The notes under the pieces were generated by a model, which was not told the DNA's origin, ran no database searches, and was given only the letters and a program-made list of their open reading frames with translations. A program made the translations under genes and the position numbers. Below, piece after piece: positions 1 to 49,643 of a stretch of 49,643 nucleotides of DNA (its first letter is position 1; each line of letters starts with the position of its first letter). Source of the DNA: Candidatus Curtissbacteria bacterium RIFCSPLOWO2_02_41_11 (lineage in GTDB: Bacteria > Patescibacteriota > Microgenomatia > Curtissbacterales > GWA2-41-24); assembly GCA_001775055.1 (NCBI GenBank), contig MFBU01000005.1, positions 1 to 49,643 on the forward strand, written 5' to 3'.

Positions 1-1
1 T

Positions 2-1120
2 GACGATGCCGGTGCTGCCTCCTCAACTAACTGCAAGTTTGCCTATTATGACGGTACAGCTTCCACCGCCCCCCAAGTTGACCTTGCCGACTGTGACACT
101 ACCAACTGTTTCCCTTCACCGGCTACTTTGAGCGCTCCATACGTTCCTTTGGCTTTTGATGCGCCGTCTTCGAAAAACAGCGAAGGTGGAGTTACTAGCC
201 TTTCGTGGCCGCATACCACTTCGGGTACTGATCGGATTCTTATTGTTGGAGTCAGTTTAAACAGAGGTGCATCCTCCATTACCGGAGTTACTTACAATAG
301 CGTAGCCATGACCAACATAGGAACTGCTGGTTTTGGTACTGCTTTTATGTCTCTTTGGCAATTAGTAGCCCCCGCCACCGGCGAGCATGATATTGTTGTT
401 AGTCTTAGTGGGTTTGCCGAAGTTATTGGTGGTGCGACGAGTTGGACAGGCGTACACCAGACGACGCCGCTTGGTACTTTCGCATCAGCCACAGGCACTA
501 GTACTTCACCATCCGTAAATGTGACAAGCGCTACAGGGGAGATGGTAGTTGATACTCTAAACGCCAGAGGGACCGCAACTGCCACTGTAGATCCAAGCCA
601 GACTGAACGATGGAATCTGTTGACCACCGGCGCAGAACCTGTGCGCGGTACGGGTAGCAACGAGTCGGGAGCAGCAACTGTCACCATGTCTTGGACATTG
701 GGTGCTTCGGAAGGTTGGGCGATTGGCGGAGTCTCTCTTAAACCAGTCGGTACAACTAATCTTAGTTCTGTTTCCTTATCTTTGGATACGACCAATAGTC
801 AGCTTTACGCCCATGTTATTAAAGACACTAATGAAAAGGCCTATTTTAAGTCCAGTGATAAAACGACAATCTCCTGGACTGGCGAATATGATTACGGCTG
901 GTCAGGTTCAGGCGACCATTTAGGCCATATCAACTCGCCGATTACCGGGACAAACGCCAACGAGATTGCCGCAGTTTTGCGGGAGACCAACAATTACGAA
1001 TTTGCCACATTGCCGGAAAGAGCCCTATTCTTGTTAGGCGCAGTGCCGTTTTTGCCGAAAGTATTTGGTAAACTTAGAAGGAAAAAAGAAGGAGGTAAAC
1101 ATTTTCAATTTAAAATTTAG
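2..1120 (+). CDS. Partial (5'-truncated) secreted/surface protein with beta-rich repeats and a C-terminal LPER-hydrophobic-basic tail
   Basis: Frame is open from the window edge (DDAGAASSTNCKFAYYDG...), so the TTG at 128 is probably not the true start. C-terminus ...NNYEFATLPERALFLLGAVPFLPKVFGKLRRKKEGG resembles a tripartite sorting signal. Confidence 0.75.
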   Translation, partial: DDAGAASSTNCKFAYYDGTASTAPQVDLADCDTTNCFPSPATLSAPYVPLAFDAPSSKNSEGGVTSLSWPHTTSGTDRILIVGVSLNRGASSITGVTYNSVAMTNIGTAGFGTAFMSLWQLVAPATGEHDIVVSLSGFAEVIGGATSWTGVHQTTPLGTFASATGTSTSPSVNVTSATGEMVVDTLNARGTATATVDPSQTERWNLLTTGAEPVRGTGSNESGAATVTMSWTLGASEGWAIGGVSLKPVGTTNLSSVSLSLDTTNSQLYAHVIKDTNEKAYFKSSDKTTISWTGEYDYGWSGSGDHLGHINSPITGTNANEIAAVLRETNNYEFATLPERALFLLGAVPFLPKVFGKLRRKKEGGKHFQFKI

Positions 1121-1520
1121 AAGGCCGAGATTAAGATTTTTGCGGCGTGCCCAGGAGCCAGAAAAACTCGATTCAAAAAGGCCAGTTGGAGATTTAGTTA
1201 AGGTTGTTGTTTCGCTCATCTTATGGATAGTCATCGTCGTTTTTGCTGTTAAGATTTTTAACAAAGGCTTGCCCAAAATTCCAAGCAACCTGATTGATTG
1301 GACAGATTGGACGGATATCATGGATAGGACGCCGGCGGCTTCGCCAGTGGCAACTGCCCCAACTCCTAGCGCACAACCTAGCCTAATCCCAAACCCAACA
1401 ACTAGTCTGCCAGCCCCTTCGCCAACTTCTTCGACAAGTTCTCAAGGGCCGTCCAAAGTTACGCGTTCGTGCATTGTTTGTGCCAATGCCAGTCCGAGTC
1501 CGAGCCCGAGTCCAGAATAG
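1101..1520 (+). CDS. Single-TM protein with Pro/Ser/Thr-rich tail; start codon uncertain (ATT 1101 or TTG 1065)
   Basis: ORF 1065-1520. Strong SD AAGGAGGT just upstream of 1101. TM segment VKVVVSLILWIVIVVFAVKIF, then a PST-rich tail ending SPSPSPSPE. Confidence 0.6.
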   Translation: MFNLKFRRPRLRFLRRAQEPEKLDSKRPVGDLVKVVVSLILWIVIVVFAVKIFNKGLPKIPSNLIDWTDWTDIMDRTPAASPVATAPTPSAQPSLIPNPTTSLPAPSPTSSTSSQGPSKVTRSCIVCANASPSPSPSPE

Positions 1521-1560
1521 TGAATAGTCAATAGTCTAAAGTGAAAAGTTAAAATAAAAA

Positions 1561-3549
1561 ATGCCAATTATAAGACTGCTTTTTAATACCAAATTTCAGC
1601 TTGCTATCATTATTCTCTTGACGGTCGGCGTTTATGCTAACACATTTGGTAATCAATTGGTTTGGGATGATAAGACCTTCGCCGATTGGGAATTAACCGC
1701 AAGTTTTAAATCCTTGCCGCAATTTCTCAAAGGTGCACTGCCGCATCCCCATGAGGGGGATTATCGCCTCTTTAAAGGGATTATTTTAACCTTTGACAAA
1801 GTAGTATTTGCAAATTCCCTGTTTGTTTTTCACTTGCAGGCGATTTTAATTCATTTATCGGCGACACTTTTAGTCTATTTTCTGACAAAGAAGATCTTTG
1901 AACTAGAAACAATAAACGATAAACGAGAAACTGTGCTAAAAGTTTCTAGTTTCCAGTTTCCGTTTTCAGGTTTAGTCGCCTTTTTGACAGCTCTTTTATT
2001 TGGGGTTCACCCAGTCCATGTTGAGGCGGTTACATTTATAACTAGTAGCACGGATATTTTGGGCATTAGCTTTTTGCTGGCTGCCTTTTACTTCTACATC
2101 AGGGCAAGAAGTGAGTATCAATATCGAAAAAAGAGGCTGGCCATTAGCGGTCTTTTGGCACTGTTGGCCTTTGCCAGCTACGAGATTACTTTTATCCTGC
2201 CAGTGCTTGTAATTCTTTACGATTTCTGTTTTCCAATGAAAATTAAAGAGAGCGCAAAAGAGAGAATTTTTAGGCATCTTTATTTTTGGGGAATTTTGGC
2301 AAGTTATGCTGTTTTTCGGTTTGGGATTTTGAAATTAACCGAGAAAAGGGAATTTCTGGAGAACAGTTTTTATCTAACGATGTTGGCACAGGCAAAAGCA
2401 ATCTGGGAGTATATACAAATCATTGTTTTCCCATTGAATCTAACCATAAACCACAAACTCCCAAGCGGCATAAGCTCGCTTCACTATGTTGATTACAATG
2501 CGCAATCCTATCTTTCTCAGAAAATCACAGATTTATCTTTCTTATTTTCGGCAGCAGTCATAATCGGGGCAGTGGCAGCTGCTATTTTTTTATATAAAAG
2601 GTTACCGATTGTTACATTTTGTATATTTTGGTTTTTTGCCTCCATGGCAATAGTTTCCAATATTATTCCGCTTGGCAATTTTATGACAGAAAGGTATTTG
2701 TTTTTAGCATCGTATGGCTGGAGTCTGTTATTGGCATACATGGTCAGCCAAGTTGTTACTTCCAAGTTCAATCTCACAGTCAAATTCTCAGCTCTTAGTT
2801 CTTACCTTTCAGTTCTAGTGATGGTTTTAGCGGTGATAGGATTTACAACCATATTGGCTTTTTACTCAGTTAAGACATATCTGCGAAATCGAGACTGGCG
2901 TGATTCGTTTACCCTTTGGTCTTATGAATTGGCAAAATCTCCAGACAGTGTTCTGGCAAGTAATAATTTAGGCAATACCTATAAAGATAAAGGGGATTTA
3001 GCACGCGCCATTCAACTTTACGAGCGAGCAGAGGCTAAAAACTCAAGACGATTGAGCAAAGTTAACCTGAATCTTGGCGATGCTTATTGGGAAGACGGAC
3101 GCTTGGAGAAAGCCCTGGAGCAATATCAAAAAGCCATTGAGGCGGACAAGCGAGAGCCTTTGGCTTACTATGGCTTAGGTAGACTTTATGTGCAGCAAAA
3201 AAAGACTGACTTGGCGATTGAGGCATACACTAAGACTTTAGATTTAAACTCACTCTATTACCCGGCTTATATAGATTTAGGTGCCATTCTGGCCGAGACC
3301 GGCAAGCTGGATCGGGCGATTGAAAAGTTTACAATTGCAGCCAAAATAAAACCAGAGGAGGCCCTGCCTCACAGAAATTTGGCAGGTGTTTACAAGAAGC
3401 AGGGTAAACTTGATTTGGCAATTGCCGAATATCAAATGGCGCTTAAGCTTGATCCTGGAAATGAAGAGATAAAAAAGCAGTTACAAGAAACCCAAATTAG
3501 GCGCAATATCAAAATCAATCAAAATCAGCAAAAAGAAACAGAAAACTAA
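1561..3549 (+). CDS. TMTC-like GT-C membrane protein with C-terminal TPR repeats
   Basis: N-terminal VWDDKTF in first loop, many TM helices, then TPR units (LASNNLGNTYKDKGDLARAIQLYERA; AYYGLGRLYVQQKKTDLAIEAYTKTL). Confidence 0.8.
   Translation: MPIIRLLFNTKFQLAIIILLTVGVYANTFGNQLVWDDKTFADWELTASFKSLPQFLKGALPHPHEGDYRLFKGIILTFDKVVFANSLFVFHLQAILIHLSATLLVYFLTKKIFELETINDKRETVLKVSSFQFPFSGLVAFLTALLFGVHPVHVEAVTFITSSTDILGISFLLAAFYFYIRARSEYQYRKKRLAISGLLALLAFASYEITFILPVLVILYDFCFPMKIKESAKERIFRHLYFWGILASYAVFRFGILKLTEKREFLENSFYLTMLAQAKAIWEYIQIIVFPLNLTINHKLPSGISSLHYVDYNAQSYLSQKITDLSFLFSAAVIIGAVAAAIFLYKRLPIVTFCIFWFFASMAIVSNIIPLGNFMTERYLFLASYGWSLLLAYMVSQVVTSKFNLTVKFSALSSYLSVLVMVLAVIGFTTILAFYSVKTYLRNRDWRDSFTLWSYELAKSPDSVLASNNLGNTYKDKGDLARAIQLYERAEAKNSRRLSKVNLNLGDAYWEDGRLEKALEQYQKAIEADKREPLAYYGLGRLYVQQKKTDLAIEAYTKTLDLNSLYYPAYIDLGAILAETGKLDRAIEKFTIAAKIKPEEALPHRNLAGVYKKQGKLDLAIAEYQMALKLDPGNEEIKKQLQETQIRRNIKINQNQQKETEN
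1902..1970 (+). repeat. Heptamer-phased palindrome inside CDS
   Basis: Left arm TAGAAAC-AATAAAC-GATAAAC-GAGAAAC; right arm AGTTTCT-AGTTTCC-AGTTTCC-GTTTTC; arms are near reverse complements. Confidence 0.8.
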
Positions 3550-3550
3550 T

Positions 3551-4144
3551 ATGCAGACAGAAGGTGGGCAAAAAGTTTCAAGATTGAATGTTTCCAAAGA
3601 TACCTTTATTACACTTTTTTTAATTCTAGTGTTGGTTTTACTTTTTATGCCTTTTTTGGCGACTTTTAACGACCTTTTGACAAGACTAGTAATCAATCTG
3701 AAGGGTTATTGGTTTATTCGAGAGGTGATTGTGCCTTTTGAAGTGCGGATGGTGGCGGTGGTTTTGGCAACTTTGGGTTTTGAAGTGGCGGTGACGCGCG
3801 AGTATGTAATTTTGGGTAACAGCCAACCATTCTTTACGGAAATTGTTTGGAACTGTATTGGCTGGCAATCATTACTGTTTTTTGTGATTACGGCTTTTAT
3901 TGGATTGCAGGGAGACAGATATACTAACTTCTCTAAGTTTAAAGCCTTAATAATCGGTGCTTTTGGGACATTCTTAGTCAACATATTAAGAATTGTAGCT
4001 GTAGTTTTGGTTGCTTACTTCTTTGGACAGTTTCCGGCGACTATTATTCATGATTACGGTTCGCTTTTGGCAGTAATCATCTGGCTATTTGGGTTTTGGT
4101 GGTTTGTGTATGCCTTCGTCTTAGAAACGAAGGCCGCGGATTAA
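3551..4144 (+). CDS. Exosortase/archaeosortase family protein
   Basis: Multi-TM; candidate Cys-Arg-His triad in order: EIVWNCIGWQSLLFF, NILRIVAVVLVAYFFG, IIHDYGS. Confidence 0.8.
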   Translation: MQTEGGQKVSRLNVSKDTFITLFLILVLVLLFMPFLATFNDLLTRLVINLKGYWFIREVIVPFEVRMVAVVLATLGFEVAVTREYVILGNSQPFFTEIVWNCIGWQSLLFFVITAFIGLQGDRYTNFSKFKALIIGAFGTFLVNILRIVAVVLVAYFFGQFPATIIHDYGSLLAVIIWLFGFWWFVYAFVLETKAAD

Positions 4145-4175
4145 CGCTGATTGTTGCTGATTAACGCGGATTAGG
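4136..4175 (+). repeat. Decamer-phased repeat overlapping the 3' end of the exosortase gene
   Basis: GCGGATTAAC-GCTGATTGTT-GCTGATTAAC-GCGGATTAGG; preceded by hairpin CCTTCGT...ACGAAGG within the last codons. Confidence 0.7.
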
Positions 4176-4281
4176 TTGGTCTACCAAATTTTTTTGGGTT
4201 ATTCGAATCCTTCGGGACAAGTAAACGCATCAAAGCTTCAAATTCTTGCAAAATGTTGGGGATAAAAATTAGAATAAAATT

Positions 4282-4650
4282 ATGGATATGAAAAAGAAAG
4301 TTTTGTTAATCGAGGATGATCTACTTACTGCTAGGGCTTACCAAAAACTTTTGGAAAATGCCGGCTTGCAAGTTGTGTGTGCATTAGACGGGCATGATGG
4401 TTTAGAAAAAAGCCACCAAGGTTATAACTGCATTATTTTAGATCTTGCCTTACCCAAACTTTCCGGCTGGCAGGTTTTGGAGAGGCTTAAAAAACATGAT
4501 GGACTCAAACATATACCAGTTATAATCTGTACGGTTTTAGATGGAGAAGACCATCGCAAAAAGGCAGCTGAAATGGGCGCCCATGCTTTTGTCAATAAAT
4601 TCAAAGACAATCTTTTGGAAGAAGTTAAAAATGCCTTGGAGTTTTTTTAA
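4282..4650 (+). CDS. Stand-alone response regulator receiver (CheY-like)
   Basis: KKVLLIEDDLLTARAYQKLLE...CIILDLALPKLSGWQVLERLK...VIICTVL...GAHAFVNKF. Confidence 0.88.
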   Translation: MDMKKKVLLIEDDLLTARAYQKLLENAGLQVVCALDGHDGLEKSHQGYNCIILDLALPKLSGWQVLERLKKHDGLKHIPVIICTVLDGEDHRKKAAEMGAHAFVNKFKDNLLEEVKNALEFF

Positions 4651-4663
4651 TTGTTTCGTTCTT

Positions 4664-5284
4664 CTAAATCATTCGGGGAAATTTTTGGGCAAGATTAAAA
4701 CGGATGGCCAAATAGGACCAGAGCCAAATTGACAGGGCGATTGAGGCAAATATATAAAGAAAGTCTCCGGCTACTGAAATGTTTTGAAACCCTTTGACCT
4801 CATCCAGATAATAAAAAAATTCAGCAGTTGTCATTAATAAGAATCCTGCCCCAAAGGGAATTAAATCTCGGTGTTGGGTGTTATAGGCAATTTCAAAAAC
4901 GTTTATGGAAATTAGCAGAGTTTGGACAGCCAAGAGCTGGTGGGATTTAAAAAGCAAAAGGGAAGCGATGGCAATGACAGTGATAAAACGCAATTTTGAA
5001 TGGGAATCGATTATAAAAGAAGCAAATATTAACCAAAGCCCAAGACTATGCATCCAAAAAGTAAATTGGGGTTCATTAATTGTCGAAAAGCTAGAAACCA
5101 GGTTAAGGGCAAATGAAACTGTTAACAAGATGAAGCCGGTAGCCCTCAAAATTGCTTTTATTTCAATTTTTAAAAGAAGCGCATCAATATAAAGCCAGAT
5201 AATCGCTGCCAGTGTTGAAGCAGTTATAAAATTAGCTAAAATGAAAATTAACTGACTGACTTGCATATGATTCAAGTAAAACAC
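4664..5284 (-). CDS. Integral membrane protein, about 6-7 TM, possible sensory domain
   Basis: 206-aa ORF with regularly spaced hydrophobic segments; adjacent to the response regulator. Confidence 0.6.
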   Translation of the reverse strand: MFYLNHMQVSQLIFILANFITASTLAAIIWLYIDALLLKIEIKAILRATGFILLTVSFALNLVSSFSTINEPQFTFWMHSLGLWLIFASFIIDSHSKLRFITVIAIASLLLFKSHQLLAVQTLLISINVFEIAYNTQHRDLIPFGAGFLLMTTAEFFYYLDEVKGFQNISVAGDFLYIFASIALSIWLWSYLAIRFNLAQKFPRMI

Positions 5285-5333
5285 TTCATTTGTGGTTGAT
5301 CAATAGGTTGAGAAGTTGTAGAGTTTCTTTTGA

Positions 5334-7562
5334 GTGAGAAAATCGGCCCCGATTTTTTTATTGGGATTTATTACATTATTTTTTATCTGGCCACTTTTTA
5401 AATTCGGCTACACTGCCCAAACTGGTTCTTTGGAACCGGCGACTTTGGTTTTAGCAAGACGCGTGGCCGAGCAGGGTATTTTGGGTTGGGAATCGAGTTG
5501 GTATTTGGGTTTTCCGTTTAGATTTGCCGGACCACCTGCCTCTTGGTGGGTATTAGGTGCGATTGAGAAAATTGGCATTTTTGATCTTTTGGCAGTTTAT
5601 CGGATATTAAAAGCACTTGCTTTAGTTGCTTTTCCGATAACTTTTTATTTTTTGGCAAGGAGAGTATTTGGCGGTGTTTCAGCGGGTCCTGTCAAAGGCT
5701 CGTCCCAGCCGACGTCCTCGGACGAAAGGTCAACATTATTCGATACGGAAATTCATCAATTAACGTCCGGAGTAAATCGCGTCCTGCGGGCGCTCGATGG
5801 GACTCCCTCCGCCCGCGCCACCCGCTTTAAGATTGGAAATTGGAAATTGGAAATTGGAAATTCCCACTTCCCAGCCTTTTTAGCTAGCTTTTTTTTGATC
5901 ATGTTGCCTTCTGTCGGTTACATCTTCAAAAAGTTTTTTGTACTCGGGAGTGGGTTTGGCTTTGCCCCAGCTTGGATGCAGCAGGAATTTTCTCGAAGTT
6001 TGGGTCTGGCGCTTCTACCTTTGGTTTTAATTTTCTATTGGCGGCTTTTGGAGAAGATTAACTATTCTCGATTAGTCGCAACAATAATCGCAACAGCTCT
6101 GCTTTTTCTGACAGATGGGGTAACTTCGCTTGCACTTTTGGTTGGACTGACAGTAATCGTGATTATCGAGGCACATAAAGGTGATACTGCGCGCAAAGTA
6201 GCTGCCGTGGGTCTTGCACTGGTATTAGCGTTTTTACTAGATGCCTTTTTCTTTACACCGCAAAATATCCGCTTGATTGCTTCTTCGCCTTCGATTTCGG
6301 GAATTGGGCTGGTTTCATTTATTAAAGTGATGGTTCAGGCGGCAATCGGTCTTGGGCCGGCGGTTTTGGTAGTAGCTTCGATGAAGCTTTTAAGCAAAGG
6401 TAGGCAGTCTTTAGCTTTTATTTGGCTGTGGCTTTTGCCTTTTATTGCGATTACTTTGCTGTTTTATTTTTCCAACCGCCAGTTTTTGACCGAATACACC
6501 CGCTTTTTACCGGAGATGGAAATGGGGATTGCGCTTTTGTTGGGTTATTTGATTGCCCAAAAAGCATCAAGTATTAAGTATCAAGTATTAAGTATCCAGA
6601 GTTTATGGTCAGTTGTTGTCCTGGGAGCAATTTTGATTACTGTCGTGTACAGTTTTTATAAAACGCCGGCGCGCTGGCAAATATTTAAAACAAATCCTAA
6701 CATCAAGAACTCGGTTGAATATCAGATAGCCAAGTGGCTGGATCAGCAACTGACAACTAACAACAAACAACTAACAACTGACATCCCGGATAGGGTTTTT
6801 CTTTCCGGCTCAACGGCTTTTTGGCTTAATGAATTTGCGCCCGATGTTTGGCAGGTTAGAGGCGGCATTGATCAGGCTTCGACTAATCCGTCTTGGGCGC
6901 CGGCTGTCTATCATGTGCGCACAAGTCCAGATGCTGAAACTAGCCTTTTATGGCTGAAAGCCTTAAGGGTTGGTTATTTGGTCGTCCATGATCAAAGTTC
7001 GGGCGAGTATTACCATGATTTTGTCTATCCTGCAAAATTTGAGGGAAAGTTAGAGAAAGTTTTCGATAATCAGGCCGGCGATAGAATATATCGAATTGAT
7101 TCCCCAATGGCCTCTGTGACAACGCAAGCGGGCTTAAAAGACTTACTTTTGCCTGACCCTGCCAAAAGGAATGAACGACAAGCGCTTGATGTGTATACTG
7201 GTTGGTTACAAGCGGGAAAAAGGGCAAAATTGGAAGAAACAAGTAATGGACTTTTGGTAAAAGCTGAAATTGGCAAGGATGAAGTTTTGGCATTGGGAAT
7301 AACTTATGATCGCGGTTGGCAAGTCAAAGACTTACAGGGCGAAAAACTTAAGACAGCCGCTGATCCTTTGGGTAATTTAGTCATTTTTCCCCAAAAAGAA
7401 GGAGAGCAGACAATTACTTTGAAATTTCAAGAAGGAGTCGATCTTTGGCTGGGAATAGCTGTTTCTTTGGCGACTTTAGTCTTTATTAGATTTATCCTGT
7501 CCAAAAAACTGCCGATAATATTGGAAAGAGCCCAGAAAGGGTGGGAGGAGGAAGAGGAGTAA
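5334..7562 (+). CDS. Large GT-C-like membrane protein (YfhO / 6-pyruvoyl-THP-synthase-related-annotated type)
   Basis: GTG start; about 12 TM, then extracellular C-terminal region and terminal TM. Resembles the 15366 and 18265 proteins. Confidence 0.7.
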   Translation: MRKSAPIFLLGFITLFFIWPLFKFGYTAQTGSLEPATLVLARRVAEQGILGWESSWYLGFPFRFAGPPASWWVLGAIEKIGIFDLLAVYRILKALALVAFPITFYFLARRVFGGVSAGPVKGSSQPTSSDERSTLFDTEIHQLTSGVNRVLRALDGTPSARATRFKIGNWKLEIGNSHFPAFLASFFLIMLPSVGYIFKKFFVLGSGFGFAPAWMQQEFSRSLGLALLPLVLIFYWRLLEKINYSRLVATIIATALLFLTDGVTSLALLVGLTVIVIIEAHKGDTARKVAAVGLALVLAFLLDAFFFTPQNIRLIASSPSISGIGLVSFIKVMVQAAIGLGPAVLVVASMKLLSKGRQSLAFIWLWLLPFIAITLLFYFSNRQFLTEYTRFLPEMEMGIALLLGYLIAQKASSIKYQVLSIQSLWSVVVLGAILITVVYSFYKTPARWQIFKTNPNIKNSVEYQIAKWLDQQLTTNNKQLTTDIPDRVFLSGSTAFWLNEFAPDVWQVRGGIDQASTNPSWAPAVYHVRTSPDAETSLLWLKALRVGYLVVHDQSSGEYYHDFVYPAKFEGKLEKVFDNQAGDRIYRIDSPMASVTTQAGLKDLLLPDPAKRNERQALDVYTGWLQAGKRAKLEETSNGLLVKAEIGKDEVLALGITYDRGWQVKDLQGEKLKTAADPLGNLVIFPQKEGEQTITLKFQEGVDLWLGIAVSLATLVFIRFILSKKLPIILERAQKGWEEEEE
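5684..5830. repeat. GC-rich hairpin-containing in-frame insertion in GT-C gene
   Basis: Low-complexity peptide SAGPVKGSSQPTSSDERSTLFDTEIHQLTSGVNRVLRALDGTPSARATR interrupts a TM region. Internal inverted repeats CGTCC-TC-GGACG and GCGGGCG...CGCCCGC. Confidence 0.6.
5831..5866 (+). repeat. TTGGAAA heptamer tandem repeat in CDS
   Basis: gATTGGAAATTGGAAATTGGAAATTGGAAATTcc, period 7. Confidence 0.9.
6562..6600 (+). repeat. AAGTATT/AAGTATC heptamer tandem repeat in CDS
   Basis: AAGTATT-AAGTATC-AAGTATT-AAGTATC, period 7. Confidence 0.9.
6747..6783 (+). repeat. CAACTGA-type heptamer tandem repeat in CDS
   Basis: CAACTGA-CAACTAA-CAACAAA-CAACTAA-CAACTGA-CA, period 7. Confidence 0.9.
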
Positions 7563-7586
7563 CAATTGACAATTGACAATTGACAA
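7563..7586 (+). repeat. CAATTGA heptamer tandem repeat
   Basis: CAATTGA x3 + CAA immediately after the stop codon. Confidence 0.9.
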
Positions 7587-7780
7587 GTTAGGAGGTTACG
7601 GTGACGATGCCCGTATCGGTAAAGGTAATTGGGTTAAGGTTATGATGCCGGTATAGTTTAGGGGTCAGGTTTTTAGTGTTAAATGACTCCTAACTTTACC
7701 TCTCAACCAAACCGGTTTCCTTACCTTTGCACTTACCAATATACGAAACTGGTTTCGTGGCCGATCAACGCTAAACGATT
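7587..7780 (+). repeat. Repeat element sharing both ends with an insertion in the 23S gene
   Basis: Left end matches 40235-40268 at about 29/34; right end 7743-7778 matches 40316-40351 at about 31/36. Confidence 0.85.
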
Positions 7781-7784
7781 TGCA

Positions 7785-8048
7785 ATGAACAAACATACTT
7801 TCTGGCATCATCTGGCAATGGTGGTCTATTCGGAGATTATTAATTTAGTCTGGCTTTTGGTGGGGGGAGTGCTGATTCTTGCAGGCCTGGCGATTTTTAA
7901 ATTCGCCCAAGGAGAGTTTTTTAGACTGGCAATCGGACTGCCGCTTATCTTAATTGGCGCCAGTCTAGCCCTTTTTAAACTGCATGAAATAATTTTAGTG
8001 CTCGCCAGGCCAAACAGACTCAAAGCACTATGTGTTTTTTGCCAATGA
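7785..8048 (+). CDS. Small membrane protein
   Basis: ATG at 7785 (MNKHTFWHHLAMVVYSEIINLVWLLVGGVLIL...). The upstream ORF extension lies in the repeat element. Confidence 0.55.
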   Translation: MNKHTFWHHLAMVVYSEIINLVWLLVGGVLILAGLAIFKFAQGEFFRLAIGLPLILIGASLALFKLHEIILVLARPNRLKALCVFCQ

Positions 8049-8136
8049 CTCAAAAACAGACTCGGATAGCTGATTTAAAAAAGGGAAATAAGCGCAAGAT
8101 TACTTGAGAACATCCCTCGCGTTTATTTTAGGTTAA

Positions 8137-9630
8137 ATGATTTTTGATTTTTTTAAACCCCAAGTCGAAAAGCCGGAAGAATTAGACCTTAAATTTACGG
8201 CCGAAACACTTAAAAAAAACGCTGTTTCGGGCGTGGTAGTTTTGGCTGTCAGGCGAATTAGCGTCCAGCTAATCCAGACTCTTTCGACGATTATTTTGGC
8301 CAGGATTTTGTTTCCAGAGACCTTCGGAGTTTTTGCGATTATGGTCTTTATTGTCGAATTTTTGGCTAATTTACCAAGTTCTGGTTTTATGGCGGCTATT
8401 ATTCAAAAAAAAGAAAAAATTAAACAAGCCGATCTTTCGACAATTTTTTGGACTGTGCTTTTGGTCTCCGTGTTATTTTTCTTAATGCTTTGGATGATTG
8501 CTCCGCAAGTTGCCAATTTTTATAAGCTCAAGGTCGAAAATGGCCTTACTTTGACAAGACTAATGGCCCTGGCTATTTTTTTGATTAATATTAGGATGAT
8601 CTCCCTGGCTATTTTGGAGCGACAAATTAGGTACTTGCGTCTAAGTATTATCGAGGGTGGTGAGCTTTTGATCATTCAAACACTTGCGGTTTTGATGGCC
8701 ATAAAGGGTTTTCAGATTGAAAGTTTAGTCGTAAGTTATCTAGTCGGTAAGTCTTTGGGTACTTTGGCTTTTTATATTTTGAGTCCTTTTAAGCTGGCTT
8801 TGGGTTTTGCCAAGGATAGCCTTGCCAAATTTTTAGGCTTTGCCCTCAATTACCAGGTTTACTCACTAGCCTATGCCGTTTCTGGTTCGATCGCACCTCT
8901 TTATGTTGGTTATATTGTTGGGCCGGCCGGTACCGGTTATTTAACCTGGGCTGGTGGCATTGGACTTTTACCTTGGGCTTTTTCCGAGCTTATCGCCAAA
9001 GTCTCCTTTCCGGTTTTTTCCAGAATCCAAAATGATAAGAGGCGACTTTCTTCTTCGGTTAATTACTCGCTTAATTTGATTTTAATGGGTGTTTTGCCAC
9101 TGACGGTTATTTTGCTCTTTTTTGCCGAGCCAATTACCAATGTTGTTTTTACTTACAAGTGGCTACCGGCGGTTTGGGCCTTAAGGTTCTTTGTTCTCTT
9201 GAGTGCCACTGTGGCTGTATCATCGGTGGCCGCAAGTTTATTAATAGCTTGCGGTGAAGTTAGGTTTGTGCGGAATGTTTCCATAGCCGCAGCTTTCTGT
9301 TTTTGGATATTAGCTTTCACCTTAATTCCTAAAATCGGCTTTACCGGACACCCCCTGGCTTGGTTTTTGGGTTCAGCTATTCAGTTTTTGATGATTATTA
9401 AGGTAAGACAAATAGTCAAAATTGACTATTTTAGGACAATATTGATTTATTTATTTTTTGCGGTCGTTTCAACACTGCCATTTTGGTATGTAGTTAAAAT
9501 CTTTGGAAATGCTTTTGAGCTGGTGGCAGTTTTAATTGCTATAGTAGTAGTTTATCTGATTCTTGTTTTTCTTTTTAGAAAAAACTATGTTCTTTTTTAT
9601 CTTGGGCAATTAAAAGTATTTCTAAAATAG
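8137..9630 (+). CDS. Polysaccharide flippase / MOP superfamily (Wzx-like)
   Basis: 497 aa, about 12-14 TM; RRISVQLIQTLSTIILARILFPETFGVFAIMVFIVEFLANLPSSGFMAAIIQ is typical of the family. Confidence 0.85.
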   Translation: MIFDFFKPQVEKPEELDLKFTAETLKKNAVSGVVVLAVRRISVQLIQTLSTIILARILFPETFGVFAIMVFIVEFLANLPSSGFMAAIIQKKEKIKQADLSTIFWTVLLVSVLFFLMLWMIAPQVANFYKLKVENGLTLTRLMALAIFLINIRMISLAILERQIRYLRLSIIEGGELLIIQTLAVLMAIKGFQIESLVVSYLVGKSLGTLAFYILSPFKLALGFAKDSLAKFLGFALNYQVYSLAYAVSGSIAPLYVGYIVGPAGTGYLTWAGGIGLLPWAFSELIAKVSFPVFSRIQNDKRRLSSSVNYSLNLILMGVLPLTVILLFFAEPITNVVFTYKWLPAVWALRFFVLLSATVAVSSVAASLLIACGEVRFVRNVSIAAAFCFWILAFTLIPKIGFTGHPLAWFLGSAIQFLMIIKVRQIVKIDYFRTILIYLFFAVVSTLPFWYVVKIFGNAFELVAVLIAIVVVYLILVFLFRKNYVLFYLGQLKVFLK

Positions 9631-9727
9631 GTAATAACGTTATTTACTAAAAAAGAATTAAATAATTAATGCTGGCAGTCGCAGATTTTTGGGAGCTAGA
9701 GATGATATTATTGCGACAGTCCAAAAA

Positions 9728-10747
9728 ATGGTCAAAAAGCCTTTGAAAATAGCAGTACTGGGGTGTGGGTATTGGGGGCCAAACCTGGTCCGCAACTTTT
9801 CTAAAGATAAAAATTCAGAGGTGGTCATGGTTGTGGACAAAGATTACAGTCGCCTTAAATATATTAGAAAGCTCTATCCGAAAATTATAGTTTCGCAAAA
9901 TATTTCAGATTGTTTTATTAAAAATGCTTGCGATGCAGTAGTTGTAAGCTTGCCTGTCTCGATGCATTATGCTGTTGTTGAGAAGGCTCTCAAGGATAAT
10001 AAACATGTATTTTGCGAAAAGCCTCTGGCAGAATCAGTGTCCCAAACCGAAAAGCTTTTCAAACTAGCTGGAGAAAGAAAGCGGGTACTGTTTGTGGATT
10101 ATACTTACATTTATTCGAATGAAATTAGGTATTTGAAAAAAATATGTAAAAAATTGGGAGATGGTATTTATACCATAGATATGAGACGTCTTTCTTTTGG
10201 GATTTTCCAAAAAGATATTGATGTAATATTAGATTTGGCACCACATGACATCTCAATACTTATTTATTTACTTGGCGAACCCGAAAAAGTATTAACTGTA
10301 GGACATGCTCACATCAATAGGAAAATTGTTGATGATGCGCATTTGGTTTTCGTCTACAAAAGAGGATTACTAGCTCATATCCATGTTTCATGGCTTTTTC
10401 CCAAAAAGGTTCGGGATATTACGATAGTTGCTAAAAATAAAATGATTGTTTATGACGATACGAAAACTAAAGATAAGATTGAGATTGTAAAAAAGGGTGT
10501 TAGTTTGCAGAACTTACCTAAGCCCCCTTACTATGCAACATATAGAGATTTTGCTTACAGGTATCGGGTAGGTAAAGGATTCATACCGAAAATTGCAAAG
10601 ACAGAGCCGTTAGAAATTGCTTGTAGAGAGTTTTTAAAAAAGGTTCTTCAAGATCAGTCAAATGATGCAAATTTAAGTTTGAAAGTGGCAAGGATACTTG
10701 AGACATCTAAAGATAGTTTAAGGGGGCAGTCTTTTATCCATGTTTAA
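9728..10747 (+). CDS. Gfo/Idh/MocA family oxidoreductase
   Basis: KIAVLGCGYWGPNLVRNF Rossmann motif; FCEKPLAESVSQTEKL motif. Confidence 0.88.
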   Translation: MVKKPLKIAVLGCGYWGPNLVRNFSKDKNSEVVMVVDKDYSRLKYIRKLYPKIIVSQNISDCFIKNACDAVVVSLPVSMHYAVVEKALKDNKHVFCEKPLAESVSQTEKLFKLAGERKRVLFVDYTYIYSNEIRYLKKICKKLGDGIYTIDMRRLSFGIFQKDIDVILDLAPHDISILIYLLGEPEKVLTVGHAHINRKIVDDAHLVFVYKRGLLAHIHVSWLFPKKVRDITIVAKNKMIVYDDTKTKDKIEIVKKGVSLQNLPKPPYYATYRDFAYRYRVGKGFIPKIAKTEPLEIACREFLKKVLQDQSNDANLSLKVARILETSKDSLRGQSFIHV

Positions 10748-11786
10748 GACTATAAGAATTCTTGTCTTAGGGGCAGGTGGTTCACCAGCAACAAATTTTA
10801 TCAGATCACTTCGCGAAAGCCATCATAAATTTTATATTGTAGGAACCGATGCCAATAAGTACTATTTTTGGCGAAGTGAGGCAGATAAAACTTATTTAAT
10901 TCCAGATGCCAAAAAGAGAGGTTATATTGACGCGATTAATAGAATAGTTTCGACAGAAAAGATTCAACTTATCTATGCGGCAAATGATCAAGAAATAGCT
11001 AGAATTTCAAGGGACCGGCAAAAATTAAAGACAAAAGTATTTCTTCCCTCTAAAAAAACTGTATCCATCTGTCAGGACAAATATCTTTCATATCTACTCT
11101 GGGAAAAATCTGGTCTTTGCGTCCCTAAAACTTTTTTGCTAAAGACCTCTATAGACATCAAGAAAGCCTTCGTTGAACTTGGGAACAAAATTTGGCTTAG
11201 ACAGACAAAAGGCGCATTTGGCAAGGGGTCGATTATTGCGGATAATTTTCAAATCGCTAAGGCTTGGGTTGAGTTTAAACAAGGTTGGGGATATTTTACC
11301 GCTGCCAGCTACCTTTCACCAAATTCAATCACTTGGCAGTCGATTTACAGGAATGGCAGGCTGATTTGTGCTCAAGGCCGACGACGGATACTTTGGGAGA
11401 TTGAAGGTAGATCGCCTTCCGGCATAAGCGGAATCACTGGAGTCGGTAAAATTGAAACAAGTAAAATAGTTGATGAAATTGCTCAAAAGTCGATTTTGGC
11501 AATTGATAAAAGACCTCACGGGATATACTCCGTTGATATGACTTTTGATAAAGAAGGAATACCAAACCCAACGGAGATAAATATCGGTAGATTTTTTACA
11601 ACATCATATTTTTTAACCAAAGCCGGACTAAACATGCCAGAAATATTTGTTAAAACAGCGCTAGGTATGCCGACAGAAAGTGGGCTTATCAATCCAATAA
11701 GGAAAGAATACTACTGGATTAGAGGTGTTGATTTTTTACCAAAACTTATAGCAGGTGCCCAGATTAAAAAATATGACAAACAGTGA
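10740..11786 (+). CDS. ATP-grasp protein (CarB-like)
   Basis: RILVLGAGGSPATNFIRSLRE N-terminus, ATP-grasp core (WLRQTKGAFGKGS; YSVDMTFDKEGIPNPTEINIGRF). Confidence 0.82.
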   Translation: MFKTIRILVLGAGGSPATNFIRSLRESHHKFYIVGTDANKYYFWRSEADKTYLIPDAKKRGYIDAINRIVSTEKIQLIYAANDQEIARISRDRQKLKTKVFLPSKKTVSICQDKYLSYLLWEKSGLCVPKTFLLKTSIDIKKAFVELGNKIWLRQTKGAFGKGSIIADNFQIAKAWVEFKQGWGYFTAASYLSPNSITWQSIYRNGRLICAQGRRRILWEIEGRSPSGISGITGVGKIETSKIVDEIAQKSILAIDKRPHGIYSVDMTFDKEGIPNPTEINIGRFFTTSYFLTKAGLNMPEIFVKTALGMPTESGLINPIRKEYYWIRGVDFLPKLIAGAQIKKYDKQ

Positions 11787-12483
11787 AGAAATCAAAAGAT
11801 TGGAAAAAATTGCCGAACATTTTTCAATGCTCAAAGGAGTTAATGGCAAGTTGGAAAAATATCGAATCAAAACTGTTATGGAAAATGCCATAGGCAGAAC
11901 GATTTTGGATGTGGGTTGTGCAGATGGGGTAATGGCCAAGTCTCTCTCCGGAAAGTTTAGTGTAACAGGTATTGATGGTTCAGTTAGGTTAATTAAAAGA
12001 GCAAAAAAAATAGCCCCGAAGGCAAAGTTTATTTGTACTTTATTTGAAGATTTTGAAACACCGGTAAAGTTCGATAATGTTGTTTTATCTTTTATTTTAG
12101 AGCATGTAGAAAAACCGCAGGAATTATTGGGACTTTCCAAAACATGGGTTAAAAAAGATGGCCGAATAATTATCCTTGTGCCAAATGCTAATTCACTTCA
12201 CCGAATGATAGGAAAAGCCATAGGGATTATTGATAATTTGGCTGAATTGGGCACAACAGATATTACCCAAGGACATCGGCGCATCTATGATTTAGTAAGT
12301 CTTAAGAAGGAGATTGAAAAAGTAAATTTGAAGATTGTTAAAACCGGCGGATATTTTATAAAGCCTCTATCCGAAGCCCAAATGATTAGTTGGAGCGATG
12401 ATTTACTTAATGCGTTTTATGAAGTATCACGATCTATGCCTGCTAAATATTGCGCTGAAATTTATGCCATATGCAGAAAATAA
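11773..12483 (+). CDS. Class I SAM-dependent methyltransferase
   Basis: ILDVGCADGVMAKSLSG; VVLSFILEHVEKPQELL. Confidence 0.85.
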   Translation: MTNSEEIKRLEKIAEHFSMLKGVNGKLEKYRIKTVMENAIGRTILDVGCADGVMAKSLSGKFSVTGIDGSVRLIKRAKKIAPKAKFICTLFEDFETPVKFDNVVLSFILEHVEKPQELLGLSKTWVKKDGRIIILVPNANSLHRMIGKAIGIIDNLAELGTTDITQGHRRIYDLVSLKKEIEKVNLKIVKTGGYFIKPLSEAQMISWSDDLLNAFYEVSRSMPAKYCAEIYAICRK

Positions 12484-13073
12484 TCTATTTTGACCTCGAT
12501 GGAACAATTCTTAACGTTTGGAAGCGATTTTGGCAGGTACATACTATTCTCGCAATAAAATCTAACCTCAAGCCTATACCTTTTTTGAAATATCGGAGAC
12601 TGAAGCGTCAGGGTCTTGATGAGTACTTTTACTTTAAAGGAATATTTTCCAAAGAAAAATATTTGAGACTGAAAAGGAATTTATTGGAAGAGTCAAAATT
12701 TCTTGCGCTTGATAGTCCTCATAGTCAGATTGTTGAGGTCCTGGAAAATATTTCTAAGAGGAAGGAAATTGGAATCTTAACACACAGACACAGTAGGAAA
12801 AATCTTTTGTCTCAGCTTAAAAATTGTGGAATTATTGATTATTTTGGTCAGGTTATAAATATCAGTCCTGAGAAAAAAGACAAGGTGAGTTATTTAAAAC
12901 AGAGAGCTACTATCTATCTTGGGGATACATTAGAAGATATCAGGATTGCAAAGAAGGCGAATGTGACAGCCGTTAGTTGTGGTTGGGGCTTTGCTCATCC
13001 ACTTATTCTTTCTAAGGCAAGACCTGATTACTTGGTAAGATACCCGAAGGGACTTCTAAAAATAATTGGCTAA
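12471..13073 (+). CDS. HAD-superfamily hydrolase
   Basis: IIYFDLDGTILNVW; GILTHRHSRKN; YLGDTLEDIRIAKKA. Confidence 0.85.
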   Translation: MQKIIYFDLDGTILNVWKRFWQVHTILAIKSNLKPIPFLKYRRLKRQGLDEYFYFKGIFSKEKYLRLKRNLLEESKFLALDSPHSQIVEVLENISKRKEIGILTHRHSRKNLLSQLKNCGIIDYFGQVINISPEKKDKVSYLKQRATIYLGDTLEDIRIAKKANVTAVSCGWGFAHPLILSKARPDYLVRYPKGLLKIIG

Positions 13074-14491
13074 AAGAAGTCCCCTAAATTATAGATTTTA
13101 AGATATTTGCCTCTCTTTTGGTTAAGTTCTTCTTGTAGGGTAAGCATTTGTATGAGAGTTGCTTTTCGTACTTGTGCATGTTCAAGGAAAAATTGAGCAT
13201 TTGCTTTTGCATTGTCATCAAAAGTTTTAATCGGTTCCAAATCTGACTCTATTCTCCTTAAAAGTTCTGTATCTTTAAATGATGCATAAGCTTGATTGTC
13301 CACTACAAGATAGTGATAGCCGTTATCAAATAATTTTCTGAGCGAATTTAAATCGTTATTTGGGAACTCTACTATATCAAAGTTGGGAAGATAAAATTTT
13401 GTAACTGGAAGCTGAGTTGTAATTATTTTTTGGGATTTCGGTTGAGTGAAGGATAAATTAAGATTTTTTTGCCCTGAGTGTAAATTAATATTTTTTAAGA
13501 TACTTATGGTAGCCGGCGAAATAATCAAAAGAATGATGATAACTTTCAGAAAAATTTCTTTAAAAATCTTTTTTTCCAGTACATAATTGAGTGCCAGCGC
13601 CGCTAATATTGAAACCGGGATGGGTAAGAAGCTTATCAGTCTGGGAGCTTTTTGAATATTGAAAAATAAGGGTATGGTAAAAAGTAGAATCCAAAATAGC
13701 AGAAAAACTGTATTTTTTGATCGTTTAAAGAAAAGGCTTGCTGTTGCAAGAATGATGATTGGCCAAGAAAGATAAGTGATAATTACGTATGGATAAAATG
13801 AAAGATCAGTTAATCCAATAGTTGCTCCGTCATTTGCAAGGGTAAGTAATTGGAAGAAGTAGCTTGGAAATGAATGTGAGATTAGATGCGGAATTTCCCA
13901 AAGAAAAAGTGTTGCTATAAAAGAAATAAGCCAAATTACCAATGTTTTAAGATTATTTCGAAATAAAAAAATGAATAAGAATGGCATAAATATTAATTTT
14001 AGGTTCGAAGTATAAGCAAGACCGGCGATAAACCCAGAAAGTAGAGACATTTTGGGTGATTTAAATAAGTTACTTAATAAGATAGCCAAGGTAAGGAAAA
14101 AAAGAGCAGTAGTGTCACTAAGGGTAAGCCGGCTGAAAATTATATGGAGAGGTATGAGGGCGAAAAGTAAGGAGGCCAATATTGCAATTTTTCTAGAAAA
14201 GAGCTGCTTTGTCAAAAAAAATATCACTGGAATAGTAACGGCTCCCATAAAAGCGGATACTAACTGGCCTGCGTAGTCTGTTTCCCCAAAAAGCTTTTGA
14301 GAAACTGCCACTAAGGCAGAATATGTAGGTTTTGCTAAAGAAAGAGGTTGTCCGCCTGTGCCCCTTAAATATTTTGCCTCGTTAAGATAATTTGCCTCAT
14401 CCCAAAAAATCAAACCGACACCTTGAATATTGGATAATCTTAATGTTAATGCAAGAACAGAAATGGTTAGGATAAATAAATACTGCTTCAA
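13070..14491 (-). CDS. GT-C / ArnT-PMT-like glycosyltransferase (GT39-type)
   Basis: FWDEANYLNEAKYLRG loop motif, many TM helices. Confidence 0.8.
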   Translation of the reverse strand: MKQYLFILTISVLALTLRLSNIQGVGLIFWDEANYLNEAKYLRGTGGQPLSLAKPTYSALVAVSQKLFGETDYAGQLVSAFMGAVTIPVIFFLTKQLFSRKIAILASLLFALIPLHIIFSRLTLSDTTALFFLTLAILLSNLFKSPKMSLLSGFIAGLAYTSNLKLIFMPFLFIFLFRNNLKTLVIWLISFIATLFLWEIPHLISHSFPSYFFQLLTLANDGATIGLTDLSFYPYVIITYLSWPIIILATASLFFKRSKNTVFLLFWILLFTIPLFFNIQKAPRLISFLPIPVSILAALALNYVLEKKIFKEIFLKVIIILLIISPATISILKNINLHSGQKNLNLSFTQPKSQKIITTQLPVTKFYLPNFDIVEFPNNDLNSLRKLFDNGYHYLVVDNQAYASFKDTELLRRIESDLEPIKTFDDNAKANAQFFLEHAQVRKATLIQMLTLQEELNQKRGKYLKIYNLGDFF

Positions 14492-14530
14492 AATTATGTT
14501 AGAATTTTACCAGAAATGTCGGCTTTATCT

Positions 14531-15310
14531 ATGCTTTCAGTCGTTGTCATTACCAAAAACGAAGAAAAACAAATTGCCAAATGTCTTGAAACCTGTAGAT
14601 TTGCAGATGAAATAATAGTTGTCGATGATTTTTCTACGGACAAAACTTGCCAGATTGCCAGAAAGTGCAATGCTAAGGTCTACTTGCGCAGACTTGATTC
14701 AATAGCCAAACAAGCTGACTTTGGATATAGCAAAGCAAAAGGTGAGTGGATTTTAGCAATTGCCGCTGATGAGAGAATTTCATTTAAGTTATCCCAAGAA
14801 ATATTGCGAGCAATAAAGTCAAAGGAATATGATGGTTACAATTTTTATTTTCAAAGTTTCTTATTTGGTAAAGCTCTAGGGTCCACACAGACAGATGGAC
14901 AAGTAAGATTATTTAAGAAAAACAAGGGTTACATAACCAAAGAGAGAATCCATGAAAAAATTAGGGTTAAAAGAGGAAAAATCGGCCAATTAAAAAATCC
15001 AATTCTACATTATTCTTATCCCTCGGTTTTTGGAGTTGTTGAGAAATTTAATAGATATACAAATCCAGAATCATACTTAGCATACAAAAGAGGGGAGAGA
15101 ACTAATTTATTTAAAATTAGTGTTGCAGTTCCCAGAGTTTTCTTCTGGCGATACTTGGTTGCAGGAGAATGGAGGGATGGTAAGCGCGGTTTTATCCTAT
15201 CTTTTCTATTTGGTATTTATCATCTTTTATGGCAGTTGAAACTTTGGGAGATTCAAAATAAGAAAGGCAAGCATAAATTTCATTCAGTTCACTATATTCC
15301 CAAAGCATAA
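14531..15310 (+). CDS. Family 2 glycosyltransferase (WaaE/KdtX-like)
   Basis: LSVVVITKNEEKQIAKCLETCRFADEIIVVDDFSTDKT. Confidence 0.88.
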   Translation: MLSVVVITKNEEKQIAKCLETCRFADEIIVVDDFSTDKTCQIARKCNAKVYLRRLDSIAKQADFGYSKAKGEWILAIAADERISFKLSQEILRAIKSKEYDGYNFYFQSFLFGKALGSTQTDGQVRLFKKNKGYITKERIHEKIRVKRGKIGQLKNPILHYSYPSVFGVVEKFNRYTNPESYLAYKRGERTNLFKISVAVPRVFFWRYLVAGEWRDGKRGFILSFLFGIYHLLWQLKLWEIQNKKGKHKFHSVHYIPKA

Positions 15311-15365
15311 TTTACCAATTGTCCAATGATAAATTTTAGTGTTAGTATGGTTCTAAGATTTTTTG

Positions 15366-18272
15366 ATGAGGAAATATCTCTTTCTTCTGACTCGTTTAGT
15401 TTTTGAATTAATAACCCACGCTGCTTCTGCTGCCGTAATATTCTTCGCATTTTTACCACTTGCCAAATGGTATTTAAGTCATAGGCCAATTTTAGGAGTA
15501 GATTTCTATAATATGGTTTCAAACGCGGCATATTATTCTCGTCATTTGGACTTTCGTTTTCTTGGCTTCAGACCGATTAACTGGTCGGGCTTCCCATACC
15601 TGTCAGATTATCCCTCGCTCCATTTTTACCTTATTCAGCCACTTTTACATTATTTTGGAGCTCAAAAGGCCAGCCTTTTATACACGATGGGAGCGATGTA
15701 TTTTTTAGCTTTGAGTTCTTACTTTTTATTCTGGACAATTTCGCGAAATGTAGTTTTATCGTCAATTTTGGCAATTTTGGGTCTTTATTCTATCGGGACA
15801 TGGGGGCCGGTAGTTTGGGGAGGTAATCTTCAGTACTTTGCAACCATGCCGTTTTTACCTCTTTCGATGGTTTTTTTAGTTTTATACTTGCAAAGTAAGA
15901 GTCGCAAGAACCTTTTAGTGGCAATAGGAATACTGGGAATTTCTGCATTGGGACACCCGCAGGTGATGGTTACATATGCTATTCCATTTACAATTTTACT
16001 CTTAGTTTTTGGTTATTATTCAAAAATAAAAGTAACTTTAAGCAGAAGATTGGCAGATGTCGGAATTTTCCTCACAGGTGTTATTTTAATTTCCTATCTC
16101 CAACTACAGACATCTTTAGGTCTAATATTTTTGTTTCCCCTCCATTTATTAAACTTCATAACAAATACATTATCTGCGTTTTTAGGGACAAAATCAGACT
16201 ATGGATATGCGGTTCCCTCGAATATATCATCAGAGGTAGCCAAAGCAATTGCTGCTTACAATCGGGCAGAATTTTGGCGATTTAAGCTGGAAGTTAACGG
16301 AGAGTTTTTTGTATTTGCCGCTTTTGCAGCCGTGTTTTTAGTGGTCGGAATTGTTTTGGCTAGAAACCGTAAGAGGTCCCTTGGGGTTTTGCCTTTTATT
16401 TTGTTTTTAGCATTTTTGTTCGGATACAATTTTGCACTGTCTAGGGGTTTTTCATTATTTCATGGCGGTTGGTACCGGGTATTTTGGCCCATGCCGATAG
16501 CCTTCGGAGCTTTGATATCTTTTAGTTATCAGTCGTTTTGGTTTTCTTTTTTAGAACGAGTAAAATTTCTTAATAATTTTACGGGTAAAACTTTATTAAT
16601 AATTATATTTTCTGCTGTGATCGCTTTTGGGGGATATAATTTTTGGTCCAAATCGACACCACAAGACTTTATAGATAAACTTGACGTTACTGGTATCAGA
16701 GAAAAATCTGGAGTATTTCCCGAAGGTTTAAATAAACCAATGGATAAATCTGAATTTTCTGCTTTATCCAAAAAGTTGGTACCAACCTGGTTACCTGCAA
16801 ACGAGAATCAATACCGACTATACAGTGCAGATCAAAAAGTAAATATTTGGTGGCCAACTTTCTATGAAATGCCACTTTTTAGGGGTTATATAGATGCTCC
16901 AATTGGTACGGATAGAGCTGGTGGTTATTACTGGACTGATCTTGCTTTAAGTGCGACTTCAGGCAGAGATTCACTTGTGGAAGATTATAAGTCTCCAGTA
17001 GAAATGGCAAAAAATAATGCTTTGTTTTTAATCGATTGGTATTCAGTTGGATATTATGAAGGGGGTCATGAGGGTAGTGATTCTTATACTCCACCTGCAA
17101 GTTATTTATTAAAAGATAGTGCTTTTGAGAAACAGGAAGAAATTCCGATACCAGGTTATAGCCAAGTTTATCAAACAGAAGCAGAAGGCGGAAAAATAAA
17201 ATGGCATGATGAAATTTCGCATTCTCTTAAATATTTTAAATTTAAAGAAGGTTTAGCTTCACCGATCGCCTCCGCTTCTAATTCTACAACCATAGGATTT
17301 GTCGGAACTTTTAACAATTATGAAACATTCTTAAGAGTTTTAGGGATGACTAATACAAACTCCAAGCAAGTTATACCTCTTTGGCTTTCGGAGTCTCTTA
17401 AAGACATGCCTAATCTTGGCAAATTGAATCTTGATGGTTTAGTTCTTTATGGATACTTAAATGGTGATAATAAATCCGGTCTTAAAAAGATAGAGAATTA
17501 TGTTAAAAATGGTGGCAAGTTGATTATTGAGACTGGAAGTGATGTTTACCAGACAAACCAAAAAAAGTTACCAGAGTTTTTCCCAATTGAGGGAACTAAG
17601 AGACAGGAAATCGGTTCGAGTTGGGAGCTTGGGGATTTTGGACCACCCGTTTTAGATGACAAACCATGGCTATTTTCCTTGCCTGTAGGATTAAAAAGTG
17701 GTTCTGAGGTGATATTAAAGGTTGGGGAAACTCCCTTGGTTGTTAGCGGATCGTTTGGCAATGGAAAAGTTATCTGGAGTGGTACCAATTTCTTTTTCCA
17801 TGCCAATGTTTATAAAAATCTCAAAGAAGGTGAATTTTTAAAAGGTTTAATCTCAAAAATTGTTTTACTTGAGACTAAGTCCCAACCCCAATTTCGTGCA
17901 GATTTTATCTCCAATAGGAAGATCAAAATCGAGACAAAAGAGGCAAAAGCTGTTCTTCTTCGTCAACAGATTCACCCTGGTTGGCAAGCAAAAGTTAACG
18001 GCGTAAGACAGCAAATTTACAAAACAGGCCCGACTTATCCTGGTTTTATGTATGTTTTTATCCCATCAAAATTGATAAATGAAAAGGTTGAAGTAGAGTT
18101 TTTATATAAGGGTGAATACTGGACTTTATTCTATACAGTGATGACAGTTGTTATCTTGATGTTTATCATAGATTATCTTTTAGGCGTCAGATTAGGTAAT
18201 TTTGTTGCAAAAAGTTTTAGAGGAAGAATTGGCTTAAGAGTTAGTAATTGGTGGGAAAAAGAAGATGAGTGA
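15366..18272 (+). CDS. Giant GT-C-like membrane protein with extracellular domains, paralog A
   Basis: TM-rich N-terminal half, conserved RGYIDAPIG, VKNGGKLIIETGSDVYQ, HPGWQAKVNG...KTGPTYPGFMYV. Confidence 0.72.
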   Translation: MRKYLFLLTRLVFELITHAASAAVIFFAFLPLAKWYLSHRPILGVDFYNMVSNAAYYSRHLDFRFLGFRPINWSGFPYLSDYPSLHFYLIQPLLHYFGAQKASLLYTMGAMYFLALSSYFLFWTISRNVVLSSILAILGLYSIGTWGPVVWGGNLQYFATMPFLPLSMVFLVLYLQSKSRKNLLVAIGILGISALGHPQVMVTYAIPFTILLLVFGYYSKIKVTLSRRLADVGIFLTGVILISYLQLQTSLGLIFLFPLHLLNFITNTLSAFLGTKSDYGYAVPSNISSEVAKAIAAYNRAEFWRFKLEVNGEFFVFAAFAAVFLVVGIVLARNRKRSLGVLPFILFLAFLFGYNFALSRGFSLFHGGWYRVFWPMPIAFGALISFSYQSFWFSFLERVKFLNNFTGKTLLIIIFSAVIAFGGYNFWSKSTPQDFIDKLDVTGIREKSGVFPEGLNKPMDKSEFSALSKKLVPTWLPANENQYRLYSADQKVNIWWPTFYEMPLFRGYIDAPIGTDRAGGYYWTDLALSATSGRDSLVEDYKSPVEMAKNNALFLIDWYSVGYYEGGHEGSDSYTPPASYLLKDSAFEKQEEIPIPGYSQVYQTEAEGGKIKWHDEISHSLKYFKFKEGLASPIASASNSTTIGFVGTFNNYETFLRVLGMTNTNSKQVIPLWLSESLKDMPNLGKLNLDGLVLYGYLNGDNKSGLKKIENYVKNGGKLIIETGSDVYQTNQKKLPEFFPIEGTKRQEIGSSWELGDFGPPVLDDKPWLFSLPVGLKSGSEVILKVGETPLVVSGSFGNGKVIWSGTNFFFHANVYKNLKEGEFLKGLISKIVLLETKSQPQFRADFISNRKIKIETKEAKAVLLRQQIHPGWQAKVNGVRQQIYKTGPTYPGFMYVFIPSKLINEKVEVEFLYKGEYWTLFYTVMTVVILMFIIDYLLGVRLGNFVAKSFRGRIGLRVSNWWEKEDE

Positions 18273-21200
18273 GGATCAGATAAACATTAACGAAGATAAA
18301 AATAAAGAGCCACCTGACTTACAACTTTCTACTTTAAGGAAGGTAATAAACAAAGCAGTTGCAGTTATTTTATTGGTTGTTTCCTTAAGCTTTCATTTGG
18401 TAGCTATTGGCATAATTTATAAAGTTTTAGAGCCGATTATAAGCTGGTATTTAACAAAAAGTCCTATTAGAGGAATTGATACTTTTCTTTCAGCAGTCTA
18501 CGTGAACTATATTCTCAAATGGCATGATTTTTTAAGACCGGAAGCTTGGAAATATATCTGGTTTGGAGGTTATCCATTTTCTCTGGATTACCCCTCTTTA
18601 TACTTTTTAGCGATGACCCCATTTGTTAATAGATTTGGTTTGATTTCCGGAGTGATGCACTTCGCTGCTTTTGGTTTAGTAGTTTTCGCTATATCTTCTT
18701 ATTTTTTCTATCATGAGCTTTCTAAGAATAGAAGCCTTGCGTTGGTTTTAACTATTGCCACTATACTTTCGGCAAATCTGTATCGGGCTTTAGTTTGGGC
18801 AGGCGGTATTCCTTTTTGGACAACTCAGGCCTTTTACCCACTGGTCGGATTTTTAATTATTAAAGCTTTAAACAGTCGTAATGCAAAATGGTTTTATCTG
18901 GCAGCCATTGCTGCTGGTCTTGGACTAATGGGTCACCCCCAGGGTTTTTTAAATGTTATATTTCCATTTTGTTTATTAGTGTTGATTTTTTATAGTGGTA
19001 GGGACCACTTAAGGTTTCGAAAAAGACTAGGGTATATTTTGACTTTTTTTGGGCTTTCTTTTTTAGTGGGTTTGCCTGGTGTTCTTCTAGACTTTTTACC
19101 GACTTTTTTCCAAGGTTTTTTGCAAATTTTTGCTACATTCGGCACTAGATTCGGTAAGGCTCAAGGTATTGAGACAACACCCACTTTAACTGATACTACA
19201 GGACTGGAAATAATTAAGTTTACGAGAGATCAGTTTAATTATGTATTTTCTGATACTCAACAATTTGTTTGGTTTTTTCTAAGTACTTTAGCAATTGTCT
19301 GGTGTTTTACTCTTATTTACCGTAACCATAGAATTCGTGGATTATTAAACATTCTACCGTTTACCTTGTTTTTTGGTTATGAGATTAGCGTTGTATTTTT
19401 ATTTTCAAGAAACATAGACATTTATATCGGGGGTTGGTATAAAGCATTTTGGTCTATTCCAGTGGCGACATCCGCACTTGTTGCTGTGTTTTTCGGACAA
19501 ACGATTGATTCGTTTTTGCAGTTTGAGAAAATTAAGTTCTTTAAATATAGCAAATGGCCATTTTTGCTGATTTTAAATATGGCAATTTTGGTAGTCGGTT
19601 ATCTTGTATTCCCACCAGTTACCGTTAAAAATCTAATTACCCGTATTGATTCTCTTTCTAATCCATCTAGTCCTTACCCGGACATATTGAATATTAAGAT
19701 TAGTACAACCGAAAGGGAAGAGCTGAAACAGCAATTAGTACCAAAATTTCTTGATCCTAATGATAAGAATCAAAGACTTTATGTTATTGATGCTACGGTT
19801 AATCTTTGGTGGACTACGATGTATGAGATGCCTTTGGCCCGGGGATATGTCGATCCACCTATTCCAAATACAGGACGGTGGGGACTTTTTTGGCTTGACT
19901 CGGTAATGGGGCCTTCAGGAAAAGGTTCTGAAGCATCTTTGATTTTAGATTGGGAAACTCCGGAAAATGTAGTATTCGAAAATACCAAATTTCTTTTGGA
20001 TTGGAATTCAATTTACTATATTTTAGGTAATTATAGTGGTGATGTACCAACTATTTTAGCCAAGCATGTTACCGACCCAGATTATATTGAAAAGACTGCA
20101 GAAGTTACGGTTAAGGGAGCGATGGATCGTTATAACCCAAGCGGAGAAAGATTTGAGCCAGATAAAACTCAATCCTTAATTTATTATAAAGTTAGACCCG
20201 AGCTTGTTAGTCCAATTTTAACGCCCAGTAATGCTACCCCTGTTCTTTTAATAGGAGATTCTTCTGCATACGATACGATTTATCGATATTTAGGTATGAA
20301 AAATCTGAATAGTCAAAAAATAATTGTTTCTACCCGTTCAAAATTTATTGACGATCATACCTTAAAAGAACTTAAAAAATTCGATGCTGTAATTATTTAC
20401 CGCTACGATTACCATCGAGGTTCTAAAGCTTGGAAAATAATCGGTGATTACCTCAAGGACGGTGGGAAAGTTTATATTGATACCGGCCCTGATGTTAAGG
20501 AAGCAGCCAGCAATAATTTGCCGGAATATTTTCCATTTAGAAAGAGCGTTAGAGGCGATATTGGTAGGGATTGGAATGTAGAGGTAGGTGAAGGTTCTAT
20601 TACAAAGGAAGTTGATTTTAATAAATTTTCACCACTTATTTTTGATGGAGGAGTTTGGAATGTATCCCATCCAGAAAAAAATGGCGATTTAAATTCCAGT
20701 GCAGAGGTACTCCTAAGAAATAATGGTAAGGTTGTAGCCGCATCAATGAATGTCGGCTCTGGAAAGCTAAGTTGGACAGGTTTTAACCTGCCCTATCATG
20801 TTATTCGAGATTACAATGAGCAAGAGGCTAACTTTTTAACAAATATTTTAGATTCTCTGGTCGATTTTTCCATTAAAAATACTCAAAGCCCTAATTATCA
20901 ATTTATTTCTCCAGAACGAAGAGTGGTACAGACTGATGGTGCCAGGGCAGTCTTGTTTAAGGAAGAGGCCTTTCCAAGTTGGGTGGCTAAAACAGAAAAA
21001 GGCCAAAAATTGACAGTTTACAAGGCTGGTCCTACCTATCCTGGTTATGTTTACGTGCCTTTTTCTTCTGATTTGAAGCCTTCCCAGGTTATTTTAAGCT
21101 TTAACGGAGCCTTAAAATGGTGGATTTATCATCTGATTTCTTTGTTAACCTTAATTTTTCTTTTGGATAGAATCTTGACTGGCGGTCATCTGTTAGTTAA

Positions 21201-21273
21201 ACCAGTTGGCAAAGTCGTATCAGTGATTGTCAGGCCAACTAAAACCTGGTGGCAGAAAGAAGATGAAGAGTAA
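18265..21273 (+). CDS. Giant GT-C-like membrane protein, paralog B (tandem duplicate)
   Basis: Collinear with paralog A: RGYVDPPIPN, LKDGGKVYIDTGPDVKE, FPSWVAKTEKG...KAGPTYPGYVYV; start overlaps the stop of A by 8 nt. Confidence 0.72.
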   Translation: MSEDQININEDKNKEPPDLQLSTLRKVINKAVAVILLVVSLSFHLVAIGIIYKVLEPIISWYLTKSPIRGIDTFLSAVYVNYILKWHDFLRPEAWKYIWFGGYPFSLDYPSLYFLAMTPFVNRFGLISGVMHFAAFGLVVFAISSYFFYHELSKNRSLALVLTIATILSANLYRALVWAGGIPFWTTQAFYPLVGFLIIKALNSRNAKWFYLAAIAAGLGLMGHPQGFLNVIFPFCLLVLIFYSGRDHLRFRKRLGYILTFFGLSFLVGLPGVLLDFLPTFFQGFLQIFATFGTRFGKAQGIETTPTLTDTTGLEIIKFTRDQFNYVFSDTQQFVWFFLSTLAIVWCFTLIYRNHRIRGLLNILPFTLFFGYEISVVFLFSRNIDIYIGGWYKAFWSIPVATSALVAVFFGQTIDSFLQFEKIKFFKYSKWPFLLILNMAILVVGYLVFPPVTVKNLITRIDSLSNPSSPYPDILNIKISTTEREELKQQLVPKFLDPNDKNQRLYVIDATVNLWWTTMYEMPLARGYVDPPIPNTGRWGLFWLDSVMGPSGKGSEASLILDWETPENVVFENTKFLLDWNSIYYILGNYSGDVPTILAKHVTDPDYIEKTAEVTVKGAMDRYNPSGERFEPDKTQSLIYYKVRPELVSPILTPSNATPVLLIGDSSAYDTIYRYLGMKNLNSQKIIVSTRSKFIDDHTLKELKKFDAVIIYRYDYHRGSKAWKIIGDYLKDGGKVYIDTGPDVKEAASNNLPEYFPFRKSVRGDIGRDWNVEVGEGSITKEVDFNKFSPLIFDGGVWNVSHPEKNGDLNSSAEVLLRNNGKVVAASMNVGSGKLSWTGFNLPYHVIRDYNEQEANFLTNILDSLVDFSIKNTQSPNYQFISPERRVVQTDGARAVLFKEEAFPSWVAKTEKGQKLTVYKAGPTYPGYVYVPFSSDLKPSQVILSFNGALKWWIYHLISLLTLIFLLDRILTGGHLLVKPVGKVVSVIVRPTKTWWQKEDEE

Positions 21274-21952
21274 TTCATACGGCAGAGATTATTTTGAAAA
21301 AATTCACAAGATTGATAATCCGGAAAGAAAACAAATTTTAAAAAAGGATCTAGAGTTCCTCATTTCTAAGAAAAGTGGTATCAGAAAAATGTTAGATGTG
21401 GGATGCGGTTTGGGTGAGTTTTTGGGATTTTGTGATCAGAGGGGTATGATGAGTTATGGGCTGGAAATTTCCAAATTTGCACTATCCATCGCCAAAAAAA
21501 ATACCAAAGCGAAACTTGGCCAACTTGATATTAGTAAAGAAAAATGGCCCTATAAAAGCAATTTTTTCGATGCAGTCTGCGCCTTTGATTTATTGGAACA
21601 TGTTACCAATTCCCGGTTTGTTATCAATGAGGTTTATCGGGTACTCAAAAAGGGCGGAATTTTTCTAGTTACTACCCCTAATGGAGATTTAGAAAGAAAT
21701 CGATTTTTAAGATTCCTTTTGCCTTATGATCCAACCCACATTAATGTCCAAAATGAAAACTTCTGGCAATCGTGTTTCCAGAGGGTTGGTTTTAGAAAAT
21801 TTCAAAGCAAGGGTTGTTTGTTTTTTGGATTCCCTCCACACCCAAGAATCCGTCAGCGATTAAGAATAGTAGGGGTTAAAAGTTATATGGGTCCGATTTT
21901 TTTTCCATTTAAGGACATTTGTGCAACTTTGTATATCTATGGCTATAAATAA
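21263..21952 (+). CDS. Class I SAM-dependent methyltransferase
   Basis: MLDVGCGLGEFLGFCDQRG; AVCAFDLLEHVTNSRFVINEVYRVLKKGG. Confidence 0.87.
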   Translation: MKSNSYGRDYFEKIHKIDNPERKQILKKDLEFLISKKSGIRKMLDVGCGLGEFLGFCDQRGMMSYGLEISKFALSIAKKNTKAKLGQLDISKEKWPYKSNFFDAVCAFDLLEHVTNSRFVINEVYRVLKKGGIFLVTTPNGDLERNRFLRFLLPYDPTHINVQNENFWQSCFQRVGFRKFQSKGCLFFGFPPHPRIRQRLRIVGVKSYMGPIFFPFKDICATLYIYGYK

Positions 21953-24285
21953 CGGTTTCCTTTGAGATCAAAAAGCAGCCTTTCAAATTTATAAGTTATC
22001 TTTCTCCAATCATGTCTCTTGGTTTCAATTATCGCCTCAAGACTCAATCTTGATCTTTGTTCGTTGTCTAGTAAGAGATTAGCCACCGATTTGGCAAAAC
22101 TTTCTGTATCAAATGGTTTAATTTTTACAAACCCCTTTTTAAAGACTTCTCCCAAGATACCAATGTCATAACCAATTACCGGTAAGCCTAATGCCATGGC
22201 CTCAAGACCTGCTAGACCAAAGCCAGCTTCATGATCGGTAAAAAGGAAAATTTTTGAAGTACTCAAGTATTGTCTTACAAGATTAAGGGGCAGGGGACCT
22301 AAAATCTCGATGTTTGGATCAATATTGGCTTTCTTAATCTGATCTTTGAGCTGTTTGAGGAATGGGGGAGCCGTTTGGCCAATAATTACCAGTTTTGCTT
22401 GGGGTAACATTTGACAGACAATTTCCCAAATGGGTACCAAGTCGAAGATCCCTTTTGAAGGATGCATTCTACCCAAAAAAACAGCATCAAACATTTTACT
22501 TGACAAATTTTGGCTCTGGGGTGCCTGCCATTTTTTTATGTCAATGCCAGCGGTGACGACCAAGAGTTTATCTTTTTGGAAGCCATGTTCGCTTAGGATT
22601 TTGGCAAGATTTGGGTTGAGAGCAGCAACTAGGTCAGCCCTTTTCTTTAAAGCGAAAATAGAAATCTGTTGAAGTAGATATGATCCAGAGTTAATCAGCC
22701 AATTTCCTGGTCGTTTACGTGGAGACAGAGAGAGATGGTGAACCCTGGCTAACCAACGAATGTTCTTATCTAGCAGCTTGGCAAAAAAACCTGGGATAAT
22801 ATCAGGGAAAACATTAGTTGATGAATATATGATATCCTTTGATGGTAATTTCGCAATAATTTTTGTACTTTTTATTATTCGCAATAAATAATTCACAAAA
22901 ACTGCAAAAGGCCTCGGGTTGTTATCCAGAAAGGTTCTTGGTAATGTGACCACCTTGGCGTTCTTATTGCGCCAGTGCCAAGCGGCTATTTCAGGCACTA
23001 TAACGGTCAATGAAACATTCGGTGATAAATAGGGTGCCATTTCTTCCAATAGTCTATCGCCTCCCGAAATAACGGTGCCCTGCGCATGACCTGTTTCTAA
23101 GGCAATGACTGCGATTCTTTTCATAGCTGTATTAATTAAACCTTCTAATTGTTTGGTATGATTTTCCCAAGAATGACCTTTTTTGATCGCAAACCAGGCC
23201 GATTTGCCCATTTTTTGAGCAATTTGGGGATTGGCGGTAAAAAACTTTACTACTTTGGCAAATTCTTCTGCCGTTGTTTTTCGTAAGAAAAATCCATCTC
23301 TTTGGTCTCTCAGGATTTGCTCAAGACCGGATCCTTTCGGCATAATCACTGGGCAGCCACAGGAAGCAGCTTCAAAACCTCCCATACCAAATGCTTCAAT
23401 ATTGGGGTGAATCCAGACTAAGGCCTCTGAATATAGTTTTGTCAACTGTTTAGGCGAAATATCTGTTTTTAAAATAACCCTTTTGGCAAGATTATTTTCT
23501 TTAATCTTGTGGCGGAAAGACTTTAAATCTACACTGTTAGTCCAGTTGCCAACCACTACAAGTTTGTTGTTTGGTAATGCTTTCATTATATCCAAAAGCA
23601 GTTGGGGGTTTTTGCCTGATTCCCAACGAGAGGATGCGATGAGGTAGTTTTGTTTTCTTTTAGGCAGTTTAAAAAGAGGTATTGTGCCAGCCAAGAGAAT
23701 TTCAGGAGTAATTTGGTAATGTTTTTGAATAAATGAGAGATGTTTTTCTGAGATAACGACGACGATTTTAGCATTTTTGACTATTTGTCCTTCTAAATAA
23801 AAAAGTAGGGGAGAAAGAATCCAAAAAACATACCTAAGTGGTGTATTTGAATAAACCTTTTTTAAAATATACTCCATTGGATCGTAAATTACCGCTATAT
23901 ATGGGATCCTATGTTTCTTCCAGAGAGAAAGTGCCGTCAAGCAAGTTGTAGTGCCATGAGCGACAATGATGTCAAAGTTTTCACTTTCAAGTGTTTGTGG
24001 TGCCAGATAAGGACTTAACAGATGTAGGGTGGAAAAGAAGGAAAAAATTGGGAATTTTATAGAGTTTTTGAAAATTTTAGGATACCGATCTGATAGGAAG
24101 CTAATTGGAATTCTTGGAAAAATTTTTAAAAATTTTTTTTGGTACCCTCTTCGCATTAAGACCAATAGTTTTGCTCTATGTTTCAATTGATTTAAATGAA
24201 AGACTTCATTTGTTGCATATTTTTGGACACCGCCAGGGACGAGTTGATCAATAAGAACGGCGATTTTTAAAAACTTCTTGGCCAT
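21943..24285 (-). CDS. Fusion of two family 4 glycosyltransferases
   Basis: First GT4 (KIAVLIDQLVPGGVQKYA...NIEAFGMGGFEAASCGCPVI) and second GT4 (MKRIAVIALETGHAQGTVISGGDRLLEEM...DHEAGFGLAGLEAMALGLPVIGYD) in one uninterrupted ORF. Confidence 0.82.
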   Translation of the reverse strand: MAKKFLKIAVLIDQLVPGGVQKYATNEVFHLNQLKHRAKLLVLMRRGYQKKFLKIFPRIPISFLSDRYPKIFKNSIKFPIFSFFSTLHLLSPYLAPQTLESENFDIIVAHGTTTCLTALSLWKKHRIPYIAVIYDPMEYILKKVYSNTPLRYVFWILSPLLFYLEGQIVKNAKIVVVISEKHLSFIQKHYQITPEILLAGTIPLFKLPKRKQNYLIASSRWESGKNPQLLLDIMKALPNNKLVVVGNWTNSVDLKSFRHKIKENNLAKRVILKTDISPKQLTKLYSEALVWIHPNIEAFGMGGFEAASCGCPVIMPKGSGLEQILRDQRDGFFLRKTTAEEFAKVVKFFTANPQIAQKMGKSAWFAIKKGHSWENHTKQLEGLINTAMKRIAVIALETGHAQGTVISGGDRLLEEMAPYLSPNVSLTVIVPEIAAWHWRNKNAKVVTLPRTFLDNNPRPFAVFVNYLLRIIKSTKIIAKLPSKDIIYSSTNVFPDIIPGFFAKLLDKNIRWLARVHHLSLSPRKRPGNWLINSGSYLLQQISIFALKKRADLVAALNPNLAKILSEHGFQKDKLLVVTAGIDIKKWQAPQSQNLSSKMFDAVFLGRMHPSKGIFDLVPIWEIVCQMLPQAKLVIIGQTAPPFLKQLKDQIKKANIDPNIEILGPLPLNLVRQYLSTSKIFLFTDHEAGFGLAGLEAMALGLPVIGYDIGILGEVFKKGFVKIKPFDTESFAKSVANLLLDNEQRSRLSLEAIIETKRHDWRKITYKFERLLFDLKGNRYL

Positions 24286-24395
24286 TTTATTTTTGAATCC
24301 GCGAATACCCAGACCTTCCATGGTCGGGGATGAAGCGGATGAGAAAACGTCATCCGAACCCACCCGATGAACTCTGCCCCTCTGCGGGGAGGATG
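24286..24395. repeat. Intergenic multi-hairpin element
   Basis: CGGATGA-gaaaacg-TCATCCG (24336-24356), GACC..GGTC, CCCC-tctgc-GGGG. Confidence 0.55.
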
Positions 24396-25832
24396 TCATT
24401 TGCTAAAAACAAGAATTCTAATTTTCCCCATCATCAAATCATTTTTGGCTTGCCCAAAGACATTGTAAAGATTTCTTTGCACTTCTTGGAGTTTTCTATT
24501 ATCTGTTCTGTCTATGGCATAAACGAGAATAATGGATTTTTGTGGATCAAAAGTTGAAAAAAGATTTGGTTTTAGTGATCCAAAAAGAGGAGCAGGTAAA
24601 TCGTGGGCCAAAACTTGCTGATTAAGGTCTGGGTAATAATAGCGTGAAGGAAGATAGGTATAGAGATTGGCATGGACAATTTGGGTGTTTTGGTGTGGGA
24701 AACTAGCAAGCAGTGTGCTTGTTTGCCAAAGCGGTTCTTGGTTAAAAAAAGGTCTTTGGGTTGTGAGAGAAATAATGGAAGCGGAAGAAACTAAGTAGAT
24801 AATGAATAACCATTTAAATTTGAAGTACCTGTCGATTTTATCAAGAACATAGGTTGTAAGTATTAGAAAGATGGGTACTAGAAAAATAAAACTGCGTACT
24901 GAAAAGAGAGGTTTGTAAAAAGAGACTAGAAATATAAAAAGGATAGGTAAAAAGAAGCATAACAGAAGAAATCTAATTTTAGGATTTTTATAAAATTTAA
25001 TTGCAAATAAAAAGATCAAAGTCGAAAAAGCCAGAAAGCCTGTCAAGAATAGTTTTAAAAATATGGGAGTTGAAGGTTCAAAAAACCTCTTTAAGGTAAT
25101 AAATCCAGCACCACCAAGAGACATGAATGCAAAGGTTGCACCAGAACCTAATATTGGTCCTAGACATAAACAATCCGGTTTTTCCTTGCCAAAGGTGAAG
25201 ATCATCCAAGGTAGAATCAGGATCGAAATTGCCGTTAAAGCCCCAAAAAGAGTTTTCAATTTAATCTTAAAACCCAAGGATAGAAAGCTGGCCATTATTA
25301 AGGAAATTAAAGCTAAAATGGCAAAGTAATGAGTCAGGATTGCCACTGTTGAGCTTAAGATAAAAAAAATCAAATTTTTAATATTTGATTTTTGGACAAG
25401 GTTAAGAAATGCAAGCATCATCAAACTTGTCAAAAGGGTAAAGAGGCCATAGTCTCTGTTTTCAGCTGAAAAATAGACTAGTGGTGGTGAGACGATAGCC
25501 AAAACTAAAGTTAAAAGAGCCAGTTTGGGTTCAAAAATTTTTTTGGCGATTTTGTAGATAATTATAAGAGTCAAAGTACCGAAAATGACCGATGGTAATC
25601 TTATCCAGAGTAAATTGAAAGAGACTTTTTGCCACAGCCACATCAAAAGCGAGTAAAAAGGGGGCCAGTTATTATGGGAAAGGGCGTCTAATACTTTTGA
25701 CAGACTGTTTTGAGCAATGAAATAATTTACTCCCTCATCAAGCCAAAAATCATGAGAATAAATGGCATAGATTAGTCTAATGACAAGGCCGAAAGCGATG
25801 ATTGTCAAATGGCTTAGGTATTTTTTAATCAT
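24396..25832 (-). CDS. GT-C / PMT-like glycosyltransferase (GT39-type)
   Basis: FWLDEGVNYFIAQNSLSKVLDALSHNNWPPFYSLLMWLW; multiple TM. Confidence 0.82.
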   Translation of the reverse strand: MIKKYLSHLTIIAFGLVIRLIYAIYSHDFWLDEGVNYFIAQNSLSKVLDALSHNNWPPFYSLLMWLWQKVSFNLLWIRLPSVIFGTLTLIIIYKIAKKIFEPKLALLTLVLAIVSPPLVYFSAENRDYGLFTLLTSLMMLAFLNLVQKSNIKNLIFFILSSTVAILTHYFAILALISLIMASFLSLGFKIKLKTLFGALTAISILILPWMIFTFGKEKPDCLCLGPILGSGATFAFMSLGGAGFITLKRFFEPSTPIFLKLFLTGFLAFSTLIFLFAIKFYKNPKIRFLLLCFFLPILFIFLVSFYKPLFSVRSFIFLVPIFLILTTYVLDKIDRYFKFKWLFIIYLVSSASIISLTTQRPFFNQEPLWQTSTLLASFPHQNTQIVHANLYTYLPSRYYYPDLNQQVLAHDLPAPLFGSLKPNLFSTFDPQKSIILVYAIDRTDNRKLQEVQRNLYNVFGQAKNDLMMGKIRILVFSK

Positions 25833-27606
25833 TTTTAGAAACTAAATAATTTTCTAATACCAAATACTTTAGACCGCTTTTTGTGAAAGTTTCGAGAGCA
25901 TCACGAGGGCTGCAGACAATAGGCTCTCCATGGAGATTAAAGGAGGTGTTGAGGATTGTACTGCGCCCTGTAATTTTCTTAAAGTACTGGATTAATTGAT
26001 AGTAGGCGGGGTTGGCCTCTTTGGTCAAAATTTGAGGACGGGTAGTTTTATCAAAGGGATGGATTGCTCCGGCCAATTGATGGCGATTTTTTTCAACGGT
26101 GTCAAAAGCAATTGTCATAAAAGGAGCGTCGAGTTTTTTGGGATTTACCAGATAATTTTTGGCATCAGTGCCCAAAATCGAAGGTGCAAAAGGCATCCAA
26201 AAATCTCGAGATTTAATCTGATGGTTGAGAATATTAACAACGTCATTTACCGTCGGATCAGCCAAGATTGAACGATTACCTAAAGCCCGTGCCCCAAATT
26301 CCAATCGTCCAGTAAATCTGGCAATGATTTGTCCCTTGGACAACAACTGGGCAATTTCGTAATTGGGATTTTTAAGTTGTCTCACCCTATACTTCCGGCC
26401 TAGTCTTACTACCTTAATGGATTTTTCTATTTGCTCTTTTTCATAAGAAGGGCCGAGATAAAGGTTTTTGAGAGGTTTAATTTTAATCTTTGGATTTATT
26501 CTCTGGCATCCCCAATAAGCTGCGCCGATGGCGTTTGACTCATCGCCCCCCGAGGGCATTGCAAAAAAGTTTTTAACTTTGGGAAGTGCTGCAATTTTTT
26601 GATTAGCTTTAACATTTTGAGCCACGCCTCCGCCAAAAACCACATTGCCAATGCCCGTTCTTTCAATCGCAGCCTCAATCAACTCGCATAAAAGCTCTTC
26701 GGTTAACCTTTGGACTGCGCCGGCAAGGTGGTCAAAGCGATGTCTTGGTAGATGTTCTCTAAGATAGCGATTTAAATTATCAGAGCTGACTATTGTTTTA
26801 AAAGATAAGCTTTTTTTATCCAGCCAGATTGTTTTTTTTAAAAACGCATAGATACTTAAAGTACCTGTCTCTTCAGCGTATGGTGCCAACCCCATTACTT
26901 TATACTCATGTTCGAGTGGATTCATTCCCATGATATTGGTGATACAGCCATAGAGACATCCCAAAGAGTTATCTTGGCTGGTGGAAGCAATTTTTTTTAA
27001 TTGGTTGTTATTAAAAACAGAAACTGTTGCCGAGAGACCATCGCCGCCTCCGTCACATGTCACTACAAGAATTTGATCAAACCTTTGGGTAAATCCGGAA
27101 GCATAAAGGGCGGCAAATGTGTGGGCGGTATGATGGTTAAGATAAGTGTGCTTTTTACTATCAAGACCAAATTGTTTCTCCAGAAGCTTGGCAGTTTTTG
27201 GAAAGAAAATTTTTTGGGTAAGTTTGTAGTAAGGTTCAATAGTTATCTTGTCAATTCCTCTAAGAATAGGCAATCTGTATTCTGTTTTAAGGATTAAGGT
27301 TCTAAAGGCAAGGTGAGTGTTTTTACCAAGCTTGAGAAGCTTGAAAAGAGGAGTTTTGACAGAAGTTTCCCTGGCAATGGCTAGTGAAGACAGGAAAGTA
27401 GGGACACCTCCGGAAAATACTATTAGATCTACATCTTTTGGTGAAAAACTGCCAAACCTTAGACAAAAATCAATTGACTTAAAAGGGACACCAAAGTGGT
27501 TTTTAATTCTTGAAAATCTTTCTTCTTGGACTGCTGCTACTATTTCGCCGTCTACTGCGATTGCAGCACTAGCATTATGGGCTTCATTGATACCAAGAAC
27601 TATCAT
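25825..27606 (-). CDS. O-carbamoyltransferase, NodU/CmcH family
   Basis: IVLGINEAHNASAAIAVDGEIVAAVQEERFSRIKN; VVFGGGVAQNVKANQKI; FGARALGNRSILADP; STILNTSFNLHGEPIVCSPRDAL. Confidence 0.93.
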   Translation of the reverse strand: MIVLGINEAHNASAAIAVDGEIVAAVQEERFSRIKNHFGVPFKSIDFCLRFGSFSPKDVDLIVFSGGVPTFLSSLAIARETSVKTPLFKLLKLGKNTHLAFRTLILKTEYRLPILRGIDKITIEPYYKLTQKIFFPKTAKLLEKQFGLDSKKHTYLNHHTAHTFAALYASGFTQRFDQILVVTCDGGGDGLSATVSVFNNNQLKKIASTSQDNSLGCLYGCITNIMGMNPLEHEYKVMGLAPYAEETGTLSIYAFLKKTIWLDKKSLSFKTIVSSDNLNRYLREHLPRHRFDHLAGAVQRLTEELLCELIEAAIERTGIGNVVFGGGVAQNVKANQKIAALPKVKNFFAMPSGGDESNAIGAAYWGCQRINPKIKIKPLKNLYLGPSYEKEQIEKSIKVVRLGRKYRVRQLKNPNYEIAQLLSKGQIIARFTGRLEFGARALGNRSILADPTVNDVVNILNHQIKSRDFWMPFAPSILGTDAKNYLVNPKKLDAPFMTIAFDTVEKNRHQLAGAIHPFDKTTRPQILTKEANPAYYQLIQYFKKITGRSTILNTSFNLHGEPIVCSPRDALETFTKSGLKYLVLENYLVSKND

Positions 27607-28265
27607 TTTTTTTGGGCAACTATTAAAGATTGTTTTCCAAAAAATGTATGCAAAAGGGGCATTTTTAAATACAGGCTGACAAAAATTGGGGACTTTGGCA
27701 ATTTCCCTTTTGTCGAGTATGGCAAAAATCTGGACTTGTGCTCTATAATTTTAAATTCAGTCAACTCTAAAGCTTCTGTCATGCTTTTATCTGTCAAAGG
27801 GAGCTGATGGTCCAAAAAATCCCAGTAACTTGTTCCAACGTATCTAATATTTGGCATCAGGATAATTAATATTCCACCTCTTTTCAATATTCTTTTAATC
27901 TCAACTAAGGTATTTACTAGATCATCTTTAGTTGGGAGGTGTTCGAAAAAGTTACTGGCAAAAACTACATCAACATCACTTTTAATTTTTTTTGATATTT
28001 CGGTGCTTGAACAGATAATTGTCCTTACGTTTTTTTGAGCATACTTTATTGTGTCAGGATTAATATCCACGGCAATTTTATTCTTTGAGTCAATATTATT
28101 TATAAATTCACAATACCCGGCTCCCAGGTCACAAACGGTATAGTCTGTCATAATATATCTTTGGAAAAAATCTCTGCACAAAACTTTCCAGATTTTGTCG
28201 CGCGTTTGTAATTCTTTTCTGAACCTGAGTTTGTAAAGTAGAGTTACATTAGTATCTTTCCTCAT
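27603..28265 (-). CDS. Class I SAM-dependent methyltransferase
   Basis: TVCDLGAGYCEFINNI; VVFASNFFEHLPTKDDLVNTLVEIKRILKRGG. Confidence 0.82.
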   Translation of the reverse strand: MRKDTNVTLLYKLRFRKELQTRDKIWKVLCRDFFQRYIMTDYTVCDLGAGYCEFINNIDSKNKIAVDINPDTIKYAQKNVRTIICSSTEISKKIKSDVDVVFASNFFEHLPTKDDLVNTLVEIKRILKRGGILIILMPNIRYVGTSYWDFLDHQLPLTDKSMTEALELTEFKIIEHKSRFLPYSTKGKLPKSPIFVSLYLKMPLLHTFFGKQSLIVAQKK

Positions 28266-28302
28266 AAAAATTGCTAGATTTTAAATCTTAAGTTTATATA
28301 AA

Positions 28303-29847
28303 TCATTTAATCTCTCTAAGTTCTGTGCCATCAAAATAAAAAACATAAGAGTTATCACTTTTGAGTGATTGTTGTTTTAAGTTTATTTGTATGTCGAGTG
28401 AATCATTGCTAAAAATTCCATAGTAAAATGCGGTTTCAATTACCTGATTTCCTTGATGATTATAATGTGGTTTTTCCGAGGGAGAGATGATAAATGGTGT
28501 TTCACTTGATAGAAGTATCGTTTGATCATCGATTATTCTAACCTTAGAATTCCCGACATCTAGATTGTAAGCGATAACGTGGGCGGTCCTAAACTTAATT
28601 CCGGCTAATTTTAACATTTGGTCAAAAGCCTTTCCTTGAAATACAAAGGATTTTTGATAACCATTAGGAAGATTTAGAAAGTACAGATTTGAATTATCGT
28701 TACTATCTTCTGTGTAAATAGCAGTTTGCTTTAAAACATTATCTATTATCGTTCCTGCAACTACCCACCTTTTATTTCTAACATAAAGAAAGCCTGCCTC
28801 CAACAAAATTATCAAGGAGACTATACTAACCAAAATCACTCTAGTGGTTGTTATTGGGAGATACTTACTTATTCTTTTGTAAAAAACGACTAATGCCTCA
28901 CCGAAAAATAAAGATAGGGCTATAGACGATAAATAAAGATACCGTTCACTCGTAGGCAGAAAAATGGTTGGCGAAAAAAGTACGCCAAAGATCAACCAGT
29001 AAAACAACAATCTTCCTGTTTCCTCGAAACGCAAAGCTTTTAAAAAGGGCAGGAGTAATACGGAAACTGTAAGATAAATTAAAAATACCCTAGAAATTAA
29101 AAATTGTTGACAACTTAGTGTGCAACCTTCGTCATGCGGGTTTAAAAAAATATAGTTAAATATCCAGAACAATACCACGATCAAAAATGGAAGTAGGCTG
29201 CTCCAATAAACTTTCTTTTGCAGATAGATACCGAAGAGAATAGCCACAACTGGCAACGTTATTGCATTCTCTTTACTAAAAATAGCTATTGCGAAAAAAA
29301 TGGCCGAAGGGAAAAGATACCTAATTTTTGATTCCAGAAAGCGTATATAAAAATAGAGTGACAATAAATAAAAAAAGGCAACCACCATATCGGGTCTTGC
29401 TCCATTCCAGCTCACTGTTTCAGAGTGAAATGGAAAAACTGCAAAAAAGAAAACAGATGACGATACAACTATTTGATAAACAGCTTTGGGTGATTTTATA
29501 AACAGTTTTTTTGCCAGCCGATATAAAAGAAAGATAATACCCATATGAAAAAGTAATTGGGTCATATGGTAATAGAAGGGATTTGCGCCACCTATTTTCC
29601 AATCAAGCCAAAAACTCAAAGAAACAAACGGTGTTACTCTATGAAGCATTACCTCTACACCTCCTAAAACTGGAGGTAAAAAAACTTTAAAAAGATTAGT
29701 TGCTGAAAGAGTATTGACTTTGCTTATCCATTCAAAATCCTCTGGTGTTAATGCTACGTTTAGAATTTGCCAATATGAAAATAAAGCTAGAGCAAAACTA
29801 ATAAAAATAATTACGATATCTGCGAGATACTTATAGCCTTTTGGCAT
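28303..29847 (-). CDS. GT-C-like multi-TM membrane protein
   Basis: 514-aa TM-rich ORF resembling the membrane half of the 1561-3549 protein (LTPEDFEW; FHSETVSWNGARPD), without TPRs. Confidence 0.65.
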   Translation of the reverse strand: MPKGYKYLADIVIIFISFALALFSYWQILNVALTPEDFEWISKVNTLSATNLFKVFLPPVLGGVEVMLHRVTPFVSLSFWLDWKIGGANPFYYHMTQLLFHMGIIFLLYRLAKKLFIKSPKAVYQIVVSSSVFFFAVFPFHSETVSWNGARPDMVVAFFYLLSLYFYIRFLESKIRYLFPSAIFFAIAIFSKENAITLPVVAILFGIYLQKKVYWSSLLPFLIVVLFWIFNYIFLNPHDEGCTLSCQQFLISRVFLIYLTVSVLLLPFLKALRFEETGRLLFYWLIFGVLFSPTIFLPTSERYLYLSSIALSLFFGEALVVFYKRISKYLPITTTRVILVSIVSLIILLEAGFLYVRNKRWVVAGTIIDNVLKQTAIYTEDSNDNSNLYFLNLPNGYQKSFVFQGKAFDQMLKLAGIKFRTAHVIAYNLDVGNSKVRIIDDQTILLSSETPFIISPSEKPHYNHQGNQVIETAFYYGIFSNDSLDIQINLKQQSLKSDNSYVFYFDGTELREIK

Positions 29848-29917
29848 TTACAGTGATGATAGACTTATTCAAAAAGCCATTTCAATCATAAAAATGTTTG
29901 GCAAAAGAAAAAACACC

Positions 29918-30682
29918 TCATTTTAATTTTTGGGCAAGTAGATAGTAATTCATTCCACATTTTTTTAAAAAGCTTACTTTACCAAGGCTTATTTCGAAGA
30001 AATTATCAAATTTTTTTGGATACATTTTGATCATAGGTGGCGACCAGGCCGTTCCGTAATCGGAACCATGAGTCCAGAAAGTTTTGAAACCCTTAAGTTG
30101 ATTTAGTAGTTTGGGTGGGGTCATGAATCTTTCATAACCGCCGGGGTGAGCCCGACCCGGATCCCAAAAGCCCTCACGAGTGAAAAAATCAATTATTTTT
30201 TTGGAAATACCTCTTGGATTCCAATAATTAGGGGCGGAGATTAATATGTAGCCATTTTTTTTGAGAATTCTTTTTAACTGGGACATGGTTTTTGTTAGAT
30301 TAGGAACATGCTCTAAAGCCTCGGCCGCCAAGATGAAATCGAATGAATTTGGTTTAAACGGTAGTTTATTCTTATTAAGAAGAATGAAATCTATTTTCTT
30401 TAAATTCCTGTTTTTTTTAGCTAAACTGATGGCATTCGGCGATATGTCCGCTGCAGTAATTTTAGCAAAGTATTTCATAAAAAGTTTGAGATTGTTTCCT
30501 AAGCCACAGCCAAAATCTAAAACTTTCATTTTGGATAAGTCAGTTTTTGCTGATAATTCTTTAAGAGCTTCTTGTAAGATTGTTCTTTGGAATTGCGGGG
30601 AGTCCATAGCTGAGGTGGGTGCTTTGTACCGATAATAATTTAAAATTTCGGTTTCTGTCAGTTTTGCTCCTTTAAAAATCAT
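29918..30682 (-). CDS. Class I SAM-dependent methyltransferase, paralog of the C-terminal domain of the 31779-33395 protein
   Basis: VLDFGCGLGNNLKLFMKYFAKITAADISP; WNPRGISKKI; RAHPGGYERFMTP; SDYGTAWSPPMIKMYPK. Confidence 0.88.
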   Translation of the reverse strand: MIFKGAKLTETEILNYYRYKAPTSAMDSPQFQRTILQEALKELSAKTDLSKMKVLDFGCGLGNNLKLFMKYFAKITAADISPNAISLAKKNRNLKKIDFILLNKNKLPFKPNSFDFILAAEALEHVPNLTKTMSQLKRILKKNGYILISAPNYWNPRGISKKIIDFFTREGFWDPGRAHPGGYERFMTPPKLLNQLKGFKTFWTHGSDYGTAWSPPMIKMYPKKFDNFFEISLGKVSFLKKCGMNYYLLAQKLK

Positions 30683-31782
30683 TTATTCAAGATCTCTACA
30701 AATACTTGTTTGTATAAAAGAGTGATTTGAGTCCAGTCAAATTGTTTTCTAGCATTTTTCATAGCCCAGATGCCCATTTTGTGTCTAAGCTGAGGATTAC
30801 CCACCAGAATTTTAAGGTATTTATACAGTTCTTCTGTGGATTGGGCGACAAAGCCCGATTTTTTATGGACAATCAGCTCTTTGGCAGCTGCAAAATTTAG
30901 GGCAATCGCTGGTTTAGCAAAATAGGCTGCCTCAGCGATTGGCAGTCCAAAAAAAAGATAACGATCACAAGAGGCATATATATCACACTTTCTGTATAGA
31001 TTTATCAGTTGCTTATCGCTGACATTGACTAAAATTTGATTATTTTTGTTTTTGATCCGCTGTAGGTATTCAAGGTATCTTTTTTTGCCTAGTGAACCGG
31101 CGATGATTAATTTGATGGGCAGTCCACTTCTGCGAAGTTTTTCTACAGCTTCTATTAAGTGATGAAAACCTTTGTATGGTGTGAAGCGAGAGATGGAAAG
31201 GATGACCGGTTTATGGTTCACACTTGACAGGTCACGGTTTAAATTTTTTGGTTTGAGGCTTACGCCCAGATAAATGACTTTTGAGTTAACACTAAAGAGC
31301 TTTTTGAGTTCTTTTTGGGTATATTTAGATATAGCTATTACTTTTGTAGCCAGCATTGAGAGAATTTTTTTGTTAAGCCAAATTAAGTAATTAAGAATTC
31401 TATTTAATACTGTATCGTAAAAACTTATTTTTTGGTCTGGGGTAAATTTTTCTAAATAGGCATCGAACTGTGTTCCGTAATAGGTTTGGACTATTGGTTT
31501 AAGGGCTAATTTAGCAGAAATTGCTTCTGATAATGTAGCGTGAAATGAAATGATGTCAACCTTTTCCTTTCTCAATTTTAGCAACAAATCGATTGGGTTT
31601 TGGTAAAAGATTAATTGTACGTTTTTGGATTTGAGGAAGGGCTCTAAATTTTTTTCGGTATTTTTCTTTTGTGCAAATACCAAAACGTTATGAAATTTGG
31701 CCAAATATGTAGCCAATTCGAAAGGTACTCTAGCCCCAGATTTAGTTGTAGCTGACTTAGTTACGACTGCAATCTTTATCAT
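30679..31782 (-). CDS. Family 4 glycosyltransferase
   Basis: PVILSISRFTPYKGFHHLIEAVEKLR; FFGLPIAEAAYFAKPAIAL. Confidence 0.87.
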   Translation of the reverse strand: MIKIAVVTKSATTKSGARVPFELATYLAKFHNVLVFAQKKNTEKNLEPFLKSKNVQLIFYQNPIDLLLKLRKEKVDIISFHATLSEAISAKLALKPIVQTYYGTQFDAYLEKFTPDQKISFYDTVLNRILNYLIWLNKKILSMLATKVIAISKYTQKELKKLFSVNSKVIYLGVSLKPKNLNRDLSSVNHKPVILSISRFTPYKGFHHLIEAVEKLRRSGLPIKLIIAGSLGKKRYLEYLQRIKNKNNQILVNVSDKQLINLYRKCDIYASCDRYLFFGLPIAEAAYFAKPAIALNFAAAKELIVHKKSGFVAQSTEELYKYLKILVGNPQLRHKMGIWAMKNARKQFDWTQITLLYKQVFVEILNK

Positions 31783-33395
31783 TCTTTTTGAGCCAAAAGG
31801 TAAAAGTTGAGGCCGAACTTTTTGATGAAGGGAATTTTACCCAGAGTTACTTCAAAAAATGGTGTCCATGATTTAGGATAGAGGGGAATTGACGGTAGAG
31901 ACCAGGCGTTGCCATAATCTGCGCCTCGCGTCTCGATAATTTGGCAATCCTTAAAATAGTCCCTGATCGTTTTGGGAGTTAGGAACCGTTCAAATCCTCC
32001 CGGGTGAGACCTTGCTGGTTCCCAAGTACCCTCCCCAAGTTTTGATTCCATGATTTTTTTTGAAATTCCACGCAGATTCCAGTAGACTGGGACGGATACT
32101 AGGATATAGCCATTAAATTTAGTAACTCTTTTTAGTTCTTTAACAGTGAATTCAAGATCAGGGACATGCTCGAGAACTTCGCAAGCGACAATTAAATCAA
32201 ATGTATTGTCAGCAAAGGGAAGTTTTTCTTCCTTAATAAGTTTTAAATCCACCTTTCTAAATTTATATTCCTTTGATTCTGAAATTGCTGCCGGTGCAAT
32301 ATCAACCCCCGTGATTTTGCCGAAATACTTGACCATTTGCGGTAGATTCCAGCCATGGCCGACTCCGAATTCCAAGATATGCCATCTTTTAGTTGGGTAG
32401 TTGGTAGTTAGTAGTTGGTAGAAGTCTTTTAAAATTACTTGTTGAAACGGAGCGGAATTGCGGGCCGTAAAGACTTCTCCTTGGCTATAGTAGGCCAGGA
32501 TTTGTTTTTTGGTGATTCTCGCACGTTTTATTACTTGCGGGCCTTGTGGTTTATAACGGCTTACTTTTCTTAAAGCTGGCAAGAAAGAATTGAAACGATT
32601 TTGCCTTTTAGCAATTAAAATATAGAGGCAAAAAAAGGTCTGGGACAAGATGGCTATTGGTTTTGACCAATAAGGGAAGTGCTTTTTAATCAAGTAGACC
32701 TTACCTTCATACCAGACATCGTTTTGCCACTTTTTGGGCATTTTCCCTGCCGTAGACGACTGTTGGTGGTACATAATCGCTTTGGGGTAGTAAATTACCT
32801 TTAAACCTAAATTTTTAACTCGAAGGCAAAGATCTAAGTCCTCAAAATAGAAAGGGAAGTTGGTATCAAATTCGTTTAACAGGCTGAAAACCTTTCTTTT
32901 TATCAAAAGTCCTGACCCGCTTATCCAGTCTACTTCCTGCACTTTTTGATAATTTTTTAATTTTTTAAGTCGTGATGTGAGCTTTGAGATATTGGCGGCA
33001 CCGTCCAGGTACTTTATATTGGCCATTGTTGTGGTGATTTTGCCGCCGCAAACACCAATTTTTGGGTCTGAATTAGCAAATGTGATTAATTTATCAAAAA
33101 AATCAGGAGTAAAAGTAACATCGTTATTGGTGATAAAAAGGAAATAACCTTCAGCTTTTTTAGCTGCCACATTTATTGCTTTGGCAAATCCTAGGTTTGA
33201 TTTTTGAGGCAGGATTTTTACCTTAAGAAACATTTTTTTGATATTGGGAACGGTTCTATCCTTTGAATGGTTATCAACGACAATAATTTCGGTTTTGTCT
33301 TTCGGGTAATTGAGTTTGTTTATAGACCTTAAACACTGCTCCGTTAGACTCCAGTTATTGAAGGTCGGGAATATGATTGAAATACTTTTAGTCAT
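31779..33395 (-). CDS. GT2 glycosyltransferase - SAM methyltransferase fusion
   Basis: GT2: SISIIFPTFNNWSLTEQCLRSI...LFITNNDV...PFYFEDLDLCLRVK. MT: HILEFGVGHGWNLPQMVKYFGKITGVDIAP...ACEVLEHVPDLE...RSHPGGFERFLTP. Confidence 0.88.
   Translation of the reverse strand: MTKSISIIFPTFNNWSLTEQCLRSINKLNYPKDKTEIIVVDNHSKDRTVPNIKKMFLKVKILPQKSNLGFAKAINVAAKKAEGYFLFITNNDVTFTPDFFDKLITFANSDPKIGVCGGKITTTMANIKYLDGAANISKLTSRLKKLKNYQKVQEVDWISGSGLLIKRKVFSLLNEFDTNFPFYFEDLDLCLRVKNLGLKVIYYPKAIMYHQQSSTAGKMPKKWQNDVWYEGKVYLIKKHFPYWSKPIAILSQTFFCLYILIAKRQNRFNSFLPALRKVSRYKPQGPQVIKRARITKKQILAYYSQGEVFTARNSAPFQQVILKDFYQLLTTNYPTKRWHILEFGVGHGWNLPQMVKYFGKITGVDIAPAAISESKEYKFRKVDLKLIKEEKLPFADNTFDLIVACEVLEHVPDLEFTVKELKRVTKFNGYILVSVPVYWNLRGISKKIMESKLGEGTWEPARSHPGGFERFLTPKTIRDYFKDCQIIETRGADYGNAWSLPSIPLYPKSWTPFFEVTLGKIPFIKKFGLNFYLLAQKE
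32390..32422 (-). repeat. TAGTTGG-type heptamer tandem repeat in CDS
   Basis: TAGTTGGG-TAGTTGG-TAGTTAG-TAGTTGG-TAG on the + strand; encodes QLLTTNYPT on the - strand. Confidence 0.85.
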
Positions 33396-33397
33396 TT

Positions 33398-34423
33398 TTA
33401 AAAATTTGGATAGAGTTTACCCTTGAGCTTAGGGGGTAACATTATGATCACCTTATTATAGATGGGATAGCTTGATTGACAAGAGAGACAATGCATTCTT
33501 TTTGAATTCTTTTCTAAGGAAGATTTTTTACAAACAAGACAGATTAAAAGATCTAAGAGATTATTTTTTTGAATTGCTCTGGTCTCCTTCTTGATTTGTG
33601 CAAGGACAGTAATTCCGCCCCCTTCAATGGCAATTAGAATTTTCGTAAGTAAATTTATTGGCCAATTATTATCTTTAGCATCAAACTGCGCATTGGGTCC
33701 CCAAAAGACAGGTTCCAGCGAAATTTGTAAATTTTTATATCCTCTTAAAGCATCTTGCCACTCTCCAATAGAAAATTCGTTTTCGGTGACATTGTGGCTA
33801 CTTTCGCTACCTCCAAGCCTCGAGATGAATGGAAGTAAATATATTTTTTTTAGTATTTTTTCGGCTAAAGTTAGATTATAATCCCTTTTCCAGAGACCAA
33901 GGTTAAAAAATTGTTTGACCGGTTCTTCTGAAAAATATATCGTTTTCTGTGAGACTCTCTTCATTTCTGCGAGGACTCGGTGGGGTTTAGGGAAATGATG
34001 GATAGTTTCAAAGGCAAAAACAAAAGGAATCGAGTTGTCGGCAAAAGGTAGGTTTTCGGCATCTGCACAGATTAAGATTGGTAATTTTTTTAGGTTGAGT
34101 TTTTTGGCAAAATTCGGTGCACTTTTGAGACTTTCGAAGGAAATATCAAGAGCAAATCCTTGAGCATTAAACTTCGATGTCAAAAGAGCCGCGCGTTGAC
34201 ACTTTTCGGCACCTATTTCCAAAAATGGTGATAAAGAAATATTCTGAGAGTTGAGATTTTTAAAAATGTTTTGGGAGGAGGCAACTCGTTGCTTTAAAAT
34301 TTTTATAATTTGTTTTTGGTCTGGTTCTCCCTTAAAATAAATTCTTTGGCCGAGGTGCTGATTTACTAGTTTTTGCCGAAAAATTACTTCGCCAATTTTA
34401 GATTTTTGGAGTTGGTATGCCAT
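33398..34423 (-). CDS. SAM methyltransferase with C-terminal Trm112-like zinc ribbon
   Basis: SPFLEIGAEKCQRAALLTSKF, FAFETIHHFPKPHRVLAEMKRV; C-terminal LICLVCKKSSLEKNSKRMHCLSCQSSYPI (CxxC...CxxC). Confidence 0.75.
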   Translation of the reverse strand: MAYQLQKSKIGEVIFRQKLVNQHLGQRIYFKGEPDQKQIIKILKQRVASSQNIFKNLNSQNISLSPFLEIGAEKCQRAALLTSKFNAQGFALDISFESLKSAPNFAKKLNLKKLPILICADAENLPFADNSIPFVFAFETIHHFPKPHRVLAEMKRVSQKTIYFSEEPVKQFFNLGLWKRDYNLTLAEKILKKIYLLPFISRLGGSESSHNVTENEFSIGEWQDALRGYKNLQISLEPVFWGPNAQFDAKDNNWPINLLTKILIAIEGGGITVLAQIKKETRAIQKNNLLDLLICLVCKKSSLEKNSKRMHCLSCQSSYPIYNKVIIMLPPKLKGKLYPNF

Positions 34424-35300
34424 AGACTCTATTTTTTGTATTTAAAGTTTTTGGGAGATTTATCAAATTCCAGATGAAAGCCCTGTATAGGGCATAAATA
34501 TTTATTATTTTTCCCTGAAAAATGTACAAAAACGGAATTGCTAAAAGTTGTAATGGTAGAAAGATTAGAAGGTGATCTATTCTTCCATTTTTAAACATAT
34601 AGCGAATTTTGCCACGATAATGAGCAAAAAGAGTTTCTTTGTTTGGATTAAGATTTCTATTAAAGGAATGATAAAAAATGGCCTTTGGTGTATAAAGGAC
34701 TTTTAATCCAAATTGGCGAATGCGAAAAGCAAGGTCGTATTCCTCTCCGCAGAAAATAAAACCTTCATCAAATCCATTGATTTTTTTGAATAAATCTTTC
34801 TTAATAAAAAGACAGGCCCCAACAGCCCAATCACACTGGCGAATTTTATTTTTGTCTTTGAGATCGTAAGGGTGGTAGCCTAAATAGTGATTGATGCGAA
34901 ATCCTGGGATAGCAAATTGGTCTTTTGAATCTAACATTTTGCCTGTGGTAATGCCCACCTTTTGCTGAGATTGGTAACAGTCAACAAGTGCGATAAAAGC
35001 ATTCTTGTCAAAAGTGACGTCGTCGTTAGTAGCAAGTATGTAGTTTCCAGTTGATTTTTTTGCAGCAGCATTAAGGGCAGGAGCAGAGCCTTGAGTTTTG
35101 GCAAATTTGATTAGTTTTACTGTTGGCCAGGATTTTCTAAGATAATCACTGGTGCCATCAGTTGATCCATCATCGGTTGCAATGACTTCGATTTTGCCTT
35201 GATATTGTTGAGAATAAATTGATTTGAGAAGATTACCAATGGTATTTCTGCCATTCAAGCAAGGTATGACTACGGAAATAGAAGGGTATTTTTGCACCAT
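34398..35300 (-). CDS. Family 2 glycosyltransferase
   Basis: ISVVIPCLNGRNTIGNLLKSIYSQQYQGKIEVIATDDGSTDGT; GEEYDLAFRIRQFG. Confidence 0.9.
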   Translation of the reverse strand: MVQKYPSISVVIPCLNGRNTIGNLLKSIYSQQYQGKIEVIATDDGSTDGTSDYLRKSWPTVKLIKFAKTQGSAPALNAAAKKSTGNYILATNDDVTFDKNAFIALVDCYQSQQKVGITTGKMLDSKDQFAIPGFRINHYLGYHPYDLKDKNKIRQCDWAVGACLFIKKDLFKKINGFDEGFIFCGEEYDLAFRIRQFGLKVLYTPKAIFYHSFNRNLNPNKETLFAHYRGKIRYMFKNGRIDHLLIFLPLQLLAIPFLYIFQGKIINIYALYRAFIWNLINLPKTLNTKNRVYGIPTPKI

Positions 35301-35305
35301 CTAAA

Positions 35306-36115
35306 CTAAAAAATTAGACCAATGATACCGACGGCAGCTTGGGTAGTTTTAAGAAAGATAAGGCCTGCGGCATGGATTGGATCCTTGATCATTGTACTAA
35401 AATTTGAAAAAGAGAAAAGTCTTCCTATTAAATTTGCTTGATTAATAAAGACTTGAGGGTGCTTTTGGGCGTATTTTTTGATGTGTTTGGCATAATAAAA
35501 TTTCTTCTTTAAAATTTTAGCAAGAGATGTATCGCCTTCCAAATTATAAATTTTGGAGTTAATTTTACCAACTTTAAAACCGGTCTTTATTGTCCTTTGA
35601 TGCAAATCCCAATCTTCACCTGCAATCAAATTTTCGTCAAATCCTCCAAGCTTGAGAAAGCTGCTTTTTTTGAAGAATCTGGCAGCCCAGAGATGTGACT
35701 GATCCTGATAGAGGGATTTTTCAAGTGCCAGGCATTTGGCCCAAAAAGTCTCACCTTTAACGGTTTCTGGAATAACAATTGCATCTAATTTGTGTTTATT
35801 GGTTGTTCTGACCGCATCTTTAACAAGATTCTTGGAAATTTCTTGGTCGGAATCGACAAATAATAACCAGTATCCTGTAGCTTTTTGAGCACCAAAATTT
35901 CTTTGGGCGGAGCGTTCGTTACCCTTTTGAAAAATAAGCTCTGTATATTTGGTAGCGATTTCTATGGTCTTATCTTTTGAAAAGTTGTCGATGACGATTA
36001 TCTCTAAGTTTTTGTATATTTGATTCTTAATACTCCTAAGGCAGATTTCTAAGTTTGCCTCTTCGTTTAAAGTCGGAATTATTACCGAAACTAAGTCAGC
36101 GTGTTTTAGGTTCAT
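35306..36115 (-). CDS. Family 2 glycosyltransferase
   Basis: VSVIIPTLNEEANLEICLRSIKNQIYKNLEIIVIDNFSKDKT; LLFVDSDQEI; GEDWDLHQRTI. Confidence 0.9.
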   Translation of the reverse strand: MNLKHADLVSVIIPTLNEEANLEICLRSIKNQIYKNLEIIVIDNFSKDKTIEIATKYTELIFQKGNERSAQRNFGAQKATGYWLLFVDSDQEISKNLVKDAVRTTNKHKLDAIVIPETVKGETFWAKCLALEKSLYQDQSHLWAARFFKKSSFLKLGGFDENLIAGEDWDLHQRTIKTGFKVGKINSKIYNLEGDTSLAKILKKKFYYAKHIKKYAQKHPQVFINQANLIGRLFSFSNFSTMIKDPIHAAGLIFLKTTQAAVGIIGLIF

Positions 36116-37562
36116 ACTTTATAATATTAACGTCAGAAAACTTTTGTAAAAGTGTTTGATTATGGGTTTTTCCCACGCAAGATTTAAATTGCACTGCTTG
36201 GTTTTTATGGAGTGGTGACGGGATAACTTCAATGAGCCAAAATTCTTTATCCTTAAGTTTGCTTAATTCGGTTGGAATAAATCCGAGAACAGTTTTATTT
36301 ATTTGATTCATATATAGCGAGTCAATAGCTGCCCTATGATCCAATTGTGGCATTTTATAAGAATAATAGTAGAAGGTTGTCATTTCTGTGTGTAGAATTG
36401 GTTGTTTTAGGTTCACATTATTAAAAACGAAAGAATCAACGGCAGAGGAAGGTTTTTTCGCAAAAAAGATCAGGGTAGATAAAATCGTTATTATAGAAAC
36501 AATAACGTAAACATTTTTAAGAAAGCCATTTTTTGCTATGGATATGCCAATAAACAGATAAAACGGAATTGAAAAAATAAGGATTGATCTTAATCCGAAT
36601 ACTGAAAACACCATAATGGAGAAAATAATTGTTATAAGAATAGGTATTATCAGCATTATTGTTAAAAATTGCTCGTTTTTCTTCAACCGGCCCGTGAATG
36701 TGAAAGCTAAAAGCCCTATATTTACCAAAGAGAAACCCAGCAACATGATTTTTAGATTGTTAATAGATAAAATTTCAGGGTTTATGGCTATTGCTAAATT
36801 TAGCGGGAATGTGTAATGAACTGGAATCAGAAAAATTTTTTGCAGAGAAAATTGAGGCAAGGCGGCACTAGGGACGGGCTCCACTCTCAGGAAACTTAGA
36901 TAAAGTGGGAGCGTAATAAGAAGGGCTAGTATGAAAAGAATTGTGAAAGTTTTAAATTTCGAACCTAATGTTCTTATCTTATATAGAAGATAAGTGAGCA
37001 GACTCAATGTTAACACGGGGTAAAGATAATAAGTGTAATTTCCAAGAGTCATTATCGAAAATAATAAAAGGTTGTCTTTAAAAGCGGAGGAAGAATGTTT
37101 CAAAAAATTTATAAATAATATAAAAGTGAGTAAGCTTACAAGGATAGCAAAAGCATAGACTCTTAAATAAGAGCTGTAATAGATTTGAGTTGGGGACAGT
37201 GCAAAGACTAGAGCAGTCAGGATGCCCACTTTTGGATTGAAAAGAGCTCTGCCAATTAGGCCAATTATAATTATTGAGATGGTGCCGACAATTCCAGACA
37301 AGAATCTAACAACTATATAATTTTGAAAAATCTGTTCAAAAAAGTGGAGAATGAAAGACCATAAGGGAGGATAAGCACTTAAGGTTGCTTTAAGCATAGG
37401 TATAACTGCCACATTAGAAATGAGTATCTGATAAGCTTCGTCACCATCAAGCGGTAAATAAACGGCAAAAACTAACCTTATTAAACCGCCTAGAAGTGCC
37501 AGTAGGACAAGATTTGTTAAAAAGCTATTACTTTCTAATAACTTGGAGAGTTTTTTGGGCAT
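36096..37562 (-). CDS. GT-C / PMT-like glycosyltransferase (GT39-type)
   Basis: LPLDGDEAYQILISN...SAYPPLWSFILHFFEQIF; many TM. Start chosen at MPKKLSKLL; the ORF is open to 37646. Confidence 0.78.
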   Translation of the reverse strand: MPKKLSKLLESNSFLTNLVLLALLGGLIRLVFAVYLPLDGDEAYQILISNVAVIPMLKATLSAYPPLWSFILHFFEQIFQNYIVVRFLSGIVGTISIIIIGLIGRALFNPKVGILTALVFALSPTQIYYSSYLRVYAFAILVSLLTFILFINFLKHSSSAFKDNLLLFSIMTLGNYTYYLYPVLTLSLLTYLLYKIRTLGSKFKTFTILFILALLITLPLYLSFLRVEPVPSAALPQFSLQKIFLIPVHYTFPLNLAIAINPEILSINNLKIMLLGFSLVNIGLLAFTFTGRLKKNEQFLTIMLIIPILITIIFSIMVFSVFGLRSILIFSIPFYLFIGISIAKNGFLKNVYVIVSIITILSTLIFFAKKPSSAVDSFVFNNVNLKQPILHTEMTTFYYYSYKMPQLDHRAAIDSLYMNQINKTVLGFIPTELSKLKDKEFWLIEVIPSPLHKNQAVQFKSCVGKTHNQTLLQKFSDVNIIKYEPKTR

Positions 37563-38637
37563 AAACTTTATGAATATACTGTTTAATGTACTTATAGCAT
37601 TCTTCCCAAGAAAATTGTTTAGACCAATTGTAGCCATTTTCGGCAAATTTGGTTCTTAATGTTTCGTTTGTCAGTAAGTTAACCGCCGCTTGCGCTAAAT
37701 CTTGGGGATTGCTTTTAACCAATAACCCATTAAATCCCTCTTTTATTGAGTCAGTCAAACCTGGCACTTTATAACCAATAGGGATACAGCCTAAAGCATT
37801 GGCTTCTGTCGCAACTAAACTCCAACCCTCTCTGACTGCGGGAATAAGAATAATTTTGGCTTTTTCAAGAAGGGTTTTCTTTTTTTGATCTTTGACAAAA
37901 CCTAATAATTTAACGCTTTTTTGAAGTTTAAACTCTGTTATATGAGATTTAATCTTATCAATATAAGAACTTTTTCCGGAACCGATAATTGCCAATTTTG
38001 CATAAGGGAGTTTTTGCTGAATGGTTTTGAAGGCAAGGACAGCATCGAGAGCATTTTTTGCCGGGGTAAGACGTCCGATAAATACTAAAAGATCCTCTTT
38101 TTCGGAAGTTATTTTTGGTTTGAAATCAATTCCTGGGAGATAAGTTGTCACTTTTTCAAAACCAAGTTTTCTAAGATCAGAGGTTGTTGATTTACCAAGT
38201 GCAATAATCGGCTGATTTTTGTAAATTCTAAGATAAATTGGTTCAAGTAAATAACCGATGATATTAAGCGGGAAGATAACTTCCAAGAACCAGTACTCCC
38301 GGGCAAGCTGATGGATAAGAGTCAACGCTTTTTTCCTTGCGTAAAGAGGTGTAAAAAATGGAAGAGTATTAATCTCGTCAATAATTAAATCGAATTCATC
38401 TTTTCTTCCAACATAATAAATGAAAGCAAATAGGCGGCAAGTAATAAGCCCCCCCCGACGGATTACTTTGACTCCCTTGATGTCTTCTTTATACTTTGCC
38501 CCGGGAAATTTAGAAGTGAATAGCGTGACTTTTATGCCGTCTTTGACAAACCTGCTTGCAACTTCGATTGCCACTTTTTCTGCCCCACCGCCATCTGGGT
38601 TTTTAATATCACGCCAAGAAAGCCATAGAATTTTCAT
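37528..38637 (-). CDS. Family 4 glycosyltransferase
   Basis: KILWLSWRDIKNPDGGGAEKVAIEVASRF; LLVFIGRLTPAKNALDAV; REGWSLVATEANALGCIPIGY. Confidence 0.9.
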   Translation of the reverse strand: MKILWLSWRDIKNPDGGGAEKVAIEVASRFVKDGIKVTLFTSKFPGAKYKEDIKGVKVIRRGGLITCRLFAFIYYVGRKDEFDLIIDEINTLPFFTPLYARKKALTLIHQLAREYWFLEVIFPLNIIGYLLEPIYLRIYKNQPIIALGKSTTSDLRKLGFEKVTTYLPGIDFKPKITSEKEDLLVFIGRLTPAKNALDAVLAFKTIQQKLPYAKLAIIGSGKSSYIDKIKSHITEFKLQKSVKLLGFVKDQKKKTLLEKAKIILIPAVREGWSLVATEANALGCIPIGYKVPGLTDSIKEGFNGLLVKSNPQDLAQAAVNLLTNETLRTKFAENGYNWSKQFSWEECYKYIKQYIHKVYAQKTLQVIRK

Positions 38638-38640
38638 TGA

Positions 38641-38786
38641 GATACGAATGAGTACGAATGATAATTCTGATTTAATATATTCGCTTAAATTCGCGTGCGA
38701 GATTAACTCTCGTGAGTTCTAGGCAGGAACGAATATTCACGAATAATTATAGAACAAGTCGCCTATTCGCGTACATTCGCGAGATG
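38641..38786. repeat. Decamer-phased double-hairpin element, copy 1
   Basis: TACGAATGAGTACGAATGA...ATTCGCTTAAATTCGCG, then ACGAATATTCACGAATA...TATTCGCGTACATTCGCG; arms inverted, units repeat every 10 nt. Confidence 0.8.
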
Positions 38787-39590
38787 TTAAACGAAAGCCT
38801 TTTGAGGAGTAATTGAGATTTCGTCTTGTTCTAAGTGGTTGTGAGCGTCTTGATAGTATTTGAGAATGTTCTTGCGATAAAAAATTGCCAAGGTGTCTTG
38901 TAAGATCCATTTTATCGTACTCAGGTGAATTGTGGATGAGAAATTGTAATTTAAAATTATGGGAACCTCCACAATTCTGTTATAGCCAAGTAATTTAGCG
39001 ACAACCAAAAGTTCTAAATCAAAAGCAAATTGCTTAACAACAATTCTTGGGAAACAAGCCTCAAGTACTTCTCTTCGGAAGACTTTGATACCAACCTGGG
39101 TATCAGTTACATTGAGATTAAAAAGTACTCTAATTATTATTTGGTATATTTTACTTAAAATTCTTCTTAAGATGGGATATTTGACTTGTGAGAGCGGATG
39201 TCTTTTTGAGCCGATTGCAAGAGAAGAGGTACTTTTTTGAAGATAGTCTAGAACTACAGGGATGTTTTCGGCTGGGAGATCAAGGTCTGAATCGGTGAAA
39301 ACAACAATATCACCATGGCTTTTCTTAAAGCCATAATAGAGAGCAAAACCCTTACCCTGATTCAGATCATAAGAAAATATTTTAATCCGCTGGGTATTTC
39401 CATTGAATCGTTTACTACGGACAGCCTCACGGAGAGTCTTATCACGGGAAGCATCATCAACGACAATTATTTCCCAGTCATAGGCCAGTTTTTTTAATTG
39501 ACTAACAAAGGAGGAGATTACTTCAAAAACTTCTGTGTCTTTGTTGTAGGCAGGAACAATTACCGAAAGCTTGGTATTTAATGCAGGCAT
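38787..39590 (-). CDS. Family 2 glycosyltransferase, polyprenyl/dolichyl-phosphate sugar synthase-like
   Basis: LSVIVPAYNKDTEVFEVISSFVSQLKKLAYDWEIIVVDDASRDKT; DIVVFTDSDLDLPAENI; GIKVFRREVLEACFPRI. Confidence 0.88.
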   Translation of the reverse strand: MPALNTKLSVIVPAYNKDTEVFEVISSFVSQLKKLAYDWEIIVVDDASRDKTLREAVRSKRFNGNTQRIKIFSYDLNQGKGFALYYGFKKSHGDIVVFTDSDLDLPAENIPVVLDYLQKSTSSLAIGSKRHPLSQVKYPILRRILSKIYQIIIRVLFNLNVTDTQVGIKVFRREVLEACFPRIVVKQFAFDLELLVVAKLLGYNRIVEVPIILNYNFSSTIHLSTIKWILQDTLAIFYRKNILKYYQDAHNHLEQDEISITPQKAFV

Positions 39591-39705
39591 TATCTTTAAT
39601 CTAAAATAGTAAGCTTTTGGGTTACTTTAGTCCTAAATTAAGTATGAGTGCTTTTGTGATTCTTTGTCAAGCTATTAAGAATATGAGAGCTAAAGGCGAC
39701 TGAGG

Positions 39706-39734
39706 TTGACAGTCTTAACTGTCGTTGCTATACT
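39706..39734 (+). promoter_or_regulatory. Sigma70-type promoter for tRNA-Ala/23S
   Basis: TTGACA - 17 nt - TATACT. Confidence 0.8.
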
Positions 39735-39923
39735 TCAAGTGGTGATTTTCACTGACTGTAATTCGCAAGTTGGCGGATTAACAAGTTGGGAGACTAATTT
39801 TTTAATGTTGAAATCTATTCATTTTCTACTTTTTAAGCGGTTTTTCGCGCCCTAAAAGATTAGCTCCCACAGAATTTAATTAACAATAAAAAAGTTTCGG
39901 ACTCGATTGGCGTGCAAACAATC

Positions 39924-39996
39924 GGGCCGATAGCTCAGTTGGTAGAGCGTTGCATTTGCACTGCAAAGGTCAGGGGTTCGAATCCCCTTCGGTCCA
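39924..39996 (+). tRNA. tRNA-Ala (anticodon TGC), CCA not encoded
   Basis: Cloverleaf: acceptor GGGCCGA/TCGGTCC, anticodon arm TTGCA-TTTGCAC-TGCAA, T arm AGGGGTTCGAATCCCCT. Confidence 0.95.
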
Positions 39997-40057
39997 CAAA
40001 GCACCTTAACAATTGAATATGGAAAGAATTAATTTAATAAAGTTCGGTTTCACAAAA

Positions 40058-40083
40058 CTAGTGTTTTAGAAACTGAATGGAAT
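40058..40083 (+). other. 5' arm of pre-23S processing stem
   Basis: CTAGTGTTTTAGAAACTGAATGGAAT is nearly complementary to 43736-43761. Confidence 0.8.
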
Positions 40084-40234
40084 GGGTCAATTTTATGCGT
40101 TCAATGGATGCCTAGGTGCAACACACCGAAGAAGGACGTAGAGGGCTTACGATAAGTACCGGTGAGCTGCCGTCAAGCTTTGATCCGGTAATTTCCGAAT
40201 GGGGAAACCCGCTTGTGCATGGCACAAGAGGTTT

Positions 40235-40355
40235 GTTAAGAGGTTACGGTTACAATGCCAGTATCGTTTAGCGGTTACGTTTAGCGTTAATATTACGTTT
40301 GACGTCTAACTTTTTACGAAACGGGTTTCGTTACCGATAAACCCTAAACGAATTT
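40235..40355 (+). repeat. 23S insertion A, homologous to the intergenic repeat at 7587-7780
   Basis: Shared left and right ends; contains hairpin CGAAAC-GG-GTTTCG. Confidence 0.8.
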
Positions 40356-40530
40356 CTTGCGCTGTGCATGAGCACTTTAGTGCGAATACATAAGCGCTAG
40401 AGAGGGTACCGCCTGAACTGAAACATCTAAGTAAGGCGAGGAAAAGAAAACAAACCAGTGATTCCCTAAGTAGTGGCGAGCGAAAGGGGAAGAGCCTAAA
40501 CTTGAGCGAGGCATTGAGCCTCGCAGTGGG

Positions 40531-40633
40531 TAGTTAATAGTTGGTAGTAGGTAGTTGGCGGCAAATTAATTGCAGCTTCTACAAGCTACAAGCGAGTCGA
40601 GTCCGACTCGACGAGTGAACTACTAACTACAAG
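40531..40633 (+). repeat. 23S insertion B, heptamer-phased arms
   Basis: Left arm TAGTTAA-TAGTTGG-TAGTAGG-TAGTTGG; right arm GAACTACTAACTACA; inner GAGTCGAGTCCGACTCGAC palindrome. Confidence 0.8.
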
Positions 40634-40859
40634 TCGAATTCATTCGGCGTACTGCGAAGCTGAAAGCTTCGCTTGAGGGTTGCGGGACTCAAATATGAGA
40701 CTATTGCGGATAGCAGAATAATCTGGAATGGTTGGCCATAGATGGTGAAAGCCCAGTATGTGAAATTCAAGATAGCTCTATGAGTATCCCAAGTACTACG
40801 GGACACGCGAAATCCTGTAGGAATCCGGCTCGACCATGAGCCAAGGCTAAATATGTGTT

Positions 40860-40899
<40 letters not shown>

Positions 40900-40958
40900 G
40901 AGTACCCCGGAAGGGGAATGAAAAGTACCTGAAATTGAACGCTAACAAGCAATCGGAG

Positions 40959-41056
40959 CCCCGCTCTTTTTGCGCGTAAGAAGACCATGATTTAAGGCTA
41001 GTAAAGTCGTGTTTAGATTAAGTCACGGTTTTGTCTTGTGTCCAAAAAGAGCGGGG
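40959..41056 (+). repeat. 23S insertion C, extended helix
   Basis: CCCCGCTCTTTTTG (40959-40972) perfectly complementary to CAAAAAGAGCGGGG (41043-41056). Confidence 0.75.
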
Positions 41057-41675
41057 TGACGGTGTGCCTATTGAAGAATGAACCGGTGAGTTTTATCATG
41101 CTGTAGTCTAACCCCGCTAAGCGGGGGGAGGCAGAGTGAAAGCAAGCGTTAATAGCGCGTTTTAATACAGCATGTTAAAGACCCGAAACCGCGTGAGCTA
41201 ACCATGACCAGGATGAAGTCCCGCTAACGCGGGATGGAGGTCCGAACCCGTGTCAGATGCAAGTGGTTGGGATGAGTTGTGGTTAGGGGTGATATGCCAA
41301 TCGAACGCGGAGATAGCTGGTTCTCCCCGAAATATATTTAGGTATAGCCCTTGTCTAACTTCACAGGGGTAGAGCACTGAATGGGTGATGCGAAGCAATT
41401 TGTGTCATTCAATCAAACTACGAATACTGTGAAACAAATTGGGCGAGGAGTCAGTCCGACCCGGATAAGCGGGCCAGGGCTAAAGGGAAACAACCCAGAT
41501 CCAAAGCTAAGGTCCCAAAGTGTATTTTAAGTGTTAAAGGTAGTACTAGCGCCAAGACAGCAAGGAGGTTGGCTTAGAGGCAGCCATCCTTTAAAGAAAG
41601 CGTAACAGCTCACTTGTCGATTGCGGTAGTGCGCCGACAATGTACCGGGGCTCAAAAATACCACCGAAGCTTGGG

Positions 41676-41797
41676 ATTTGTCCGAAGGACAAATATCGCG
41701 GAACTAAGCAGAACTTTACGCAGAAATACGCAGGATTGTCGGCGTTATTCCGCGTTTAGTTCAGCGTTTTTCAGCGGTACTTGCCCTTCGGGCAAGT
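41676..41797 (+). repeat. 23S insertion D, roughly decamer-phased arms plus nested hairpins
   Basis: GCGGAACTAAGCAGAACTTTACGCAGAAATACGCAGG vs CGCGTTTAGTTCAGCGTTTTTCAGCGG; hairpins ATTTGTCC-GAA-GGACAAAT and ACTTGCCC-TTC-GGGCAAGT. Confidence 0.75.
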
Positions 41798-42354
41798 GGT
41801 AGGGGAGCGTTTGCATTGCGGTGAAGGTCACGGCGTAAGCCGGACTGGAGCGATGCGAAGTGAGAATGCCGGTATGAGTAGCGAAAGTCCCGTGGGAATC
41901 GGGACCGCCGAATGTCCAAGGTTTCCTACGCAACGTTCGTCGACGTAGGGTTAGTCGGTCCTAAGGCGAGGCCAGAAGGCGTAGTCGATGGATAAGCAGT
42001 TAATATTCTGCTACTTTGGCAAAATCGTTTTAAAGCAAAGGGAAGACGAAAATGGAAAATTCCTAGGTCGAAATGATACGGCCCCTAAAAAGTAAGAAAG
42101 TAAAATGTGGAAAATCCCTTTTTATGATTATTCGAGCTTTGATGGTTAGCTGCCGCAAGGTGGCAAAAGGAAAAGTTTCAATTTCCAAGAAATTTTCTCG
42201 TTGTTAGATTTTATCAAAACCGTACCTAAACCGACACAGGTGGACTGGTATTAGAGTACCAAGGCGAGCGAGAAAACTATCCTTAAGGAACTCGGCAATA
42301 TAACTGGACGTACCTTTGGTAGATGTCCTCCCTGGCCGTCTTTCAGACGGCTAC

Positions 42355-42451
42355 AGTTGACATTTGACATCTGACAACTGACAAAATTGGAATTTTTTAT
42401 TTACAAATTTTCCGCTTAAGTCAATTGTCAATTGTTATTTGTTATTTGTTG
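42355..42451 (+). repeat. 23S insertion E, heptamer-phased arms
   Basis: Left arm TTGACAT-TTGACAT-CTGACAA-CTGACAA; right arm TCAATTG-TCAATTG-TTATTTG-TTATTTG-TTG. Confidence 0.85.
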
Positions 42452-42778
42452 CCGCCCGACGGGCGGCTGGGGCGCAGTTAACGACGCCAGGCGACTGTTT
42501 AACAAAAACACAGGTCTCTGCAAAGTCGAAAGACGAAGTATAGAGGCTGACACCTGCCCAGTGCTCGTAGGTTAATCGTCTGAGGTGATCTGTCTTTGGA
42601 CAGTGAGCTTCGGATGCAAGCCCGGGTAAACGGCAGCAGTAACTATAACTGTTCTAAGGTAGCGAAATTCCTTGTCGGGCAAGTTCCGACCCGCACGAAA
42701 GGTTGAACGACTCGGCGACTGTCTTGAGGATAGACTCGGCGAAATTGCAATGGCTGTGAAGATGCGGCCAACTTGCAC

Positions 42779-42809
<31 letters not shown>

Positions 42810-42953
42810 CAGCTTGGCATTGATTTGGAGATTAGACTTGTATAGCGTAGGAGGGAGCCAGGTACCGTTTGGTACCTGGCGACAATGTAACACCTCCCGG
42901 TTTGCTTTTCAAATCTTACCGTTTGTCCTAATAAAATACGGGAGACGGGACAG

Positions 42954-43007
<54 letters not shown>

Positions 43008-43150
43008 TACAAAGGTCGACTCAACTCCTACAGAAACGGAGCGTTAGAGTGCAAAGGCATAAGTCGGCTTAACTGTAAGTGGTACATCACGAGCAGATGC
43101 GAAAGCAGGTCTTAGTGATCCTCACGTTGCTTATGGGAGCGCGTGAGCTT

Positions 43151-43183
<33 letters not shown>

Positions 43184-43613
43184 GATCTTCCCCAAGAGTC
43201 CATATCGACGGGAAGGTTTGGCACCTCGATGTCGGCTCACCGTATCCTCCCGCTGAAGTAGGCGGGAAGGGTTGGGCTGTTCGCCCATTAAAACGGTACG
43301 CGAGCTGGGTTCAGAACGGCGTGAGCCAGTTCGGCCTCTATCCGGTGCAAGCGTTTGATACTTGAGGGGGGTCACCACTAGTACGAGAGGACCGTGGTGA
43401 GTTAGCCTCTAGTGTGCCAGTTGTCACATCAGTGGCAGTGCTGGGTAGCCACGCTAATAACTGAGAAGCGCTGAAAGCATCTAAGCGCCAAACAGGCCCC
43501 AAGACTAGGTATCTGTAAGATCCGTTGTAGACTACGACGTTGATAGGCGGCAGGTGTAAAGCAAGTAATTGTTGTCGCGCGCAAGCGCGAGAGCGCTTAG
43601 CGGAATGCGTGGA

Positions 43614-43679
43614 CTATTAACTAGAAACAAGAAACCTTAAACAATTTCTAAAGTTTCTGGTTTCAAGTTTCATGTTAAT
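43614..43679 (+). repeat. 23S insertion F, heptamer-phased arms near the 3' end
   Basis: Left arm ATTAAC-TAGAAAC-AAGAAAC-CTTAAAC; right arm AGTTTCT-GGTTTCA-AGTTTCA-TGTTAAT; arms near reverse complements. Confidence 0.85.
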
Positions 43680-43735
43680 TGTTCGCCAGCTTCGCTGGCG
43701 TTCAGCTTAGCCGTACTAATAGATCGAATGACCAA

Positions 43736-43761
43736 ATTCCATTCAGTTTCGAAGACACTAG
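43736..43761 (+). other. 3' arm of pre-23S processing stem
   Basis: ATTCCATTCAGTTTCGAAGACACTAG. Confidence 0.8.
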
Positions 43762-43768
43762 ATATGTA

Positions 43769-43914
43769 TGCGAATCAATGCGAATAGGTATGGCGGTTTA
43801 TCTTATTCGCTCAAATTCGCATGGGAGGATTACTTCTGTGAGTAGTTCTTAGCATGCGAATATAAACGAATATTTTAAGGCTGATAAGCACATTAGATAA
43901 AATTCGCGTATTGT
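43769..43914. repeat. Decamer-phased double-hairpin element, copy 2
   Basis: TGCGAATCAATGCGAAT...TATTCGCTCAAATTCGCATG; core resembles copy 1 (TATTCGCTTAAATTCGCGTG). Confidence 0.7.
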
Positions 43915-43973
43915 AACTTGACAAAGTCAAGCTAAAGCGCTTAAATATAATCAGTTTTCACAAGCCTGCCCAA

Positions 43974-44003
43974 AACATTCCCATTAATCGGGGTGTTTTT
44001 TTT
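43974..44003 (+). terminator. Rho-independent terminator-like hairpin after 23S
   Basis: AACATTCC-C-ATTAATC-GGGGTGTT followed by T tract. Confidence 0.65.
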
Positions 44004-44015
44004 GGGAGGAAAATT

Positions 44016-44480
44016 ATGATTGTTGAAAGATTAGACTATTTTGGCAAAATTGCTGCTAGAAAAGATCCAGATAATTATGAGCAGCAGTTAGAGCCGGAAG
44101 CAATCGGCTTTATAAAAGGGGTATTTAAGCTTCACCCTGATATTAGGATTCATTTGGCTAGACGTGATCCAAGAGTCTGTGAATTACTGCACACCGCTGA
44201 AGACAGGGATGCTTTTAAGCAGGCCATGGAGGGAGTTTTCGGAGGGGATACAGTCCATGTACTTGCGACAGCGGAACAGGATTTAATGGAATTAGTAGGA
44301 CCGGTAATGACTGGAAAGCCTTCTCTAAGATTAGCAGAAATCTATGCGGATGATCCAGAGATGGTGTTGCATTTAAAAGATATCGTGACAACTGCAAAAA
44401 GGATTATTGGCGGGCTTAAAGATGAATTGCAACCGATTGTCAGAGAACCTGTTTTGGTACCCGCTTCCATAACTTATTGA
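44016..44480 (+). CDS. Hypothetical 154-aa protein encoded between 23S and 5S
   Basis: ATG with SD GGGAGGA 44004-44010; ordinary soluble composition. Confidence 0.75.
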   Translation: MIVERLDYFGKIAARKDPDNYEQQLEPEAIGFIKGVFKLHPDIRIHLARRDPRVCELLHTAEDRDAFKQAMEGVFGGDTVHVLATAEQDLMELVGPVMTGKPSLRLAEIYADDPEMVLHLKDIVTTAKRIIGGLKDELQPIVREPVLVPASITY

Positions 44481-44506
44481 TTTTTCCATGACATTTTTGC
44501 TAGAAT
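44477..44506 (+). promoter_or_regulatory. Extended -10 promoter for 5S rRNA
   Basis: TTGATT - 18 nt - TAGAAT with TGn before the -10 (TTTTGCTAGAAT); predicted +1 coincides with the 5S 5' end. Confidence 0.6.
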
Positions 44507-44513
44507 TTCATTT

Positions 44514-44629
44514 GCTGGTGTCTGTAGCGATATGGAACCACTCCTTCCCATTTCGAACAGGATAGTGAAACGTATCAGCGGCGACAATAGTGCCTGGGCA
44601 ACTGGGTGCGAAGATAGCTCGATGCCAGC
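44514..44629 (+). rRNA. 5S ribosomal RNA
   Basis: GCTGGTGTCTGTAGCGATATGGAACCACTCCTTCCCATTTCGAACAGGATAGTGAAAC...GATGCCAGC; termini pair. Confidence 0.92.
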
Positions 44630-44660
44630 AATTTTTTTTTGAAAAAATTGCTGTGCTCGC

Positions 44661-44850
44661 GCTGCGGTCCTCTCCGCCAATTTGCGGATGCGGGTCTAAT
44701 GCTCGATGCCAGCACTAAAATAGCTCACCCAAAAGGTGGGCTTTTTTGTGGAAGCCAAGTTGCGGTGTTCTCCTTCAGTTGGCAGATGTGCGCCTAATAT
44801 TCGGTGCTAGGCATTAAGAAAATTACTCACCTAATCGGTGAGTTTTATAT
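44661..44850 (+). repeat. Two diverged tandem units downstream of 5S, each with 5S-3'-like sequence and a terminator
   Basis: GCTGCGGTCCTCTCC...TCTAATGCTCGATGCCAGCAC...GCTCACCcaaaaGGTGGGCTTTTTT vs GTTGCGGTGTTCTCC...CCTAATATTCGGTGCTAGGCA...ACTCACCtaatcGGTGAGTTTTA. Confidence 0.7.
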
Positions 44851-44865
44851 TATTATAATATTAGT

Positions 44866-46998
44866 ATGAATGAAGTCGGTACTGAAGTTATTGAGAAAAC
44901 AACTGCGCAACCTTCTGATCAAAGTACTGCCAAACAACCTGAGGTAGAAAAAGTAGCTGCACAAGTTCAACATACTACTAGAGAGGAAAACCCTAAAAAT
45001 GCATTAACTCAGTTAGCTAACAGAAATAAAGTTAAACCAGAAATATCTGATTCTATTGAAAGTGAAGAAGCCCGCAGAGCGAGAGAAGTGTTAGGAAAAA
45101 TTGTTCAAGGTGTTAAAGACTGGAAACCTTTTGAGGAAGAACACGACATAAAACTTGATGATGATCTTGAACACTTGGTGGAAGAGGGAGATATGTATTC
45201 ACTTTTGAGACTGAAAAGCGAAAACTATAGGGAAATTGAAATGCATACTACTTATTCCTATAGAGATCGGAGTTATCGCTCTAGTAAAACTACAGAGATT
45301 GGGAAAAAGACAGAACTTGCTGAAAGAGATTCTGAAATTAAATCGGATTTGAGAAACAGTCTTCAAAGAAGGGTGCGGATAAAAGCCGCAATACTAAGAG
45401 TGGTAAAAATGAAAAATAGTGATTATAGAGAAGATGATATCTACACATACATTGATGAAAAAAACGAAAAAAGACAGAATATGTGGTTTGGTGATATTAG
45501 CAGACAGGAACTATTGGAATCTGCAATTGACTTAGCATTAAGTGTTGATGCGAATATACCAAATTCTTTGGAACTGTGTAAAATAGCTGAAAGTTTAGGA
45601 ATAGGCGAATCAATACTTAAATTTTTAGTTGGAAGTAGAGAAGATTTTTTTTTAAAGTTGGTTACAAAAGTGTTAGATGAACCTTTTAAAGAACTACCAA
45701 ATTATATTAAAGGATTTATGGCTCGTAATATAAATAGTGCAAAATTAATAGATTTAGCGTCAGCTCTTTCTGAAGAAAAAGTTAGTACACAACAGCTTTT
45801 TAAATCCCTTACTGAAAATTTATCTAATGGTGAATTACCGGGTATATTTCCAGAAAGATTGAAAGAATTTTTAATACTTGGTGAAAACCCAAATATTGCG
45901 AGATATGTTAGGTCTGGTGTTTTTGAAATGGAGGGTTTACTTAAACGTATTGTATCTAGAAAAGATTTTATGGGTTATGCTAAAACTTTTGACTTAATAA
46001 TTGGGCGAGGAGACGATGCTAAATTATGTTTTGAATATGCCAGGTTGTCTGATAGTTTATCGAGAGGTAGATTCACATGGGATGAATTTCCTGAAATTCA
46101 AGGTGAAATTCCAGGACTACCAGATCATTTACAGTGGAGGAATATGAGTATTGCAAGTAGGCGGCGTTTTTTAAGTGATGGAGGGACAAAAACTGATGAT
46201 CAAATTAGAGAAATGGATAAAATTGAACCTAAAAATTTTTCAGAAAAAGGCAGACTGATTTTAATCAGAGCGATATTAACTGAGGTTATAAGTAAATCAA
46301 AGAATAGTAGAGTAAAACAAAATGCAGATAAGCGGAACAGAGAGTTGGTTGGAATGGATGGTGAAGTATTAAAAACAGGGGATTTATTGCATGGAACTGA
46401 TATTGGGCATTTTACTGCAATATTGTCTAGCGGAGATAGGTCAGGTGAATTTTTAGGTTTTGTTTCAATTAATGATGCTACTCCTTTGGGAGCTGATTAT
46501 TCTCAAGTACTTCAAACCGATGTTGATGGTTCATTTACTTACGATGATGAAAAAGCAGAAACGAGATTATCAATACAGGAACTTAGAAATAGATACAAAG
46601 AGAATCCTTTTGGGGCAATTTATGGTGCTAGCATTGCGGCACAATATGGCGCAAGACCGAGAGAATCATTTACTTCTCATGATGCGAAAAGTTCCGAAGA
46701 CACTGGAATATCTTTAATATTTAATAGACAAAGAAATGATGTGTTTTTGAGGGGTATGGAGTATAGCGGACAGATGAGGAGTCACCATATTCTTATACCA
46801 GTTGGATTACCCTCTACGGAGATAACGGGAGTAATTGTTAATGAAAATGCTACAGAAACTCTGGATAAAGCAAAGCAAAATATTGTTGACAATGGTTTTT
46901 TTATTCCCATTTATGGACTTGATGGAAAACTACTATTCACTCTTATACATTACGACCAAATGAGGAATAGTCAAGCGGAATTAACGAGTGCTGTTTAG
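44866..46998 (+). CDS. Hypothetical 710-aa protein, possible ADP-ribosyltransferase-like C-terminal fold
   Basis: Charged N-terminal region; C-terminal GDLLHGTDIGHFTAILSSG and AIYGASIAAQYGARPRESF. TATAAT 6 nt upstream of the ATG. Confidence 0.75.
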   Translation: MNEVGTEVIEKTTAQPSDQSTAKQPEVEKVAAQVQHTTREENPKNALTQLANRNKVKPEISDSIESEEARRAREVLGKIVQGVKDWKPFEEEHDIKLDDDLEHLVEEGDMYSLLRLKSENYREIEMHTTYSYRDRSYRSSKTTEIGKKTELAERDSEIKSDLRNSLQRRVRIKAAILRVVKMKNSDYREDDIYTYIDEKNEKRQNMWFGDISRQELLESAIDLALSVDANIPNSLELCKIAESLGIGESILKFLVGSREDFFLKLVTKVLDEPFKELPNYIKGFMARNINSAKLIDLASALSEEKVSTQQLFKSLTENLSNGELPGIFPERLKEFLILGENPNIARYVRSGVFEMEGLLKRIVSRKDFMGYAKTFDLIIGRGDDAKLCFEYARLSDSLSRGRFTWDEFPEIQGEIPGLPDHLQWRNMSIASRRRFLSDGGTKTDDQIREMDKIEPKNFSEKGRLILIRAILTEVISKSKNSRVKQNADKRNRELVGMDGEVLKTGDLLHGTDIGHFTAILSSGDRSGEFLGFVSINDATPLGADYSQVLQTDVDGSFTYDDEKAETRLSIQELRNRYKENPFGAIYGASIAAQYGARPRESFTSHDAKSSEDTGISLIFNRQRNDVFLRGMEYSGQMRSHHILIPVGLPSTEITGVIVNENATETLDKAKQNIVDNGFFIPIYGLDGKLLFTLIHYDQMRNSQAELTSAV

Positions 46999-47206
46999 CG
47001 TTTGCGGTTTTTTATTCAATTAAAACTGTAATACAAGAAATTAGCTTACTGGTGGTAGGGTTTTTATTAGTTTATTGCTGGGAACATTTTTAAACGATCG
47101 CAAAATTTTGTCTCTCAATTGGTAATGTTGAGTTTGGTCTTGATTTTTAAAGATTGGATTTGACTTTGGGGTTGGGAAGATTGTTGAATAAGAATAGAGG
47201 GAAATT

Positions 47207-47773
47207 ATGCCAGGAGATCCAGAAGCAGGAATTACTCCAGTGGCCGCAACAGTTGGCGCTGCGGAAGCAGTTACTCCTGAAAAAACCGAAGCACAGCAGA
47301 AAATTGAGGCTTTGGTTAATCAAGTAAGGGGAGTAAATGCCCAACTAGGTGGAAAAGTCGCAGCGGAAGTCCACTTTGATGATGGGAGATCGACCCTTTT
47401 CTTTGCACGCACAAGTCGGCAACCAGGCGAATCTATATTTGTTTATGGTGTAGATTCACTCAGTGGTCCGGTTTATATTTCGGGAGAACTATCCAAAAGA
47501 TTATTGCAAGGGAGCCAAAATGCTATTGATTTACAGCAAGCAGCAAGCGTGACTGAAGATGAGGTGCACAATTGGGTGCATCCCTTTAGGGATGAAAATG
47601 AGTTAACTAGTTGGTCAAAAGCCTTCGAAGAATCTAAAAATGCTGTACTTCAAGATCGAGTGGAAATGCAGAAAATCAGAGAAGCAAAAAACAGAATCTT
47701 AGATCAAGCATTAAGTGTTGTTTCCGAGCCAATTGATATAAGCACACCACCCTCAATTCCCACCAGCGCCTGA
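47207..47773 (+). CDS. Hypothetical protein
   Basis: 188-aa ORF preceded by GAGGGAAATT SD-like sequence. Confidence 0.6.
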   Translation: MPGDPEAGITPVAATVGAAEAVTPEKTEAQQKIEALVNQVRGVNAQLGGKVAAEVHFDDGRSTLFFARTSRQPGESIFVYGVDSLSGPVYISGELSKRLLQGSQNAIDLQQAASVTEDEVHNWVHPFRDENELTSWSKAFEESKNAVLQDRVEMQKIREAKNRILDQALSVVSEPIDISTPPSIPTSA

Positions 47774-47844
47774 TCGGCCGCCGATTTCGTAAATTTTAGC
47801 GCTTTTTTTATCCGCAAAAAACTGGTATACTGCCAGTTATCAAT

Positions 47845-47903
47845 GTCCAATGACCAAAACCCAAATTCCAAAAATTGGAGTTTGGAGTTTGGAAATTTGT
47901 AAT
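47845..47903 (+). repeat. Heptamer-phased palindrome upstream of the S1 gene
   Basis: CCAATGA-CCAAAAC-CCAAATT-CCAAAAA then GGAGTTT-GGAGTTT-GGAAATT-TG. Confidence 0.8.
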
Positions 47904-47934
47904 TGAAATTAAAAGATCAAGGAAGTGAGTATGA

Positions 47935-49152
47935 TTGTTAAAATCAAAATCCTCAAAACCAACGGGATCTTCTCGCGCTAAACCCTTCGGTAAAACTCAG
48001 GGTAAACCTACCTCAATGGAGGAGTTACTCGCCTCAAGCGGGTACCAAATTCCTTCAATTCGGCGTGGACAGGAAGTAAGCGGTAAAATCGTTTCGATTT
48101 CCCATTCGGAGATCTTAGTTGATATCGGCGCCAAAAGCGAAGGAATTGTTGCCAGCAGGGAAATGTCTTCTATCCGAGATATCATTTCCGGGCTTTCTGT
48201 GGGAGACACGATTGATGTGACGGTTATCTACCCGGAAAATGACGCCGGTCAAGTGGTGCTTTCAATGCGCAAGCTTTCGCAGGATGTCCGTTGGCAGGAT
48301 CTTGAGGATAAAAAGAATAGCGATGAGGAGATTGGAGTAGTTGCTCTTGAGGTCAATCGAGGCGGTGTAATCTGTGATTATACGGGACTGCGCGGGTTTT
48401 TGCCGGCTTCGCTGCTTACTAAAATCCCTTCGAATCTTGCCGATTTAATCGGTAAGAGCCTGACTGCTCGGGTTATTGAAGTTGACAGGCAAGGCAATAG
48501 ACTTATTTTTTCCCAAAAGCAGCCTGACACTAAAGATCTTAAGGCTATTGGCAAGCTTTTAGCGAAGGTCAAGATAGGCCAGAAGCTTGCCGGAGTGGTT
48601 AGCGCGATTTTACCATTTGGAATTTTTGTGGAAGTTAACGTAAACGGTAAAGAAGGTCAAGAAGGTAAGGATGGTTCGGAAGGTGAAAAATTGAAACCTT
48701 CTAAGTCTTCTCAACCCTCCCAACCTTCTAAATCTTCTAAGCTCGAGGGCTTAGTGCATATATCGGAGATTTCCTGGGAGAAAGTTGAAGATCCTTCCAG
48801 GCTTTTTAAAGTAGGGGATCGCGTCGAGGTAATGGTAATTGCTAAGGAAGAGGCAACCGGCAGGTTAAATCTGTCGATCAAACAGCTGGCTCACGATCCC
48901 TTTTTGGAAGCATCGGCGGCCTTTTCCAAAGACGAAGAGGTTACCGGCAGTGTAGCCAGAGTTACCCCTTATGGAGTTTTTATGACTTTGAAAAACGGGG
49001 TTGAGGGTTTTGTGCCTATCTCCAAAATTTCTCCAAACGAGAATTATCAAATCGGGCAGAAAATTACCTGTACGATTGAGTCAATCGATTCAAAAGCCCG
49101 GCGAATTTCGCTTTCGCCACTGGTTCGAGAAAAACCGATTTTGTATAGGTAG
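47935..49152 (+). CDS. rpsA: S1-domain RNA-binding protein (ribosomal protein S1-like)
   Basis: Repeated S1 domains: GQEVSGKIVSISHSEILVDIGAKSEGIV; GQKLAGVVSAILPFGIFVEV...LEGLVHISEISWEKVEDPSRLFKVGDRVEVMV; GSVARVTPYGVFMTLKNGVEGFVPISKI. Start (TTG 47935 or ATG 48016) uncertain. Confidence 0.85.
   Translation: MLKSKSSKPTGSSRAKPFGKTQGKPTSMEELLASSGYQIPSIRRGQEVSGKIVSISHSEILVDIGAKSEGIVASREMSSIRDIISGLSVGDTIDVTVIYPENDAGQVVLSMRKLSQDVRWQDLEDKKNSDEEIGVVALEVNRGGVICDYTGLRGFLPASLLTKIPSNLADLIGKSLTARVIEVDRQGNRLIFSQKQPDTKDLKAIGKLLAKVKIGQKLAGVVSAILPFGIFVEVNVNGKEGQEGKDGSEGEKLKPSKSSQPSQPSKSSKLEGLVHISEISWEKVEDPSRLFKVGDRVEVMVIAKEEATGRLNLSIKQLAHDPFLEASAAFSKDEEVTGSVARVTPYGVFMTLKNGVEGFVPISKISPNENYQIGQKITCTIESIDSKARRISLSPLVREKPILYR
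48652..48740 (+). repeat. Nonamer-phased palindrome inserted in frame in an S1 domain
   Basis: GAAGGTCAA-GAAGGTAAG-GATGGTTCG-GAAGGTGAA then CCTTCTAAG-TCTTCTCAA-CCCTCCCAA-CCTTCTAAA-TCTTCTAAG. Confidence 0.85.
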
Positions 49153-49158
49153 CAGCAT

Positions 49159-49276
49159 TAGAAGTGGGAAGTTGGAAGTGAGAGGCTGGAAATTGATGTG
49201 AGAATTTTAAGAAATCGAATTATCCCACTTCGATAATCTAGCGTCGCATTTCTCACCTCTCACTTCTTGAAGTTGA
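49159..49276 (+). repeat. Heptamer-phased palindrome between S1 and radA
   Basis: AGAAGTG-GGAAGTT-GGAAGTG-AGAGGCT-GGAAATT...TTTCTCACCTCTCACTTCTTGAAGTTG. Confidence 0.8.
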
Positions 49277-49283
49277 TTGATTG

Positions 49284-49643
49284 ATGAAGATTCACTCTGA
49301 GTTTGTTTGCCAACAGTGTGGGTATCGATCTGCCTCATTTTTGGGCAAGTGTCCAAATTGTGGCGAGTGGAACTCGCTCGTTGAGCAGATCGCCCAGGAG
49401 CAGAAGTCGGAAAGTCGGATTCAGCAGGCAGAAGTGGAGCTTGTTAGGCTTGCCGAAGTTAAAAGCCAGAAGTTTCCCAGAATTGCGACTGGTTTTTTGG
49501 AGTTTGATCGGGTTTTGGGTGGCGGTATTGTTCCCGGTTCAATTGTTTTAATTGCTGGCGATCCGGGTATTGGCAAGAGTACATTGTTGCTGCAGACAGC
49601 AATGGTTATTGCTCGGGGTCCTGTCAGTCGTTTTCTTCCCGCC
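49284..49643 (+). CDS. radA: DNA repair protein RadA/Sms, truncated by window end
   Basis: MKIHSEFVCQQCGYRSASFLGKCPNCGEWNSLVEQ (N-terminal zinc finger) and GGGIVPGSIVLIAGDPGIGKSTLLLQTA (Walker A). Not in the supplied ORF track. Confidence 0.93.
   Translation, partial: MKIHSEFVCQQCGYRSASFLGKCPNCGEWNSLVEQIAQEQKSESRIQQAEVELVRLAEVKSQKFPRIATGFLEFDRVLGGGIVPGSIVLIAGDPGIGKSTLLLQTAMVIARGPVSRFLPA

Follow-up and report, generated by a model that had tools for sequence, protein, structure and literature searches.

Why should an intergenic spacer and a 23S rRNA gene of the same bacterium appear to hold the same short repeat? The window, meaning the whole 49,643 nt stretch of DNA analyzed here, is part of contig C5 of a 1.08 Mb genome in 25 contigs (G000). 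A first-pass annotation, made from its letters alone, had pointed out that the stretches starting at 7587 and 40235 share their left and right ends around unlike middles, and had proposed a small mobile or recombining element able to sit in a ribosomal RNA. Both pairs of end blocks are real, and their likeness is well beyond chance: the 23S copy matches another intergenic copy at E 1.9e-18, and the parts of the 7587 site score above the best of 200 shuffles. The right ends at 7743 and 40316 agree at 31/36 positions, as originally counted, while for the left ends the likeness stood and the count changed, from about 29/34 to 28/32 ungapped. The 40235 block also falls where it had been placed, within the 23S gene (40087-43606). 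The middles do differ, but they are no arbitrary core: two copies are nested at 7587, whereas the 23S site is a full single palindrome (40235-40351). A single family, an imperfect palindrome of about 117 nt designated element A, is present at both. The intergenic site is laid out as follows.

7562-7586, no strand assigned: array of TTGACAA-type heptamers directly abutting element A; this repeat type is widely dispersed
7587-7621, + strand: left terminus of the outer element A copy, in a spacer, identical to the 40235 block at 28/32 positions (best score 24, shuffle maximum 12)
7622-7737, no strand assigned: inner nested copy of element A, more diverged (R1 match on the minus strand, C5:7622-7737; score 42, shuffle maximum 18)
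7738-7780, + strand: right terminus of the outer element A copy, identical to the 23S site at 31/36 positions (best score 29, shuffle maximum 14)

The scores are against other copies of element A, and the background is the best of 200 shuffles. R1 is a covariance model of 117 positions prepared from A1, an alignment of 14 copies, and it detects the inner copy independently of the outer one. Element A at 7587 is thus double, one copy enclosing another.

The first-pass annotation had called for a search for further copies and for a covariance model, and both are now available. R1 gives eight sites in G000, which together hold nine copies; seven of the sites are intergenic and the eighth in helix 9 of the 23S rRNA (40235-40351), and it matches element A in 7 of the 19 genomes of the family. 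In a search of the whole 1.08 Mb genome the 23S copy aligned with intergenic C5:100552-100661 (78% over its length, E 1.9e-18). Across the same genome a query spanning 40225-40360 also matched C12:22185-22293, C7:37838-37953, and C5:121638-121684, and the 7587 stretch additionally matched C7:37139-37178. The likeness of the two sites in the window therefore reflects a genome-wide family. Element A is probably a non-autonomous mobile palindromic repeat of about 117 bp, similar to MITEs and to the Rickettsia palindromic elements (RPEs). The structure also goes beyond what had been noticed before: nesting, conserved mismatches, in-frame copies in the proteins of relatives, and other dispersed repeats in 23S helices.

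In folding, element A forms a long stem-loop, an imperfect palindrome with the size and fold of an RPE. Its core arms are approximately GGTNACGAWGCCMGTWTCGT and ACGAWACGGGCWTCGTNACC. Among 20 opposed arm positions, nine are paired in all 14 aligned copies and six more in 13/14. Positions 4, 9, and 16 are paired in only 2/14, 4/14, and 2/14 copies, and mostly hold like letters (A-A or T-T). The same mismatches are seen in copies outside alignment A1 (paired in 1/11, 2/11, and 4/11), so positions 4, 9, and 16 of 20 are kept unpaired across 25 copies (14 aligned, 11 outside). Most copies can be derived from one ancestral pattern readable in either direction. A small number, including the 23S copy, are of mixed polarity, meaning that the mismatches were retained while the letters changed. 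No compensatory changes were found in the arms of element A, which are nearly invariant; what is informative is the conserved mismatches. Fixed mismatches are known in hairpins that are read as single-stranded DNA, such as REPs, IS200/IS605 ends, and attC sites. By analogy, those of element A may be a lead toward recognition of a single-stranded DNA hairpin. Integron attC sites themselves were considered because of the extrahelical bases and were dropped, as the ends of element A do not have the RYYYAAC/GTTRRRY arrangement.

Of the alternatives to a mobile palindrome of the RPE kind, the one that survives best is that element A is of the REP/REPIN type and is mobilised by a genome-encoded RAYT (Y1) transposase. 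REP hairpins have a mismatch, the element A hairpin has its mismatches at fixed positions, and Y1_Tnp genes occur in 17 of the 19 genomes, with two in G000. However, when contig coordinates were compared and the DNA of locus L102 was read, no copy of element A adjoined a transposase gene in any genome, whereas REPs would be expected to flank theirs. The presence of element A does not track Y1 number either, since G017 and G018 have seven and eight Y1 matches and no element A, and copies in frame within genes are untypical of REPs. A REP/RAYT identity is thus improbable. Separately, the Y1 transposase-like gene L102 (G000 C25:25983-26312) is flanked on both sides by the short direct repeat TCAAGACCCGGACTT, which may be this gene's own REP and differs from element A.

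The second question concerns how a copy came to lie in the 23S rRNA. The gene and its inserts are arranged as follows.

40087-43606, + strand: 23S rRNA gene (Rfam RF02541, 2363 bits, model 1-2925)
40211-40234, + strand: 5' side of the helix 9 stem that bears element A (Rfam alignment; fold)
40235-40351, + strand: full copy of element A, an apical extension of helix 9 (R1 117.7 bits, E 7.3e-30; region fold z -6.5)
40352-40373, + strand: 3' side of the helix 9 stem (Rfam alignment; fold)
40509-40680, + strand: second insert, a TAGTTGG-type hairpin (Rfam model about 282-288)
41680-41805, + strand: insert in helix 45 (Rfam alignment), with sequence common to C5:86489
42341-42455, + strand: insert, a TTGACA-type palindrome whose repeat family is also found in spacers

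The element A insert maps to the hairpin at Rfam model positions 131-149, which is helix 9, and folds with it as one continuous stem (z -6.5). It replaces the helix 9 loop and is closed by a long stem, as in an IVS, and an IVS-type insert is the best reading of element A in 23S. A group I or group II intron was rejected, as no intron core appears among the Rfam matches of the window, which are confined to 23S, 5S, and tRNA. The tRNA-Ala, 23S, and 5S genes are clustered at 39924-44630 of the window; the 16S gene lies apart from them, on contig C20 (C20:53723-55208).

The helix 9 copy is not conserved in relatives, and further copies exist in G000 and in relatives, so that neither outcome named by the first-pass annotation as refuting its proposal is observed. 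Helix 9 is short and empty in G012 and G013, where the flanks have diverged and locate the insertion point only approximately. Unrelated hairpins occupy it in G005 (CTTAAGT type), G006 (TAGTTAA type), G007 (TTTCTAA type), and G017 (AATTTTCA type). G005, G006, and G013 do carry element A, but elsewhere in the genome.

An ordinary IVS or helix 9 expansion could instead have arisen where it stands, through slippage and template switching, and would then resemble the intergenic copies by convergence of heptamer-rich low-complexity sequence. Several helix 9 inserts of the family are indeed built of short near-tandem heptamers (TTTCTAA, AATTTTCA, CTTAAGT), and G000 and G005 have the lower stem of helix 9 in common and different tips. 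However, the 23S copy aligns over its full length to unlinked copies (E 1.9e-18; with R1, E 7.3e-30), sharing both their arms and their mismatched positions, and low-complexity convergence would not give a common 117-nt consensus. Growth in place is largely refuted by this and has very little left in its favor.

Dispersed repeats also account for other inserts of the same 23S gene. The insert at 40509-40680 and the one in helix 9 of G006 are copies of a single element (74% over 170 nt, E 1e-24), and parts of the former are dispersed in G000. The 42341-42455 insert presumably lies around helix 63, judging from E. coli 23S, and its repeat family also occurs in the G006 16S gene and, again in G006, in the helix 45 position. 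Helix 25 (40956-41060) carries a long, nearly perfect stem (-46.8 kcal/mol), of which no other copies were found in the sequence examined, the sole such case among the large 23S inserts. The G000 16S gene is near-normal in length (1486 nt). The G006 16S gene (L111, C22:52489-54476) exceeds it by about 450 nt and includes the TTGACA-type palindrome of 42341-42455.

Among 191 genomes of the class, 11 contain element A at a stricter R1 cut-off (E <= 1e-8), four of them outside the family; a search at the order level gave the same result as the family search. Two G000 copies are found at orthologous places in other genera (C5:121631 with G005 and C7:37140 with G003), the DNA alignment running across the element in both cases. 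Part of the element A family is therefore old and vertically inherited. Such orthologous spacer copies, together with the conserved hairpin and the many copies that lie only a few bases from where a gene starts or ends, could suggest a hairpin with a function as an RNA or in regulation (attenuator, terminator, or processing site) that is selected in spacers, with the 23S and protein copies as accidental captures. This is highly unlikely, because the palindrome works in both orientations (R1 scores both strands), element A is absent from most relatives, and it is found nested and inside coding frames. That the dispersed copies are scattered 23S rRNA fragments, as the high rank of the 23S copy among the best-scoring copies might hint, is already refuted and scarcely credible, since no 23S sequence accompanies element A at its other sites and G005, G006, and G013 possess the element with none in their 23S. 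In G089, from another family of the class, a copy (L149:1501-1592) lies 5 nt ahead of a gene resembling that of ribosomal protein L22; an S3-like gene follows, and the copy is apparently within a ribosomal protein operon.

The copies inside protein genes bear on a palindrome of the RPE kind. Three copies of element A lie inside ORFs, all in relatives and none in G000, and these three make up the in-frame evidence. They are in G005 Obg and G002 leucyl-tRNA synthetase (LeuRS), whose families were confirmed (TIGR02729 and TIGR00396, respectively), and in a glycosyltransferase-like ORF at a G002 contig end, which is named from its likeness to a G000 protein and itself matched no family. The three copies share a single reading frame and sense (GNEARIVRGK..KRQTLNEMGLVTD, GNEARIVKGK..KRQTLNETSLVTD, GNEVRIVRR), giving the motif GNE(A/V)RIV. 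Element A thus occurs both in spacers and, in one reading frame, within conserved protein genes, as RPEs do.

As with RPEs, homologous genes in relatives lack the element at the corresponding position. In G005 Obg the profile matches end at residue 98 (profile position 97) and restart at residue 155 (profile position 101), a gap of about 56 residues in the protein versus about 3 in the profile. This loop is variable and lacks element A in other relatives. The G002 LeuRS insert sits after RVWKLFEAVEE; the same loop is empty in G013 and contains different inserts in G001, G012, and G014.

The LeuRS inserts of G001 and G014 represent a second repeat, with the peptide pattern GPV..F.PASA..LRAVG.P. 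It is also found in frame in G000, in ComEC, a glycosyltransferase, and topoisomerase I (C5:79283-79403, C5:107387-107505, and C25:22462-22586; loci L086, L087, and L095). The insert of G014 LeuRS, from another genus, has 92.6% identity over 121 nt to that of G000 topoisomerase, whereas the LeuRS proteins of G014 and G000 are much less alike. A strong RNA hairpin was predicted against simple shuffles in one of four cases of the second repeat tested, and it is not claimed to be palindromic in general. G017 Obg (L157) has three second-repeat inserts, two of them in loops of variable length among relatives. Heptamer repeats of the TAGTTGG and TTGACAA types are also present inside G000 ORFs (L086:12639-12676, L096:8168-8217, L097:11241-11290), one of which is arginyl-tRNA synthetase (family match confirmed).

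Element A is dispersed and nested, one 23S helix and one protein loop are filled with it in some species and empty in others, and it is read in one coding frame. The idea of a small mobile element able to sit in an rRNA is therefore supported, its movement being deduced from comparison of sequences between species. The contrast between empty and filled sites is one between species, in draft genomes. Inverted arms are present; no target-site duplication at element A was resolved and no cognate transposase was found.

With its paired arms, an inserted copy would fold back on itself and return the chain close to where it departed, lengthening an RNA hairpin loop (helix 9) or a protein loop (Obg, LeuRS) while leaving the essential gene intact. 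Because the chain ends would be brought together in this way, an essential gene could tolerate the insert. The 23S copy may either be kept as an expansion or be excised by RNase III, which would give a fragmented 23S rRNA; an RNase III gene is found in all 19 genomes, including G000. The weakest step is the route of movement. The most likely route would be a DNA hairpin recognised by a trans-acting enzyme, a doubtful proposal, and the choice of a Y1 (HUH) transposase as that enzyme is a guess and equally uncertain. Mismatches at fixed stem positions would suit hairpin recognition by such an enzyme.

A wider reading can be offered tentatively, as conceivable but short of likely. Several coding palindrome families may be circulating in these genomes, time and again settling in, and displacing each other from, a common set of permissive loops in rRNAs and essential proteins. 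Short IVS-type 23S inserts in these bacteria would then be mobile palindromes that move via mismatch-bearing DNA hairpins.

Among known systems, element A resembles REPs and REPINs as a dispersed, imperfect, non-autonomous palindrome with fixed mismatches, but differs in the lack of an adjoining RAYT gene, in its length of about 117 bp, and in having copies in protein genes and rRNA. The closer relation is to the RPEs of Rickettsia, palindromes of about 105-150 bp (105-146 bp in Rickettsia) with several families per genome that are found in spacers, in tmRNA and RNase P RNA, and in frame in conserved protein genes with a conserved peptide (PMC2229807, PMC10969869). Besides Rickettsia, Wolbachia and Methanocaldococcus jannaschii also have coding palindromes (PMC2229807, PMC10969869). 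Element A shares with RPEs the palindromic form, a similar size, and the combination of spacers, in-frame protein copies, and a structural RNA gene. It differs in belonging to another lineage, probably patescibacterial to judge from the 1.08 Mb genome and the insert-rich 23S, in sitting in 23S rRNA, and in its peptide (GNEARIV...), which looks unrelated. Fixed unpaired stem positions are described here for element A, and no report of them in RPEs was found in a partial literature. A similarly partial search found no report of an RPE-like palindrome in 23S rRNA or in Patescibacteria, and the novelty of a 23S-borne, RPE-like palindrome in this lineage is provisional. If the reading is true, RPE-like coding palindromes extend to another lineage of very small genomes and are a concrete source of length variation in its rRNAs and essential proteins.

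The last comparison is with the IVSs themselves. IVSs in 23S helices 9 and 45 are known, helix 9 being a known IVS helix in Alphaproteobacteria (PMC4990558). Like IVSs of helices 9, 25, and 45, element A is a stem-loop, here extending the helix 9 hairpin, in a genome that encodes RNase III. The difference is that its family is also dispersed outside rRNA and in protein genes; excision may occur, and there is no ORF for the S23 protein. In CPR bacteria, 23S genes contain unclassified inserts, most of them shorter than 200 bp and many located where IVSs are known (Tsurumaki et al. 2024, PMC11270868), and the short element A insert in helix 9 is of this sort. The terms repeat, hairpin, and intergenic are absent from the main text of that study, which draws no link to dispersed repeats. 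How short 23S inserts arose in bacteria has been described as unclear, transposition being no more than a hypothesis (PMC4990558). The insert described here, in a classical IVS helix, is one member of a palindrome family that is dispersed and also enters protein genes in frame, which makes a mobile-element origin of IVSs directly testable.
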